Shown: positions 1 through 64,000 of the stretch, piece by piece
Numbering within the stretch: the stretch's first letter is position 1
How the letters are laid out: every line of letters starts with the position of its first letter
From: an uncultured Alphaproteobacteria bacterium
GTDB taxonomy: Bacteria > Pseudomonadota > Alphaproteobacteria > Rhodobacterales > Rhodobacteraceae
Direction of reading: 5' to 3'
Length of the DNA stretch: 64,000 nucleotides
NCBI GenBank assembly: GCA_902533625.1
Contig: CACAMI010000004.1
Location: 1 to 64,000 of the forward strand
Made by a program: the position numbers and the translations under genes
Notes under the pieces: model-generated
The model's database searches: none
Told to the model about the DNA's origin: nothing
Seen by the model: the letters and a program-made list of their open reading frames with translations, nothing else

Positions 1-1737
1 GAACTTGTCGGTATTTCTCTATGTTTTGAAGTTGGTAAAGCATTTTATATACCAGTTGGGCATAAAGAAGAGGCTGTAGATGGAATTGAAGGGACTCTTT
101 TTTCTGACTCAAGGTTGGATAAACGGCAGTTGCCATTAGAGATGATAATTAATGAATTGAGGCCAATTTTAGAGAACTCTTCGATCCTCAAAATTGGGCA
201 GAATATAAAATATGACGCTAAGATTTTAAAAAAATACGGAATTAATATGATAGCCGTTGACGATACAATGTTAATGTCTTTTTGCATAAATGGAGGCCGC
301 CATAGACATAGTATGGATTCTTTGTCGACCCGTTACCTTAACCATGATCCAATTCCAATAAAGGAATTGATAGGAACAGGAAAGTCGGCTGTAACGTTTG
401 ACAAAGTTCCAATTGAAAAAGCGACAACCTACGCTTCTGAAGATGCAGACATAACATTAAGGCTTTGGTCAACGTTTAAGCCATCTTTATTAGCAAATAG
501 GGTTAACACTGTTTATGAAACTATGGAAAGGCCACTCATTTTTGTCTTAAAGGAAATGGAGGAAAACGGAATCGTTGTGGATCGAAAGCACCTCCAAGAC
601 ATGTCAAACAAATTGGCGCAGAAAATGACAAATCTTGAGAGTAATATCCATAAAAAGGCTGGGTTTGAATTTAATGTAGGCTCCCCTAAACAGCTTGGTG
701 AAGTGCTTTTTGAGAAGTTAAAAATGCCAGGTGGAAAAAAAGGAAAGACTGGTGCATATGCTACTGGAGCAGAAGTTTTGATGACACTTTCAGTAGATGG
801 TTATGATTTTGCCCAAGATGTTTTAGATTGGCGCCAAATGTCGAAATTAAAGTCGACCTATACAGATGCTTTGCAAGATCATATTGACGAGGCTACTGGA
901 CGTGTTCATACTTCCTATATTAGTTCAGGAGCTTCTACTGGCAGATTGTCTTCATCAGATCCTAACCTTCAGAACATACCAATTCGTACTGAGGAAGGAA
1001 GGAAAATAAGAGAGGCCTTTATATCAAAGGAAGGTTACAAGATTGTTAGCCTTGACTATAGCCAAATTGAACTTAGGATTTTAGCACACATGGCTGAAAT
1101 AGATAGTTTAAAGAAGGCTTTTCATGAAGGTCAGGATATACATGCTATGACAGCCTCTGAAATATTTAATGTACCTTTAGATGAAATGACTTCAGATATA
1201 AGAAGAAAAGCGAAGGCAATAAATTTTGGTGTGATTTATGGGATATCAGCATTTGGCTTAGCCAACAATTTGCGAATTAAAAGAGAAGAAGCGAAAAATT
1301 TCATTGATACTTACTTTGCGCGGTATCCGGGAATTAAGGAATATATGGATATAACCGTAAGTGGTGCCAAGTCAGATGGGTTTGTTAGTACAATGTTTGG
1401 AAGAAAGGTACACACTCCTGAGATAAATGCAAAAGGTCCTACCGGTGGTTTTGCATGGAGAGCAGCCATAAATGCACCAATTCAGGGTACAGCGGCTGAT
1501 ATTATTAAGAGAGCAATGATAAAAATTGATCGATTTTTAGATCAGTCAAGTCTTCAAGCAAAGATGCTATTACAGGTGCATGACGAATTAATATTTGAGG
1601 TGCTAGATAATGAAGTAGAGCAGGTCTCTAAGGAGATTAGTTTAATCATGGAGAAAGCGTGTGAACCTGTTTTAAAATTATCTGTTCCTTTGATTGTGGA
1701 CTCGGGTTTCGGTGACAGCTGGGCTTTAGCTCATTAA
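1..1737 (+). CDS. polA: DNA polymerase I, 3' part (5' end outside window)
   Basis: The reading frame is open from base 1, so the 5' nuclease domain lies upstream of the window. The visible part starts in the 3'-5' exonuclease domain and runs to the natural stop. Exo II (NIKYDAK) and Exo III (YASEDADIT) residues are present, so proofreading looks intact, unlike many Pol I proteins that have lost it. The polymerase domain has motif A (SLDYSQIELR), motif B (RRKAKAINFGVIYG) and motif C (QVHDELIFE) with both catalytic Asp residues. The enzyme fills gaps in DNA repair and removes Okazaki primers. It converges tail to tail with the MATE gene, 7 bp between the two stops. Confidence 0.97.
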   Translation, partial: ELVGISLCFEVGKAFYIPVGHKEEAVDGIEGTLFSDSRLDKRQLPLEMIINELRPILENSSILKIGQNIKYDAKILKKYGINMIAVDDTMLMSFCINGGRHRHSMDSLSTRYLNHDPIPIKELIGTGKSAVTFDKVPIEKATTYASEDADITLRLWSTFKPSLLANRVNTVYETMERPLIFVLKEMEENGIVVDRKHLQDMSNKLAQKMTNLESNIHKKAGFEFNVGSPKQLGEVLFEKLKMPGGKKGKTGAYATGAEVLMTLSVDGYDFAQDVLDWRQMSKLKSTYTDALQDHIDEATGRVHTSYISSGASTGRLSSSDPNLQNIPIRTEEGRKIREAFISKEGYKIVSLDYSQIELRILAHMAEIDSLKKAFHEGQDIHAMTASEIFNVPLDEMTSDIRRKAKAINFGVIYGISAFGLANNLRIKREEAKNFIDTYFARYPGIKEYMDITVSGAKSDGFVSTMFGRKVHTPEINAKGPTGGFAWRAAINAPIQGTAADIIKRAMIKIDRFLDQSSLQAKMLLQVHDELIFEVLDNEVEQVSKEISLIMEKACEPVLKLSVPLIVDSGFGDSWALAH

Positions 1738-1744
1738 GGAAATA

Positions 1745-3079
1745 CTAAAGCTTTGCCTTCAGAAATTTGAATCTGCAACCTAAGGTTGCAAAACAAAAAC
1801 CCATCCCTATTCCTAGACCAATCCAGATACCGCTTCCACCAAGACCTAAATGAATTGACAAAATGTAGGCAAAGGGAATTCCCACTCCCCAATAGGATAG
1901 CAGACATAAGTAAAATGGAACTTTTGTGTCCGATAGACCTCTTAAAAGACCTATTGTTAGAATTTGACCGCAGTCAAAGATATGAAAAATTATTCCAACA
2001 AATAAAAAGATTAATGCAAATCTTAATACCTCGTCTGAATTTGCTAACCTCTGATCTAAAAAGAGATTTATGAAAAATTCCCCTCCTAAAATTAGGGTAA
2101 AAATAATGAGAACTCCAAACCCCATTCCAAGGATATAAATAGATTTACTAGCTTCATAAATTTTTTCTTTGTTTTCCTCGCCTAGGGCGGTTCCTACTCT
2201 TATGGTTGCTGCTTGGGAAATACCTAAAGGTATCATAAATGCTAAACCAAATATTTGCATAAGTATGCCGTGGGCGGCTAATTCTATCTTTCCTATCCAC
2301 CCCATTATTACAGCGGCAGCGCTAAAGCTTCCCACCTCAGCGAGTGTTGTAAGGCCTATTGGAAAACCCATTTTTATTACTTGTAGGAGCGCTCTACTAT
2401 CAGGTTTATATATTCTTTTGAATAATTCATAATTTCGAATTGATTTTGATAAATATGTATAACCTACCATTAAAACCATCATGGCTAAACCAGAAATTAC
2501 AGAAGCGAATGCCGCTCCCTGGATCTCCAACCGAGGTGCACCAAGATTTCCAAAAATCAGCATATAGTTAACCAATGCATTAAATAACAACCCAAATACA
2601 GATATCCAAAAAATTATGTAAACCCTATCTATTGACATCATAAAGGCCCTAACCATAGTGAAAATCATAAACGGCAAAATCATCCATTTAGCGATTGCCA
2701 TATATTGGGAAGCTAAAGAAATTAATTCTTCCTTTTGCCCAAAAAATCTTAGTATTAAATCTGTTTGTGAGAGTATTGTTATGCTTGCTAAGCTAGATAA
2801 AATGACTGCCCACAACCCCATTCTAAAGGCGCGTCTCGCAAAAGTTGCATCTTGTCTGCCCTGAGCCTGAGAAATAAGGGCGACGCTAGCATTTGGAAAA
2901 CCATAGATCCAGATATACAGTATAAAAAGAAGTGTTGATGCTAAGGTTAGGGCAGCAAGTTCTGTAGTTCCAAGCCAACCTATCATCAGAGTGTCAGTCA
3001 CCCCAATACCCATCTGCGTAAATTGGGTGATGATTAAAGGAAAGCTCAGTTTAATAGTTTTTTGGATCTCGAGTAGCAT
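1745..3079 (-). CDS. MATE family multidrug efflux transporter
   Basis: Predicted inner-membrane antiporter of the NorM/MATE class, exporting cationic drugs or metabolites against Na+ or H+. The 444-residue length is standard for the family, and the protein is hydrophobic throughout with about twelve membrane segments in two homologous halves. The N-terminal half carries the typical run LIITQFTQMGIGVTDTLMIG; the repeat in the second half begins near GFPIGLTTLAEVGSF. It stands alone, converging on polA and divergent from the TMADH-like gene. Substrate cannot be told from sequence. Confidence 0.9.
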   Translation of the reverse strand: MLLEIQKTIKLSFPLIITQFTQMGIGVTDTLMIGWLGTTELAALTLASTLLFILYIWIYGFPNASVALISQAQGRQDATFARRAFRMGLWAVILSSLASITILSQTDLILRFFGQKEELISLASQYMAIAKWMILPFMIFTMVRAFMMSIDRVYIIFWISVFGLLFNALVNYMLIFGNLGAPRLEIQGAAFASVISGLAMMVLMVGYTYLSKSIRNYELFKRIYKPDSRALLQVIKMGFPIGLTTLAEVGSFSAAAVIMGWIGKIELAAHGILMQIFGLAFMIPLGISQAATIRVGTALGEENKEKIYEASKSIYILGMGFGVLIIFTLILGGEFFINLFLDQRLANSDEVLRFALIFLFVGIIFHIFDCGQILTIGLLRGLSDTKVPFYLCLLSYWGVGIPFAYILSIHLGLGGSGIWIGLGIGMGFCFATLGCRFKFLKAKL

Positions 3080-3213
3080 GGTCTATTAATATTGGAAATT
3101 GAGTTCACTTAGTATCTAAAAAGTTAAAATTAATTAATTAACCCATGGTTATTTTAGAAGCGAATAGCTATTCTATATTAGATTTAGGTAATTGTGATGG
3201 TGTTAATACCCTA

Positions 3214-5259
3214 ATGTTAAAGCAACATGAAATTCTGTTTCAACCGATAGATATTGGGCCTAGGACTTTAAAGAATAGATTTTACCAAGTTCCTCATTGT
3301 ACTGGAATGGGTTATAATTTACCTCAAACTCACGCAGCCATGCGTAGCGTGAAGGCCGAAGGTGGTTGGGGGGCAGTCTGCACTGAATACTGCTCAATTT
3401 CTCCAGACACTGATGATGCGCCATATCCTTTTCAAACTATTTGGGATGATAGTGATGTAAAAAATTTATCTATGATGGTATCGGGCGTCCATGAGTATAA
3501 TTCTCTTGCTGGAGTAGAGTTGCTAGCTGGAGGTAGTTATGTAGCTAATATGAATGTAAGGCGTCCGGCTCTTGGGGCAGTTAGCTTACAGTCTGCTTCT
3601 GAACCTTTGCAAAGTAGAGCAATGGATAAATCTGATATTGTTGACTTAAGGCGAACTCATAAATTGGCAGTCAAAAGGGCTATTCAAGCAGATTTTGACA
3701 TCATTTATGTTTATGCAACCCACTGGTATCTTTTCACGGAGTTCTTATCACCTAAAGTCAATACACGAACTGATGAATATGGTGGCACGGCGCTTAATCG
3801 TTCTAGAATCATTCGCGAAATTATTGAAGATTCTCTTGAAGAGATTAAAGGGCAAGCGGCCTTAGCAGTTAGATTTTCAGCTAATGGTGAAGATATGCCA
3901 ATGGAGGAAAGGCACGAAATTTTTTCTGCTATGTGTGACCTGCCCGATTTGTGGGATTTGAATATTGATTCCTACCATGAGGAGATGTCTCCTTCGCAAT
4001 TCCTAAATTCAGGCACATTAGCAGATCAGGTCTCTTGGGTAAAAAATTATACTAAGAAGCCTGTGCTAACTGTAGGGCGGTATACATCTCCGGATGACAT
4101 GGCCTCACATATAAGATCTGGTCATATAGATATCATAGGTGCTGCTAGACCATCTATAGCGGACCCTTTCCTTCCAAATAAGATTAGAGATGAAGATTTT
4201 GATGAAATTAGAGAATGTATAGGATGTAACATTTGTTATGCGACAAATACAAGAGGAGTACCTATGCGGTGTACTCAAAATCCTACCATGGGTGAGGAAT
4301 GGAGAAAGGGTTGGCATCCTGAAAAACTACCTCAAGCAGAATCTGAAGGATCAATTTTAGTTGTTGGTGGAGGCCCTGCAGGGCTGGAGGCCACGGCCTC
4401 ATTAGCTAAACGTGGGTACAATGTTACTCTTGCTGAAAAATCAAATGAATTAGGAGGTCGTATTTTAAGTGAGAGTAAATTGTTTGGTTTGAATGAATGG
4501 ATACGTGTAAGAGATTATCGGTTATCATCAATCAATAAATCTTCAAATGTTGAAGTGTTTCTTAATTCTGAAATGCAATTAGAAGATTTACTAGATTTTG
4601 GCGCAGATAAAATCGTTATTTCTACTGGAAGTACTTGGAATATTGATGGACGTGGGAATACCTTGGTTGGTGGAGGAAATTACTCTGAGGATAGTTTAAT
4701 TTCAGTCGATGAGTTTTTTAAAAACCGTAGTCAATTTAAATCTTCAGTCAGCGGAAGAAAAATATTGATTTATGACGATAACGGTCATTACATGGCGCCA
4801 ACCATAGCTATAGATTTAGCTACTGCCGGAGCTGTTGTCACTTTAGTTTGCTCATTTGGTTATGCAAATGAATGGGGCTTAAATACTGAAGAGAGAGTGG
4901 GTATAAATCAAAAGATCGCAGAAACTGGCATTAAACTAATTACTTCTCATTCCGTCTCAGCTTTTGATGAAGATAAAGCTACCATCTCATGTGTTTTTTC
5001 TGGTTTTGAGAAAATTTTAGAGACTGATCTTTTCATGCCGGTTACAATCAGGACACCTAACTCTAATTTATATCACGCTTTAAAAAATCTTGAAGGGAAT
5101 GATAGCAGATTAGTGAACAAATCCATTTATAGGATTGGAGATTGTGAAGCTCCTGGTTTAATAGCTAATTGTATCTATTCTGGTCACAAACTAGCAAGGG
5201 AGATAGATTCCTCAGATGAAGATGGCGTGTATCTCAATAGAGAACGTGTATCTATATAG
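3214..5259 (+). CDS. Trimethylamine/dimethylamine dehydrogenase-family flavoprotein
   Basis: A two-part protein of the TMADH family, which oxidatively demethylates methylated amines to formaldehyde plus a smaller amine. The N-terminal TIM barrel has the Cys that binds FMN covalently (VPHCTGMG, Cys29; Cys30 in Methylophilus TMADH). The 4Fe-4S cysteines are Cys335, 338, 341 and 353 in CIGCNIC plus a later Cys. The C-terminal half is an ADP/FAD-binding Rossmann domain (VVGGGPAGLEA). The TMADH cage residues Tyr60 and Trp264 appear conserved, but the position of Trp355 is Asn345. I chose ATG 3214 because it puts the flavin Cys at the family position; the frame is open from ATG 3145. Substrate unknown: di- or trimethylamine, histamine or an N-methylated amino acid are family options. 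Confidence 0.88.
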   Translation: MLKQHEILFQPIDIGPRTLKNRFYQVPHCTGMGYNLPQTHAAMRSVKAEGGWGAVCTEYCSISPDTDDAPYPFQTIWDDSDVKNLSMMVSGVHEYNSLAGVELLAGGSYVANMNVRRPALGAVSLQSASEPLQSRAMDKSDIVDLRRTHKLAVKRAIQADFDIIYVYATHWYLFTEFLSPKVNTRTDEYGGTALNRSRIIREIIEDSLEEIKGQAALAVRFSANGEDMPMEERHEIFSAMCDLPDLWDLNIDSYHEEMSPSQFLNSGTLADQVSWVKNYTKKPVLTVGRYTSPDDMASHIRSGHIDIIGAARPSIADPFLPNKIRDEDFDEIRECIGCNICYATNTRGVPMRCTQNPTMGEEWRKGWHPEKLPQAESEGSILVVGGGPAGLEATASLAKRGYNVTLAEKSNELGGRILSESKLFGLNEWIRVRDYRLSSINKSSNVEVFLNSEMQLEDLLDFGADKIVISTGSTWNIDGRGNTLVGGGNYSEDSLISVDEFFKNRSQFKSSVSGRKILIYDDNGHYMAPTIAIDLATAGAVVTLVCSFGYANEWGLNTEERVGINQKIAETGIKLITSHSVSAFDEDKATISCVFSGFEKILETDLFMPVTIRTPNSNLYHALKNLEGNDSRLVNKSIYRIGDCEAPGLIANCIYSGHKLAREIDSSDEDGVYLNRERVSI

Positions 5260-5287
5260 CTTCAGTATTTGTTATAAATTGAGGCAA

Positions 5288-6952
5288 TTAATGTTTAGAA
5301 TGAAGCTGGCTATCCGTTAAAATTTCATCTGCAGCTTTCTCTGCCATTGCAATTACGGTAGCATTCAAATTGCCGGTAATTTGAGTTGGAAAAGCGGAAG
5401 CATCGCATACTCTCAGATTATCAAAACCTCTTACTTTTAAATCACCATCTAAAACAGCTGAACTATCATTTTCTGGCCCCATTCTTGCTGTTGAACACGG
5501 GTGGTGGCCTGAATAAGTGTTTTTGTATATTGCCTCTTCAATTTCCTTATTGGTCTTTGCATCTCTAAATGGTGAAAGTTCTCCAGAATGGTGTCTCGAG
5601 ATTTCCTCTTTTGACATAACCTCACGCATTACCTTTACACCTGCTATCATTTCTTCAAGGTCAGATCTCACTTCATAATAATTTGGGTTTATAAGAGGGC
5701 AATCTAATGGATTATTGCTTTTCAGCCGTACCGTCCCAAGTGATTTGGGCCTCATCTGATTTATGTCAATTTGAATGCCAGGACGAGCAACCTTCCTACC
5801 TCTTGCAAGAAATTTTCTTCCCAGCCTTTCGAGTAAAGGAGTAGAGTCCTCTTTTTTATTGGTTAGGTTCTCATCTATTATCATAGGTGTCATATAGACT
5901 TGAAGCTCCGGTAAAGTGAGGTCATTAAAGGCATGAAATAGTACAGCAGAAAAGAACGCACCACTTCCTGGACCGCTTTTGAAAAGCAACCATCTAATCA
6001 TTAGTTGCAATGCTCTATCAAGACGCTGAAATCTAGCTAAACTAAGGTCCATTCTATGGGAGGAGTACTGCATAGATACGTCTACATGATCCGCTAGATT
6101 TTCACCAACCCCAGGTAATTTCATATGTATAGGTATGTTGAGTTTTTTTAAGTGATCCTCTGGTCCAATGCCAGAAAGCAAGAGAGTTTGGGGCGTACCA
6201 AAGGCTCCCTGGCAAAGAATTATTTCGTTGTGGCAAAGGATTTTTTTACCATTTATAGTTTCTACTCCAGAAGCTCTATTTTTATTTAATAAAATGCGCG
6301 CAATATGACACTTTTTTATAATTGTTAAATTTTTTGGTTTTCTCTTAAGGTAGGCTATATTTGAAGATTGACGAATACCATTTCTGATCATACTTTCAGT
6401 ACGGCCAACTCCTGTCCTAGATGGCCCATTAAAATCTTCTAAGAAATTGTGACCAGCTTTCATAGCTGCGTCAATAAAAGCTTTTTCTAGTACGCCAAAG
6501 TTTACCGATGGTTCTGTTGCTATAGGACCAAAATTGCCATGCCATTGATCATGGCGGTATTTAGAGCTCTCTGATTTAATGAAATATGGAAGCATATCAG
6601 AGTAGCTCCAGCCTTTAAGTCCCATTTTTTGCCACTTATCATAATCAGCAGAAACTCCACGCATATAAATCATTCCGTTCATGTTTGAACTTCCACCCAA
6701 ACCCTTGCCTCGGGGTAAGTAAATTGATCTTCCATTCAAGTTCTTTTGGGGAGTGGATTGGAAACCCCAATCTAGGTCTGGATTTCCAAAAACAAATCCG
6801 TTACCTGCAGGCATTTTTATGAATAAATTTTTTCCATCACCACCGGCTTCAATTAGGCATACACTCAGATTGTTATTTTCAGAAAGGCGAGCAGCCAGTG
6901 TGCACCCCGCGGAACCACCTCCAACGATTATATAATCAAAAAATTTTGCCAT
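5288..6952 (-). CDS. GMC family oxidoreductase (choline dehydrogenase-like)
   Basis: FAD-dependent glucose-methanol-choline oxidoreductase of 554 residues, the usual length for choline or alcohol dehydrogenases. The N-terminus has the dinucleotide-binding motif DYIIVGGGSAGCTLAARL, followed by GMC signature 1 (PRGKGLGGSSNMNGMIYMRG) and signature 2 (GAFGTPQTLLLSGIGP). The C-terminus holds the catalytic His region YSGHHPCSTARMG and the FAD-contacting GNLNATVIAMAEKAAD. No signal peptide, so cytoplasmic or membrane-associated. It is the last gene of a tightly packed minus-strand cluster (3 bp after the MFS gene), so its substrate may be what that carrier imports. Choline is possible, but no betaine aldehyde dehydrogenase or betI is adjacent. 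Confidence 0.88.
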   Translation of the reverse strand: MAKFFDYIIVGGGSAGCTLAARLSENNNLSVCLIEAGGDGKNLFIKMPAGNGFVFGNPDLDWGFQSTPQKNLNGRSIYLPRGKGLGGSSNMNGMIYMRGVSADYDKWQKMGLKGWSYSDMLPYFIKSESSKYRHDQWHGNFGPIATEPSVNFGVLEKAFIDAAMKAGHNFLEDFNGPSRTGVGRTESMIRNGIRQSSNIAYLKRKPKNLTIIKKCHIARILLNKNRASGVETINGKKILCHNEIILCQGAFGTPQTLLLSGIGPEDHLKKLNIPIHMKLPGVGENLADHVDVSMQYSSHRMDLSLARFQRLDRALQLMIRWLLFKSGPGSGAFFSAVLFHAFNDLTLPELQVYMTPMIIDENLTNKKEDSTPLLERLGRKFLARGRKVARPGIQIDINQMRPKSLGTVRLKSNNPLDCPLINPNYYEVRSDLEEMIAGVKVMREVMSKEEISRHHSGELSPFRDAKTNKEIEEAIYKNTYSGHHPCSTARMGPENDSSAVLDGDLKVRGFDNLRVCDASAFPTQITGNLNATVIAMAEKAADEILTDSQLHSKH

Positions 6953-6955
6953 GTA

Positions 6956-8134
6956 CTACTGCCTATAAACGGATCTAAAAACTAGATAGAAAAATATTAC
7001 TGTCGCCATTATAGAGAATAATGAACTATAGCTTAGAAAAAGCAATGCAAATCCAGATATCACAGGACCCATGATTTTCCCAGAATTTCTTATGGCCCCA
7101 AGTAAACCCATTTCACTACCATGATGAAAGAAGTTATTGTTTTTTACTATAAGTGAGAGGCTTGCCGGAACTACAAATGCTTGACCAATCCCAAATAATA
7201 CTGCGCTGATATATAACATATTATTTTCTTGGCTAAGGCTCAAATTTAATAAGCTAAAAATCATTAGAATAAGTCCATAACGTATTAATAGTTCCGTGGA
7301 CCACGTATCTCCCATCCTTCCTCCAATTGGACGAAACAAGAAATGAAAAAATTCTTGTATAGTAAGGTATATGCCAGCCTTTATAAATGTTCCAGAATCT
7401 GACGTTAAGATTTGTAGGGGAATAAATACCTTCACAGAATATGTCGTAAAGTAGATGAAAAATTCTAAAATCCCTGCACGCCACACAGCTTTGTTATAGA
7501 AGCTTACCTTGAATGCGGTAAGAATTAGGTCTTTAAGGTTCTTTAAAGAACCTAGGACATTTGTGATATTATTTTTTGTATTGCTCTTCTTGGAGCTGAT
7601 AAAAAGAATTGGTATAGAGCCGATAATTGAAATTAATCCGATTAAGTAGAACGCAATTTCTATTGAAAAGTAACTGAGAATTAATCCTGCTGTAATTGGA
7701 GCAAAAAGGTAGGCTGCTGATCGTGCCATACCAAATACACCCATCTTTAAAGAAGAGTTGCTTTCAGACATATCAGCGACAAGTGCCAGTGTGACTGGGC
7801 CAAGGATAGCTGTAGCTACACCATGAAAGATTCTTAAAATTGCCAGCTCTGTCGGTGTGTCAACAAACTGATACATGAATGGAAAGAAAATGAAAAATGT
7901 AGATGCTATTAGAAGCCAAACCTTTCTTCCTAATTGATCTGATAGGAAGCCTATTATGGGTTTTAAAAACATCCCTGTTAGGGTGGAGATAGATAAAATG
8001 GTTCCAACCAAAATTTCAGATGCCCCAAGGATCATTGCAAAATATGGAAGGAGAGGCATTTTACCTATCTGATAGCCATACCTAAAAGTAAAGTCAGAAG
8101 CAAATAGTAGAAAAAAATCCTTTTTAAAAATCAT
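6956..8134 (-). CDS. MFS transporter
   Basis: Major facilitator superfamily carrier, 392 residues, about twelve membrane helices. The loop between helices 2 and 3 has the MFS motif A variant GFLSDQLGRKVWLL, and the matching motif in the second half is RPIGGRMGDTWSTE. The closest general look is a drug/metabolite:H+ antiporter or aromatic-acid type carrier; substrate unknown. It sits between the BNR-repeat gene (23 bp) and the GMC oxidoreductase gene (3 bp) on the same strand, so co-transcription is likely. Confidence 0.85.
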   Translation of the reverse strand: MIFKKDFFLLFASDFTFRYGYQIGKMPLLPYFAMILGASEILVGTILSISTLTGMFLKPIIGFLSDQLGRKVWLLIASTFFIFFPFMYQFVDTPTELAILRIFHGVATAILGPVTLALVADMSESNSSLKMGVFGMARSAAYLFAPITAGLILSYFSIEIAFYLIGLISIIGSIPILFISSKKSNTKNNITNVLGSLKNLKDLILTAFKVSFYNKAVWRAGILEFFIYFTTYSVKVFIPLQILTSDSGTFIKAGIYLTIQEFFHFLFRPIGGRMGDTWSTELLIRYGLILMIFSLLNLSLSQENNMLYISAVLFGIGQAFVVPASLSLIVKNNNFFHHGSEMGLLGAIRNSGKIMGPVISGFALLFLSYSSLFSIMATVIFFYLVFRSVYRQ

Positions 8135-8157
8135 GCTAAGGAAATTGCTTTTGCCAG

Positions 8158-11100
8158 TTACCAGCCTGTTTTCGGGGCAAATATAGATTGTGCTGTTATA
8201 ACTGGTGGCTTTAATTTTCCTATGTCAGAATTAAATTTCTTGACCTTAGTTTCAACAAGCTTATCTAGGTCATCTAATATTTTATCGACCTTTATAAAAA
8301 CGCCTCTAGATACTTCTTCAGATTGCTGAGGTGGTTTTGCATCAGCTATGATTATTAATGAAAGCAAATCTTTAAGTGTGTCATCTAACCCAGCTGGGTG
8401 TCGCAAAACATCGCTTGGGGTCTCTTTATTAATACTTACCAAGCTTCCTTCAACTTTTTTAAGATCTAAGATAAGGCTTTCAATAGTAGTTTTCTTGTCC
8501 GGCGTCACTCTTAACATATGTTCCAACTGTGAGCTCATTAGCCTAATTCTATTCAATGCGATATGCAATTCAGAGAGCTTATTTGTTATGTCTACTGCCA
8601 AATTATACTGCTCTTCAAGATCATTTTTTGAAGCCATTACTCTTGGATCTTTTATTACTTCGAAAGAAATTACTTTCGATGATTCGTTTACTTTAAGTTC
8701 AATTTGATAATTACCAGGCATAACTTTTACACCGCTCCCACCTGCCAGTTTAGAACTTTTTGAAAATGGCTCATATTTCCTTTTGATTAGGGATTTATCT
8801 TGTTCTATGGGCCCTTGTTCACACAGATTCCAAATAAATTTATTCAAACCCGGAATAAGTTTCAATTTGTTTTTACTATCATTCGCATTTTCAAACCTGA
8901 TTATTTCTTTGCCCTTATTATTCTTAATTCTTATAGATATATTGGGATTTTTTACTCTATTGCTTAGCCAAAAGTAAATTACAGCTCCATTAGGAGGATT
9001 TTCCCCAGTATCAAGGTATTTTCTTTCTTCTGTTCCATCAGCAAGTGTTCTCATATATGAGGCTCCTGAAACGCCAAACGCTGGGCTGTAGTCCTTGCCG
9101 TCACCGTTGAAAATTCCTGAACTCCAATGAATATTCTGTCTCACAGTTTTAGGTACTGGAAAGATATCAAACTTATCATCTAGTTTCATTGGTTGGCGAA
9201 AGACTTCAATGTTGTCCAGTATCCAGAAAGATCTCCCATGAGTGGCTACCACTAAATCTGAGTTCTTAATTTTAATATCATAAACAGGAACAACTGGAAA
9301 TTTTCCAGAGAGCCGGTTCCATTCTTTTCCATCATTTAAAGAAGTGTAAATTCCTGTTTCTGTTCCTACAAACAATAGACCGGGAACCTTTATGTCACAT
9401 CTAATAACCCTCGTAATTTCATTCTTTGGAAAATTTTTGTTTAATTTTTTCCATGTTTTTCCGCTATCTGATGTTTTAAACAGGTATGGCTCGTAATCAG
9501 ACATTTTATATCTAGTAGCAGAAAGATATATTGTATCTGGATCGTGGCAAGAGATTTCAATATTGCCAATATAAGCCCATTCAGGCATATCTTTAGGTGT
9601 AACATTTTTCCAAGTTGATCCTTCGTTTCTAGTAACATGGACTAGACCGTCATCAGTTGCTGCCCAAATTTCTCCTTTGCGATGCAAGGATTCAACTAAG
9701 GAGGAACAGGTAGCGTATTGTTCCGCACCTGCACTCTCTGGTGTGAGAGGCCCTCCAGAAAAATCTAATTTTGATTTATCGTTACGACTTAGGTCAGGAG
9801 AAATTTTTTTCCAGTTCATTCCTTCATTTTCTGATTTAAAAACGTGATTACCTCCGACATAAATTATTTCTGAATTATGTGGAGAAAAAATAATTGGAAA
9901 AGTCCATGCAAACCTATACTTAAGATTTTTAGGAGCAATACCTAACTGCTCTTCTGGCCAGACGTTAATTAACTGCATTTGACGAGTTTTATGATCATAT
10001 CTTTGTAAAGCTCCATTTCCTCCAGGGCTTGAACCCACTGCACCCACATAAGTTATTTCAGGATTTTTTGGATTAACGGCGATGAACCCACTTTCGCCTG
10101 TGCCAGGCAAAATGCAGTCAGCCATTGTAATCATTCCCCACTCAGCTTGGCTTGGTACCGAAATGGATGTATTATCTTGCTGGGTAGCATACACTCTATA
10201 AGGGTATTGGTTGTCTATATCCATTCTATAAAATTGAGCAGTATTTTGGTTATAAATTGTTGACCATGTATCCCCGCCATTAAATGAAACACATGCTCCT
10301 CCATCATTGCCTTCTATCATTCTTAGGGGGTTTTCAGGATCAATCCAAAGATCATGATTATCTCCATGGGGTGTGGTGATTTCAGAAAAGTTTTTTCCTC
10401 CATCAATAGACTTCCACATCTGAAAATTCGTAACATAGACCGTTTCAGCATTTAAAGGATCAGAAAATATATGAGTATAATACCAGGGTCTGTGTATAAG
10501 ATCTCTATTAGGGCAAGTCAGTTTCCAGCTTTCACCATAGTTTTCAGAAACATATAAGCCTGTATTCGTGTCATCAGCTTCCACCAAGCAATATACTTTC
10601 CCTTGCCTTGCAGATGAAATTGTTACACCTATTTTTCCAAGCAATCCATGAGCAAAACCAGGTTTTTCAGATACTGCCTCCCAAGTTTCTCCACTATCCA
10701 TTGATCTAAAAAGCTTACTACCTTTTCCTCCAGATGAAAGGTGCCAAAATTGCCTTTTTGCCTCCCATGTAGAAGCAAACAAGATCCTGGGATTTGTCAT
10801 GTCCATTGATATATCTATTGCACCAGCATTCTGACTAACGTATAGAACTTTTTCCCAGGTTTTTCCTCCATCAATTGTTCGATATACTCCTCTGTCTTTA
10901 TTTGGGCCAAAGGCGTCGCCAAATGCCGCCACAAAGACGATATCTGGATTTTCAGGGTGTACTCTAATTTCTCCTATATGCTTAGTTTTTTCCAATCCTA
11001 TATGCTTCCACGTGCGACCTGCATCTTCAGACTTATACATGCCATCACCAAAGGAGACATCAATTCGAATTGTGGTTTCACCTGTGCCTGCATAAATTAT

Positions 11101-11346
11101 ATTGGAGTCGGAAGGCGCTACTGCTAAAGCTCCAATAGTTGCACTACTAAAGAAACCATCTGAAATACATTCCCAATATGTTCCACCGTCTGTTGTCTTC
11201 CAAACACCACCAGCACAGGCCCCAAAATAAAAAGTCATTGGATTGGAATAATCTCCAGATACAGCAACTACCCGACCGCCTCTTGGTGGACCTATGCATC
11301 TCCAATTTAACTCTTTTGAATCAAAAATATTTTTTTCAGACGACAT
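8158..11346 (-). CDS. BNR/Asp-box repeat beta-propeller protein (sortilin/VPS10-like, 'glycosyl hydrolase' type)
   Basis: A 1062-residue protein whose first two thirds carry about eleven Asp-box (BNR) repeats, for example KTTDGG, KSEDAGRTW, RTIDGGKTW, RSMDSGETW, KSIDGGKNF and KTSDSGKTW. These build multi-bladed beta-propellers like those of sialidases, xyloglucanases and the VPS10/sortilin domain. The C-terminal third has a beta-sandwich-like part and a helical stretch. Homologues are often auto-named glycosyl hydrolase, but I see no catalytic set that proves this. No signal peptide or membrane anchor is visible, unusual for the class. Start ATG has an AAGGA Shine-Dalgarno. It follows the quinone oxidoreductase gene by 14 bp and precedes the MFS gene. 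Confidence 0.85.
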   Translation of the reverse strand: MSSEKNIFDSKELNWRCIGPPRGGRVVAVSGDYSNPMTFYFGACAGGVWKTTDGGTYWECISDGFFSSATIGALAVAPSDSNIIYAGTGETTIRIDVSFGDGMYKSEDAGRTWKHIGLEKTKHIGEIRVHPENPDIVFVAAFGDAFGPNKDRGVYRTIDGGKTWEKVLYVSQNAGAIDISMDMTNPRILFASTWEAKRQFWHLSSGGKGSKLFRSMDSGETWEAVSEKPGFAHGLLGKIGVTISSARQGKVYCLVEADDTNTGLYVSENYGESWKLTCPNRDLIHRPWYYTHIFSDPLNAETVYVTNFQMWKSIDGGKNFSEITTPHGDNHDLWIDPENPLRMIEGNDGGACVSFNGGDTWSTIYNQNTAQFYRMDIDNQYPYRVYATQQDNTSISVPSQAEWGMITMADCILPGTGESGFIAVNPKNPEITYVGAVGSSPGGNGALQRYDHKTRQMQLINVWPEEQLGIAPKNLKYRFAWTFPIIFSPHNSEIIYVGGNHVFKSENEGMNWKKISPDLSRNDKSKLDFSGGPLTPESAGAEQYATCSSLVESLHRKGEIWAATDDGLVHVTRNEGSTWKNVTPKDMPEWAYIGNIEISCHDPDTIYLSATRYKMSDYEPYLFKTSDSGKTWKKLNKNFPKNEITRVIRCDIKVPGLLFVGTETGIYTSLNDGKEWNRLSGKFPVVPVYDIKIKNSDLVVATHGRSFWILDNIEVFRQPMKLDDKFDIFPVPKTVRQNIHWSSGIFNGDGKDYSPAFGVSGASYMRTLADGTEERKYLDTGENPPNGAVIYFWLSNRVKNPNISIRIKNNKGKEIIRFENANDSKNKLKLIPGLNKFIWNLCEQGPIEQDKSLIKRKYEPFSKSSKLAGGSGVKVMPGNYQIELKVNESSKVISFEVIKDPRVMASKNDLEEQYNLAVDITNKLSELHIALNRIRLMSSQLEHMLRVTPDKKTTIESLILDLKKVEGSLVSINKETPSDVLRHPAGLDDTLKDLLSLIIIADAKPPQQSEEVSRGVFIKVDKILDDLDKLVETKVKKFNSDIGKLKPPVITAQSIFAPKTGW

Positions 11347-11360
11347 TTCTTTTCCTTTTG

Positions 11361-12329
11361 TTAAACTTTTAGAATTGAGCAGCCAACAGTTTTTCTGGCC
11401 GCCAGCTCTTCGTGGGCTTTCACAACATCTTTAAGCTCATAAGTTTGGTTGATTGGAATTGATAAACCCTTTTCTATTGCTTTAAATAAGGGTGATGCAA
11501 GGTCCTCAGTCAATTTTTGATCCGCAGTATGTGGTCCCAGTCCTGGCCTAGTTAAATAGAGTGATTTTGGGGCCAGAAAGGAAATTGGGCATGGTTCTGG
11601 CGAGCCTGAGGCAGCGCCAAACGAAGCTAAAGTTCCAAAATTAGAAAGGCATTTTAAAGAACCTTCGAAGGTATCTTTCCCAACACCATCATAAACAACA
11701 GGGACACCTTTCCCATCAGTAATTTCTATAACTCTTTGTGTAAAATCCTCTTCATTATAGTTAATAACGTGATCACAGCCGTAATCTTTTGCCAGTGAGG
11801 CTTTGCTACCATTGCTTACTGTTCCGATTACCGTTACACCAATTTGTTTTAGCCACTGACAGGCTATTAGGCCAACACCACCTGCAATAGCATGAAATAG
11901 AACTGTTTCACCACTTTTTACCTTATAAGTTCGGTTAATCAGATATGAGACCGTGAGACCTTTTAAGAGCATTGCTGCAGCAATTTCATCTGAAATATTT
12001 TCAGGAAGTTTTATAAGGCCTTCAGCTGGGAAAACTCTTTGTTCCACGTATGACCCTGGACTTCCCATAACATATCCGACACGATCCCCAATTTTAATAT
12101 CTTTTACTAGATCACCTTTAGCTACCACTTTACCAACAGCTTCCATTCCAATTCCCGATGGTAGTTTGAGTGGGTAACTGCCTGAACGATGATAAATATC
12201 AATAAAATTCAGACCGACAACCGACTGTTTGATTAGTACATCTTTTGACCCAACTTCAGGTAATTCTATTGGTCCCCATTTCATAACTTCCGGATCTCCG
12301 TGCTCGCGTATAATTATCCCGTTTGTCAT
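11361..12329 (-). CDS. NADPH:quinone oxidoreductase (zeta-crystallin-like MDR)
   Basis: Medium-chain dehydrogenase/reductase without the zinc-ligand cysteines, matching the quinone oxidoreductase (Qor) subfamily: 322 residues, GroES-like N-terminal fold (QSVVGLNFIDIYHRSG) and a Rossmann domain with AGGVGLIACQWLKQIG. It would reduce quinones or alpha,beta-unsaturated carbonyls with NADPH in the cytoplasm. A clear AGGAG Shine-Dalgarno precedes the ATG. It is the promoter-proximal gene of the qor-BNR-MFS-GMC cluster and is divergent from the carbonic anhydrase gene. Confidence 0.9.
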   Translation of the reverse strand: MTNGIIIREHGDPEVMKWGPIELPEVGSKDVLIKQSVVGLNFIDIYHRSGSYPLKLPSGIGMEAVGKVVAKGDLVKDIKIGDRVGYVMGSPGSYVEQRVFPAEGLIKLPENISDEIAAAMLLKGLTVSYLINRTYKVKSGETVLFHAIAGGVGLIACQWLKQIGVTVIGTVSNGSKASLAKDYGCDHVINYNEEDFTQRVIEITDGKGVPVVYDGVGKDTFEGSLKCLSNFGTLASFGAASGSPEPCPISFLAPKSLYLTRPGLGPHTADQKLTEDLASPLFKAIEKGLSIPINQTYELKDVVKAHEELAARKTVGCSILKV

Positions 12330-12442
12330 AAGTTTCTCCTATATTCATCTTTCAATCCTCTGAAAATTATTTATAAAATACAAGTTATATTATTTGAATT
12401 CTTGGGGTTTAAGCTTTTTTATTTAGCTAAAATTTATTTGAA

Positions 12443-13102
12443 ATGGATGATTTATTTGTAAAGCCGCTTCCGACCTCTTTATTGAATAGATATAAAGGTT
12501 GGAAAGCAACACAGTTTGAAGAAAATAAAGTTTGGTATAAGAGGCTTGCCGATGAAGGGCAAAAACCGAGAGCAATGATAATTTCCTGTTGCGATAGCCG
12601 CGTCCATGCGACTTCAATTTTTGGTGCAGATATGGGAGAATTTTTTATTCACCGAAATATTGCGAATCTTGTGCCACCATTCAAAGTTGATATGGAATAT
12701 CACGGGACTTCTGCTGCCGTTGAATATGCAATAAAAAACTTAAAGATTCCGCATTTAATAGTGCTCGGTCATTCTAATTGTGGGGGAATCAAAGGAGGAT
12801 ATGAACAATCTCAAAAAAACAATAAGAATGATATTTTCGAAAAAAGTTTTGTTTCTCAGTGGCTTAAGATCCTAGAGCCTGCAATAAAAAACTTAAAGGA
12901 AGGTACAACGAAGGAAGTAGCTATAAGTGAGTTAGAAAAAAAAGCTATTTTAGTGTCCATAAGTAATTTACTTACTTTCCCATTTGTAAAGGAGAGTGTT
13001 GAAGACGGTAGCCTATCCTTACATGCGCTTTGGCAAAATATTGCTACGGGAAGTTTAGAACAATATAATTCTGGAACCAATTTTTTTGAGAAAGTAGAAT
13101 AA
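12443..13102 (+). CDS. Beta-class carbonic anhydrase
   Basis: Interconverts CO2 and bicarbonate in the cytoplasm. The protein has all beta-class landmarks: the first zinc Cys and the Asp-Arg dyad in CCDSRV, the HRNIAN strand, and the His and second Cys zinc ligands in VLGHSNCGGIKGG. At 219 residues it is of normal length. It lies alone, divergent from the quinone oxidoreductase gene across a 113-bp AT-rich promoter region and converging on the PPOX flavoprotein gene one base away. No bicarbonate transporter is adjacent, so a housekeeping role in supplying bicarbonate or CO2 is most likely. Confidence 0.95.
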   Translation: MDDLFVKPLPTSLLNRYKGWKATQFEENKVWYKRLADEGQKPRAMIISCCDSRVHATSIFGADMGEFFIHRNIANLVPPFKVDMEYHGTSAAVEYAIKNLKIPHLIVLGHSNCGGIKGGYEQSQKNNKNDIFEKSFVSQWLKILEPAIKNLKEGTTKEVAISELEKKAILVSISNLLTFPFVKESVEDGSLSLHALWQNIATGSLEQYNSGTNFFEKVE

Positions 13103-13103
13103 T

Positions 13104-13700
13104 TTAATAGAGACTTTTCTCATAAATTTTATTCACTTCTTTTTCGTTCGTTGCTAAAGATTTCAATCCAGTTTGATCTTCAATTATATTATAAAGGCTT
13201 TCGATAGGACGATCTTTGGGCCACTTTTCAGGTTGCCAAAGCTCAGATCTTATTAAGGCTTTGCCACAGTGAAATCCAACAGTATCGATTGTTATTCTTG
13301 TCACTGTCTTTGGAAGTCTGTTTTTAATTTTGTGATTATCTAGAACTATTTTCGCTGATGTAATTTCAGCTGTACCTTGAATTCTAAGCGTTTCAGTAAC
13401 ATTTGTGATAAAAAATAACAAAGCTACCTTTGGGTTGATGGAAATATTCAGAAGGCCATCAATCCTGTTATTTCCAGGTCGATCTGGTATTTCTAATACA
13501 TTCTTATTGATTACTTTTACAAATCCCTTTGGGTCGCCTTTTGGAGATAAATCAATAGATTTTTCATTTGTCGTTCCTAAAATTAAAAACGAAGAATTTT
13601 TGATAAATTGTATGCAGTGACTATCCAAATGAGGTAAAATTTTTTCAACTGCTCTTTGGGATGGAGGTCCATATAGGCTCCTTAGTTCTTCTGGACTCAT
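13104..13700 (-). CDS. Pyridoxamine 5'-phosphate oxidase-family FMN protein (MSMEG_1061 type)
   Basis: A 198-residue split-barrel flavoprotein. The core runs from SSFLILGTTN through DLSPKGDPKGFV and IPDRPGNNRIDGLLNI, the pattern seen in the MSMEG_1061-like PPOX group, and ends with HCGKALIRSELWQPEKW. That C-terminal motif differs from true PdxH enzymes, so B6 synthesis is unlikely; related proteins bind FMN or F420 and have poorly known reductase roles. The gene is monocistronic, converging on the carbonic anhydrase gene and divergent from the YtoQ gene. Confidence 0.8.
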   Translation of the reverse strand: MSPEELRSLYGPPSQRAVEKILPHLDSHCIQFIKNSSFLILGTTNEKSIDLSPKGDPKGFVKVINKNVLEIPDRPGNNRIDGLLNISINPKVALLFFITNVTETLRIQGTAEITSAKIVLDNHKIKNRLPKTVTRITIDTVGFHCGKALIRSELWQPEKWPKDRPIESLYNIIEDQTGLKSLATNEKEVNKIYEKSLY

Positions 13701-13822
13701 TTTTTATTCCTCGCCATTTTTGAAAGTAAATTATTTATGCTAATTCTAATTTATCTCTCTAGAAATTTTCTTTCAAAATATTATATAATGATCATAAACC
13801 TATAGTAAGGAAAATATTCAAG

Positions 13823-14269
13823 ATGTCATGGAATGTATATCTCTCTGGTGAAATTCATACGGACTGGCGAGAGAAAATTGAAAATGGGGCTCGTCATTTA
13901 GATATAAAATTTACTTGCCCAGTAACTGACCATCAGGCGTCAGATGACTGTGGTTCCGCAATATTAGGACCAGAAACACAGAAATTTTGGCATGATAGAA
14001 AGGGGGCAGGTATCAATGCGGTTAGGACCCGGAAACTTTTAATGGACGCAGACATTGTTGTAGTCAGGTTTGGTGAAAAATATAAGCAGTGGAATGCAGC
14101 GTTTGAGGCTGGGGTTGCTTCTGCTTTAGGCAAATCTTTAATTGTTCTTCATGTAGAGGAACATCAACACGCTTTAAAGGAAGTGGATGCTGCTGCATTA
14201 GCTGTGGCTTCCTCCACCGAAGAAGTGGTAAGAATATTATCTTATGTAATCACTGGAAAATTGAGGTAG
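13823..14269 (+). CDS. YtoQ family protein
   Basis: A 148-residue protein matching the uncharacterised YtoQ family. Recognisable stretches are NVYLSGEIHTDWR at the start and DADIVVVRFGEKYKQWNAAF followed by EAGVASALGK near the middle. The fold resembles nucleoside 2-deoxyribosyltransferases, but function is not established. Only three bases separate it from the downstream CIA30 gene, so the two are probably co-transcribed from the 122-bp intergenic region shared with the PPOX gene. Confidence 0.85.
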   Translation: MSWNVYLSGEIHTDWREKIENGARHLDIKFTCPVTDHQASDDCGSAILGPETQKFWHDRKGAGINAVRTRKLLMDADIVVVRFGEKYKQWNAAFEAGVASALGKSLIVLHVEEHQHALKEVDAAALAVASSTEEVVRILSYVITGKLR

Positions 14270-14272
14270 TTA

Positions 14273-14827
14273 ATGAAAATTTTTTTCTTAAAGGTAGTCT
14301 TCTTAATCTTTTTACACACAATGCCTACCTATGCTGGAGACCAAGATAAGATGATAGATGATTTTACTAAAAATTCAGATAAGCGCTGGGAGTTTTTTAC
14401 TGATCAAGTCATGGGAGGTGTTTCTGAAGGTACAGCTAGTATACTCTCGGATAGCAATGAATCATATGTAAGGTTAGAAGGCTTGGTTAGCACAGCCAAT
14501 AATGGAGGCTTTATTCAGATTAGGCGAGACTTAAGAGATGGTCCAAAAGAGGCGAAAGGTTTGCTTTTAAAAGTAAAGGGTAATGGAGAGAATTATTATA
14601 TTCATCTAAGGACAGGTGGTACCGTTCTTCCGTGGCAATATTATCAGATCAGCTTCCCCACTTCAAAAAATTGGGATGAAATAAAACTTCCATTCTCAAA
14701 GTTTGAAAGGTCTAGTTCTTGGATAAGTAAGAAAATAAGTGGGGATAAGATTAAGACTATTGGCATAGTTGCTTACGGTAAGAATCATAACGCTGTTTTG
14801 GATGTGTCTTACCTATCATTTTACTAG
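14273..14827 (+). CDS. CIA30 domain protein, exported
   Basis: 184 residues with an N-terminal signal peptide (hydrophobic FFLKVVFLIFLHTMPTYAG) and a mature part matching the CIA30 / complex I intermediate-associated domain: MIDDFTKNSDKRWEFFTDQV then MGGVSEG near the start and YYQISFPTSKNWDEIKLPF in the core. This jelly-roll fold resembles carbohydrate-binding modules. In bacteria its role is unknown; the eukaryotic relative helps assemble respiratory complex I, but a periplasmic location makes that unlikely here. It follows the YtoQ gene by 3 bp and converges on lepA. Confidence 0.85.
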   Translation: MKIFFLKVVFLIFLHTMPTYAGDQDKMIDDFTKNSDKRWEFFTDQVMGGVSEGTASILSDSNESYVRLEGLVSTANNGGFIQIRRDLRDGPKEAKGLLLKVKGNGENYYIHLRTGGTVLPWQYYQISFPTSKNWDEIKLPFSKFERSSSWISKKISGDKIKTIGIVAYGKNHNAVLDVSYLSFY

Positions 14828-14856
14828 AGATTGATAAGTTAGTAATTTTTTGGGAG

Positions 14857-16656
14857 CTAATTATCTAACTTTAAGGCACTTATGAATGCTTCTTGAGGTA
14901 TTTCTACCCTCCCAAACTGGCGCATCTTTTTTTTCCCAGCTTTTTGTTTATCAAGGAGTTTCCTTTTTCTAGTTACATCACCACCATAACATTTGGCAGT
15001 CACATCTTTTCGAAGTGCAGAAATAGTCTCGCGTGCTATTACTCTTCCACCAATTGCAGCTTGAATTGGGACTTTGAACATATGCTGAGGAATAAGCTCT
15101 TTAAGTTTTTCACACATAGCTCTTCCTCTGGTCTCGGATCTACCTCTGTGCACCATTATGGATAATGCGTCTACAGGCTCTTCATTAACTAGTATTTGCA
15201 TTTTAACTAGGTCATCTTGTGAGTACTTTTCCATTTGGTAGTCAAAACTTGCATAACCTTTTGTTACAGATTTCAATTTATCATAAAAATCAAAAACGAC
15301 TTCGTTCAAAGGCAAATCATAAACTACCATTGCTCTAGCCCCAGCGTAGGTTAGATCCAGTTGTATCCCCCGCCGATCTTGGCATAGTTTTAATACGTCT
15401 CCCAAATATTCATCGGGCACCAGTATCGTTGCTTTAATTCTTGGTTCCTCTATATGACTAATCTTTACAGCATCTGGGATATCAGCTGGGTTATGAAGCT
15501 CTTGTATTGAGCCATCTGTGGTATGAATATGATAGATTACGCTTGGTGCAGTTGTGATCAGCTCAATGTTATATTCCCTTTCTACTCTATCTCGAATTAC
15601 CTCTAAATGTAGCAAGCCCAAAAACCCACACCGGAACCCAAATCCGAGTGCTGCTGAGCTTTCCATTTCATAAGAAAACGAAGCATCATTTAAGGCTAGT
15701 TTTTCTATAGCCTCTCTTAAGCTTTCAAATTCAGAAGTATCTACCGGGAAAAGTCCGCAAAATACAACTGGTTGAGAAGGTTTATAACCCGGCAATGCTT
15801 CATCGCATGGGTTTCTTTCATGAGTGACTGTATCTCCAACCCTAGTATCCCTTACTTGTTTAATTGATGCTGTAATAACCCCTATTTCTCCAGGTCCTAG
15901 ACAGTCAATATCTTCCATTTCGGGAGTTAATACAGCTACTCTATCTACATTGTATGTAGCTCCTGTTTTAATCATTCTTATTTTTTCACCTTTTTTTAAC
16001 TTTCCATCTTGAATACGTACGAGCACCACTACTCCCAGATATGGATCATACCAACTATCAACCAGCATAGCTTTAAGGGGAGAGTTCAAATTTCCTTTTG
16101 GGGGTGGGAGAAAGTTAACAATTGCCTCAAGAACATTTTTAATTCCCAAGCCTGTTTTTGCTGATATTTCAATTGCATTGCTTGCATCAATTCCGATTAC
16201 ATCTTCAATTTGACCTTTTACTCTTTCGCAGTCTGCAGCAGGTAAATCTACTTTATTTAATATTGGAACTATTTCATGATCTGCTTCAATCGCAGTATAA
16301 ACATTAGCAAGAGTTTGAGCTTCTACCCCTTGGGATGCGTCAACGATTAGCAAAGATCCCTCAACAGCTTTCATTGACCGCGAAACTTCATATGCAAAAT
16401 CTACATGACCAGGAGTATCAATTAGATTAAGTATAAATTTCTCCCCATTTTCTGCTGTGTAACTTAATCTAACTGTATTAGCTTTTATTGTTATTCCACG
16501 CTCTCTCTCTATATCCATTGAATCCAAGATTTGTTCTTTCATGTCTCTTCCAGATACGGTTTGAGTTGTTTCAATTAATCGATCCGCAAGGGTTGATTTT
16601 CCGTGATCAATGTGAGCCACTATAGAGAAGTTTCTTATGTTGTTTAGATCAACCAT
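14857..16656 (-). CDS. lepA: Elongation factor 4 (LepA) GTPase
   Basis: Translational GTPase that back-translocates or remodels stalled ribosomes. The G1 motif (AHIDHGKS), G2/effector region ([12 protein letters not shown]), G3 (DTPGHVDF) and G4 (NKVDLP) are all present, followed by domains II-IV and the LepA-specific C-terminal region with [19 protein letters not shown] chose ATG 16656 ([10 protein letters not shown]) because GGAG sits 9 bases upstream; the frame extends to a TTG at 16671. The next gene upstream on the same strand is rpmB, 89 bp away. Confidence 0.97.
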
Positions 16657-16745
16657 AGATGAATGCTCCAACTATTATTTCTTGCGTCGGTTAACATTGT
16701 CTCAATAAAGTCGATTTAGACAGGGTTCCAGTATAGGTATTGTTT

Positions 16746-17033
16746 CTATGTTGGTACTTTTGTTGAAACAATTTGTCTCTTAATCTTTAATGCATTTGCT
16801 GATAAGACGTCATCCTTTGCTCTAATTAAGAATGGATCAAGGCCACCTTTTGCATCAACTGTCCTTAAAGCCGAAGTAGCGACCTTGAATTTAAAGGATC
16901 TTCCCAATAATTCTGAGTTAAGAGTAACGTTGCTTAAATTAGGAAGAAATCTTCTCTTTGTCCTATTTTTTGCATGGCTTACGTTATTGCCTACCTGAAC
17001 CGTTTTACCTGTTAATTCACATTTTCTGGACAT
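16746..17033 (-). CDS. rpmB: 50S ribosomal protein L28
   Basis: 95 residues beginning [20 protein letters not shown], the L28 signature, then the basic stretch [11 protein letters not shown]. It belongs to the large ribosomal subunit near the exit-tunnel side. A GGAAGT Shine-Dalgarno precedes the ATG. It is a single gene in this region, followed by lepA on the same strand. The length and the C-terminal ALKIKRQIV region are like other alphaproteobacterial L28 proteins. Confidence 0.96.
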
Positions 17034-17128
17034 TATACTTCCGATATTAGCTACGATAAATTGGCTGTGTTGTACCCTTCATTATGTTATTCGTCAAGAC
17101 ATACATTTAACATCAGAGAATAATAAAA

Positions 17129-18349
17129 TTAGCCTCCAGCAAATTTATTTTCTTTGTTATACATTATCATCTCTTCGCTCATCTCCAAATGAAGTTTGTC
17201 TAATTTATATGGGTTACTTTTTGCCACTACTTCATTTAATTCTATGCCTAAACCTGGTCCCTCTGGAGGCTTAATAAATCCATCTTCCCAAAGAATTTCC
17301 TTGGTTATTAAATCTCTTTGAAAGCCTTCTCCAGTTTTAATACTTTCAATTATTAATAGGTTTGGGATGCTTGCGCCAAAATGAATATTAGCCGCCCATT
17401 CCAGCGGTCCAGCATAGAGGTGTGGGGCCATAGAGGCATTATAGGTTTCTGCTAAAACAGCAATTTTTTTTGCTTCCCAAATTCCGCCAACTCGGCCAAG
17501 GGCTGGTTGCAAAATGTTTGCTGCTCCAAACTTTAAGACTTGGCTAAATTCTTGCTTTGTGGTTAGTCTTTCTCCAGTTGCTATTGGAATTTTTGTTGAT
17601 TTGGCTACTTTGGCCATCTCTTCCGGATTATCAGGAGGGATAGGCTCCTCAAACCATAAGGGGTCATATGGTTCAATTTTTCGCGCTAACCTGCAAGCTC
17701 CAGAAGTCGTAAATTGTCCGTGAGTGCCAAATAAAAGATCAGCTTTATAGCCTACCGCTTTTCTAATTTCTTTGCAAAATCTCTCTGATCTTTCTAAATC
17801 AGACATACTTGGTTGATGCCCGTCAAAAATAGTATATGGACCGGCTGGGTCAAACTTAACAGCGGTAAACCCAAGCGCTACGTATTTTTCTGCAACAGCT
17901 GCTGAAGCGATAGGGTCAGAATAGAAGGTAGCAGGATCCTCAGCATCTTTTGGGTACAAATATGAATAACTTCTTAGGCGTTCGTTTACTTGACCTCCCA
18001 GCAACTTATATATTGGCTGATCATAACTCTTACCAATTATATCCCAACAGGCTATTTCCATTCCTGAGAATGCTCCAATGATGGTTGGGTCTGGTCTTTG
18101 AGAAAATCCAGAGGAGTAAACTTTTCTGAACATCAATTCAATATTTCTTGGATCCTCGTCTAATAGGTATCGTTCGAAAACGTCTTTAATAACACTTGTC
18201 ATGGTGGACGGACCTACAGAAGCCGCATAGCATTCCCCATACCCAATTACACCGCATTTGGTTGTGAGCTTAACAAATTGGAAGTATTTGCCTCCTATAA
18301 ATGGAGGCTTATTACCTACGACAAATACCTCTAAATCCTTTAATTTCAT
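17129..18349 (-). CDS. Mandelate racemase/muconate lactonizing enzyme family protein
   Basis: Enolase-superfamily protein of 406 residues with the capping N-terminal domain and a (beta/alpha)7beta barrel. Metal and acid/base positions recognisable are FEEP (second ligand), ATGERL (third ligand) and APHLY (barrel His). Where sugar-acid dehydratases have DxHG, this protein reads GTHGQ, so the first acidic ligand is Gly while the His remains. Family members dehydrate or racemise sugar acids; the substrate is unknown. Start ATG 18349 is chosen because GGA precedes it and it removes an overlap with the alcohol dehydrogenase gene, whose stop is 19 bp upstream. The two are probably one operon. Confidence 0.85.
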   Translation of the reverse strand: MKLKDLEVFVVGNKPPFIGGKYFQFVKLTTKCGVIGYGECYAASVGPSTMTSVIKDVFERYLLDEDPRNIELMFRKVYSSGFSQRPDPTIIGAFSGMEIACWDIIGKSYDQPIYKLLGGQVNERLRSYSYLYPKDAEDPATFYSDPIASAAVAEKYVALGFTAVKFDPAGPYTIFDGHQPSMSDLERSERFCKEIRKAVGYKADLLFGTHGQFTTSGACRLARKIEPYDPLWFEEPIPPDNPEEMAKVAKSTKIPIATGERLTTKQEFSQVLKFGAANILQPALGRVGGIWEAKKIAVLAETYNASMAPHLYAGPLEWAANIHFGASIPNLLIIESIKTGEGFQRDLITKEILWEDGFIKPPEGPGLGIELNEVVAKSNPYKLDKLHLEMSEEMIMYNKENKFAGG

Positions 18350-18368
18350 GTTTATTCCAAATAAAAAA

Positions 18369-19451
18369 TCATTCGAATATGACAACATTTCGTTTGGCGT
18401 CTCCACGACGAGTCTCATTTATCGCTTCATTTATATTTTCCAAGCTATATCGCCCACTTATTAACTCTTCCAATTTAAAATTTCCACTTCTCCAAAGTTC
18501 AATCAACATAGGGACATCTCTTTCTATCATAGATTGGCCCATCTTGGAGCCTTTAATAGAAATATTATTTCCAGCTATGTCTAAAACGTCATAGGGTATC
18601 AAGGAGTCTTTAGATGGAGGCATGCCAACTAAAATAGCAGATCCACCCTTTTTCAGATATTTCAATGCATCCTTAAATAATTGCCCCACGCCAACTGTGA
18701 TAAAGACATAATCTACTCCTTCTCCCTTAGTCAGCTTCATGACTTCCTTAAGCAAATTTTTTTCTCCGCCGTGAAGACAGTCTGTTGCACCAAATGTCTT
18801 TGCTATATCTAATTTTTTTTCTGAGATATCTACAGCTATAATCTTTGCTGCCTTTCTCATTTTTGCTCCCTGTAATGCATTTAAACCGACTCCACCGCAG
18901 CCAAAAACCATAGCTGTCTGACCTTTAGAAAGACCTGCCGTATTAGAAACAGCTCCAAAACCTGTTATTACTCCGCAAGCCAGCAGTGAAGCAATGTCAA
19001 AAGGTATATCGTCTGGCAGTTTTACACATTGGCTTTCTTGCACAATAACCTTTTCGGCGAAGGCTCCTACTTTGATTCCTCGGACAAATTTTTCTCCTTT
19101 GTGATTAGATAAGGGGGTGTACTCGTCATCCCAAGTAAAATTACATGATGTTGGATCTGAATCTGTGCAGGCGCTACATACTTTACAGCTCCTAATAAGG
19201 GTTACTAGAACTTTTTCTCCAAGGTTAAGATGCTTAACTTTTGATCCTAGTTTAGTTATAATTCCGGACGCTTCGTGACCGTATATTGCAGGCATCTTGT
19301 CTTTCCAAATTCCATCCATTGAAGAAATATCAGAATGACAGATCGCACTTGCCTTTAAGGTGACTTCGATTTCATTTTCATTTGGGTCACAGAGAATAAC
19401 TTCTTCAATAGTCAAAGGTTTTTTGTATTCTCTGCATACTGCTGCTTTCAT
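18369..19451 (-). CDS. Zinc-dependent alcohol dehydrogenase (MDR)
   Basis: A 360-residue NAD(P)-dependent alcohol dehydrogenase with both zinc sites. Catalytic ligands lie in ICHSD and GHEASG plus the Cys in LLACGV; the structural zinc is bound by the four cysteines of SCKVCSACTDSDPTSC. The Rossmann motif is VFGCGGVGLNAL. The shape is close to class III (glutathione-dependent formaldehyde) dehydrogenases, but it is not clearly FrmA. ATG 19451 has an AAGGA ribosome site; the frame is open to 19508. It precedes the enolase-superfamily gene, suggesting paired steps on a sugar acid or polyol. Confidence 0.88.
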   Translation of the reverse strand: MKAAVCREYKKPLTIEEVILCDPNENEIEVTLKASAICHSDISSMDGIWKDKMPAIYGHEASGIITKLGSKVKHLNLGEKVLVTLIRSCKVCSACTDSDPTSCNFTWDDEYTPLSNHKGEKFVRGIKVGAFAEKVIVQESQCVKLPDDIPFDIASLLACGVITGFGAVSNTAGLSKGQTAMVFGCGGVGLNALQGAKMRKAAKIIAVDISEKKLDIAKTFGATDCLHGGEKNLLKEVMKLTKGEGVDYVFITVGVGQLFKDALKYLKKGGSAILVGMPPSKDSLIPYDVLDIAGNNISIKGSKMGQSMIERDVPMLIELWRSGNFKLEELISGRYSLENINEAINETRRGDAKRNVVIFE

Positions 19452-19627
19452 TTTTTTCTCTTTCCTTAAGGTAACAATTTCTTTTAATAAAGAATAATGC
19501 AAGAACAATATGAATTTATATTTAAAGGATCAAGAATAGTATAATTGAAATAGTTTAGATTTGCTCTTGGTAGCATTTTTGCTTATTAAGTTAGATAAAG
19601 TTTTAATGGATATTGTGGACATCTAAT

Positions 19628-21451
19628 TTGTGTGGAATAATTGGTATAGTTGGAAAATCATCGGCTCAACCTTCTATTATTGAAGCATTAGAGAAATTAG
19701 AGTACCGAGGATATGATAGTTCAGGAATAGCGACTGTTTCAGATAATTCAATCATTCGGAGAAGGGCAGTTGGCAAGCTGTCCTCTTTAAAAGAGTTGCT
19801 AAATAAAAAACCTATCAAGGGAGAAATTGGGATAGGCCATACACGCTGGGCTACTCATGGGGCGCCATCATTAGAGAATGCTCACCCCCATAAGGTCGGT
19901 AAAGTGGCTTTAGTTCATAATGGTATCATAGAAAATTTTCATGAATTGAGGTCTCAACTTATCAGTGAAGGGCAGACGTTCGTAAGTGATACAGATACTG
20001 AAGTAATTGCTTCCTTTTGTTCAAAATTATTAGAAAGCGGAATGTCCCCAGATGAGGCTGTCGTGAACACCTTAAATAACTTGGAAGGGGCATTTGCATT
20101 ATGTTTTATTTTTGAGGATTATGATAATATCTTGATTGCTGCAAGAAAGGGAAGCCCTTTGGTAGTAGGCTGGGGTTCCGGAGAAATGTTTGTTGGTTCA
20201 GATGCGATAGCTTTAGCCTCGTTAACAAATCAGCTTACCTATGTTGGAGAGGCAAATTATGTAGTTTTGTCAAATAATGAAGCCAAATTTTTTGATTTTC
20301 AAAAAAAAGAAATAACACCAGAAAAAGTTTTTATTAACTCTGAAAGTGTTTTGATAAGTAAAAATGGTTACAGGCATTTTATGCATAAAGAAATTAATGA
20401 ACAGCCATCAGTAATATCTTATGCTTTAGGTTCTTATACTGGTTCTGACAGAAAAAAAATTACATTGCCAAGTCAGTTGCCAAATTTTTCAGAAATGGAT
20501 CGAATTACTATGACCGCATGTGGAACAGCTTTTTTTGCATGCAATGTTGCAAAGTATTGGTTCGAGAAAATTTCTGAACTGCCGGTTGATATTGATATAG
20601 CTTCTGAATATAGGTATCGGGAGCCTATATTTTCTAAATCAACAGGAGCAATTGTTGTAAGTCAATCTGGCGAAACAGCAGATACTCTAGCTGCTTTACG
20701 TTTTGCTAAAAATAAGGCCATGCAGACAGTTGCAGTTGTAAACTCGGAAAACAGTACAATGGCCAGAGAAGCGGATATTATAATGCCAATTAGGGCAGGA
20801 GTTGAAGTAGGAGTTGCGTCAACCAAGGCTTTCACATGTCAGCTGGTAGCATTGGCTTCCCTAGTTCTTGATGCTGCTCGTCAAAGGAAAAAGATTAGTT
20901 CAAGTGAGGAAGAAGAATTCATTGAACATCTCTTCACTCTTCCAAGATTAATTAATGAAGTCTTATTAAAGGAAAATGAAATAATTAATATTTGCTCTGA
21001 ATTGGCAAAGGCTCAAGATATTCTTTTTATTGCAAGAGGTTCTCTTTATCCATTAGCGTTAGAGGGGGCGCTAAAGCTTAAAGAAATTAGCTATATTCAT
21101 GCTGAAGGCTATGCAGCAGGAGAGCTAAAACATGGACCTATAGCTCTCATAGATAATAGGGTTCCTGTAATTTGTTTTGCTCCTAGCAATATACTATATG
21201 AAAAAACGGTTAGCAATATTCATGAAGTAATTGCTAGAGGGGGTAAGGTGTTACTGGTTTCTGACAGGAAGGGTCTTAAAGATTTTTCAGGAGATGTTTG
21301 GGCATCCTTTGAGATGCCCGAATGTGATTCTTTTATTTCCCCAATCTTATATGCTTTGCCTGCTCAGCTCCTTGCTTATTACTCTGCAATAGAAAAAGGT
21401 ACAGATGTCGACCAGCCAAGGAATTTGGCAAAATCAGTCACTGTTGAGTAG
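19628..21451 (+). CDS. glmS: Glutamine-fructose-6-phosphate aminotransferase (isomerizing)
   Basis: Makes glucosamine-6-phosphate for peptidoglycan and LPS. The N-terminal glutaminase domain begins CGIIGIVG; Cys1 is the nucleophile and must be exposed after Met removal, so the start has to be the TTG at 19628 directly before that Cys codon, although the frame is open from TTG 19613. A GTGGA stretch lies about 9 bases upstream. Further motifs are HTRWATHG, HNGIIEN, and two SIS domains (ACGTAFFA, SQSGETADT, EVGVASTKAF). The C-terminus ends KGTDVDQPRNLAKSVTVE, identical to the E. coli end that forms the Tn7 attachment target. 607 residues. Confidence 0.97.
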   Translation: MCGIIGIVGKSSAQPSIIEALEKLEYRGYDSSGIATVSDNSIIRRRAVGKLSSLKELLNKKPIKGEIGIGHTRWATHGAPSLENAHPHKVGKVALVHNGIIENFHELRSQLISEGQTFVSDTDTEVIASFCSKLLESGMSPDEAVVNTLNNLEGAFALCFIFEDYDNILIAARKGSPLVVGWGSGEMFVGSDAIALASLTNQLTYVGEANYVVLSNNEAKFFDFQKKEITPEKVFINSESVLISKNGYRHFMHKEINEQPSVISYALGSYTGSDRKKITLPSQLPNFSEMDRITMTACGTAFFACNVAKYWFEKISELPVDIDIASEYRYREPIFSKSTGAIVVSQSGETADTLAALRFAKNKAMQTVAVVNSENSTMAREADIIMPIRAGVEVGVASTKAFTCQLVALASLVLDAARQRKKISSSEEEEFIEHLFTLPRLINEVLLKENEIINICSELAKAQDILFIARGSLYPLALEGALKLKEISYIHAEGYAAGELKHGPIALIDNRVPVICFAPSNILYEKTVSNIHEVIARGGKVLLVSDRKGLKDFSGDVWASFEMPECDSFISPILYALPAQLLAYYSAIEKGTDVDQPRNLAKSVTVE

Positions 21452-21476
21452 CGCTGTAGGTACGCAAGAATATGAA
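21397..21476 (+). other. attTn7-like site at the 3' end of glmS
   Basis: The last codons of glmS encode KGTDVDQPRNLAKSVTVE, the same residues as the E. coli region read by the Tn7 target selector TnsD, which directs insertion about 25 bp past the glmS stop (here near 21476). The bases downstream switch at once to orphan and decayed genes. No tns genes or Tn7-like ends are visible, so this is a potential or formerly used site, not proof of Tn7. Confidence 0.5.
21456..21469 (+). repeat. 14-bp inverted repeat, left copy
   Basis: GTAGGTACGCAAGA, starting five bases past the glmS stop and ending two bases before the ATG of the decayed nuclease gene. An exact reverse-complement copy is at 22256-22269. 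The pair bounds 814 bp holding two convergent gene remnants. Confidence 0.65.
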
Positions 21477-21939
21477 TTTAGAAGATTTAGATAATGATGA
21501 ATTAATAAGTTTGTATCCAAAATTATTGAAAGAATTAAAAAGAAGAGAAATAATAAGGACAAATAACTTAATTGGTGAACTGGGTGAGTTCATTGCTGCG
21601 AGTTAGTATAAGAAAAATTCTCAACTACCTCAGTTGCAACTAAATCTTAAAAGTACAAAAAATGTTGATGCCATAAGCATAAAGGGTGAGAGATATGCCA
21701 TCAAATCAACATCTGGAAAAGGTACTGGTGTTTTTGCTTCTTTGCCAAATGAAGATGACGGTATAGTCCATTTTGAGTATTTGATTTTAGTTATCTTTAA
21801 TAAAGATTATACCCTAAAGGAAATTTACGAGTTAACTTGGAAAGATTTTCTCCGTTTCAGAAAAATGAAACCTCCAGAAAATAAGTGGAATTTGCCTATA
21901 ACTAACGAGATGAAAGAAAATGTTAAGCAAATAGTTTAA
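21472..21939 (+). pseudogene. PD-(D/E)XK-like nuclease family protein, interrupted by an in-frame amber
   Basis: From ATG 21472 the frame reads 44 codons to TAG at 21604-21606 and then continues, without a shift, to the stop ending at 21939. Joined, it would be a 155-residue protein: a helical N-terminus, GELGEFIAAS, the stop, YKKNSQLPQLQL, then NVDAISIKGERYAIKSTSG. The spacing of GE, the D in NVDAI and the YxIK motif recalls small restriction-endonuclease-like (PD-D/EXK) proteins of the DUF6998 kind. The second part alone lacks the N-terminal Glu and is probably inactive. It is either a recent pseudogene or a gene read through an amber codon. Confidence 0.6.
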
Positions 21940-21942
21940 TCA

Positions 21943-22207
21943 TTAATTATTCAAAATTGTTTTATCATATATCTCTAAACCAAAATCAGAACGAATCTCT
22001 GGATATTCTCTTTCTAACTTCTCATCTTTTCTTCTTCGCAATTGAATGCACATGATTGCCTTTGAACTTCTTGCCAAGAACAGATAAATAACCCTCTTCA
22101 TTTAACCACTCTGCGATTTGGTCGAATGTCTTTCCCTTTTTTCTTTGTTTAGTGATTGTTTCATATAGGAAGAATTGGTATTCTGAGTATAAAGTAACAT
22201 TTAACTG
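21943..22207 (-). pseudogene. Remnant of a small recombinase-like helix-turn-helix protein, frameshifted
   Basis: On the minus strand a frame encodes LYSEYQFFLYETI, then KGKTFDQIAEWLNEEGYLSV and GKKFKGNHVHSI before stopping at 22022-22024. Shifting one base in the A-rich run just before that stop restores a tail, DEKLEREYPEIRSDFGLEI to a stop at 21943-21945. No ATG, GTG or TTG opens the first frame. The middle resembles the region of serine recombinases that reads (IA..LN..G..T..G..W....V..IL). So this is a start-less, frameshifted remnant lying tail to tail with the nuclease remnant. The 5' boundary given is approximate. Similarity to recombinases is my pattern reading, not a search. Confidence 0.5.
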
Positions 22208-22255
22208 TGAAGTTCTTTTAGAAATAGTAAAACAGAAGAAAAAGTCGGTGTTTAA

Positions 22256-22269
22256 TCTTGCGTACCTAC
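22256..22269 (-). repeat. 14-bp inverted repeat, right copy
   Basis: TCTTGCGTACCTAC on the plus strand, the exact reverse complement of 21456-21469. It lies upstream of the minus-strand gene remnant, so both copies have the same orientation with respect to the gene they precede. No target-site duplication is seen outside the pair. Confidence 0.6.
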
Positions 22270-22392
22270 CACCACTTTTGTCTACCGTCGAATGAGTTTA
22301 AAATAACTTATATAGAGTTTCGAAATCTAGAGAATAAAATTAAAACTGGTGTCTTTGGAAGTAAACCTTTTTTAAATGGGGAGGAGTAAATA

Positions 22393-22710
22393 TTGATCAT
22401 TACACCTAAACATGAAAACTCTATTTATGAGATGATTGAAGAAGATGAAGATCTAATTAATTTAGTAGATGGAGATACTTATTTCAGAGTTTGGAGAGAT
22501 GGAGAGTTCGAAGTTGATAAACTTCCAGAAAAGGGATCTGATGGATCAATAATTCTCTCCACAGAATCCCTTCTTCGAGTTTCACATAATACTGAAACCA
22601 ATATTAATATTGATTTAGAAAATGAGGAGGAATGGGAGAAGTTTTGGAAAACACATACTGTCTCACACTACATTATTAAAAATGGTTTTGATGAGGAGAA
22701 TGGATCGTAG
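22393..22710 (+). CDS. Hypothetical acidic protein
   Basis: 105 residues, very rich in Asp and Glu, with no signal peptide or membrane segment. I do not recognise a family. The TTG start is well supported: GGGGAGGAG lies about 6 bases upstream. The sequence has a compact middle (YFRVWRDGEFEVDKLPEKG) and a Trp-containing acidic C-terminal half (EEEWEKFWKTHTVSHYIIK). It could be an antitoxin- or inhibitor-like partner, but nothing proves this. It lies in the patch of small genes downstream of glmS, separated by about 170 bp of AT-rich DNA from the next gene. Confidence 0.6.
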   Translation: MIITPKHENSIYEMIEEDEDLINLVDGDTYFRVWRDGEFEVDKLPEKGSDGSIILSTESLLRVSHNTETNINIDLENEEEWEKFWKTHTVSHYIIKNGFDEENGS

Positions 22711-22846
22711 TTTAGAAAGTATACCCCTAGTACAATTTGGTACGGAATATGATATATTATTTTAAACTTACTCCGTCACGGTAGAGTAATCTCAGCTGAT
22801 GGAATAATCATTAATATTACACTGTTCTTTAAAATAGTGTTTCGGT

Positions 22847-22852
22847 TATAAT
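22847..22852 (+). promoter_or_regulatory. Possible -10 box for the small gene at 22880
   Basis: TATAAT preceded by CGGT, 27 bases before the start codon. No good -35 hexamer is present 16-18 bp upstream, so support is only the hexamer and its position. Confidence 0.3.
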
Positions 22853-22879
22853 AGTCAAAAAAGTATGAAGGGTGAAAAC

Positions 22880-23167
22880 ATGACTGCAACTAATGTGGTA
22901 TCATTGAATTTTAAAAGTGAAGAAGCTATGGAAGAGTTTCTCGAAATGTATGAACGTGATAGCCCAAAATTATTTCCAGATGCTGAGATGCTAATGATGA
23001 TAAAAACTACTGAAACAAATTGTTTAGGTATTTCTGTCTATCCTACTGCTGAAGCTAGGGAAACATCTCGAAAACGTGCTGAGAGTCGGGTTTTAGGTGA
23101 GTTAAAGCATCTATTCCAAGAAGATTTCAGATTAGCTGGCGAAGTAGTGGTTAAACACATATTTTAA
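22880..23167 (+). CDS. Hypothetical small protein, possible ferredoxin-like alpha/beta fold
   Basis: 95 residues starting MTATNVVSLNFKSEEAMEEF. I chose ATG 22880 because GAAGGGTG lies seven bases upstream; an in-frame ATG at 22865 overlaps that ribosome site. The order of predicted strands and helices (VVSLNF, EAMEEFLEMY, MLMMIKTTE, CLGISVYP, a long helix, AGEVVVKHIF) recalls dimeric monooxygenase-type (ABM) barrels. No catalytic motif is visible. A TATAAT at 22847-22852 could be its -10 box. Confidence 0.55.
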   Translation: MTATNVVSLNFKSEEAMEEFLEMYERDSPKLFPDAEMLMMIKTTETNCLGISVYPTAEARETSRKRAESRVLGELKHLFQEDFRLAGEVVVKHIF

Positions 23168-23227
23168 ATCTGGCCTATAGAAAAATTTTGCATAGTTATT
23201 AATTTTTTAGGGTACCCCGTGTATTTT

Positions 23228-23704
23228 CTATCCCAAGAGTAGCTCTTGGTTAATTGGGAAAAATTTAGATGTTGCATTCTTTAAAGAGTTAGCAGTCAAA
23301 TTTGGAACTCCGTATATTTCTGTTTTAATGTTATGTAGCGTCCTAATTCGATTTATTAGAACATCAAAATCACCATCTCCCGATGCTAAAACGATGACAT
23401 CAGACTTAATTGCGTATTCCATAATGTCAATTGTAATTCCAACATCCCAGTCTCCTTTGGCAGAACCATCTGCACGACTGATAAAAGGCTTCAGCTTCAC
23501 TCCAAAACCGATTCCTCTCAGAATATTTTGAAATTGAATCTGCTTTGCGTCCCCTCTGTCAGTTGTATAGGCAAACGCTGCAACTACTTCTCTCTGATGG
23601 GTTACTAATTTCCAAAATTTATTATAGTCAAAATTAGAATTAAATTGTTGTTTTGTTGTGTAATAGATATTTTGAATATCAACGAAAATAGAAACTTTTT
23701 CCAT
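23228..23704 (-). CDS. NYN domain (LabA/DUF88-like) protein, predicted ribonuclease
   Basis: 158 residues forming a single NYN/PIN-like domain. Conserved acidic positions typical of the fold are IFVDIQN at the N-terminus, KGDWDVGITIDI in the middle and LASGDGDFDVLI near residue 110. Such proteins are thought to cut RNA using metal ions; the cellular target of the LabA group is unsettled. The gene is alone on the minus strand, divergent from the nucleosidase gene. Its last codons form a perfect 7-bp inverted repeat with a 3-base loop (23233-23249). Confidence 0.82.
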   Translation of the reverse strand: MEKVSIFVDIQNIYYTTKQQFNSNFDYNKFWKLVTHQREVVAAFAYTTDRGDAKQIQFQNILRGIGFGVKLKPFISRADGSAKGDWDVGITIDIMEYAIKSDVIVLASGDGDFDVLINRIRTLHNIKTEIYGVPNLTANSLKNATSKFFPINQELLLG

Positions 23705-23871
23705 AAATAAACTATACCTAAAATATTTACATAAGGTAAGGGAACTATTTTTAGAGTTAAAATTAGCAATGATAAAACTAATGTTTTGAATGTGGCAGAG
23801 TTGAACTTAGTATAATTAGAAGGTTAAGGTAAATTCGTAAGAAAATTAATACTCTGGAATTATGGTGATGT

Positions 23872-24471
23872 ATGTTTTTACATAAGAGGCAAGAACTTTT
23901 GCTTATTATTATGCTAAAGGAAGAGTTGCCAAGAAATCTATTACCGGAATTTAATATAGAATATTGTGGTGTAGGGAAAATAAATGCTACCTATAAGGCT
24001 CTAGAAACAATAAGTAAGTACGAACCAAAGTTATTAATTAATTATGGCACCGCAGGGAGTTTGAGAAAAAATCTTTTTGGTCTTCATGAAGTGTCTCATT
24101 TTTTTCAGAGAGACATGGATGCTAGGGCTTTGGGTTTTAAAATTGGTGTAACACCGTTCGAAGAGAGATCAGTTATTGATTTCGGTGGAACAGGTCTTTC
24201 ATGTAGTAGTGGGGATAATTTTGTAAGTAGCCCTCCTAAACTTAAGACCGATTTAGTAGACATGGAGTCCTATGCCATAGCTAAAGTTTGTGTATTGAAG
24301 AATGTTCAATTTGTGTGCTTTAAATATGTATCTGATAATGCTGATGAAGGTGGGTCAAAAAATTGGAAGGCCAATGCTAGTCTGGGCGCCACTGCTTTTA
24401 AAGATATGGTTAAGAATTTGGATTTGCAAACTATGCTAGGTTTACGGGAAAAGGAACGATATGAAAATTAA
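23872..24471 (+). CDS. 5'-methylthioadenosine/S-adenosylhomocysteine nucleosidase-like protein
   Basis: Purine-nucleoside phosphorylase/nucleosidase superfamily, 199 residues, slightly shorter than MtnN. It keeps the glycine loop INYGTAGSL, the ribose-binding VDMESYA (catalytic Glu) and the acidic KYVSDNAD (base-protonating Asp), so it should be active, cutting adenine or another base from a nucleoside. The start is uncertain: ATG 23872 opens the frame, while TTG 23899 has AAGAGG 9 bases upstream and begins the first strand directly. It overlaps the next gene by 11 bp. Confidence 0.8.
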   Translation: MFLHKRQELLLIIMLKEELPRNLLPEFNIEYCGVGKINATYKALETISKYEPKLLINYGTAGSLRKNLFGLHEVSHFFQRDMDARALGFKIGVTPFEERSVIDFGGTGLSCSSGDNFVSSPPKLKTDLVDMESYAIAKVCVLKNVQFVCFKYVSDNADEGGSKNWKANASLGATAFKDMVKNLDLQTMLGLREKERYEN

Positions 24472-24871
24472 ATTGCATCATATAAATCTTGCTACACAAA
24501 ATGTATCCAGGATGAAACATTTTTATAAGAATATTCTTTTCTTAGACGATGTGGTAGATGACTTGCCTACATTGGAAAAAAGTAAGGGCTATTCGGGAAG
24601 TGTTGGTTTTGTAGGGGATGGCAATATACAAACTCATATAGCGGAAAAAGATTTAGAGGTAAATTTTAAGACCGGACATTACATTAATCCGGTTGAAAAA
24701 GGTCACATTGCTTATCGAACTGATAATTTGGAGAAATTTAAGAAACATTTGAAAGATAAAAATATTCAGTATAGTGACTGGGAAGAAACAGCTGTATCTG
24801 GATGGAAACAGATATTTTTTTATGATCCAGACGGGAACATTATAGAGGTTCATGAGAAAGTTAAAAATTGA
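24461..24871 (+). CDS. VOC (glyoxalase/bleomycin resistance/dioxygenase) family protein
   Basis: 136 residues of paired beta-alpha-beta modules. Metal ligands look present: His in KLHHINLAT, His in KGHIAYRT and Glu in GNIIEVHE; FYDPDGNIIEV is the classic C-terminal motif. VOC proteins include glyoxalases, isomerases and resistance proteins; substrate unknown. The start overlaps the end of the nucleosidase gene by 11 bp, so translation is probably coupled. Confidence 0.85.
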   Translation: MKIKLHHINLATQNVSRMKHFYKNILFLDDVVDDLPTLEKSKGYSGSVGFVGDGNIQTHIAEKDLEVNFKTGHYINPVEKGHIAYRTDNLEKFKKHLKDKNIQYSDWEETAVSGWKQIFFYDPDGNIIEVHEKVKN

Positions 24872-24927
24872 TTGGTTTTTATATGCAGTTTCCCTAGAAT
24901 AACCCATGCATAAAAGAGGAACCGAAA

Positions 24928-25248
24928 ATGTCTGACGCTAAACTAATAAACTATTCTACTGCCGATTTTGCTACCAAATCGGATATGGAGTTAGCTTTAT
25001 ACAAATGGAAAGAAGTTCGCAATAAAATTATGCAAGAGCTCAAAGCCAAGGGATTGAGGAGGTTCACTATTCTTAGAATCTGGAATAAAGAAGGAATTTT
25101 TAGGTTAGGGTATCTTTTTGAATATAGAGATGAATCTGCTTACAAGGATTGTCAGGAAATTTGGCAAGAGCAGGAAAGTAATGTGCAGGAAAATGCTCCA
25201 GTAAAAATTTTTGCAAATAGAGGAATTGTTTTAGAAGATAACTACTAA
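24928..25248 (+). CDS. Hypothetical protein, possible dimeric alpha/beta-barrel (NIPSNAP/ABM-like)
   Basis: 106 residues, soluble, with AGAGGAACC 5-13 bases before the ATG. The pattern helix (SDMELALYKWKEVRNKIMQE), strand (RRFTILRIWN), strand (FRLGYLFEYRDE), helix and strand (VKIFANRGIVLED) suggests a ferredoxin-like dimeric barrel. I do not recognise a characterised family. It is on the plus strand after the VOC gene (56 bp) and converges on the MFS gene. Confidence 0.65.
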   Translation: MSDAKLINYSTADFATKSDMELALYKWKEVRNKIMQELKAKGLRRFTILRIWNKEGIFRLGYLFEYRDESAYKDCQEIWQEQESNVQENAPVKIFANRGIVLEDNY

Positions 25249-25279
25249 AATTTTTCTGCCGTCAAACTCATCTTAATTT

Positions 25280-26497
25280 TTAAGGTTTATCATTTCTTTT
25301 CTGGAAAATAAATAAAATTGATATAATGCAGGTAAGTATTAACAGACCTTCGATTCCCATTATTATAGCTAGATTTGATGTAGATGTTTTTGAGGACATG
25401 AACTGAACATTGGCAGCCCCGATTGCTCCAGTTCCAATGGCTAGAGTTAGAAGGCTAAAAACTGAAGATTTAAGTTTTTCGGAAGAGTGAAGATAAATTA
25501 TTGTACTTTGCATAGCAGAATATGCTGCTGTACTGGAACCAAAAATTACCAGAGCAATAATAAAAATGATTAGGGATTTTGAGAGTGCTGAGAGAACAAT
25601 CATGCCTAAGAGAACCCCAAGCATTAATTTAAAGAAGAGTGCCTTTTTTGTTGGTGGGTATGCTGCTATCAATGAACCTCCAAAAAGAGCACCAGCCCCT
25701 TCAACGGAAGTAAGAATGCCTACCCCAAGGGGCCCAATCTTAAAATTTTCAACGAGCAAAATCCCTATAAGAGCAACAAAGGGTAAGCCAAAGATATTAA
25801 AAATAGGGGTAAGTAATAAAACAGTAAGAATATTTCTTTCTCTCACCGATTCCTTAAAAACATTCTTTATATTGGAAACTAAACTTTTTTCCCTACCATT
25901 TTTCATTTGTTTGTCTTTTTGGGAGAATAGGAAACAGGTAGATGTCATGTAAAAAAGAGCTAATAGTAAGATCATGTACTGGCTGTTTAGGTAGGTTAAG
26001 GCAAGACCGCCTAATAAGGGGCCAGTCACTCTAGTTGCATGAGTTGATAGAACATCGACTGAAACTCCTGTCGGCATAAGTTTTTTTGTTAATGCATCAC
26101 CAAGCATTCTTCGCCTGAAGGAAAAATCAACGCTCCAAAGAATCCCGCTTAGGCATGAGATTATGATCATGCCGTATAAGTCAAAAGAAACATTTTTGCC
26201 AATTATGAAAGAAAAAGTTAAGCAGAATAGAGCAATAATACCTGTAGTGGTGACCATTACAATTTGTCCTGAAACCATAGTACCTACAGCTGAGAAAAAT
26301 AATCCAGCTAAACCAACAAATAACAACCTGCAAGTAATTAAGAAGGCAGCCATACTAGCATCATTGGTATAATTCCAAGTAATTAATGAGAAAACTAAAA
26401 CCTCGAACCAACGGGCAGTGCTGTTAAGGAGACCGGCCAAGAAAAGATCGCGAAATCCCTTGAATAGCCAAATTTCCTTAAGTAAGTGAAAGCCCAT
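25280..26497 (-). CDS. MFS transporter, probable efflux type
   Basis: 405 residues with about twelve membrane helices, in the pattern of enterobactin exporter/macrolide-efflux MFS proteins (start [22 protein letters not shown]). The loop motif [19 protein letters not shown] follows helix 4. Its start codon lies 12 bp after the cytosine deaminase stop on the same strand, so it is the likely last gene of the nucleobase-scavenging operon. It may export a product or be a passenger; substrate unknown. Confidence 0.8.
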
Positions 26498-26509
26498 CAG
26501 ATGATTATA

Positions 26510-27772
26510 TCAAAAAATAAGATCCACTAATTCTTCTTTTCCAGTATTAATTTTGTATTTTACTGGATCAGTTGAAGAAATTATTTGTCCTCTCCTAATA
26601 ACATAAAGTCTCGGAGGTTTAAGTCTAAGTGCTTCTACGGGGTTCTTGCATTGCAGTATGACTAAATCTCCATTGCAGCCTTTCTCTAATCCATAATTAT
26701 CAAGGTGCATAACTTTAGCTGGATTGGTTGTGACAGCTTTAAAGCATTCCTTCATATCATCTGCGCCAGTCATATGAGCAACATGTAAAGCCATATGAGC
26801 TACTTCAAGCATATCGTGTGATCCAAGGGGGTACCAAGGATCCATGACACAATCATGTCCAAATGCCACATTTAAGCCGGCTTTCATTTGTTCTGGAACT
26901 CTGGTTAGACCTCTCCTTTTGGGATAGGTGTCATGTCTCCCCTGAATCGTGATATTAATTAATGGGTTAGGAATAATATGCAAATTTGCCTCTACTAGAA
27001 GTGCAATCAATTTTGAAAAATAGTAATTATCCATTGAGTGCATTGAAGTAAGGTGTGAACCTGCAACACGCCCCTCAAGACCAAGCCGAGTTGTTTCGTT
27101 TGCTAGAGTTTCAACGTGTCTAGACAGTGGGTCATCGCTTTCATCGCAGTGCATATCTACTAAAAGACCTTTTTTTTCAGCAATTTCACAGAGCGTTTTT
27201 ACTGAATATGCTCCGTCAGACATTGTTCTTTCAAAATGTGGAATCCCCCCGACCACGTCTACACCCATTTCTAATGCAGTTTTAAGGTTGTTTAGACATT
27301 TTGCTCGGTACAACCCATCTTGAGGAAAAGCGACCAATTGAATATCCAAGAAGTCTTTCATTTCCTCTTTGATATCAAGTAAAGCTTCGACAGCCATCAA
27401 ATTATCACCAGAGACATCTACGTGACTTCGAATACCAAGGGTACCCCTTGCTATGGACCATTTGCATAATTTTCTAGCTCTTTCCTTAATTGCATCTGCG
27501 GTTAGATCTTTCTTTAATTCTCCCCAAAGACTAATGCCTTCCAACAAAGTTCCACTCTGATTAATGCGCGGCAAACCATAGCTTAGGGTTGCATCCATGT
27601 GAAAATGGCTATCAATGAAAGGGGGGCTAATGAAGTGCCCTCCAGCATCAATTTCTGGTATATCAGAAATCAAAATTCTTTCAGATATTTCCGCAATTTT
27701 TCCATTTCTGATAAAAATATCAATTTTTTTTTGATTAAAGTCCAAGCAATTTCTTATTACTAAATCATTCAT
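26510..27772 (-). CDS. codA: Cytosine deaminase (CodA-like amidohydrolase)
   Basis: 420-residue amidohydrolase matching E. coli CodA along its whole length: NQSGTLLEGI, RSHVDVSGDN, LQLVAFPQDGL-like strand, HCDESDDPLSRHVETLA, SHLTSMHS, NPLINITIQGRHDTYPKRRG, GHDCVMDPWYPLGS. The first metal pair is HFHMD; the catalytic Glu is in HCDE and the metal Asp in GHD. It deaminates cytosine to uracil; isoguanine or creatinine are alternatives for close relatives. It follows the BMP-type ABC permease gene by 14 bp, so imported base or nucleoside is the likely substrate. AGGATCCT precedes its ATG. Confidence 0.92.
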   Translation of the reverse strand: MNDLVIRNCLDFNQKKIDIFIRNGKIAEISERILISDIPEIDAGGHFISPPFIDSHFHMDATLSYGLPRINQSGTLLEGISLWGELKKDLTADAIKERARKLCKWSIARGTLGIRSHVDVSGDNLMAVEALLDIKEEMKDFLDIQLVAFPQDGLYRAKCLNNLKTALEMGVDVVGGIPHFERTMSDGAYSVKTLCEIAEKKGLLVDMHCDESDDPLSRHVETLANETTRLGLEGRVAGSHLTSMHSMDNYYFSKLIALLVEANLHIIPNPLINITIQGRHDTYPKRRGLTRVPEQMKAGLNVAFGHDCVMDPWYPLGSHDMLEVAHMALHVAHMTGADDMKECFKAVTTNPAKVMHLDNYGLEKGCNGDLVILQCKNPVEALRLKPPRLYVIRRGQIISSTDPVKYKINTGKEELVDLIF

Positions 27773-27786
27773 AGGATCCTCGTAAA

Positions 27787-28752
27787 TTAATGCCTCTCAC
27801 CCCTTCTAAATGGAATTAAGAGAGCTTTGGGGTATCTTGTTTTTTTTGCAGCTATTATCATAGCAACTATGCTTAATAAAAAGGGCATCATTAAGAAAAA
27901 TTGATAAGGTATTACCGCGCCCGCTAGTTGTTGAGCTCGTACCTGGTAGGCATCAAGACCGGCAAATAGAAGAGCTCCCAGCAGAGCACGCTCTGGCTTC
28001 CAGGTTGCAAAAATCACTAGTGCTATTGCTATCCATCCACGTCCGTTTACCATTCCAAAATAAAAGGCATCAAAAGCTGACATAGTTAAATAAGCACCAC
28101 CAACTGCCATTAGTGCACTTCCTAAAATTACTGCCATTGATCTGACTAATAAAACATCAATGCCTTGAGCCTCAAGAGCCATTGGATTTTCTCCAGCCAT
28201 TTTAATTGACAACCCAAAGGGCGTTGAGTTTATTAACCAAAAGATAAATACCACAGAAATGATTGCCAAATAAGTAAAAGGGGTGTGCTGGAAAAGAGCT
28301 TCACCAAGAAAAGGGATATCTGATAGAAAGGGTATGTCAATTGGCTGAAAGGGTTCTATTTTTGGTGGGGTAGTAGAATACGGTAAGATGAGTTTAAAAG
28401 AAAAGAAACCAAGTGAAGAAGCCAACATGGTTATCCCTATACCAGTGACGTGCTGTGAAGCACCGAGGTATACCGAAAAAATTGCATGGAGTAGTCCAAA
28501 CATAGCCCCCACGAAAGCTGCTATCAGAATACCTGAATATAAGTCAGCTCCTTGATATACTGCCATCCATCCTACCATTGCTCCAACTGACATTATTCCT
28601 TCAATTCCGAGGTTTAGAACCCCAGCGCGTTCACAAATCAATTCTCCTAAAGTTGCAAAAATGAGGGGGCATGCGATTCTGATTGTTGCCGCCCAAAATC
28701 CTGCCGTAAAGAGTATTTCCACAAAATCAAATATCACGTTTTTGCCCTCCAA
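27787..28752 (-). CDS. BMP-type (nucleoside) ABC transporter, second permease
   Basis: 321 residues, multi-spanning, of the BPD_transp_2 group used by RBS/BMP nucleoside importers. Typical permease stretches are NLGIEGIMSVGAMVGWM and GENPMALEAQGIDV, the loop that contacts the ATPase. Its start overlaps the end of the other permease gene by 26 bp, pointing to translational coupling. In NupNOPQ-like systems this subunit pairs with the first permease in one channel. Confidence 0.9.
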   Translation of the reverse strand: MEGKNVIFDFVEILFTAGFWAATIRIACPLIFATLGELICERAGVLNLGIEGIMSVGAMVGWMAVYQGADLYSGILIAAFVGAMFGLLHAIFSVYLGASQHVTGIGITMLASSLGFFSFKLILPYSTTPPKIEPFQPIDIPFLSDIPFLGEALFQHTPFTYLAIISVVFIFWLINSTPFGLSIKMAGENPMALEAQGIDVLLVRSMAVILGSALMAVGGAYLTMSAFDAFYFGMVNGRGWIAIALVIFATWKPERALLGALLFAGLDAYQVRAQQLAGAVIPYQFFLMMPFLLSIVAMIIAAKKTRYPKALLIPFRRGERH

Positions 28753-29803
28753 GAACTATCTTAAATTGAAGCATTATTATGCTTATCAGGACAGATAACA
28801 CCGTTAAGGCCACGATTACGTCTGCTAAATATGTTGGAACATTCATAGCTCTGCTCATTGCATCTGCTCCGACATATATTGAGGCTAAAAATATGCCTGA
28901 AAATATAATACCAATAGGATTAAGGCCAGCTAGCATCGCAACGGCAATACCAGCGTATCCAAAGCCTGGCGATAGATCTAAGGTTAAATAACCTTTTAAG
29001 CCTGCGGTCTCTGTTACTCCAGCCATTCCAGCCATCCCGCCGCTAAGAAGTGCGACTATGATTATTGTTTTTATCACAGGAATACCAGCATGATGAGATG
29101 CAGAGGGGTTAATCCCAACAGCCTTGATTTTAAAACCGAGTATAGTTCGGGATAATATGAGCCATATAATTAAAGCAGTGAAAATAGATATAATAAAACC
29201 AAGATGCAATCTGGTCCTAGGTATAATCTGAGGTAAGACGCCTTCATCAATTACGGATGCTCCTTGTGGCCATCCAAGAGACATTGGATCTTTCCAAGGA
29301 CCTTCTAAAAGATAGCCAACAAGTAATACTATGATAAAGTTCGTTAATAGGGTAGTTACCACCTCATCTACCTTGTAATAATTTCGAAGTAAGACTAATG
29401 GTAGAAGTAGTAGACCTCCGGCAAGTGCGCCTACTAAAAACAAAAAAGGTATCATTAGGAAACTGGGTAACTGTATCAAGCCAGTACCAAAAAAAGTTAC
29501 TGCAAGCGCTCCAGCATAGAGTTGACCTTCAGCTCCTATGTTCCAGAACTTTGCCCTAAAAGCTATGGCAGCAGCGAGTCCTGTAAGGATTAAAGGAGTT
29601 GCTCTGGCAAGTGTTTCTGCAATAGCATTTTTTGAACCAAAGGCCCCCACAAATAGTTTAATATATGATTCAATTGGATTAACACCAGCCAATATGATCA
29701 AAATGCTTGCTATCATTAGTGAAAATATCACAGCACCTATAGGAGCAAAAAAGACGAGCCAAGGTGAAACATGTTCCCGCTGTTCTAATCTAAAGTCAAT
29801 CAT
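28727..29803 (-). CDS. BMP-type (nucleoside) ABC transporter, first permease
   Basis: 358 residues with about ten membrane helices. It carries the BPD_transp_2 pattern FRAKFWNIGAEGQLYAGALA and the coupling loop KAVGINPSASHHAGIPV. It overlaps the ATPase gene by 8 bp and the second permease gene by 26 bp. Together they would form the membrane part of a purine/pyrimidine nucleoside importer. Confidence 0.9.
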   Translation of the reverse strand: MIDFRLEQREHVSPWLVFFAPIGAVIFSLMIASILIILAGVNPIESYIKLFVGAFGSKNAIAETLARATPLILTGLAAAIAFRAKFWNIGAEGQLYAGALAVTFFGTGLIQLPSFLMIPFLFLVGALAGGLLLLPLVLLRNYYKVDEVVTTLLTNFIIVLLVGYLLEGPWKDPMSLGWPQGASVIDEGVLPQIIPRTRLHLGFIISIFTALIIWLILSRTILGFKIKAVGINPSASHHAGIPVIKTIIIVALLSGGMAGMAGVTETAGLKGYLTLDLSPGFGYAGIAVAMLAGLNPIGIIFSGIFLASIYVGADAMSRAMNVPTYLADVIVALTVLSVLISIIMLQFKIVLGGQKRDI

Positions 29804-31313
29804 AGAAACCTTCCCCAGCCATCATAAGACCGACCCGAGCACGGTCTAAACCTTCTGCGGAAAAACTATTAGAAAGTTTCCCATTATAAATGACTGAAAC
29901 AGTGTCAGAAAGTTTAAGGAGTTCATCTAAATCTTCTGTTATAAGAAGTACGGCATTTCCTTTTTTCCTTACATCCAAAATCAGTTTTTGTATAGACGCA
30001 ATTGCTCCTTCATCTAGTCCTCTAGTTGGTTGGCAAGCAATTAAAACCTTTGGTTGCCTAATTAACCAACGTCCCAACAGAAGTTTTTGAACATTTCCTC
30101 CTGATAATAACCTTGCAGGCTGTTGTAAAGTCTGAGTTCTTACGTCGTAAGTTTCACAAAGTATTTGCGCTGCATCGTTACAGCTTGAATTATTTAGGAA
30201 ACCTAGAGTGTTTCCCAGTTTCTCATCTGATATTTCTGTTATTACGGCATTTTCCCAGACAGACATATCTGCTACGAGCCCATCAATATTTCTGTCTTCT
30301 GGAATGTAAGCCACTCCAAGTTCCATAAATTTTTTTGGGTTAAAAACCTCTATTCTTTTCTTATCAAAAAAGAGCTCACCGTTTTTTGGTTTTAAATGAC
30401 CAGACATCATTTTAGCTAAAGAAGTTTGACCATTACCTGTAACTCCCGCAATTCCAAGAATTTGTCCTTCAAAAAGACTTATATCCACTCCGTTTAATCC
30501 CTTCGTGGATTCATTAATCGGATTGCAAGAGATATTCTCAAGCCTCATAACTTCCTTACCTGGGGAGGATTTTTCTTTTTTTGGATAATTTACTGTCCCC
30601 CCAACAATCATTTCGGCAATTTCAGTTCGGTTAGCTTTGGAAGTGACGACTTCGCCGACAAGTTTTCCATGTCTTAATACAACTATTCGATCACTTACAG
30701 CTAGTATTTCGTTAAGTTTATGGGAAATCAAAATAACTGATAATCCATTCTTGACCATATTCTTTATAGTTGAGAACAAAGAGTCAGTCTCTTGAGGAGT
30801 AAGTGCGGCAGTTGGTTCATCTAGAATTAGAAGTGTACAGTCTCGATAAAGGGTTTTGAGTATTTCCAATCTTTGTTTTTCACTAACAGATAGATTTGCA
30901 ACTATGGTGTCAGGGTTAATTGGCAGCCCAAATCTATCACTTAAATCTTGAAGTTTTTTTCTTGCACTCTTTTGGGGTAATGAGAAACTAAGTAATGACT
31001 GCTCCCCTATAATGATATTTTCTAAAACCGTTAAGTTCTCTGCAAGAGTGAAATGTTGGTGCACCATTCCAATTCCCACTTCTATTGCATTCCCCGGCTT
31101 TCCGGCTGGTAGTTTTGATCCTCGGAAAACTATTTCACCAGAATCAGGCTTATAGTGGCCGAACAAAATATTCATTAGAGTGGTTTTTCCTGCTCCATTC
31201 TCTCCTAGTATAGCTAAAACCTCTCCCTGCATCTGGGTGAAGGATATCTTATCATTTGCAACAAGATTTCCGAATCTTTTGCTAATATCTTTTATTTCGA
31301 GAAGGGCTAACAT
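29796..31313 (-). CDS. BMP-type (nucleoside) ABC transporter, dual ATPase subunit
   Basis: Fused protein with two ATP-binding domains, as in RbsA/NupO. The N-terminal domain has Walker A GENGAGKTTLMNILFG, signature LSVSEKQRLEILK and Walker B LLILDEPTAAL. The C-terminal domain has GVTGNGQTSLAKMM, signature LSGGNVQKLLLGRW and a degenerate Walker B (VLIACQPTRGLD), normal for the family. I chose ATG 31313 (MLALLEIKDIS) as the family start; an in-frame ATG lies at 31331. It couples ATP hydrolysis to import by the two permeases encoded next. Confidence 0.92.
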   Translation of the reverse strand: MLALLEIKDISKRFGNLVANDKISFTQMQGEVLAILGENGAGKTTLMNILFGHYKPDSGEIVFRGSKLPAGKPGNAIEVGIGMVHQHFTLAENLTVLENIIIGEQSLLSFSLPQKSARKKLQDLSDRFGLPINPDTIVANLSVSEKQRLEILKTLYRDCTLLILDEPTAALTPQETDSLFSTIKNMVKNGLSVILISHKLNEILAVSDRIVVLRHGKLVGEVVTSKANRTEIAEMIVGGTVNYPKKEKSSPGKEVMRLENISCNPINESTKGLNGVDISLFEGQILGIAGVTGNGQTSLAKMMSGHLKPKNGELFFDKKRIEVFNPKKFMELGVAYIPEDRNIDGLVADMSVWENAVITEISDEKLGNTLGFLNNSSCNDAAQILCETYDVRTQTLQQPARLLSGGNVQKLLLGRWLIRQPKVLIACQPTRGLDEGAIASIQKLILDVRKKGNAVLLITEDLDELLKLSDTVSVIYNGKLSNSFSAEGLDRARVGLMMAGEGFYD

Positions 31314-31370
31314 TTTTTTTGGTGCCCCCATAATGAGTATTTATCACAGGGACACGTTATAGAGTTTATT

Positions 31371-32378
31371 TTAAAATGTTGAAGTAGGTTCTTCGTCATT
31401 TATCTCAACGACAAAACTTCCTGCCAGAATATCATCTGAAAGTTTAGCTACCTGAGCCTTCACATCAGATGGAATTTTGTTTTCAAATTCATAGAATGGA
31501 GCCAAAGAAGCGCCACCGCCACTCATCATTGTCCAAGAGTGGTACTCTTCCGCTTTAAAGTTTCCACTTTTAACAAGTCCTATGGCATGATTGATAGCGT
31601 TTTCCATGTGCCATAGTGCTGAGGTTACCACCACGTTTTCTCCGTTCTCTTCTTTATTCATGTCGTTTACATTACCAAATGCAAGAATTCCTTTTTCTCT
31701 GCATGCATCAACTACTCCGGCTCTTTCGGCATACATGATATCAACACCAGATTCAATTTGAGCAAATGCAGCTTCCTTTGCTTTTGGAGGATCATACCAA
31801 GACCCTATAAAAGTCACCTTAAACTGAATCTCAGGCTTTACTGACCTTGCTCCGTTCATGAAGGCATGGAAAAGTCTATTAACCTCTCCAATGGCATAAC
31901 CTCCCACCATTCCAATTTTATTTGCTTTAGTCATGTGTCCAGCGATAATACCCATCAAATAGCAGGGTTCATGAATGTAGTTATCAAAGACTGAAAAATT
32001 ATCACCGTGAGGTTTAAAAGGATCACCCATTAAGAATGATATTTCTGGATAATCATCGGCAACTTTTCTTGCTTCCTTACTTATTCCGAAAGCTTCCCCC
32101 ACTATCATTTGCATACCACTATCACAGTATTCTCTCATAACTCTTACGTAGTCCGTATTTGCGGTACTTTCTGAATAGACGTATTCTATTTCGCCTCTCT
32201 TGGCAGCCGCATCAAGCGCAAGATGTAACCTTGCTACCCATTTCTGCTGAATTGGAACTGTATAAATTCCAGCTACCTTTAGTTTTGATCCAGCAGCAAC
32301 TGGCAAAGATGATAAGGCAGTCACCATTGCTGCGGTACCAACAGTAAATTCTCTTCGATTAATTAAAAGTTTAGGCAT
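31371..32378 (-). CDS. BMP family ABC transporter substrate-binding protein
   Basis: 335-residue periplasmic binding protein of the BMP/Med lipoprotein-like family, which bind nucleosides or related compounds. The N-terminus NRREFTVGTAAM resembles a twin-arginine signal followed by a hydrophobic stretch, so export through Tat is plausible. Core stretches SFLMGDPF, GHMTKANKIGMVGG and GVDIMYAERAGVVDACREKG match the family. It is the first gene of the operon bmp-ATPase-permease-permease-codA-MFS and has the 297-bp divergent intergenic region upstream. Confidence 0.9.
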   Translation of the reverse strand: MPKLLINRREFTVGTAAMVTALSSLPVAAGSKLKVAGIYTVPIQQKWVARLHLALDAAAKRGEIEYVYSESTANTDYVRVMREYCDSGMQMIVGEAFGISKEARKVADDYPEISFLMGDPFKPHGDNFSVFDNYIHEPCYLMGIIAGHMTKANKIGMVGGYAIGEVNRLFHAFMNGARSVKPEIQFKVTFIGSWYDPPKAKEAAFAQIESGVDIMYAERAGVVDACREKGILAFGNVNDMNKEENGENVVVTSALWHMENAINHAIGLVKSGNFKAEEYHSWTMMSGGGASLAPFYEFENKIPSDVKAQVAKLSDDILAGSFVVEINDEEPTSTF

Positions 32379-32675
32379 TTCATATTCTCCATTATTCTTT
32401 ATGTTCGTATTAAGACAAAAATATTTGATTAAGGCGATTCTTTTTTTTCTTTTTTAGTAAAATAATTACCGATTATTTGTATTATATGAGATTTGTACTA
32501 ATTTTGAAGCAGTATAAGAGCTAGGTTTTAGTTTTTTGATTGAATTATAAACAAAAGAATAAAGGAGTATCAACTGTTAGCCTTTTATTTGATAATAGGT
32601 GATAATTTGTTTATTAAATTGTTGTTCTACTCTTTTGTTTTTACCATAATAATTGTGAACTTTAGGATCCTGCTG
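32379..32675. promoter_or_regulatory. Divergent intergenic region between BMP operon and PCuAC-like gene
   Basis: 297 bp of very AT-rich DNA that should hold the promoters of both transcripts. A strong AAGGAG at 32562-32567 is followed six bases later by an in-frame CTG (32574) that would add 34 residues to the PCuAC-like protein; I have no proof it is used. I found no clear operator, riboswitch or tRNA here. Confidence 0.4.
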
Positions 32676-33167
32676 ATGTTTTATCTGACAAAAAAATTTG
32701 GGCGTTTTTATTTCATTTTTCTGAGCTTCCTACTTGTCTCAATTAGCGGCCCTTCAAATTCCCATGAGGTTTCAGTCAGAGATTTAATATTATACCATCC
32801 CTCTTTATTTTTTGAAAAAAAGGGTGAAGGTGAAGCCTTCTTTTCTATAACAAACGAGGGAAGTGATAGTGATTATATCATTGGATTTCATTCTGAATTT
32901 TCAAAAACTGTGGAATTGTATAAGTATAATGAACTTTTGGATAAATTCGATAATATTGGCAGAAGTAATACTCCTTACCTTGACCTAAGGGAGTCCCCTC
33001 TCGAAATTAAGCCAGGAGAATCTATCACTTTTGATTCATTGGGATATATATTGATTTTTAAAGAGGTTGATAGCAGTTTGAGCTGGTTTGATATGCATCA
33101 ATCAGTAATTTTCTTTAGAGATTCAGGGGAATATAAAATTGATTTTGAGGTAGAATACAATGAGTGA
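32676..33167 (+). CDS. PCuAC-like domain protein, exported, lacking copper ligands
   Basis: 163 residues with an N-terminal signal peptide (basic TKKFGR, hydrophobic FYFIFLSFLLVSISG, cleavage near SNS) and a mature domain that follows the periplasmic copper chaperone PCu(A)C pattern: EAFFSITNEGSDSDYIIGF, KTVELYKY, SPLEIKPGESITFDSLGYILIF and EYKIDFEVEY. The copper ligands of the H-M-x10-M-x21-H-x-M motif are replaced (HEM by YKY, the later His by Ile, the last Met by Phe). So it is probably not a classical Cu(I) chaperone. The start is uncertain; the frame is open upstream. It overlaps the acetyltransferase gene by 8 bp. Confidence 0.65.
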   Translation: MFYLTKKFGRFYFIFLSFLLVSISGPSNSHEVSVRDLILYHPSLFFEKKGEGEAFFSITNEGSDSDYIIGFHSEFSKTVELYKYNELLDKFDNIGRSNTPYLDLRESPLEIKPGESITFDSLGYILIFKEVDSSLSWFDMHQSVIFFRDSGEYKIDFEVEYNE

Positions 33168-33594
33168 AGAACGGTGTATAATCCGTCCATTTAAGCTAGA
33201 AGACAAAGAATCAGTAGTTGAGTTGTGGAAAATTTGTCGGCTTGTCAGGCCGTGGAATAACCCTGAAAAAGATATTGAGAGAAAATTGAGTGTTCAAAGT
33301 GAAATGTTTCTAGTGTTGGAAATTCATGGATCTATTATAGGAAGTGTAATGGCTGCATATGACGGTCATCGAGGTGTCATTAATTACCTAGCTGTTCATC
33401 CAGGTTATCAAAAAAAAGGCTATGGAAAAATTCTCATGACACATGTGGAGCAAGAATTGTTGAAAAAAGGATGCCCAAAGATAAATCTCTTGGTAAGATC
33501 AGATAATCTTAATGTAAAAAGATTTTATAAGGGTCTTCATTATGAGGAGCAGGATGATGTAAAAGTTTTTGGTAAAAGGCTTATACCTGATTAA
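33160..33594 (+). CDS. ypeA: GNAT acetyltransferase, YpeA-like
   Basis: 144-residue GNAT fold protein close to E. coli YpeA: WKICRLVRPWNNPEKDIERK is the family's hallmark, followed by AAYDGHRGVINYLAVHP, the acetyl-CoA loop QKKGYGK and a C-terminal GKRLI. Function and substrate of YpeA are not established; protein or small-molecule N-acetylation is likely. It begins within the last codons of the PCuAC-like gene and precedes mutT by 12 bp, so the three form an operon. Confidence 0.88.
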   Translation: MSEERCIIRPFKLEDKESVVELWKICRLVRPWNNPEKDIERKLSVQSEMFLVLEIHGSIIGSVMAAYDGHRGVINYLAVHPGYQKKGYGKILMTHVEQELLKKGCPKINLLVRSDNLNVKRFYKGLHYEEQDDVKVFGKRLIPD

Positions 33595-33606
33595 TGAAAT
33601 GAAGTA

Positions 33607-33999
33607 ATGGAAACTAATCACCAAAAGCCAGTAATAAATGTCGTTGCGGCAGTAATAAAAGAAAGCAATGAATTTTTTATTGCCCAGAGAAATAGGGAAA
33701 AAGATTTTGGACTCAAGTGGGAATTTCCTGGAGGAAAAGTAGAACCACTAGAGACATTTGAAGATGCCTTGAAAAGAGAAATAAAGGAAGAACTCAAGGT
33801 ATCTATATCAATTAAAAGTAAAATTATTGAAGTGCCATATAGGGATAAGAGGCTTAATATCCTTCTTCATTATTATCTATGTGAAAAGATGGGAGATATT
33901 AGGCTTATGGAACATGAAAAAGGGGTATGGGTTTCTAAGCCTGATTTATATAAGTTTAAGTTTGCTCCTGGTGACCGTTTAATATTAAAGTACCTTTGA
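33607..33999 (+). CDS. mutT: MutT-type Nudix hydrolase (8-oxo-dGTP diphosphatase)
   Basis: 130 residues. The Nudix box GX5EX7REUXEEXGU is present as GKVEPLETFEDALKREIKEEL, with Lys replacing the last Gly. The N-terminal strand VVAAVIKESNEFFIAQR and the preceding WEFPGGK fit MutT, which hydrolyses 8-oxo-dGTP to keep it out of DNA. Unlike most alphaproteobacteria, where mutT lies near argJ, here it follows ypeA. Other small Nudix functions cannot be excluded. Confidence 0.87.
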   Translation: METNHQKPVINVVAAVIKESNEFFIAQRNREKDFGLKWEFPGGKVEPLETFEDALKREIKEELKVSISIKSKIIEVPYRDKRLNILLHYYLCEKMGDIRLMEHEKGVWVSKPDLYKFKFAPGDRLILKYL

Positions 34000-34042
34000 G
34001 TGGAAATATTTTTATTATCACGATATTTAATTAACTAAAATA

Positions 34043-34453
34043 TTAGGGGTAAGAAACCGTACTAAACCCTTGTTTCTTCCATTCAATAATTCCTCCACTT
34101 ACACTGAATACTTCTTTAAACTCGGTATTGGACAACATGAATTTAGTGGCAATTTTTGTACGTCTTCCTGTTCTGCATATTAGCAATACGGTTTGTTCAG
34201 GTGAAACGCTTTCTCTTAGGTCACTTATAAAAACATTTACGTTGGCCGTACCATTCTTGTTAAAAAAAGTTGAAAGGATACTGCCAAATATTACACCTGT
34301 CTGCTTCCATTCCTCTTCTCGCCTTATGTCTACTACCACAGCATTACTGTCTAGTAAATTCTTAAGCTGTGCCACTTCTATTTCTATGTCCTGCGCTTGA
34401 GCAACATTAAGATTCAAAAAAATAGAAAGAAGTAATGTAAGAAAATATCGCAT
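34043..34453 (-). CDS. Exported rhodanese-like domain protein
   Basis: 136 residues with a signal peptide (FLTLLLSIFLNLNVAQAQ, cleavage after AQA) and one rhodanese domain. The active-site loop is CRTGRRT with the nucleophilic Cys, preceded by VVDIRREEEW, so it should transfer sulfane sulfur in the periplasm. The gene is alone on the minus strand, converging with mutT and divergent from the thioesterase gene. Confidence 0.9.
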   Translation of the reverse strand: MRYFLTLLLSIFLNLNVAQAQDIEIEVAQLKNLLDSNAVVVDIRREEEWKQTGVIFGSILSTFFNKNGTANVNVFISDLRESVSPEQTVLLICRTGRRTKIATKFMLSNTEFKEVFSVSGGIIEWKKQGFSTVSYP

Positions 34454-34590
34454 GTCTTTTGTACTAAATTTTGACTGTAAATAATGTTATATATCTATGA
34501 TGTTAAGTTATAGGTTTATAAGAGCGAAATGTCACACTTTAAAAATATAGAAATTTATTTTATTTAACGGTTGCAATTGTGGAGATTTGA

Positions 34591-35040
34591 TTGACGCCAG
34601 AAAATATAGATCACTGTGAAGTTGTTGAGGACTTAAGTCCTTCAATTACTGAGATTAATTATCTAAGAAGAACGCTAAGGGGTCATTGGATGATCCCTTT
34701 GCGGTTTTGCCATACAAAGGGAACAATAGCGCACGGTGGAACCATATCATTCATTTTAGACACTTCAATGTTTCTATTGCTTTCAGCTCTAAGTAATAAT
34801 GAAAAAGGGGGTTTGAGTCTGGGTCTTAATATTCAATTCTTTAATGCATGCAAGCCAGGAAAAGTAGATGTATATTCGAAGATGATAAAAGAGGGTAAAA
34901 ATATTGTTTTTGGTTCATGCGATTTGTATCAGGGAGATTATATTGTTGCTTCTGGTACACAACAGATGAAAGTTTTTAGGAATAGTAAGGAGTTAAGCTT
35001 CAACACGTTTTTTTCAGAAAACATAACTTATGTAAGGTAA
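34591..35040 (+). CDS. PaaI-like hotdog-fold thioesterase
   Basis: 149 residues of the hotdog fold. The motif IAHGGTISFILDTSM is the HGG active-site loop of PaaI-type acyl-CoA thioesterases, followed by the strand LGLNIQFFNACKPGKVDV. The TTG start is supported by GGAG six bases upstream. Substrate unknown. It converges on the DMT transporter gene. Confidence 0.82.
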   Translation: MTPENIDHCEVVEDLSPSITEINYLRRTLRGHWMIPLRFCHTKGTIAHGGTISFILDTSMFLLLSALSNNEKGGLSLGLNIQFFNACKPGKVDVYSKMIKEGKNIVFGSCDLYQGDYIVASGTQQMKVFRNSKELSFNTFFSENITYVR

Positions 35041-35068
35041 AGGTTGATCTACTTAAATTATGAACCTC

Positions 35069-35932
35069 TTAGTGTGATTCTTTCAACTTCAACAGGCTGT
35101 TAACTGAAACACAGAAAATCACAATTGCTCCGCCAGCAAGCGTTTGTGATGAAACTACTTCGTTGAGGAACAACCAAACCCACATAGGACCTAAAGAGAA
35201 CTCCAGTAGCATGAAAAGTGTCACTTCAGATGCAGAAAGATACCTAGTTGCAAAAATAAATGCTGAATTTACAAAGCCCGACAGAACTCCGCCCCATAAA
35301 AAGCAATAAGCAATCTCTTTTATAGGAATAAAAATATTTCCAGCACTTACTATGTACGTAATTGCTATTACAAAAAAAGAAGAGATTAGAAGGCATGGAA
35401 TCATATCTAGGTAGTTGTATTTTCTAAGAATTATAGCAAAGCAAGAAAAGCTAAGGGCAGTACAAAATGCCAAGGCCATGCCAGTAAATTGATTTGTCTG
35501 TAATCCTTCAGAAACCATCAATATGATCCCTAAAAAAGCAGTTATCATTATTAGAAATGTCTTTAAGGAAATGGCTTCCTTTAGTACAAAAAAGGCAATA
35601 GTTGCGGTAATGAACGGGATTGCACTCAGTGTAAAAAGTGTATTTGCAACTGAAGTAATACTAAGGCTATGAATGAAGCATATATTGGCAATAGCTAAAA
35701 ATATTCCCGCTATTATACCAGGTTTTCCGACAGCAGTTAATGCGCCAAAAGACGCTAAGCCGTATGACTTTGCCAGAATTAAAGAAATTGCAATAAAGAA
35801 AGCTAAATTTCGGTGGAAAGTGATTTGCCAAGCATTTCCGAATGCAATTTCCCTCATTATCAGGCCACCAAAGCTAATGCCAACGGTTGAAGCTAATATT
35901 AAAAGTATTGCTAAAGATTTGGGCTTTAACAT
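35069..35932 (-). CDS. EamA/DMT superfamily transporter
   Basis: 287 residues with ten predicted membrane helices in two EamA repeats. The end of the first repeat reads FFVLKEAISLKTFLIMITAFLGI, and that of the second FLNEVVSSQTLAGGAIVIFC. It is a drug/metabolite transporter family member of unknown substrate. It lies between the thioesterase gene and leuA on the minus strand, 45 bp downstream of leuA. Confidence 0.88.
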   Translation of the reverse strand: MLKPKSLAILLILASTVGISFGGLIMREIAFGNAWQITFHRNLAFFIAISLILAKSYGLASFGALTAVGKPGIIAGIFLAIANICFIHSLSITSVANTLFTLSAIPFITATIAFFVLKEAISLKTFLIMITAFLGIILMVSEGLQTNQFTGMALAFCTALSFSCFAIILRKYNYLDMIPCLLISSFFVIAITYIVSAGNIFIPIKEIAYCFLWGGVLSGFVNSAFIFATRYLSASEVTLFMLLEFSLGPMWVWLFLNEVVSSQTLAGGAIVIFCVSVNSLLKLKESH

Positions 35933-35977
35933 GTTAAATGCCTTTTTAATTTTGTTAAAGAAGTAGACTTTTTCTTA

Positions 35978-37639
35978 TCACACTATTTTATTAATGGCAC
36001 TGATAACAGCTCTTATAGGGGCCAAAGTAATACTGGTATCTATACCACAACCAAATACAGACCTGCCATCCTGTAATTTTAGTTCCACATAAGCTGCCGC
36101 CTCCGCCTTTGAAGTAGCACTCCGGGTATTTTGTCCAAAGTCTTCAAGTGTAAATTTGAGGTCAAACTCACCTCTAATACCGTCAATGAAGGCTGAAATA
36201 GGACCATTTCCAGTGGCTGAAAACTTCCTTAGGTTTCCTTTAAATTCTACCGCAGCAGAAATATTTTCTATGTCTGATTTTCGGCTGGCAGGAGTTGTCT
36301 CAAAGTTCATTAACTTCAAAGGATCCTCTAAAATATATTCTTGTGAAAATATATCCCAGATCATTTTACTGGTTATTTCTTTACCTGAAGAATCTGCTAC
36401 CCTTTGAACATGTTTTGATAATTCAATTTCAGCCCCTCTAGGAAGTCTGATTTGGTGATCAGATTCTAGTAACCAAGCAGTTCCACCTTTTCCAGATTGA
36501 CTATTAACTCTTATTATCGCCTCATAAGTTCTTCCTATATCTGATGGATCTATGGGGAGGTATGGAACTTCCCATCTTGAATCATTAGCTTTGGAAATAT
36601 ATTCCATTCCTTTTCTAATGGCGTCCTGATGGCTTCCAGAGAATGCAGTATGTACAAGACTTCCAGCATAAGGATGGCGCTCAGGAACTGGAATTTGTGT
36701 ACAAAATTCTGCGGTCTCTATCAATTCATTTATATTACTAAAATCAAGTTTGGGATTAACTCCCTGTGTGAAAAGATTTAGGCCAAGCGTAACTATATCA
36801 ACATTTCCGGTTCTTTCGCCGTTCCCAAATAGTGTTCCTTCAACCCGGTCAGCACCAGCCATTAAGGCTAGCTCAGTTGCTGCTACTCCGGTGCCTCTAT
36901 CATTATGAGGGTGTAAAGATAATATTACTCTATCACGTTGTGAAAAATTATTGCTCATCCATTCTATTTGGTCAGCATAAATGTTAGGAGAAGACATTTC
37001 TACCGTAGCGGGTAAATTTATTATTACTGGTTTTTTTGGAGATGCACCCCAGACATCAAGTACAGCTTCACAAACCTCTAACGCATAATGAAGTTCCGTT
37101 CCTGTAAAGCTTTCTGGAGAGTATTGAAAAATTAAATCAGTGTCCTTGAGGGCATCCTTTTCCCGATTAATTATTTCAGCTCCATTTACGGCAATTTTTT
37201 TTACGCCCTCCATTGTTTCCCGAAAAACCACCTTTCGTTGCAATGTGCTCGTAGAGTTATATAAATGAATGATTGCTCTCTTAGAGCCCTTCAAACTTTC
37301 TATAGTCTTGATTATTAAAGGTTCTCTTGCTTGGGTCAAAACCTGAATTGTCACGTCAGATGGTATATGGTCACCTTCTATCAATTCCCTGAGAAAATTA
37401 TAATCTGTTTCGGAAGCTGATGGAAATCCAACTTCTATTTCTTTGAAGCCCATATTTATAAGAGCTTTAAACATACGCATTTTCCTGTTGGAATCCATTG
37501 GTTCCACTAAAGCTTGGTTGCCATCCCTGAGATCTACAGAGCACCAAACTGGAGCTTTATCGATTGATGCATCTGGCCATTTTCTGTCTATTAAATTAAT
37601 AGGCTTGTAAGCCTTATATTTTCTGTAATTCTCAGACAT
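35978..37639 (-). CDS. leuA: 2-isopropylmalate synthase
   Basis: First committed step of leucine synthesis: condenses acetyl-CoA with 2-oxoisovalerate. The 553-residue protein belongs to the long LeuA type. HMGL-like barrel features are VDLRDGNQAL at the start, GFPSASETDYNFL and the metal motif HPHNDRGTG; GNGERTGNVDI follows. The C-terminal part is the leucine-binding regulatory domain (NTRSATSKAEAAAYVEL). No leader peptide rich in Leu is visible upstream. Feedback inhibition by leucine is expected from the domain. Confidence 0.95.
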   Translation of the reverse strand: MSENYRKYKAYKPINLIDRKWPDASIDKAPVWCSVDLRDGNQALVEPMDSNRKMRMFKALINMGFKEIEVGFPSASETDYNFLRELIEGDHIPSDVTIQVLTQAREPLIIKTIESLKGSKRAIIHLYNSTSTLQRKVVFRETMEGVKKIAVNGAEIINREKDALKDTDLIFQYSPESFTGTELHYALEVCEAVLDVWGASPKKPVIINLPATVEMSSPNIYADQIEWMSNNFSQRDRVILSLHPHNDRGTGVAATELALMAGADRVEGTLFGNGERTGNVDIVTLGLNLFTQGVNPKLDFSNINELIETAEFCTQIPVPERHPYAGSLVHTAFSGSHQDAIRKGMEYISKANDSRWEVPYLPIDPSDIGRTYEAIIRVNSQSGKGGTAWLLESDHQIRLPRGAEIELSKHVQRVADSSGKEITSKMIWDIFSQEYILEDPLKLMNFETTPASRKSDIENISAAVEFKGNLRKFSATGNGPISAFIDGIRGEFDLKFTLEDFGQNTRSATSKAEAAAYVELKLQDGRSVFGCGIDTSITLAPIRAVISAINKIV

Positions 37640-37843
37640 TTTTTTGGTCTTTTATAGTTTATTCTAATTTTGTTTATCCTTTCTTTTTATTCAGGACAAG
37701 ACAAAGGTAAATTTTATTTGAATAATTATGAATAAGGTGCTTCAGTGTTAAAAGACCTAACTATTGAAAATATTCCCACAAAACAATTTTTTATACATGT
37801 TTGCATTGATTAGAATGAAGTAAATAAAAAGGAATTTCGATTA

Positions 37844-40800
37844 TTGAATAAAAAAAACACATTTGTTCATTTGAGAGTAAGAACTTCCTATTCACTTCTG
37901 GAAGGGGCGATATCAATTTCAGGGCTGGTTGAAATTAGCTCAAAGCTTAATTATCCAGCGGTAGGAATAACAGATAGGGGCAATCTTTTTGGAGCGCTTG
38001 AGGCATCAGAAGCATTTGCAGAAAAAGGCATTCAACCTATAATTGGTTGTCAGTTAAATTTAGAGTTTTCAAAACAAAAAGAATCCGAGAAAAGTCAAAG
38101 AGCCTATATAGTGTTACTAGCTAAGTCCGAGGTCGGATATAAGAATTTAATGAAACTTTCCTCTACTAGTTTTCTTGAGGCTGGAAATGATACTCCTCAT
38201 GTAAAACTTGAAACCTTGCAGCAATATTCAGACGAGTTAATTTTATTATCAGGAGGTCCAGACGGTCCTATTGGAAAACTTTTACTTGCTGGAAAATTTT
38301 CAGATTCCATGGATCTTTCGCAAGAATTCAAGGATATATTCGGTGATCGTTTTTATATTGAAATTCAAAGGCATTTGAGTGAAAGCGGGGCTTACCTTGA
38401 TAAAGAAAAGTTTACAGAAGTTGATTTTTTGAAAATCGCATATGAAAAAGACATTCCCATTGTAGCAACAAACGACGTGTATTTTTTGGAAAAAGATATG
38501 TTTGATGCTCATGATGCTTTAATGTGCATAGCTGATGGAGACTTTGTTGATCAAAGGAAGGAAAAGGACAGACTGACAAGAAACCATCATTTTGCTTCGC
38601 AGGATGAAATGACTGAGGTTTTTGAAGATCTTCCAGAAGCAATAGCAAATACGATTGAAATTGCAAAGCGTTGCGCGTTCAAAGTAAAAAAGCGAGAACC
38701 TATACTCCCAAAGTTTGCGACAAATGAGGTAGATGAATTAAGAAAGCAAGCACATATTGGTCTAAAGGAAAGGATGAAGAACAGAGAGCTTTCTGCTAAG
38801 AAGGATATATATATTGAAAGATTAGATTATGAGTTAGCAGTAATCGAAAAAATGGGCTACCCTGGCTATTTTCTAATAGTTTCTGATTTTATAAAGTGGG
38901 CCAAAGGCAAGGGGATTCCTGTTGGCCCTGGGAGAGGTTCTGGTGCCGGATCTTTGGTTGCATATGCATTAACTATAACGGATTTAGATCCGTTGAGATA
39001 CAAACTTCTTTTTGAAAGGTTTCTTAACCCAGATAGGGTCTCAATGCCTGATTTTGATATCGACTTTTGCATGGATCGAAGAGACGAGGTTATCTCGTAT
39101 GTTCAAGAAAAATATGGCAAGGATCGCGTTGCCCAAATTATTACTTTTGGGGCAATGCTTTCAAAGATGGCTATAAGAGACATAGGTAGGGTTTTAAATA
39201 TGCCATATGGCCAAGTAGACAGATTGGCAAAAATGATACCGAGTGATGGTGTCAAACCCCTTTCAATAAAAGAATCTTTGAAGGAAGAGCCTAGACTTTT
39301 TGAAGAGCGTGAAAAGGAAGAGGTTGTTGATAGGCTTCTAAATTACTCTCAAAAGTTAGAAGGACTGTATAGAAACGTTGCCACCCATGCTGCTGGAGTT
39401 GTAATTGCTGACAGGCCTCTGGATGAGTTAGTTCCAATCTATCTAGACCCCCGTTCCGAAATGCCGGCTACACAATTTAGCATGAAATGGGCTGAAGAGT
39501 CAGGTTTAGTAAAATTTGATTTCTTGGGTCTTAAAACATTAACAGTTATCAAGAATGCCATAGACCTTATTGCTCAAAAAGGTATTATGATAGATGTAGA
39601 AAATATTCCTTTTGATGATAAGAAAACGTTCCAATTATATTCAGAGCAAAAAACAGTAGGTGTGTTCCAGGTTGAAAGTACTGGAATGAAAGATGCTTTG
39701 CGCAGACTTCAACCAAATTGCATAGAAGATATTATTGCACTTGTGGCTCTGTATCGACCAGGGCCAATGGAAAACATCCCAAAGTTTTGTGATGTAAAAA
39801 ATAATCGTGTGGAGCGAACGTTTATACACCCATCTATCGATGACTTGCTTGACGAAACTCAGGGTATAATTGTGTACCAAGAGCAGGTAATGGAGATAGC
39901 TCGTAGAATGGCTGGATATTCATTAGGAGAAGCTGACCTGCTAAGAAGAGCTATGGGTAAAAAAATTAAATCGGCTATGGACTTGGAAAAGCCTAGATTT
40001 CTAACTGGAGCCAACAAAAATAATATTGATGAAAAAACATCAAATTTTGTTTGGGATTTGTTGGAGAAATTTGCAAATTATGGATTCAACAAATCTCATG
40101 CTGCTGCTTACGCTGTTGTAAGCTATCAAACAGCTTGGTTAAAGGCAAACCATCCTGTAGAATTTATGGCCGCTGTAATGAATAGTGACATCCATAATAC
40201 AGATAAATTAAGAAAATATAGGGTGGAACTGACGTCCTTAGGAATAGATTTGCTTCCGGCTTGCATAAACCAGTCTGAAAGTATGTTTAGTGTGGAGGGA
40301 AATAAAATTTTCTATGCTCTTGGTGCACTAAAAAACGTTGGAATAGAAGTGATGCAACGAATACAAAGGGAGCGTGAAAAGGATGGAAATTTTGAAGATA
40401 TATTGGATTTTGGGAAAAGGATAGATTTAAAAAAGGTTGGGAAAAGACCTTTGGAGACCTTAGTAAGGTCAGGGGCATTTGATGATTTGCACCCAATAAG
40501 AAAACAACTTTTTTCTTCACTGGACCACTTAGTTTCATTTTCTGCAAAAAGTTTTGATGACAAAAACTCAAGTCAAACAAATTTGTTTGGTGAAAATATA
40601 GAGAAGATGTCATTACCCATTTTGGTTGAGGAAGTTGAATGGGAAGAAAATGACCGTTTAAGAGAAGAATATTTAGCATATGACTTTTATTTTTCGGGGC
40701 ACCCATTAGATGAGCATTTTATTTCATTGGCTAAGATAGGAATCTTGAAAAGTACTGAAATTTATGAAAAAGCCAGAGCTAATCCATTGATGGGTAAACT

Positions 40801-41287
40801 CTGTGGGCAAATACAAACAATTCAAGAGAGAAAATCCGCCAGAGGAAACAAGTTTGCTTTCATTCAAATGGATGATCCAAGTGGTACATTTGAAGTTACA
40901 GTATTTTCCCAAGTTTTAGATTTCTCACGAGATTTTTTGTTTAAGGGTTCTAATGTAGTTTTGAACGTCGAAGCTTCCATTGATGGCCACCAATTAAAAT
41001 TATTGGCCAAGAGTATAGAGCCTTTGGAAAAGGTAATTAATGAAACGCCTGGGATGGGTTTAAGGGTATTTATAGACAGTAAAGATGCTGCCAGAAATAT
41101 TTTGGAACAATTAGAGGTAAGTTTAAAAGATAATAGTAAAAAGGAAGGCCCGATTGAATTAATTGTTATTAGTTCAGATCTTGAGAAAGATGTAAGGATA
41201 AAACTTTCTAAGGGATACAAAGTAGACCCAATGGTTGCAAAAGCCCTTAAATTGGTACCTGGAGTTATTGATGCTCAGACCTTTTAG
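37844..41287 (+). CDS. dnaE: DNA polymerase III alpha subunit
   Basis: Main replicative polymerase, 1147 residues. N-terminal PHP domain (FVHLRVRTSYSLLEGAI), palm with the catalytic Asp residues in MPDFDIDFCMDRR, GPGRGSGAGSLVAYAL, the RPGPMENIP finger region, helix-hairpin-helix, and a C-terminal OB fold (LCGQIQTIQERKSARGNKF). The start is a TTG with AAGGA upstream; no ATG occurs close to the conserved N-terminus. It is transcribed divergently from leuA and precedes hisS. Confidence 0.97.
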   Translation: MNKKNTFVHLRVRTSYSLLEGAISISGLVEISSKLNYPAVGITDRGNLFGALEASEAFAEKGIQPIIGCQLNLEFSKQKESEKSQRAYIVLLAKSEVGYKNLMKLSSTSFLEAGNDTPHVKLETLQQYSDELILLSGGPDGPIGKLLLAGKFSDSMDLSQEFKDIFGDRFYIEIQRHLSESGAYLDKEKFTEVDFLKIAYEKDIPIVATNDVYFLEKDMFDAHDALMCIADGDFVDQRKEKDRLTRNHHFASQDEMTEVFEDLPEAIANTIEIAKRCAFKVKKREPILPKFATNEVDELRKQAHIGLKERMKNRELSAKKDIYIERLDYELAVIEKMGYPGYFLIVSDFIKWAKGKGIPVGPGRGSGAGSLVAYALTITDLDPLRYKLLFERFLNPDRVSMPDFDIDFCMDRRDEVISYVQEKYGKDRVAQIITFGAMLSKMAIRDIGRVLNMPYGQVDRLAKMIPSDGVKPLSIKESLKEEPRLFEEREKEEVVDRLLNYSQKLEGLYRNVATHAAGVVIADRPLDELVPIYLDPRSEMPATQFSMKWAEESGLVKFDFLGLKTLTVIKNAIDLIAQKGIMIDVENIPFDDKKTFQLYSEQKTVGVFQVESTGMKDALRRLQPNCIEDIIALVALYRPGPMENIPKFCDVKNNRVERTFIHPSIDDLLDETQGIIVYQEQVMEIARRMAGYSLGEADLLRRAMGKKIKSAMDLEKPRFLTGANKNNIDEKTSNFVWDLLEKFANYGFNKSHAAAYAVVSYQTAWLKANHPVEFMAAVMNSDIHNTDKLRKYRVELTSLGIDLLPACINQSESMFSVEGNKIFYALGALKNVGIEVMQRIQREREKDGNFEDILDFGKRIDLKKVGKRPLETLVRSGAFDDLHPIRKQLFSSLDHLVSFSAKSFDDKNSSQTNLFGENIEKMSLPILVEEVEWEENDRLREEYLAYDFYFSGHPLDEHFISLAKIGILKSTEIYEKARANPLMGKLCGQIQTIQERKSARGNKFAFIQMDDPSGTFEVTVFSQVLDFSRDFLFKGSNVVLNVEASIDGHQLKLLAKSIEPLEKVINETPGMGLRVFIDSKDAARNILEQLEVSLKDNSKKEGPIELIVISSDLEKDVRIKLSKGYKVDPMVAKALKLVPGVIDAQTF

Positions 41288-41347
41288 TTTGTCCATACAT
41301 AATATGTATCCCTTTGCAGCTCTGGTATTCCTTAGAAATGTAAACCA

Positions 41348-41370
41348 AGACACCAGGCCTTGTGGTGTCT
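41348..41370 (+). terminator. Hairpin between dnaE and hisS
   Basis: AGACACCA and TGGTGTCT form a perfect 8-bp stem with a 7-base loop, 61 bp after the dnaE stop and 49 bp before hisS. There is no following T run, so a Rho-independent terminator is doubtful; it could be a processing or stability element. Confidence 0.35.
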
Positions 41371-41418
41371 CAATGGGTGAGGTATGAAGAGATAGATTAA
41401 TAATATGCGCTAATTAAA

Positions 41419-42918
41419 ATGACCAAAGAAAAGAAAAAAAAGCCTAAAAGGCCCATTCCCAAGACGCCAAGAGGATTCAGGGACTATATGTCTTATGAAG
41501 GTCAATTTAGAACTGAAATAATAAAAAAAATTTCTACAATTTATGAAATATATGGGTTTGAATTTCTTGAAACATCGGCAGTTGAAACTGTAGATTCTTT
41601 AGGCAAGTTTTTACCAGACGTAGATAGACCGAATGACGGTATATTTGCATGGTTAGATGATGATGACACCTGGCTGGCCCTAAGGTATGATCATACTGCA
41701 CCTCTAGCCAGATTTTATTCACAATATAGGAATGATCTTCCAAATCCCTACCGAAGGTATTCCTATGGGCCGGTATGGAGAAATGAAAAGCCTGGGCCAG
41801 ATCGATTTAGGCAATTTTACCAAATAGATGCTGATACAGTTGGCACAACACAAATTGGGGCGGATGCAGAAATGTGCATGATGGTTTGTGATGCCTTAGA
41901 ATTCATAGGCATGGATGCTGAAGATTATAAATTTAAGTTAAATAATAGGAAAATTTTATCAGGTATCATCCAGATAGCGGGAATAGAAGAAAATCAGATG
42001 CATCCAGTGGATGATACCTTTTTTCAAAATGTATGTAGAGCAATTGATAAATTTGATAGACTTGGGTTGGAAGGGGTTAGGAAATTGCTTGGCTCTGGCA
42101 GAAGGGATGAAAGTGGAGACTTCACTGAGGGGTTAAATCTATCAACCGGCCAAATTGATTTCTTTACCGAGTTGTTGTCTTCTAAAGGATCAAGAAAAGA
42201 ATTTCTCACAAATTTAAGAAATATCTTAAAAAAATCAGAGATTGGAACTCAGGGTTTGAATGAGTTAGAAGAGATGGTCGATATATTTTTAGCATCAGGT
42301 TACAGTGAGGATAAATTTTCTTTTGATCCCTCTGTAGTAAGGGGGTTGGGATATTACACTGGTCCAGTTTTTGAAGTGGAGTTAAATAAAAAAATAATAG
42401 ATAAGAAGGGTAATGAACATTCTTTTGGCTCAATTTCAGGTGGAGGGCGCTATGATGATTTAGTAAAGAGATTTACAGGTCAGAATGTACCGGCAACCGG
42501 AGTTTCTATAGGAGTTGACAGGATAATAGCTGCTCTTAAGGTTGAGGAAAAAATCAAACAAAATACACTTGGTCCAATTCTTGTAACTGTTATGGATAAA
42601 GAGCGTTATAAGGATTATCAAAAAATTGTTAACATGCTAAGGCAAGGTGGCCTTCGAGCTGAAATTTTTCTTGGCAATCCTAAAGATCTTGGACGGCAAT
42701 TAAAATATGCCGATCACAGAAAAAGTCCATTTGCAATTATTCAAGGTTCAGAAGAAGCTGAGAAAGAAATTGTGCAACTTAAAGACCTTAATCTGGGTTC
42801 AAAACTTTCTGAGACAATAAGTTCAAATGAAGAATGGAAGGCACACCCGTCGCAATTTGAAGTGCCATTAGCGAATTTAGTATCTGAAATAAAAACACTT
42901 CTCGAACCTAAAATGTAG
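41419..42918 (+). CDS. hisS: Histidyl-tRNA synthetase
   Basis: Class II synthetase, 499 residues, the long alphaproteobacterial form. Motif 1 region TPRGFRDYM, ATP/His-binding motif 2 (RYSYGPVWRNEKPGPDRFRQF) and motif 3 (TGVSIGVDRIIAAL) are present, with the histidine loop RGLGYYTGPVFEVEL. The C-terminal anticodon-binding domain begins near LGPILVTVMD. Charges tRNA-His in the cytoplasm. The gene follows dnaE by 131 bp and converges on the DUF1489 gene. Confidence 0.95.
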   Translation: MTKEKKKKPKRPIPKTPRGFRDYMSYEGQFRTEIIKKISTIYEIYGFEFLETSAVETVDSLGKFLPDVDRPNDGIFAWLDDDDTWLALRYDHTAPLARFYSQYRNDLPNPYRRYSYGPVWRNEKPGPDRFRQFYQIDADTVGTTQIGADAEMCMMVCDALEFIGMDAEDYKFKLNNRKILSGIIQIAGIEENQMHPVDDTFFQNVCRAIDKFDRLGLEGVRKLLGSGRRDESGDFTEGLNLSTGQIDFFTELLSSKGSRKEFLTNLRNILKKSEIGTQGLNELEEMVDIFLASGYSEDKFSFDPSVVRGLGYYTGPVFEVELNKKIIDKKGNEHSFGSISGGGRYDDLVKRFTGQNVPATGVSIGVDRIIAALKVEEKIKQNTLGPILVTVMDKERYKDYQKIVNMLRQGGLRAEIFLGNPKDLGRQLKYADHRKSPFAIIQGSEEAEKEIVQLKDLNLGSKLSETISSNEEWKAHPSQFEVPLANLVSEIKTLLEPKM

Positions 42919-42998
42919 AGAGATAAGTTTGGTAGTCTATATTGGTCTTCTTAAGGCTAGAAGCCCTTAATAAAAATTTTGAATATTTTCAAGAAAGT

Positions 42999-43433
42999 TT
43001 ATACAATGCCGAGTTCTGAAAGGGCTAACTTGAGATCTTTCGGAAAGCTTTCATTTCCAGGAATAAATTTCTCAAAATCCTTTGGGGAGTCCTCTTCTTT
43101 TAAATACCTCCATCCTTGAAAGGGTCTTTTTTTGACAGGGTAGGTTAAATAAACATCAGGATCCAGTACCAGACTACACTTCATCACACCGTCGCTTGCC
43201 CTGACTTCGTCCAGAGATAAAATTCTCTGGCGAGCTAGAATATAACCCTTAAAAACCCAATAAATAGAACCGCCATTTAGCAATTCCTTTTCCCTTCTAG
43301 GTCGCATCCTAGTAACGTGGACTATATTAGCGTTAGAATTTTTTGATAATTTTTCTTGTTGCCAAAACCAAAGTTCTTCAACAAATTTGGCTCCCACGCA
43401 GATTTTTACAATATTTATTTTATTTTTAGACAC
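42999..43433 (-). CDS. DUF1489 family protein
   Basis: 144-residue protein of a family restricted mostly to alphaproteobacteria. The pattern IVKICVGAKFVEELWFWQ, HVTRMRPRREKELLNGGSIYWVFKG, ARQRILSLDEVR and RPFQGWRYLKEEDSP matches DUF1489 through its length. Function is unknown. The start is a GTG at 43433. It lies opposite to hisS and is divergent from rpsD. Confidence 0.88.
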   Translation of the reverse strand: MSKNKINIVKICVGAKFVEELWFWQQEKLSKNSNANIVHVTRMRPRREKELLNGGSIYWVFKGYILARQRILSLDEVRASDGVMKCSLVLDPDVYLTYPVKKRPFQGWRYLKEEDSPKDFEKFIPGNESFPKDLKLALSELGIV

Positions 43434-43555
43434 GGTTTTTTTGTTGGTTAGATCTTTGTGACTTTATATAGGTTATAAAATAATAAGTTAAAGACATTAT
43501 TATTTTCATGATACCGTTTTAATTTAGTCAGATATTGACAGTTCACGGTTATAAT

Positions 43556-43668
43556 ATTAAGACTGCCACACAAAATAATATTGGTGTTTGTGGCCTCTGC
43601 AAAGAGATGCCTGTCGCTCTTTAAAGAGAAAGGAAAACATCTTTCTATAGAAAAGAAAGGAACCAGCC
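43556..43668 (+). promoter_or_regulatory. Structured 5' leader of rpsD
   Basis: Three small palindromic elements precede rpsD: CTCT-GCAA-AGAG with a GNRA-type loop (43595-43606), CTCTTTAAAGAG (43617-43628) and TTTCTATAGAAA (43642-43653). A TATAAT lies at 43550-43555. S4 represses its own mRNA in other bacteria, so the leader may be a control element; that role is inference. Confidence 0.35.
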
Positions 43669-44289
43669 GTGACAAAACGCACTGCTGCCAAGCATAAAAT
43701 AGACAGACGAATGGGTGAGAATATTTGGGGAAGGCCTAAATCTCCAGTAAATAGGAGAGAGTATGGCCCTGGGCAACACGGGCAAAGAAGAAAAGCTAAG
43801 TTGTCAGACTTTGGTGTACAGTTGAGAGCAAAACAAAAGCTTAAAGGGTATTATGGAGATTTAACTGAGAAGCAGTTTAGAAGAATATTTGCTGAGGCTG
43901 AGAGATTAAGGGGTGATACTGGAGAAAAGCTAGTAGGTTTATTAGAGTCCCGACTAGATGCTTTTGTTTATCGAGCGAAGTTTGTTCAAACTGTATTTGC
44001 AGCTAGGCAGTTTGTAAACCACGGTCATGTTAAAGTGAACGGTAAGAAAGTGAACATTCCCTCTTATAAAGTAAAGGAAGGCGATGTGGTGGAAGTTAGA
44101 GAAAAATCTAAGCAGCTCGCATCAATTTTAGAATCAATATCATTGGCTGAGAGAGATGTCCCTGATTATATTAAGGCAGATCACTCTAAAATGAGTGCAG
44201 AATTAACAAGAGTTCCGTCTTTAAGTGATATTCCTTATCCAGTAATGATGGAACCTAATTTGGTCGTTGAATTTTATTCGAAGAATTAA
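43669..44289 (+). CDS. rpsD: 30S ribosomal protein S4
   Basis: 206 residues, starting at GTG with AAAGGA eight bases upstream. The alphaproteobacterial S4 pattern is clear: [23 protein letters not shown] near the start, the S4 RNA-binding fold [14 protein letters not shown] and [21 protein letters not shown], and the C-terminus [14 protein letters not shown]. It nucleates 30S assembly on 16S rRNA. It stands alone rather than in the alpha operon, as usual for this class. Confidence 0.97.
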
Positions 44290-44371
44290 ACTGGGCTTCA
44301 ACCAAAATAACCCAGAAAATATCCTGTTAGACTGATGTTCTCTTATTATAGGAAAGCATTGCTAGTTGTGA

Positions 44372-45592
44372 TTGGGAAACTTAATTCCTTTGTTTATTGA
44401 TTATTATAAAGATAAGATAGCACATCCAATAGTGCTACTATTTTTATTGGCTATTGCTATGCCAATATCGTTTGCGATTTGGACTGCTCTTCTGAACAAT
44501 TTTGTAATCCAAATATCAAACTTTTCTGGAGTTGAGATTGGGTGGCTTCAAACAATAAGGGAAATCCCTGGTTTTTTGGCTGTAGGGGTTCTCATACTAT
44601 TAATCTTTTTAAGGGAACAGAATTTAGCTATCTTATCACTTTTCGCTCTTGGCTTAGCTACCGCAGCTACAGGGTTTTTCCCGTCTTTTAGTGGTCTATT
44701 AGTTACTACTTTAATAGGGTCTTTCGGATTTCATTATTTTGAGACTGTCAATCAATCTCTTCAATTGCAATGGATACCTAAAGAAAAAGCTCCATGGGTT
44801 ATGGGACTATTGATTTCTGCAGGTTCAGCTGCTTCTTTGGTTGCCTATTCAATTGTAGTATTTGGGTGGGAAAGATTTAATTTTTCTTTTAGTTATGTGT
44901 ATGTCTGCGCGGGATTTACCACCGTTCTAATCGCGTTAATTTGTTTTATTTTTTTTCCAAGGTTTAATAGTCCCGTCAAGCAAAAGGGTAAATTGAAAAT
45001 TAAGCGAAAGTATTTGCTCTACTACTTATTGCAATTTTTTGCTGGTGCGCGCCGCCAGATTTTTATTGTTTTTGCAACTTTTATGATGGTTGAGAAGTTT
45101 GGTCTCCATGTTCATGAGTTAACAGCTCTATTTCTAATCAACTTCTGCCTTAACATTATTTTTGCACCAATTATGGGTCGAGTTGTGCAAATTTTCGGTG
45201 AGAGGATATCTTTATGTATTGAATATGCCGGTTTAACTTTAGTGTTTTTAGCATATGCAGGTATCTACTACTGGGATTGGGGAGTGCAAATCGCTATATT
45301 CTTATTCATTGTTGATCACCTTTTTTTCGCTCTATCCATTGCAATGAAAACGTATTTTCAAAAAATAGCTGATCCTTCTGATATTGCTCCTCAGGCAGCA
45401 GTAGCATTTACAATAAATCATATAGCCGCGGTTTTTCTCCCTGCCTTTTTGGGTTATTTGTGGATTATTTACCCAAGTTTAGTTTTTCAAGTGGCGTCAG
45501 CTTTAGCGGTTATGTCTTTTATAACATCCATCTTTATTCCATCCAAACCTGCCCCAGGTAAAGAAAATATATTTTCAGGCACAAGAACTTGA
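44372..45592 (+). CDS. MFS transporter
   Basis: 406 residues, about twelve membrane helices, with a start probably at TTG 44372. The segment GWLQTIREIPGFLAVGVLILLI-like contact to helix 2 and the second-half loop GRVVQIFGERISL are typical MFS features. The family most resembles uncharacterised marine MFS proteins; substrate unknown. It lies 82 bp after rpsD and 55 bp before msrA on the same strand. Confidence 0.82.
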   Translation: MGNLIPLFIDYYKDKIAHPIVLLFLLAIAMPISFAIWTALLNNFVIQISNFSGVEIGWLQTIREIPGFLAVGVLILLIFLREQNLAILSLFALGLATAATGFFPSFSGLLVTTLIGSFGFHYFETVNQSLQLQWIPKEKAPWVMGLLISAGSAASLVAYSIVVFGWERFNFSFSYVYVCAGFTTVLIALICFIFFPRFNSPVKQKGKLKIKRKYLLYYLLQFFAGARRQIFIVFATFMMVEKFGLHVHELTALFLINFCLNIIFAPIMGRVVQIFGERISLCIEYAGLTLVFLAYAGIYYWDWGVQIAIFLFIVDHLFFALSIAMKTYFQKIADPSDIAPQAAVAFTINHIAAVFLPAFLGYLWIIYPSLVFQVASALAVMSFITSIFIPSKPAPGKENIFSGTRT

Positions 45593-45647
45593 ATAATATT
45601 TTTTCAGCGCCTAATATTTATAAATAAAAAAAATCAGAAGGTTTTAG

Positions 45648-46244
45648 ATGGCAATAAATTTCAAATTTTGGGATAATTCTTTAGAAATGAAAGAAGAAAT
45701 TCATTATGTTAACGGACGATCCTTAAAAGGTCCATTTCCGGTAGGGTTAGAGTCTGCCATGTTTGGAATGGGTTGTTTTTGGGGGGTAGAAAAAGTTTTT
45801 TGGAATCAGCGGGGAGTATGGGTCACTGCCGTGGGGTACTCTGGTGGAAATACTGTGAACCCGTCCTATTCAGAAGTTTGCGGAGGTAATACAAACCACA
45901 ATGAGGTTGTCTTTCTAAAATTTAATCCAAAATTAATATCATATAGAGAACTTTTGAAATTATTTTGGGAGGGTCATAACCCTACTCAAGGTAATAGACA
46001 GGGAAATGATATGGGTACCCAGTATCGAAGTGGAATTTACACGTTTAATTCTCAGCAGAGTAAGGAGGCAGAACTTTCGATGAAAAGTTATTCATCTAAG
46101 TTATTGGCGAAAGGATTCAGCTCGATTACTACGGAAATTATGGAAGCATCAGAATTTTTTTATGCCGAGGATTATCATCAGCAATACTTGGCAAAAAATC
46201 CAGGTGGCTACTGCGGGCTTGGCGGGACCGGAATCTCTTTTTAA
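45648..46244 (+). CDS. msrA: Peptide methionine (S)-S-oxide reductase
   Basis: 198 residues. The catalytic motif GCFWG is present ([13 protein letters not shown]), followed by GYSGG and TNHNEVV, and the C-terminal [10 protein letters not shown] with resolving Cys in GGYCGLGG. It repairs oxidised methionine in proteins using thioredoxin. AGAAGG precedes the ATG. Confidence 0.96.
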
Positions 46245-46298
46245 TAATTATGATATTAATAATTAATGTTACTGAAAGTATAATTTTTTGGATCAGCG

Positions 46299-47192
46299 GT
46301 GAGTAGTTTTTCTGTAATTGCATCACTTCCTAATAAAGAGCAAGCTGAGGCAGTTGGAAAAGCTATGGAAAGGTTCGTCCCTCAACCTATTGGTGTAGGT
46401 GTGTGCGAAATTAATGAGATTTCAGGAGATTGGGAAGTAAGTGGGCTATTTTTGAAGAAACCAGACCCTATTAAATTACATATTCTTGAAGTTTATTTTT
46501 CACTCAAATTCTTAATTAGCAATATCCCTGATCATGATTGGGTAGATAAAGTAAACAGAGATTTAAAACCTGTAATTGAGCCACCTTACATGATTTCAGG
46601 ATCGTATTATTCGAGCAAGATTCCTAATAACAAGAAAGCTATAATCATTGAAGCGGCAATGGCGTTTGGAACCGGACATCATTCTACAACAATTGGTTGC
46701 CTCAGGGCATTAAGTTTTTTAAATAAAATTGGAGTATTTCCAAAAAGAGTTGTAGATGTGGGCTGTGGTACAGGAATACTAGCTATTGCTTGTAAAAAAA
46801 CTTTTGGAGCCAAAGTGATAGCGTCCGATATAGATTATGTTGCCACCCAAACAGCAAAAAAAAATATAAAAGCGAATGGCTCAGCTCTTAGTGTACTTGC
46901 TTTGGAGGCTAATGGCTTAAATCATTACCTAATTAACTCCAGTAAAAATTTTGACCTAGTTCTTGCAAATATTTTGGCAAAACCATTAAAACGGATGGCT
47001 TTGGAAATAAAAGAAAATGTCAAAATAGGAGGGTATATTGTTCTTTCGGGCATTTTAGTAAAGCAAATAAATTCAGTTGAGGCAATTTACTTCTCTTTGG
47101 GCTTTAGAAGAATGAAGAAAATAAAAATTGGGGAGTGGGCATGTGTTGTTATGAAAAATTTCTGTCGATCTAAGAAAAAAAATAAATTATAA
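46299..47192 (+). CDS. prmA: Ribosomal protein L11 methyltransferase
   Basis: 297 residues, GTG start. The C-terminal SAM-dependent domain has AFGTGHHSTTIGCL, the glycine motif VVDVGCGTGILAIA, ASDIDYVATQTAKKN and LVLANILAKPL, all diagnostic of PrmA. The N-terminal L11-binding part is more divergent. It methylates L11 on lysines and the N-terminus. The gene lies between msrA and ruvC on the same strand. Confidence 0.92.
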   Translation: MSSFSVIASLPNKEQAEAVGKAMERFVPQPIGVGVCEINEISGDWEVSGLFLKKPDPIKLHILEVYFSLKFLISNIPDHDWVDKVNRDLKPVIEPPYMISGSYYSSKIPNNKKAIIIEAAMAFGTGHHSTTIGCLRALSFLNKIGVFPKRVVDVGCGTGILAIACKKTFGAKVIASDIDYVATQTAKKNIKANGSALSVLALEANGLNHYLINSSKNFDLVLANILAKPLKRMALEIKENVKIGGYIVLSGILVKQINSVEAIYFSLGFRRMKKIKIGEWACVVMKNFCRSKKKNKL

Positions 47193-47283
47193 TGAATTAT
47201 GAAAAGTATTAGATCGGAATTCTTTTTCTATTAGCTAAAATGATTTTATTGATCCAAACTCGTATTATATTTCTGGGAGAAAA

Positions 47284-47790
47284 ATGCAAATTATTGGTAT
47301 TGACCCAGGTCTAAGGAAAACTGGCTGGGGTATAGTGAGTGTAGAAGGTAATATAATAACTCATGTATCCAACGGGACGCTTAAATCATCTAAAAGCAAT
47401 GATTTGTCCCAGCGTCTATTAGAAATTTTTGTTCAACTTGTTAAGGTAATTGAAGACTTTAAGCCACAAGTTGCCGCAGTAGAGAATACATTTATTAATA
47501 AAGATGCCGCAGGTGCCTTGAAATTGGGTCAGGCTAGAGCAATAGCTCTTTTAGCACCGGCAAAACTAAGGTTACCCGTATTTGAATATGCTCCGAACAC
47601 TATAAAAAAAGCTGTTGTTGGCGTTGGTCATGCAGATAAGTTGCAAGTGAAAACTATGGTTCAAATTCAATTACCGAAGGCAAAATTTGATGGTCAGGAT
47701 TCTGTGGATGCACTTTCTATAGCTCTGTGTCATGCTTATCAATATAAAAACCAAGATAAATTAAAAAGAGCAATTTCAAAGGCTGGATAA
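47284..47790 (+). CDS. ruvC: Holliday junction resolvase RuvC
   Basis: 168 residues. Catalytic acids lie in IGIDPGLRKTGWG (first Asp), AAVENTF (Glu) and FDGQDSVDALSIALCHA (last acids). It cuts Holliday junctions as a dimer on RuvAB-bound DNA. GGGAG precedes the ATG. ruvA follows after 5 bp. Confidence 0.97.
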   Translation: MQIIGIDPGLRKTGWGIVSVEGNIITHVSNGTLKSSKSNDLSQRLLEIFVQLVKVIEDFKPQVAAVENTFINKDAAGALKLGQARAIALLAPAKLRLPVFEYAPNTIKKAVVGVGHADKLQVKTMVQIQLPKAKFDGQDSVDALSIALCHAYQYKNQDKLKRAISKAG

Positions 47791-47795
47791 AGATA

Positions 47796-48467
47796 ATGAT
47801 AGGGAAAATAAGTGGCACAATTGAGGTTATTAGTTCTGATTCGATTTTGGTTGATGTTGGGGGTGTAGGGTATATTATTAATATTTCTGCTAATACCAGA
47901 ACCTCTTTGCCTTCTATTGGTGAAAATGTATCATTATATACTGATATGCTAGTTAGAGAAGACTCAATTCAACTAGTTGGATTTATATCATCATTAGAGA
48001 AAGAATGGTTTGGTTTATTAACTTCTGTTCAGGGAGTTGGTGCTAAGGCTGCTTTAGCAATATTAGGGGCTGTTCCTTTGAAGCAATTGTCACGATCGAT
48101 TTCATTGGGTAATACAGACTATATTACTTCTGCTCAAGGTGTGGGCCCAAAAATCGCAAAGAGAATTTTGTTAGAATTAGGTCAAAAGGCTTTGAACTTA
48201 AATGACGATATAGAACAAAAAACTTCTTTGAGAAACCTCAATTCTAAAGAGATAATAGATGAAGAGAGTGGTCAAAATACCAGCCCAAGTGATTTTGAAA
48301 AGGATGCTGCTAATGATCAGGAGCCTGAAGCAATTTCAGCTTTAGTTAATTTAGGGTATGATAAATTAACTTCTACTAGGGTGGTTGCAAAAATTCTTGA
48401 CGAGAGTGGTGAATTGCAAATTTCAGAAATTATACGACTTTCACTGCAACGTATGGCAGGGGAGTGA
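47796..48467 (+). CDS. ruvA: Holliday junction DNA helicase subunit RuvA
   Basis: 223 residues with the OB-fold domain I ([12 protein letters not shown]), two helix-hairpin-helix motifs in [13 protein letters not shown] and [13 protein letters not shown], and the flexible linker plus domain III ([14 protein letters not shown]) that regulates RuvB. It binds the junction as a tetramer. Its stop overlaps the ruvB start (TGATG). Confidence 0.96.
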
Positions 48468-49516
48468 TGTCTGAAGTTGATACTGGTATGAATTTGGAGG
48501 GTGAGTTTCAGTCTGGAGATCCTGACAAAGCTTTAAGGCCTCAATTATTGTCAGATTTCGTAGGGCAAAATGAAGTCAGAGCAAATTTATCCGTCTTTAT
48601 AGAGGCGGCAAAGAATAGGCAAAATGCCATGGACCATGCTCTCTTTTTTGGCCCACCCGGATTGGGGAAAACTACTTTAGCGCAAATTATATCCAGGGAG
48701 TTGGGTGTAAATTTCAAGATGACCTCGGGTCCAATATTAGCAAAAGCAGGTGATCTGGCAGCTCTCTTAACAAATTTAGATGAAAGAGATGTTTTGTTTA
48801 TTGATGAGATCCACAGGCTTAATCCCAAAGTTGAAGAAGTTTTATATCCTGCAATGGAGGATTTTGGTCTCGATCTGATGGTTGGTGAGGGTCCATCTGC
48901 TAGGTCAGTTAGAATAGAGCTGCAGCCTTTCACATTAGTGGGAGCGACAACGCGTCTAGGATTATTAACTAATCCTTTAAGAGATAGATTTGGAATTCCA
49001 GTTCGTCTTGAATTTTATGAAAACGAAGACTTGGTTAAGATTATTTCTAGGGCGAGTCGGCTGCTAAATGCTAAAATAGATCAGTCTGGAGCAGAGGAAA
49101 TAGCGAAAAGGTCCAGAGGTACCCCCAGAGTCGCCGGAAGGCTTTTAAGGCGAGTAATTGATTTTGCCCAGGTTGAGGGTAACGGTCGTGTAACCTTAGA
49201 AATTGCAAAATCGTCTCTAACAAAATTGGGTGTTGATTCCTTAGGGTTGGAGGGCTCTGACAGGAGGTACCTTCTCCAAATTGCTGAAAATTATGAAGGA
49301 GGGCCAGTAGGCGTAGAAACTATCTGCGCAGCTCTTTCAGAATCGAGGGATGCTATTGAAGATGTTATAGAACCATATCTCCTTCAGGCTGGCTTAGTGC
49401 AGAGAACCCCTAGAGGTAGAGTTTTAAGTAAAAGAGCTTGGGAGCACCTAGGTATTAAAGTTCCGGAAACCGACACCAAAGCAACGGATAACCAAGGAAA
49501 TTTCTTTACTGAATAA
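48467..49516 (+). CDS. ruvB: Holliday junction DNA helicase ATPase RuvB
   Basis: AAA+ motor that drives branch migration, 349-350 residues. Walker [15 protein letters not shown], Walker [11 protein letters not shown], sensor 1 GATTRLG and arginine finger region [15 protein letters not shown] are intact, as is the winged-helix end (RTPRGRVL). The frame also permits GTG 48464. The overlap with ruvA implies coupled translation. Confidence 0.97.
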
Positions 49517-49566
49517 TTAGATAGAAGCACTGATTTGGGTGATAAAGTTAGAGGGAGGAGAATACA

Positions 49567-49962
49567 ATATCAAAGAAATTTGAAACACGCGTCTATCATG
49601 AGGACACTGATTTTTTGGGTATAGTATATTATGCTAATTATTTTAAGTTTATAGAGAGGGCTCGCTCAGAGGCAATTAGAGAAGTTGGTATTGATCAATA
49701 TAACTTGAAGCTTGAACATGGTATTTTCTTCGTGGTTTCAAAGTTAAAAGCTAAGTTTGTACAAGCAGCAAAATTTAATGACTTATTATTTACGGAAACC
49801 GATTTGTTGTACATCAAATCTGCAAGCATTGGGTTGGAACAAAGAATTTTCAGAAATAAGACTTTAATTTTTACAGCTGAAATCAAACTGGCTTGCATTA
49901 ATCAGGCTGGAAAGCCTGTTAAACTACCAAGTGAAGTAAGGAGAAATTTATTATCTATTTAA
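49567..49962 (+). CDS. ybgC: Tol-Pal associated acyl-CoA thioesterase YbgC, probable AUA start
   Basis: 131-residue hotdog thioesterase at the head of the Tol-Pal operon. The frame is open from a TAG at 49549. Conserved residues RVYHEDTD (catalytic Asp) and GIVYYANYFKFIERAR are both in frame, so any start at the first available TTG (49612/49615) would delete the catalytic Asp. The only codon at the right place is ATA at 49567, 6 bases after a strong GGAGGAG, giving (M)SKKFETRVYHEDTD, the family's usual N-terminus. I therefore annotate an AUA start, or else a mutated ATG. Confidence 0.85.
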   Translation: MSKKFETRVYHEDTDFLGIVYYANYFKFIERARSEAIREVGIDQYNLKLEHGIFFVVSKLKAKFVQAAKFNDLLFTETDLLYIKSASIGLEQRIFRNKTLIFTAEIKLACINQAGKPVKLPSEVRRNLLSI

Positions 49963-50038
49963 TAATGTAAGGACTTTATACTTTAAATGAAATTACCCAA
50001 TGTGCTAAGCTTGGCATATCAATTTTGAAGGTTTTATA

Positions 50039-50758
50039 ATGGAATTAGGTATTACATATTTTGATCAAGCAACACTTACTGTAAAGATAGTGATGATCAT
50101 TTTGATAATTGCGTCTATTTGGTCATGGACCGTAATAATTGAAAAGTTAATTTATTTTCCCCTTGAGAAGAGAAGAATAGACCGAACTGTTAAGAAGGTA
50201 TTTGCAACTCATGAATGGGACAAAAGAAATGAAGAGTTGAATGAGAAACTGAAAGCAAAGAAAGAACTAAACATGACAGAGTTATTGTTTTATGAAGGGA
50301 TGAGCGAATTAGGGCGGGAAACAAAGTCAAATGACTTGAGTGAAACGGGAATTTCCCGAATAGAGCGCATTTTAGATCTTACATTAATGAAAGTTGGCGA
50401 TAAATATAATTCAGGTTTATACCTTTTGGCCACCGTTGGGTCGGTGGCTCCTTTTATTGGTCTCTTTGGCACTGTATGGGGAATAAAGAATTCTTTTGAA
50501 GAAATAGCATCTCAGCAAAATACAAATTTAGCTATAGTAGCTCCTGGTATTGCTGAGGCTCTTTTGGCAACAGCTTTAGGTCTATTGGCAGCTATTCCTG
50601 CAGTAATTTTCTATAACAAGCTTTCAAAAGATGCTGAAAGGTTAATATCTTTTCAAGAAATTTTTCTAGATAGATTTCTGAGAGAACTCTTATATTTTAA
50701 TGAAATATTAAAAGTTAGGCAGCAGAACGCTAGTGGATCAAGTGGTGATGGTTTCTGA
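50039..50758 (+). CDS. tolQ: Tol-Pal system proton channel subunit TolQ
   Basis: 239 residues with three membrane helices, the ExbB/TolQ/MotA fold. First helix IVMIILIIASIWSWTVII; the conserved later part is SVAPFIGLFGTVWGI and the third helix segment ALLATALGLLAAIPAVIFYN. With TolR it forms the proton-driven motor that moves TolA. TolR starts directly after the stop. Confidence 0.96.
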   Translation: MELGITYFDQATLTVKIVMIILIIASIWSWTVIIEKLIYFPLEKRRIDRTVKKVFATHEWDKRNEELNEKLKAKKELNMTELLFYEGMSELGRETKSNDLSETGISRIERILDLTLMKVGDKYNSGLYLLATVGSVAPFIGLFGTVWGIKNSFEEIASQQNTNLAIVAPGIAEALLATALGLLAAIPAVIFYNKLSKDAERLISFQEIFLDRFLRELLYFNEILKVRQQNASGSSGDGF

Positions 50759-51229
50759 ATGAAAAGTTTAGGGTCAGGTCAAAGTAAAAGAGTAAGTCGA
50801 TCACGGGCATCTAGGCAAAGTCTACAGTTAATGTCTGAAATAAATGTGACACCATTTGTAGATGTGATGTTAGTTCTGCTTATCATATTCATGATTACAG
50901 CACCAATGTTAACCGTGGGTATTGAAATAGAAATACCTGAGAGTAATGCAAAATCCATAAAGAGTACAAATAGCGATGAAACTCCCTTTGAATTATATGT
51001 TAATAATTTAGGAGAAGTTTCAATTAATAATACGTCGGTTAATGACTCTCAAATGATTAAAAAGCTTGAAGTAATAGCAAGTCAACGGGATGAAAAGATT
51101 TTATACGTAAAAGCTGATGGGAGGAATTCGTACGGCCGAGTATCGAAAATTCTGGGTGAGCTCGATAATGCTGAATTCCTAGATAAATATGTATTGGTTC
51201 ATCTTCCAGAGTCTGGGAAGGTGAAATAA
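50759..51229 (+). CDS. tolR: Tol-Pal system protein TolR
   Basis: 156 residues: one membrane helix (VTPFVDVMLVLLIIFMITAP) with the essential Asp in the FVDVMLVLL motif, then a periplasmic domain (KILYVKADGRNSYGRV). It starts at the base right after the tolQ stop codon. It completes the TolQR motor. Confidence 0.95.
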   Translation: MKSLGSGQSKRVSRSRASRQSLQLMSEINVTPFVDVMLVLLIIFMITAPMLTVGIEIEIPESNAKSIKSTNSDETPFELYVNNLGEVSINNTSVNDSQMIKKLEVIASQRDEKILYVKADGRNSYGRVSKILGELDNAEFLDKYVLVHLPESGKVK

Positions 51230-51231
51230 TT

Positions 51232-52368
51232 TTGAGGTTTGCTCTTCTTATCTCAGCAGCCTTTCATGGATTAATATTAGTTTCCGTAATAGGAGTTCAA
51301 TTTGAAGATCAGGAAATTGAAGAAGAAAAGCAAATTTCTGGACCCGAGGTAATCAGTTTTGAGGAGTATTGTGACTTAAGTTCCGTTAATTGCGAAGAGC
51401 CGGAAAATTCAATTGAAATTGAACCTATAAGTGAGAATTTTAATACAATTAAAGAAGAAAGAAAGAGTGATTTTGATGGAAGTAATAATGAAGTTTTAAA
51501 TCCTGACCTTGCCTCCCTCCCATCAGCTTTGTTAGAGCCTATAAATAAAGACAGTAAACCGCAGTATGAAATGGTAGAGATAGAAGAAGTCGAAAATCAA
51601 GAAAATGAAACGATTAATGACTTTAAGTCGGAAGGTAACGAAATAAAAACAGATATCATCACCTTATCTCATGAAAAGCCACCGCCCAGAAATAGTCAAA
51701 GAATTACGGAAGTTGCAAGTGATGATACTTCGCAGGAAAGTGATGTGAACATTCAAAATATTAGCACTGTATTTTCTGAAGATGCAAAATTAGTAGCGGA
51801 AGAGGAAGAGGGCCGCTCTCGTGATGAGAGTTCATCAGAAATCTCTGTAGAAGGTGAGTCAGTTGAAGCAGTATTAAGTGCAGCTCCAAAAATGGCTTTT
51901 TTGCCTCCAGTAAGGCCTAAAAATATTACCGATATGACAGATGATGAAGAAAGTTATGTAAGCTATGGAGATTTAGTGAACGAGGCTTTGGATCAGATCG
52001 CCGATCCAGATGATCAGCCTTCCATTAATGAAATTAACAATGCATCAGATAACTACACACTTTACAAGGTAGAAGAGGGCGTTAGATCTTTCTATAATAC
52101 AGCCGTTTTGTCTGGCCTAGCGGAGCCCGAAAAGTATAAAGTGAGGGTCAAGTTTTTTGTAAATTCAGAGGGTGTACGAAGAAGTAGTATAACGCTTTTG
52201 GAACCAAAAAACCCCTCCGATAGGCATATGATTTCCTTCAAAGCTGCAAAGAATGCTATTATCAAAGCGCTAACGGATAAAACAAATTATATATCTAGAG
52301 AAAAATATCCATCTGGTATAAACATAATATTAAATTTTACTCCGTCTTTGGGAGTTGGCTATGATTAG
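51232..52368 (+). CDS. tolA: Tol-Pal system protein TolA
   Basis: 378 residues; the start is TTG. An N-terminal helix (ALLISAAFHGLILVSVIGV) anchors it to the inner membrane; the His in AAFHG corresponds to the SHLH-type motif that contacts TolQR. The long middle part is strongly acidic (Glu/Asp/Ser-rich), not the Lys/Ala helix of E. coli TolA. The C-terminus (residues ~270-378) has the TonB/TolA-like domain that binds Pal or TolB. It overlaps tolB by 8 bp. Confidence 0.88.
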   Translation: MRFALLISAAFHGLILVSVIGVQFEDQEIEEEKQISGPEVISFEEYCDLSSVNCEEPENSIEIEPISENFNTIKEERKSDFDGSNNEVLNPDLASLPSALLEPINKDSKPQYEMVEIEEVENQENETINDFKSEGNEIKTDIITLSHEKPPPRNSQRITEVASDDTSQESDVNIQNISTVFSEDAKLVAEEEEGRSRDESSSEISVEGESVEAVLSAAPKMAFLPPVRPKNITDMTDDEESYVSYGDLVNEALDQIADPDDQPSINEINNASDNYTLYKVEEGVRSFYNTAVLSGLAEPEKYKVRVKFFVNSEGVRRSSITLLEPKNPSDRHMISFKAAKNAIIKALTDKTNYISREKYPSGINIILNFTPSLGVGYD

Positions 52369-53746
52369 TTTGAGATTTTTAGATAGGAGTTTAGGGTTGT
52401 TAAAATCATTAAAATTGTCTTTAGCTATAAAATTTTGCATTTTCTTCCTTTCTTTCGGGCACGCAAATGTTGTAGTAGCTCAAAACAATATAATAACTTT
52501 AGAGGGGAGTGTAAGTGGTGGTATTTTTGAGCCAATAAAAGTTGCCTTACCTGATTTCATAATTAGATCTGGAATTAATTATGGATTTATGAAAGATCTT
52601 TTGACAGTTTTGGAGAGAGATCTTGAGAATACAGGTTTATTTAAGAAAATTAATAGAAATGCTTACCTAAGTAAGGTTTCAGAATTTGATGCACCCATCC
52701 AATTTTCTGATTGGTCTTTAATAAATGCTTCTGTACTCTTGACGGCAGAATTAGAAAAAACTGGACCAGATGAATTTGAGATTAAATTTAGAATTTGGGA
52801 TGTAATTTCTCAATCAAAGTTAGGTAAAGGGTTAAAGTTTACCTCCAAAACAGCTAATTGGAGGAGAGTGGCCCACAAGGTTGCGGATGAAATATATAAT
52901 AGGGTAACTGGCGAAGGAGCTTATTTTGATTCAAAGATAGTATTTGTAGCAGAAAGTGGCCCAAAAAATAAAAGAGTAAAGAGAATAGCGGTAATGGATC
53001 AGGATGGGGCAAATGTAAGGTTTTTAACGGGCGGTAAAAATATTGTTATAAAGCCGATGTTTTCCCCTTCATCGGATAGTATCTTGTATACCAGTTATAA
53101 ATCAGGGGTGCCTCGGGTTTACAAAAAAGATTTAAAAACAGGGAAAGAGTCCACATTTAAGTCACTACCGGGGATGAATTTTTCACCACGGTTTTCACCA
53201 GATGGGAAAAATTTTCTACTATCAATTACTAGCAAAATGAACACTGACATTTATAAAGTTTCTTTGAGTAATGGAAAGAAAACTAGATTAACAGATGATA
53301 GGGCAATAGATACAGCACCAAGTTTTTCACCAAATGGAGAAATGATAGTTTTCGAAAGTGATAGAAGTTCAACCCAACAGTTGTATGTTATGCGTTCAAA
53401 TGGAAGTGGAGTAAAGAGGATCACCTTTGGCAAAGGTAGATATGGTGAGCCCGCTTGGTCTCCAAGGGGTGATTTGATTGCTTTCACAAAAATGGCAGAT
53501 GGTTACTTTTATATTGGTGTAATAAAACCAGATGGTACTGGGGAAAAAATTCTTACTAAGTCCTCTAAGGATCAAGCTCCAACCTGGTCTCCTAATGGGA
53601 GGGTGATTATGTTTTACAGGGAAACTTTGGGGGCTAGGGGAGCTCCTCACATCTATATGATTGATGTGACGGGAGCAAATTTGAGAAAAATGAAGACAGG
53701 ATCCTATTTTGCCTCTGATCCAAGCTGGTCTTCATTGCTAAATTAA
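52361..53746 (+). CDS. tolB: Tol-Pal system beta-propeller protein TolB
   Basis: 461 residues with a signal peptide ending near VVVAQ, an N-terminal domain, and a six-bladed propeller of TolB/WD40-like repeats (FSPSSDSILYTS, FSPDGKNFLLSI, FSPNGEMIVFESD, WSPRGDLIAFTK, WSPNGRVIMFYRE). It binds Pal in the periplasm. I took ATG 52361, preceded by GGGAG, over TTG 52355. It overlaps the end of tolA. Confidence 0.95.
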   Translation: MISLRFLDRSLGLLKSLKLSLAIKFCIFFLSFGHANVVVAQNNIITLEGSVSGGIFEPIKVALPDFIIRSGINYGFMKDLLTVLERDLENTGLFKKINRNAYLSKVSEFDAPIQFSDWSLINASVLLTAELEKTGPDEFEIKFRIWDVISQSKLGKGLKFTSKTANWRRVAHKVADEIYNRVTGEGAYFDSKIVFVAESGPKNKRVKRIAVMDQDGANVRFLTGGKNIVIKPMFSPSSDSILYTSYKSGVPRVYKKDLKTGKESTFKSLPGMNFSPRFSPDGKNFLLSITSKMNTDIYKVSLSNGKKTRLTDDRAIDTAPSFSPNGEMIVFESDRSSTQQLYVMRSNGSGVKRITFGKGRYGEPAWSPRGDLIAFTKMADGYFYIGVIKPDGTGEKILTKSSKDQAPTWSPNGRVIMFYRETLGARGAPHIYMIDVTGANLRKMKTGSYFASDPSWSSLLN

Positions 53747-53813
53747 AATTTTAGATCTACTTTATGAACATAGGAGTGGATAATTAATGGTAGCTAAAGA
53801 GAGGTTTTTTAAA

Positions 53814-54299
53814 ATGCACATTACTAAATTGACACTATTAGGTCTTTTATTGTTTGCTTTTGCGTCCTGTAGGTCATCTGAAGGCTCAGGAAACTATAGC
53901 CAATCAATTATTGGGGATGGTAGTATCAAAATTACTCAGTTAGAGGATAATAAGGCGCAGATAGGTGAAACTGTTTTTTTCGGGATTGATGAAAGCTCAA
54001 TTAGTTCGGAGATGATGTCAGTTTTGGACGCCCAAATCAGTTATTTGAAGGAAAACAAAAAACATAGCATCACGATTGAAGGTCATACTGATGAGCAAGG
54101 GACGCGAGAGTACAATTTAGGATTAGGTGCAAAACGGTCGAATTCAGTAAAAACCTATATGATATCTCAAGGTGTAAATGAAGATCGGGTGGAAGTTGTG
54201 ACTTATGGTAAGGAGAGGCCAGAAGAACTTTGTTCTGAAGAGCGCTGCTGGAAAAAAAATAGGAGAGCGGTTACGGTTATAGCTGGTGGGTTCAATTGA
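53814..54299 (+). CDS. pal: Peptidoglycan-associated lipoprotein Pal
   Basis: 161 residues, with a lipoprotein signal (KLTLLGLLLFAFASC, lipid-bearing Cys19) and a C-terminal OmpA-like domain with ITIEGHTDEQGTREYNLGLG and RVEVVTYGKERP. It anchors the outer membrane to peptidoglycan. ATG 53814 has AGAGAGG 9 bases upstream; an in-frame ATG at 53787 has AGGAG farther away. Confidence 0.94.
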   Translation: MHITKLTLLGLLLFAFASCRSSEGSGNYSQSIIGDGSIKITQLEDNKAQIGETVFFGIDESSISSEMMSVLDAQISYLKENKKHSITIEGHTDEQGTREYNLGLGAKRSNSVKTYMISQGVNEDRVEVVTYGKERPEELCSEERCWKKNRRAVTVIAGGFN

Positions 54300-54363
54300 T
54301 AATGATAATTATATTTTATCCCTAATTTTTATTGCTCTTAAGGCCTTTTGGTTAGGTTAATTT

Positions 54364-55221
54364 ATGAGAACTTGGTCTTATTTCTTCGTTTATTTTTTGT
54401 GTCTTGCTATTGGCAGTCTCAGTGGCATCGCTAATGCAAATGAACAATTGGAGGAAAGCCCTTATGGAAACCAGGAAGAAATTACAACAATACAAAAAGA
54501 GTTGAATTCTATCTCTTTAGAATTGGCTAATCTTCAAAATATTTTTGTTTATGGGAATGACAAGGTTCTTTCGGAAAGTGACAACTTAGATATTTTTCTT
54601 AAGTTAAACCGTCTAGAGAATAGGCTGTCTGGAGCAATCGGTTTTTTGGAGCAGATAGAAAATAAGCTGGTAATAGTAACTAAAGGCCTAATTCTGAAAA
54701 TATCTGAAATAAATGAATTGCTGGGGCAAATTAGTACAGAAAATATTTCATCTAATGAAATTACCAAATTATATGATGATGTAAAAGAATCCAAGTTTAG
54801 CGAAATCGATAATGCAAACAATTTGTCAGAGGATCAGAGAGAGTATCTTTCCATCAAAACTATTTTTGATGATGGGAATTATGTATTAGCAATTGAAGAA
54901 TTCACTAGTTTTATAATGAGGTTTGAGTCAAGTAAATTAACATTACGGGCAAAATTTTTGAGGGCGGAAAGCAATCTAAGAATTGAAAATTGGTCCCTAG
55001 CCGCAGAAGACTTCCTTGACACCTTCAGTTCTAAACCAAATGGGCCATTATCCCCTTATGCTCTTTTCGGATTAGCCCTAAGCTTATCTGAGCTAGGAGA
55101 ATATGAACAATCTTGTGCGGCATTATTTGAAATTAAGAGACGGAATCCAGAGAAATTTAACCAATTCAAGGATCAGCTAAAGGTATCTACAAAAAGTTTG
55201 AACTGTAATGAGTACGATTGA
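54364..55221 (+). CDS. cpoB: Tol-Pal accessory protein CpoB (YbgF)
   Basis: 285 residues: signal peptide (YFFVYFLCLAIGSLSGIANAN), a helical N-terminal part with heptad-like leucines for trimerisation, and C-terminal TPR repeats starting near KTIFDDGNYVLAIEEF. It coordinates peptidoglycan synthesis with outer-membrane constriction. It is the last gene of the Tol-Pal operon and is followed by tilS. Confidence 0.88.
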   Translation: MRTWSYFFVYFLCLAIGSLSGIANANEQLEESPYGNQEEITTIQKELNSISLELANLQNIFVYGNDKVLSESDNLDIFLKLNRLENRLSGAIGFLEQIENKLVIVTKGLILKISEINELLGQISTENISSNEITKLYDDVKESKFSEIDNANNLSEDQREYLSIKTIFDDGNYVLAIEEFTSFIMRFESSKLTLRAKFLRAESNLRIENWSLAAEDFLDTFSSKPNGPLSPYALFGLALSLSELGEYEQSCAALFEIKRRNPEKFNQFKDQLKVSTKSLNCNEYD

Positions 55222-55244
55222 GTTATATACTGGAGATCATAAAT

Positions 55245-56570
55245 ATGTACCCAGAACTAGAAAATCATATTGCAAATAGTATTTGTGATTTAGAGAATAA
55301 AAGTGTTGGACTGGCAGTCTCTGGGGGAGGAGATTCCTTGGCTCTTTTACTGGCAGCCACAATTTGGGCGCGTAAATCAAAAATTCAAATCTTGGTGGCA
55401 ACTGTTGATCATGGATTAAGATCTAATAGTGGGAAGGAGGCGCTTTATGTCAAAGAAATATGCTCTACCCTATCATCTAAACATTTTATTTTGCCATGGG
55501 AGAAAAAGCAAAAAATAAAAAATTTACAAGACTGTGCTAGATTAGCTCGAATAAATCTTTTAACTGATTGGGCTAAGAGAGAAAAAATCACAACAGTATT
55601 ATTAGGCCATTCTGCGGATGATCAGGCAGAAACTATTTTTATGAACTTTGTCAGAGGTTCCGGCTTAGAAGGTTTAAGTGGTATGCCAGTAGAATTTAAG
55701 AATTCAGGGGTAGTGTTCAAAAGACCTTTTTTGTCTGTAAAAAGAGATAGGTTGCGGCAATTTCTCGTAGATCATGATTTAAAGTGGATTGAAGATCCTT
55801 CAAATTTTGATGAGAAATTCCAGAGAGTTAAGGTAAGAAATATTCTTCCAAAATTAGAATATTTAGGGTTAACAAGCGATAAAATTATTTCAACAGGTGA
55901 GAGGATGTCTATTGCTAGCTCCTTCATTAGATTAACTTCTGCTGCCCAGATAGATAACTGCTTAACAATTAACCGTTGGGGTGAAGTTCAGTTAGATAGG
56001 AGTAAATTTCTAGGGATGGAGCGGGAAATTCAATTGCGTATTTTATCATCAATAATTGGCGCATTTAGTGGGAAAAAATATAGACCTAGGTATAAGTCTG
56101 TAAAACTTTTGTTAGAAAAATTCTTGGCTCACAGTCTCAATATGGGGATTACAGTTGGAGGCTCGAAGGTGTCTGTGATAAAAAAAAATCATATTTTATT
56201 TCAAAGAGAAGTCGCAGCGATTCCAGAAGTTACAGATTTAAAAGATCTGGAAATTTTTAAGAAGAATTTTGATGGTGAGAAGTGTTTAGAAGAAAATAAA
56301 TTCCTGTGGGATAATAGATGGATAATTTCTGTAAAAAGTGCTAACTTTCTAGAGGATCAAAAAGTTGGTAGGGTGAAAAATAAGTCAATCCTAAAGAATT
56401 TTAGAGAAAGTATAAATGGTATGGCATATTATACTGCAGCTGCCCTTCCAGCCATTTTCAGTAAAGATGAAATAATTGCTATGCCAGGCCTAATCAGAAG
56501 TGATTCTTTAGAATTTAGTTTAGTTCACTCGCAAGAATCGTTTGTAAAAAGGTTGGAAAAGGGTCAATAA
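55245..56570 (+). CDS. tilS: tRNA(Ile)-lysidine synthase
   Basis: 441 residues. The PP-loop ATPase motif is SGGGDSLAL near residue 27, followed by VDHGLRSNSGKEA and LLGHSADDQAET. It modifies C34 of the AUA-decoding tRNA-Ile to lysidine, so that AUA is read as Ile. ATG 55245 has GGAG nine bases upstream; TTG 55218 would extend it into cpoB. Confidence 0.93.
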   Translation: MYPELENHIANSICDLENKSVGLAVSGGGDSLALLLAATIWARKSKIQILVATVDHGLRSNSGKEALYVKEICSTLSSKHFILPWEKKQKIKNLQDCARLARINLLTDWAKREKITTVLLGHSADDQAETIFMNFVRGSGLEGLSGMPVEFKNSGVVFKRPFLSVKRDRLRQFLVDHDLKWIEDPSNFDEKFQRVKVRNILPKLEYLGLTSDKIISTGERMSIASSFIRLTSAAQIDNCLTINRWGEVQLDRSKFLGMEREIQLRILSSIIGAFSGKKYRPRYKSVKLLLEKFLAHSLNMGITVGGSKVSVIKKNHILFQREVAAIPEVTDLKDLEIFKKNFDGEKCLEENKFLWDNRWIISVKSANFLEDQKVGRVKNKSILKNFRESINGMAYYTAAALPAIFSKDEIIAMPGLIRSDSLEFSLVHSQESFVKRLEKGQ

Positions 56571-56635
56571 TGCTATTGAATAATAATATTTAGTTATTAA
56601 CTAAACATGTGTTAGGAGTAAAATGAGGTATTTCA

Positions 56636-58543
56636 TTGGGTAACGGAAAAAATATAGCATTTTGGGTAATTCTATTTCTATTATTAATATCTCTTTTTAA
56701 TATATTTTCAACAAATAGCACCTCAATGCTATCTAAAGAAGTCGCTTTTTCGGACTTTATGGATCAGGTTGAGAGTGGCCGCGTAACCTCGGTCAAATTA
56801 GATGGAGAAGCAATTGATGTATTGCTCGAAGGTGGAGAGCAGTACAGGGTGATACGACCAATTGGTAACGATGTTGTTACACCCTTAAGAGATAATGGGG
56901 TGAAAATTCAAGCGGTTAAGCAGGCGCAATCAGGTTTAATGTCTACTATTAGTGTTTGGCTACCGTTCATTCTGCTGATAGGCATTTGGATTTTCCTAAT
57001 GAACCGAATGCAAGGGGGTGGTCGAGGGGGAGCGCTAGGATTCGGAAAATCGAAAGCGAAACTTTTGACAGAGAAGCATGGCAGGGTAACCTTTAATGAT
57101 GTAGCTGGAATAGACGAAGCAAAAGATGAGTTGGAGGAAATTGTAGAGTTCTTAAAGGATCCTCAAAAGTTTGGTAGATTAGGTGGAAAAATACCTAAAG
57201 GAGCTTTACTTGTTGGTCCTCCAGGAACAGGAAAGACACTGTTAGCCAGAGCCATAGCAGGTGAAGCAGGAGTGCCGTTTTTTACAATATCTGGGTCTGA
57301 TTTTGTAGAAATGTTTGTTGGAGTAGGGGCAAGTCGCGTTAGGGATATGTTTGACCAGGCCAAAAAGAATGCCCCGTGCATAGTTTTTATTGACGAGATA
57401 GACGCTGTGGGGAGGCACAGGGGAGCTGGATATGGTGGAGGTAATGATGAAAGAGAACAAACTTTAAACCAACTTTTAGTTGAAATGGATGGCTTTGAGG
57501 CCAATGAAGGGGTCATACTGGTAGCAGCAACAAATCGACCTGACGTGCTTGATCCAGCACTTTTGAGACCTGGTAGGTTTGATAGACAAGTTCAGGTTCC
57601 TAACCCCGATGTCACCGGAAGACAAAAAATTCTTAATGTACATGCAAAAAAGACTGTTTTAGGTCCTGATGTCGATTTAAGGATCATAGCTCGGGGGACA
57701 CCAGGATTTTCAGGTGCCGACTTAGCCAACCTAGTTAATGAGGCGGCATTACTTGCGGCAAAAATTGGTAAAAGGTTTGTCGGCATGGAGGACTTTGAAA
57801 ATGCTAAGGATAAAGTTATGATGGGATCAGAGCGGCGATCTATGGTTATGACTGAGGATGAGAAAAAATTAACAGCATATCATGAAGCCGGGCACGCAAT
57901 AGTTGGATTAAATGTGCCTCAGCATGACCCAATACATAAAGCTACAATAATTCCTCGTGGAAGAGCGTTAGGTTTGGTGCTTAGTTTGCCGGAAAGAGAC
58001 CAACTTTCTGTTACAAAAACTAAATACAAATCAAAATTAACTATGGCCATGGGTGGAAAAGTAGCTGAGGAAATGATCTTTGGGGCAGAAAATGTGACAT
58101 CTGGTGCAGCATCAGATATTCAGCAAATAACTAAAATTGCCAGGGCAATGGTGACACAATTTGGCATGTCTGAAGAATTGGGTAATATTGATTATGCAAA
58201 TGAGCAACAGTCATACCTAGGTCCAATGGGTGGTGGGCATCAGTCTGGACCTGAAACTCAGAGTAAGATTGACTTTGAAGTTAGAAAATTGGTTGATGAG
58301 GCATATGAAGGCGCGAAGAAAATACTAAAAAAACACAAATCTGATCTTAAAAGATTGGCAGAAGGTTTGCTTGAGTATGAAACCCTGACTGGCGACGAAA
58401 TAACAAAAGTCATAGAAGGTAAATCTTTAGATCGTGATGGGGAAAGTCACCCTGATGAGAATGGCCCGCCAAGTTTAACAGCGGTTCCAAAGGCTGGAAA
58501 ATTTAAGAGACCAGGCGAAGGAAAACTTTCACCCCAGTCGTAA
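56636..58543 (+). CDS. ftsH: ATP-dependent zinc metalloprotease FtsH
   Basis: 635 residues, start TTG (GAGGT upstream). Two membrane helices near residues 5-25 and 101-120 flank a periplasmic domain. The AAA module has Walker A GPPGTGKT (about residue 195), Walker [12 protein letters not shown] and [22 protein letters not shown]; the protease zinc motif is HEAGH (about residue 417). It degrades membrane and regulatory proteins. The C-terminus is polar and proline-rich. It follows tilS, the normal alphaproteobacterial order. Confidence 0.97.
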
Positions 58544-58668
58544 AATTTTTATTTTTTGGAATTAATTAAGGCTTATGTTTCGGCGTTAATGCCAATTCAA
58601 ATGTCGTATCTGTAGTTGTAAATAGTGCTGGTATATCTGAAAACAATATTTACAATTTTTAGGGAAGC

Positions 58669-60348
58669 ATGATGGAATATAAATCAGACATAGAGATAGC
58701 TCGAGAAGCCTCAAAGCTTCCAATACAAGAAATAGGGAATAAACTAGATATCCCCACTGACCATTTGTTGCCTTTTGGTCATGATAAGGCAAAAATTTCT
58801 ACAGAATTTATTAACGAAAAATCGGGCAATCGTGATGGAAAATTAATCCTGGTAACCGCCATCAACCCAACTCCGGCAGGTGAAGGTAAGACAACAACCA
58901 CAGTAGGTCTTGGGGATGGCCTAAATAAAATTGGTAAGAAGGCAGCTATATGCATAAGGGAAGCATCCTTAGGCCCTTGCTTTGGAATGAAAGGTGGAGC
59001 CGCTGGTGGAGGCTATGCTCAGGTTGTTCCAATGGAAGAAATGAACTTGCATTTCACAGGTGACTTTCATGCCATAACAAGTGCGCATAATCTACTATCC
59101 GCAATGATTGATAACCACATTTATTGGGGTAACGAACTTGACATTGATCAGAGGCGAGTAGTTTGGAGAAGAGTGATGGATATGAACGATAGAGCTCTTA
59201 GGCAAATTACAGCCAGTTTAGGAGGTGTGGCAAACGGGTTTCCTCGTGAAGCCGGTTTTGACATTACCGTAGCCTCAGAAGTAATGGCTATACTTTGTTT
59301 GGCAAATGATTTGGAAGATTTGCAAGAGAGGTTGGGAAATATAATTGTAGCCTATAGAAGAGATAAGTCACCGGTTTTTTGTCGAGATATTAAAGCTGAC
59401 GGGGCCATGACAGTTTTATTAAAGCAAGCTATGCAGCCTAATTTAGTACAAACATTAGAGAACAACCCAGCCTTTGTACATGGCGGACCTTTTGCAAATA
59501 TTGCGCACGGCTGTAACTCCGTGATTGCCACCAAAACTGCACTTAAACTTGCTGATTATGTTGTAACTGAAGCTGGGTTTGGGGCTGATCTCGGAGCAGA
59601 AAAATTTCTCAATATTAAATGCCGAAAAGCCAATTTAGAACCGTCTGTAATAGTTATCGTTGCAACGGTCCGGGCAATGAAGATGAATGGAGGTGTTTTG
59701 AAATCTGATCTCGGTCCTGAGAATGTAGAGGCAGTAAAATCAGGGTGTGTTAATCTTGGGAGACATATAGAAAATATGAAGTCTTTTGGAGTTCCAGTGG
59801 TAGTAGCTATAAACCACTTCGTTACTGATTCAGATACTGAGGTTGGTGCAATTGAAGATTATGTAAATTCCCAAGGATCTGAGGCAATTTTATGTAAGCA
59901 TTGGGCAGATGGATCTAACGGTGCGACTGACTTGGCGCAGAGAGTATCAGAGTTAGCAGATAAAGTGGAAGGTAATTTTAATCATCTCTATGAGGACTCT
60001 TTGTCTCTTTTTGAGAAAATTGAAACGATAGCAAAGAAGATTTATAGAGCTGATGAAGTAGTAGCTAACCATTCGATAAAGGAGCAACTGCTAGCTTGGG
60101 AAAAGGCGGGGTATTCTCATCTACCGGTTTGTATGGCTAAAACACAATATAGTTTTTCTACAGATCCTAATCTAAGAGGCGCACCAACCGGACATTCAAT
60201 TCCTATAAGAGAAGTAAGACTTTCGGCAGGAGCTGGATTCGTAGTGGCAATTTGTGGTGATATAATGACTATGCCTGGGTTGCCTAGGAAACCAGCTGCA
60301 GAGAGTATTATGCTTAATGAAAGCGGCCTTATTGAAGGTCTTTTTTAG
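58669..60348 (+). CDS. fhs: Formate-tetrahydrofolate ligase
   Basis: 559 residues. The nucleotide-binding loop [20 protein letters not shown]-type segment is near residue 62, followed by [19 protein letters not shown] and the family stretch [17 protein letters not shown]. It converts formate, ATP and tetrahydrofolate to 10-formyl-THF, and may also run in reverse to conserve ATP. AGGGAAG precedes the ATG. folD follows by 9 bp. Confidence 0.97.
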
Positions 60349-60357
60349 GAGGTCATT

Positions 60358-61263
60358 ATGGTGGCTAAACTGATAGATGGTAAAAGCTTTGCTGTTCAAA
60401 TTAGATCTGAAATAGCTACACAAGTGAAGGTCTTATTAGACTCAAAAGGTATCAAGCCAGGACTTGCTGTTATCTTGGTTGGTGAAGATCCGGCCAGTCA
60501 GGTTTATGTTAGAAGTAAAGGAAAGCAAACAATTGAAGTAGGCATGAGTTCTTATGAATACAAGCTCGATAGACATGTTTCCGAAGGTGATCTACTTGGT
60601 TTAATAGAGAAATTAAACTCTGATGAAAAGGTAAACGGAATATTGTGTCAACTTCCTTTACCAGACCACTTAAATTCAGATCTGGTAATTAATTCTATAA
60701 ATCCTGAGAAAGATGTGGATGGTTTTCATATTTCCAATGTAGGACTTCTAGCTACTGGACAGAAGTCAATGGTTCCTTGTACTCCATTAGGGTGCCTAAT
60801 GATGCTAAGATCAGAGTTAGGAGACTTGTCAGGAAAGAATGCTGTCATAATAGGAAGATCAAATATTGTAGGGAAGCCAATGGCTCACCTCCTCATAAAA
60901 GATAGCTGTACGGTTACTATAGCTCATAGCCGAACCAAAAATATTGAGGAGCTCTGTAGAAGTGCTGATATTCTTGTAGCTGCTGTCGGCAGACCAGAGA
61001 TGGTAAAGGCTAATTGGATTAAAGAAGGTGCAGTCGTAATAGATGTGGGCATTAATCGGGTTGAGGTAGATCCTGAGATAAGTTCAAAAGGTTATAAAAT
61101 TGTTGGAGATGTAGATTTTGAATCAGCAAAAAGTAAAGCAGGTTTTATAACTCCGGTACCTGGAGGTGTAGGGCCTATGACTATAGCATGCCTACTAGCC
61201 AATACCCTGACAGCTTGTTGTAGAAAAAATGGACTGCCAGAACCGGATGGTTTAACAGCTTAA
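60358..61263 (+). CDS. folD: Methylene-THF dehydrogenase / methenyl-THF cyclohydrolase
   Basis: 301 residues, bifunctional. The substrate loop [16 protein letters not shown] has the catalytic Tyr and Lys; [11 protein letters not shown] and the cofactor motif [15 protein letters not shown] follow, with the terminal [14 protein letters not shown]. An AGGAGGT site lies 5 bases before the ATG. With fhs it links formate, methenyl- and methylene-folate. Its stop overlaps the rimO stop on the other strand. Confidence 0.97.
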
Positions 61264-62582
61264 GTTAGTGTTCCCCATAAATCGTATTCTGATGCTTCGT
61301 CCACGATAACTTTGCAGAATTCGCCGGGCTTAAGGCCTTGAAAATTAGAATCAATGAATAAGTTTCCATCTATTTCTGGAGCATCTGCTTTTGTTCTGCA
61401 GGTCGCTCCTTCTTTATCAACTTGATCTACAATTACATCTAGCGTTGATCCAATTTTTTTCTGTAACCGTTTAAAGGATATTTCTTGTGCTTTTTCCATC
61501 AATCTATCAAATCTATCATTTTTTATTGCTTCTGGTACTTGATTCGGCATGTTGAAAGATTTTGACCCTCTAACATTTTCATATTTGAAACAACCAATTC
61601 GATCAATTTGTATCTCTTCGACCCAGTTTAAAAGATTTTGAAAATGCTCTTCCGTTTCTCCTGGAAAGCCAACAATAAAACTGGAACGTATAGTGAGTTC
61701 AGGGCAAATTTTTCTCCAGGATATGATTTTTTCGGAGGTATTAGTATGATTTGCGGGTCGGGCCATTTTCTTTAGTATTTCTGGATGGCTGTGTTGAAAA
61801 GGAATATCCAGGTAGGGCAAGATTTTCCCACTCGCCATTAGTGGTATAATCTTTTCTACTGAAGGGTAGGGGTACACGTAATGCAGCCTTATCCAAATGT
61901 TGAGATCACCAAGTTCCGTGGTTAGGTCCAAGATATTTCCAAAATCCTCTTTTCCATTATGTTCTTTTAATTGATCGAAGCCATATGCTGACGTATCCTG
62001 AGATATTATCATAAGCTCTCTTACCCCAGCTTCAGCCAACTTTTCAGCTTCTCTAATAATTTGGGATCTTTTTCGGGAAACAAGTGGCCCTCGCAAGTCT
62101 GGGATTATGCAAAACTTGCATTTATGATTGCAACCTTCTGATATTTTTAGATATGCATAATGACGGGGGGTAAGTTTTATTCCTGTCTCGGGGATAAGAC
62201 TAACGAAGGGGTTTTTAGATGGTGGTAAAACCTTGTGAACTTCCTCGATAACTTTTTCATATTGATGTGGACCGGTAATCGCTAGAACATTAGGACTGTG
62301 TTTTCGGATTAAATCCTTTTCCTTTCCTAGGCAACCAGTGACTATAACTTTGCCATTTTTAGACATAGCTTCCTCTATGCTGGATAAACTTTCAGCCTTG
62401 GCGGTATCTAAAAAGCCACAAGTATTTACAATAACAGCGTCTGCTTCCTCATAAGATGCTGATATAGAATAACCCTCAGATTTGAGTCGTGTTAAAATTC
62501 TTTCACTATCAACCAGAGCCTTTGGACATCCTAGACTTATTAGTCCTATTTTGTTATCGCCTGTTCCCAATGTTAATTCCAA
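61260..62582 (-). CDS. rimO: Ribosomal protein S12 methylthiotransferase RimO
   Basis: 440 residues, a radical-SAM methylthiotransferase. The N-terminal UPF0004 domain has its first cluster Cys in [13 protein letters not shown]; the second iron-sulfur motif is [11 protein letters not shown]; the C-terminus is a TRAM domain. It adds a methylthio group to Asp of ribosomal S12. Transcription is convergent with folD (4-bp overlap); the upstream neighbour on the same strand is dmdA. Confidence 0.95.
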
Positions 62583-62604
62583 ATTTTAATTTTGAATCAT
62601 TATT

Positions 62605-63714
62605 CTAAATAAAGCTCTTTTCATGAATTTTAGCAGAGCGAGTGCCATCTGGAGTTCTAACATTAATATCTGATCTCTCATTGCAATACTCTATTGATAT
62701 CATGCCTAGGGAAACATTTGTCTGAAAATTTGGAGAAAATGCGGCAGATGTAATTTGACCAATTTTTTTATCTTTAAAATATAATGGCCAAGGCTCCATG
62801 CATAATGGCACCGGCTTCCCACTTATTTCAATTGATTTAATAATTTTATCAGGTCCAGTTTTCATAATTTTTCTAAGAACCTTATCACCAATGTAAGATT
62901 TTTCTGATAAAGGAGAGCAGAATTTCTCTAAACCGCATTCAATAGGATTATTTTCAATTGTCATATCATTGCCGTAAGATAAGAGCCCGGCTTCTACCCT
63001 TTCGATACCATTAGGACAGCCGGCAGCTACATCTAAAGGCTTTCCAGCTTCAAAGAAAGTATCCCAAAGATCTTCCGCATATATTGAGCCTTCAACATAA
63101 ATTTCAAATCCACCTTGCTTTGAATAGCCTGACCTAGCGGCAATAAAATTAGTATCCTTAAATGGAACTTTGACTATTGAGAATAATTTAATGTTCTCAA
63201 AATCTATCCCAAATACCCGTTTCATCAAATCATTAGATAGCGGGCCCTGAATACCTAGAATAGAAACATCAGGTTCAAAAATTTTCACTTCGAGCGATAA
63301 GCCTGTAGCTATTCCAGAAACCCATAATAATACATCGCTATCAGCTATCGATATCCAATATCTATCTTCTTCGACTTTTACTATCACAGGGTCATTGATG
63401 ATCCCTCCAGAAATATTGGTTATTGGGGCATAAGAACATTTATCTAGACTTAGATTCTGTAAATCTCTAGGGGTAAGTAAATTCACAAGCTTTTTGGCAT
63501 CTCTTCCTACTATTTCCACCTGTCTTTCACATGAAACATCCCAAACTTGTACTGCACTTTTTAGATGATGATAGTCATCTTCAATTGATTTGAATACTGT
63601 TGGCAAAAGCATATGATTGTAGACGGTAAAATTACTTACGCCAGCACCAAAAACTTTTTTTGAAAAAGGTGTTTGTCTCAATCTGCGGGTAATAGAAATT
63701 CCTGGTGTGTGCAT
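62605..63714 (-). CDS. dmdA: Dimethylsulfoniopropionate demethylase DmdA
   Basis: 369-residue GcvT-fold methyltransferase. It transfers a methyl group from DMSP to tetrahydrofolate, giving methylmercaptopropionate and 5-methyl-THF. DmdA hallmarks are visible: YNHMLLPT, VQVWDVSCERQVEI, INDPVIVKVEEDRYWISIAD, SDVLLWVSGIA, SGYSKQGGFEIYVEG and CPNGIERVEAGLLSYGND. The match is to DmdA rather than to generic GcvT. It follows aroQ (divergent) and precedes rimO by 22 bp. fhs and folD, serving the same folate pool, are 1.3 kb away on the other strand. Confidence 0.88.
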   Translation of the reverse strand: MHTPGISITRRLRQTPFSKKVFGAGVSNFTVYNHMLLPTVFKSIEDDYHHLKSAVQVWDVSCERQVEIVGRDAKKLVNLLTPRDLQNLSLDKCSYAPITNISGGIINDPVIVKVEEDRYWISIADSDVLLWVSGIATGLSLEVKIFEPDVSILGIQGPLSNDLMKRVFGIDFENIKLFSIVKVPFKDTNFIAARSGYSKQGGFEIYVEGSIYAEDLWDTFFEAGKPLDVAAGCPNGIERVEAGLLSYGNDMTIENNPIECGLEKFCSPLSEKSYIGDKVLRKIMKTGPDKIIKSIEISGKPVPLCMEPWPLYFKDKKIGQITSAAFSPNFQTNVSLGMISIEYCNERSDINVRTPDGTRSAKIHEKSFI

Positions 63715-63842
63715 ATTTGATCCTTAAGTCTGAAACCTTTTGCTACAATTACTTGGTTGGTTTGTAAATTAAAATCCAATCTTCTGGAAGAAATGTTTCC
63801 CATTTCATTAAGACAGTAAGTAAATTCTTTTAAATTTAATCA

Positions 63843-63867
63843 AATTCAATTAGTTTTTAATTGAATT
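63843..63867. promoter_or_regulatory. Perfect 10-bp inverted repeat upstream of aroQ
   Basis: AATTCAATTA, a 5-base loop GTTTT, then TAATTGAATT, ending 16 bases before the aroQ ATG. It may be an operator or a leader hairpin for aroQ. AT-rich sequence makes such repeats easier by chance. Confidence 0.35.
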
Positions 63868-63883
63868 ATATAGGTGCTTTTTT

Positions 63884-64000
63884 ATGGAAAAGACAATATT
63901 CATTATAAATGGTCCCAACCTTAATTTGCTTGGTAAGAGGGAGAAAGACATCTACGGACAACAGACCCTGGGAGATATTGAAGAGTTGTGCAAAGAAAAA
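63884..64000 (+). CDS. aroQ: 3-dehydroquinate dehydratase type II, 5' part
   Basis: The first 39 residues before the window ends: [20 protein letters not shown] then [13 protein letters not shown]. [11 protein letters not shown] and the catalytic Tyr in YG identify the type II dehydroquinase, the third step of the shikimate pathway. An AGGTG site lies eight bases before the ATG. The gene continues beyond the window. Confidence 0.93.

Follow-up and report, generated by a model that had tools for sequence, protein, structure and literature searches.

Weak AUA start codons are already known in other bacteria. In Staphylococcus aureus, infC, ccpN and citZ start at AUA, and an extended Shine-Dalgarno sequence is stated for infC, ccpN and the AUU-initiated cvfC1 (PMC13009471); with reporters, output was about 10% of the AUG level in poor medium, rising to as much as 30% for ccpN when the medium was rich (PMC13009471). 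An ATG-to-ATA change at the start of Listeria monocytogenes rsbW is reported to leave the gene translated at a reduced level (PMC13068326), and in Escherichia coli rpoS an ATG-to-ATA change lowered protein up to 5-fold (PMC12864459), with a value of up to 1% of ATG for ATA in E. coli cited in the same paper from Hecht 2017 (PMC12864459). Belinky et al. (2017; PMC5622118) found that genes starting with GUG or UUG have stronger Shine-Dalgarno sequences, the difference in substitution counts being not significant in alphaproteobacteria, and that switches of start codon were not significantly associated with how strong the Shine-Dalgarno sequence is.

Here we describe a candidate AUA start in ybgC, which encodes an enzyme of the cell envelope, of an uncultured alphaproteobacterium of the Rhodobacteraceae; by analogy it would be a further case. 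The gene lies in a stretch of 64 kb (the window) of a 98,972-base contig from a draft genome of 1.85 Mb (72 contigs, 74.65% complete). Like ccpN, infC and citZ of S. aureus, ybgC combines an AUA at the proposed start with a strong Shine-Dalgarno sequence (extended in infC and ccpN), but in S. aureus ribosome profiling located the sites and reporters were used to test three of them, whereas the evidence for ybgC comes from sequence only, and ybgC differs from them in being an enzyme gene beside tol-pal in an alphaproteobacterium (PMC13009471). As in rsbW, a single base would have turned ATG into ATA, the reduced but real translation being that of rsbW; unlike ybgC, rsbW is a regulator gene, and its ATA arose in acid-resistant laboratory derivatives (PMC13068326). 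The base change is identical in rpoS, from which protein is still made, but rpoS too is a regulator gene and acquired its ATA during laboratory cultivation (PMC12864459). The pairing of a weak start with a strong Shine-Dalgarno sequence resembles the pattern of Belinky et al., although that pattern concerns GUG and UUG, and AUA was not found in the main text of the study (PMC5622118). A literature search gave no title on a non-canonical ybgC start among the matches listed.

Judged by its profile matches, the frame at 49552-49962 (+; 136 codons from stop to stop) encodes a YbgC-type thioesterase. It matched TIGR02799 with an E-value of 8.5e-41 and 139.2 bits, about 2 bits below the cut-off of 141.35, and NF008065 with 87.9 bits (cut-off 185), while it exceeded the cut-offs of the subfamily model TIGR00051 (85.5 bits, cut-off 68.7), Pfam 4HBT (42.5, cut-off 20.6) and Pfam 4HBT_2. 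Residues 5-124 align with residues 8-128 of E. coli YbgC (chain 5kl9_A), the HEDTD motif is present, and Asp15 (codon 49609-49611, +) falls on E. coli Asp18, which we take to be the catalytic aspartate. Upstream lies ruvB (48464-49516, +; NF000868, 506.2 bits), with 50 bases between its stop codon and the ATA, and 76 bases downstream of the ybgC stop follows tolQ (50039-50758, +), whose best match, TIGR02796, scored 216.5 bits (below the cut-off of 221). Next come tolR (50759-51229, +; best match TIGR02801, 105.5 bits, below the cut-off of 127.3), a frame at the tolA position (51232-52368) that gave no NCBIfam match at an E-value of 0.001 and is perhaps a divergent TolA, tolB (52355-53746, +; TIGR02800, 389.8 bits, above cut-off), pal (53787-54299, +; TIGR02802, 135.1 bits, above cut-off) and, after pal, a YbgF-like gene with an NCBIfam match below cut-off. 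The gene thus adjoins tolQ and tolR, the location that defines a tol-pal-associated YbgC, and we annotate it as a putative tol-pal-associated acyl-CoA thioesterase of 131 codons plus stop at 49567-49962 (+).

Bases 49549-49572 (+) read TAG AGG GAG GAG AAT ACA ATA TCA, and the codons from 49552 continue past this TCA with AAG AAA TTT GAA ACA CGC GTC TAT CAT GAG GAC ACT GAT. The in-frame TAG at 49549-49551 (+) sets the upstream limit of the frame; the Shine-Dalgarno sequence GGAGGAG occupies 49554-49560 (+), and a six-base spacer, AATACA (49561-49566), separates it from the proposed start codon, ATA, at 49567-49569 (+), seven codons 5' of the arginine of the RVYHEDTD segment. The initial annotation had described the ATA six bases behind GGAGGAG, and this holds to the base, as does its statement that no ATG, GTG or TTG precedes RVYHEDTD in frame: between the TAG and position 49615 the ybgC frame contains none of the three, and the first to occur, TTG at 49615-49617 (+), lies past the Asp15 codon and would give a product of 115 residues without Asp15. 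By eye, a GTG-started frame of 14 codons in another reading frame (49539-49583, ending in TGA at 49581-49583) spans the ybgC start.

The genus is represented by two genomes in the set we searched, this one and a single congener, and the congener begins its ybgC with ATG. Its sequence, ATG CCT AAA GAG TTT TTG AAC AGG GTT TAT CAT, aligns without gaps with our codons from ATA through TAT CAT, so that its ATG stands opposite the ATA; the two proteins are 58% identical, RVYHEDTD is identical in both, and the congener frame has a stop four codons upstream of its ATG. More widely, a canonical start (ATG, GTG or TTG) lies exactly seven codons before the motif arginine in 20 of 45 motif-bearing loci, a set that counts this genome and excludes one duplicate (L031), the motif pattern being missing in 35 of the 81 loci, which were left out of these counts. 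Among the best matches of the relatives search (L002-L030), 18 of 27 motif loci have a start at exactly this distance, and in the remaining nine candidate starts fall in the 25 codons before the arginine. A search of the genome contigs brought up the congener together with 50 relatives, none above 44% identity, and no further copy of the species; the start-region pattern found no match in viral contigs. In the comparison with orthologues proposed at the outset, the ATA occupies the homologous start position; AUA is not conserved across the two genomes of the genus, since the only congener has ATG, an outcome that the initial annotation had named as refuting an AUA start. Of the known AUA starts, some are conserved among relatives and others are not. 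With the two proteins 58% identical, the congener ATG indicates the ancestral state but is no proof that this genome is wrong. Because the congener has ATG and 20 of 45 loci carry a canonical start at the same codon, ATA most likely replaced an ancestral ATG. Separately, two IMG/VR viral contigs carry a YbgC-like thioesterase that starts with ATG and is preceded by near-identical DNA (L111:1998-2363 and L112:1998-2093), with identities of 52% for L111 and, at the contig end, 84% over residues 4-34 for L112; the neighbours in L111 resemble, by eye, a T4-type gp47 nuclease and a sigma factor, and the L111 thioesterase may be phage-borne.

We compared the ybgC leader with those of 168 genes of this genome whose starts aligned to the congener's. 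Since a search for the 16S gene in this incomplete assembly gave none, duplex energies were calculated with the consensus anti-Shine-Dalgarno sequence. The ybgC leader reached -11.9 kcal/mol against a control mean of -4.54 (s.d. 3.55, n=168), and 3 of the 168 controls were as strong or stronger (a previous set of 73 controls had contained one), a count that is partly post hoc because the Shine-Dalgarno sequence was noticed before it was tested. By the longest exact match to the anti-Shine-Dalgarno sequence, five bases, the leader is ordinary: 57 of 168 controls reach five, and GGAGG itself occurs in 11 of 168. The congener ybgC leader gave 0.0, and several relatives with ATG starts also have strong Shine-Dalgarno sequences, down to -12.9 (L017). 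Across this genome, mean energies were -3.53 for GTG, -4.27 for TTG and -4.74 for ATG genes; genes starting with GTG or TTG have no stronger Shine-Dalgarno sequences than ATG genes, and we therefore see no general compensation for weak starts. The ybgC start region has no strong structure: its -4.0 kcal/mol compares with a mean of -5.66, and 61 of 168 controls are as weak or weaker. ATA makes up 3.8% of trinucleotides upstream of the 168 control genes, and the chance of finding ATA at this exact codon together with such a Shine-Dalgarno sequence is roughly 0.0007 if the two are independent, a figure arrived at post hoc.

A census of start codons drew on 859 kb of this genome, the window among them, and on 547 kb from the congener. 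We kept 215 non-overlapping frame pairs, some of them antisense shadows, and dropped six at contig edges, leaving 209, of which 168 had aligned canonical starts and 41 had none aligned. In 27 of the 41, a canonical start lies before the alignment start or within five codons of it in both genomes (by script count only), and the remaining 14 were examined individually. Six of these lie inside longer frames on the opposite strand; one (C1 90996-91619) has a canonical ATG further in, three (C2 19102, C3 14525 and C3 37376) reach a canonical start after a few codons, one (C4 68680) has its own canonical start and a split congener frame, and one (C2 754) has its own TTG start. An open stretch of 91 codons in the window (22022-22297, -), 71% identical to a congener frame, has no canonical start near the aligned part and no longer frame covering it. 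ybgC was the sole convincing gene without a canonical start, and an earlier, smaller census (87 pairs) had the same outcome apart from one contig-edge frame. General use of non-canonical starts in this genome is thus rejected on the sample of 209 pairs, and since ybgC is the sole exception in it, we are dealing, within that sample, with one gene and not with a general habit.

Taken with moderate confidence, our reading is that the ybgC start changed from ATG to ATA in this lineage and that AUA is probably still used at reduced efficiency, with little YbgC made. A single G-to-A change would have turned the ATG into ATA. The strong Shine-Dalgarno sequence would keep the 30S subunit over the AUA and raise its occupancy there, the ordinary initiator fMet-tRNA (CAU) would pair with the A and U of the codon with the third-base mismatch tolerated, and, as established initiation biology would suggest, the Shine-Dalgarno sequence would partly offset the rejection of AUA by IF3, whose gene was not found in this incomplete assembly. 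The product would be a methionine-initiated, full-length YbgC that keeps its presumed catalytic aspartate and is made at a fraction of the ATG level. Both the use of AUA and the low output are inferred from other bacteria, and low ybgC expression, raised in the initial annotation, is plausible on the same analogy. The proposal of an AUA start behind a strong Shine-Dalgarno sequence thus stands as to the homologous start position and the rank by duplex energy, and is weakened by the ATG of the only congener.

Two features of the translation apparatus were considered as contributors and rejected. In this genome the initiator tRNA (L164:1501-1577) carries CAU as its anticodon and is mismatched at C1/A72. 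By eye, its anticodon stem has an A-U pair at the place of the first of the three G-C pairs of the E. coli stem. The same tRNA is 100% identical in 9 of 41 genomes searched, this one included, and gave no match in the incomplete genome of the congener; being common to nine genomes, it cannot explain a lineage-specific change, and an unusual initiator tRNA as the cause of the ATA is rejected. TilS is indeed encoded in the same window, as first noted (55212-56570, +; TIGR02432, 165.5 bits over 55224-56567), but the suggested link to the AUA start was not borne out. TilS modifies the elongator tRNA-Ile, the reader of internal AUA codons, and because start codons are read by the initiator tRNA (CAU), TilS has no part in initiation; AUA is an ordinary internal codon here, accounting for 1,694 of 4,339 isoleucine codons in the control genes.

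The most serious rival is that the organism has ATG and that the draft is wrong at one base, whether by an error of assembly, amplification or consensus or because it shows a minority variant, a reading that we consider less probable than a real ATA but to which we give appreciable weight. The genome is a draft of 72 contigs and 74.65% completeness, and the congener has ATG. One single-cell pipeline, which may not be the source of this genome, is reported to leave 5 mismatches per 100 kb in benchmarks (PMC9771814, PMC11247762), and at that rate about 0.23 broken start codons would be expected per 1,800 genes (an assumed gene number), which is what makes error a serious rival. A scan for split genes, which detects only splits with both halves clearly matched, found no convincing case here in about 200 kb of aligned frames; this speaks against error, although it bears on indels and not on substitutions. 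All six apparent splits in this genome lie largely within longer opposite-strand frames, whereas three of seven in the congener have no such cover. Two congener genes (G001:C1 125532-127261 and G001:C8 5046-5843) are split into overlapping frames and single here, the splits perhaps being frameshifts or assembly errors in the congener draft. An error would also have no reason to land just where the Shine-Dalgarno sequence is among the strongest, equalled or exceeded in 3 of 168 controls. We prefer a real ATA because it coincides with an exceptionally strong Shine-Dalgarno sequence and because there are documented AUA starts restricted to certain lineages.

A real ATA could alternatively be a start-loss allele, giving little or no full-length protein and either tolerated or on its way to a pseudogene. 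It would fit this that the ATA occurs in this genome only, the one other genome of the genus having ATG, and that one cited value puts ATA at no more than 1% of ATG in E. coli; yet the frame is open over 131 codons with no accumulated stops, the motif residues, HEDTD included, are intact, and AUA starts in E. coli, Listeria and S. aureus have yielded measurable amounts of protein. Since AUA gives measurable protein elsewhere, and with such a Shine-Dalgarno sequence upstream, full silence is unlikely, and we hold start loss to be improbable. Translation from the TTG at 49615, the probable call of a gene finder limited to ATG, GTG and TTG, is very improbable: no canonical start precedes this TTG in frame, and a Shine-Dalgarno sequence of moderate strength lies upstream of it (-5.6 kcal/mol), but its 115-residue product would lack RVYHEDTD and Asp15, which the congener shares unchanged and which align with E. 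coli YbgC, and both the congener ATG position and the strong Shine-Dalgarno sequence lie upstream of it. That one base too few or too many upstream conceals a longer in-frame start, joining GTG 49539 or TTG 49535 (both present, by eye, in the other two frames) to ybgC, we consider least probable of all, given that the congener begins at this very codon, four codons after a stop, and that two thirds of the motif loci in L002-L030 start exactly seven codons before the arginine.

If AUA is used, the ATA and a strengthened Shine-Dalgarno sequence may together act as a valve that has evolved to keep ybgC output low and responds to IF3 and growth state; it would uncouple the dose of the thioesterase from the adjacent TolQRAB-Pal; we regard this as unlikely, and the medium-dependent AUA initiation of S. 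aureus ccpN provides a parallel for it (PMC13009471). Should the ATA prove an error, the locus would illustrate that one wrong base of a draft can pass for biology. If it is real, an AUA start in an alphaproteobacterial metabolic gene would join the few measured cases, and a gene finder that accepts only ATG, GTG and TTG could cut the enzyme short, past its presumed catalytic residue.
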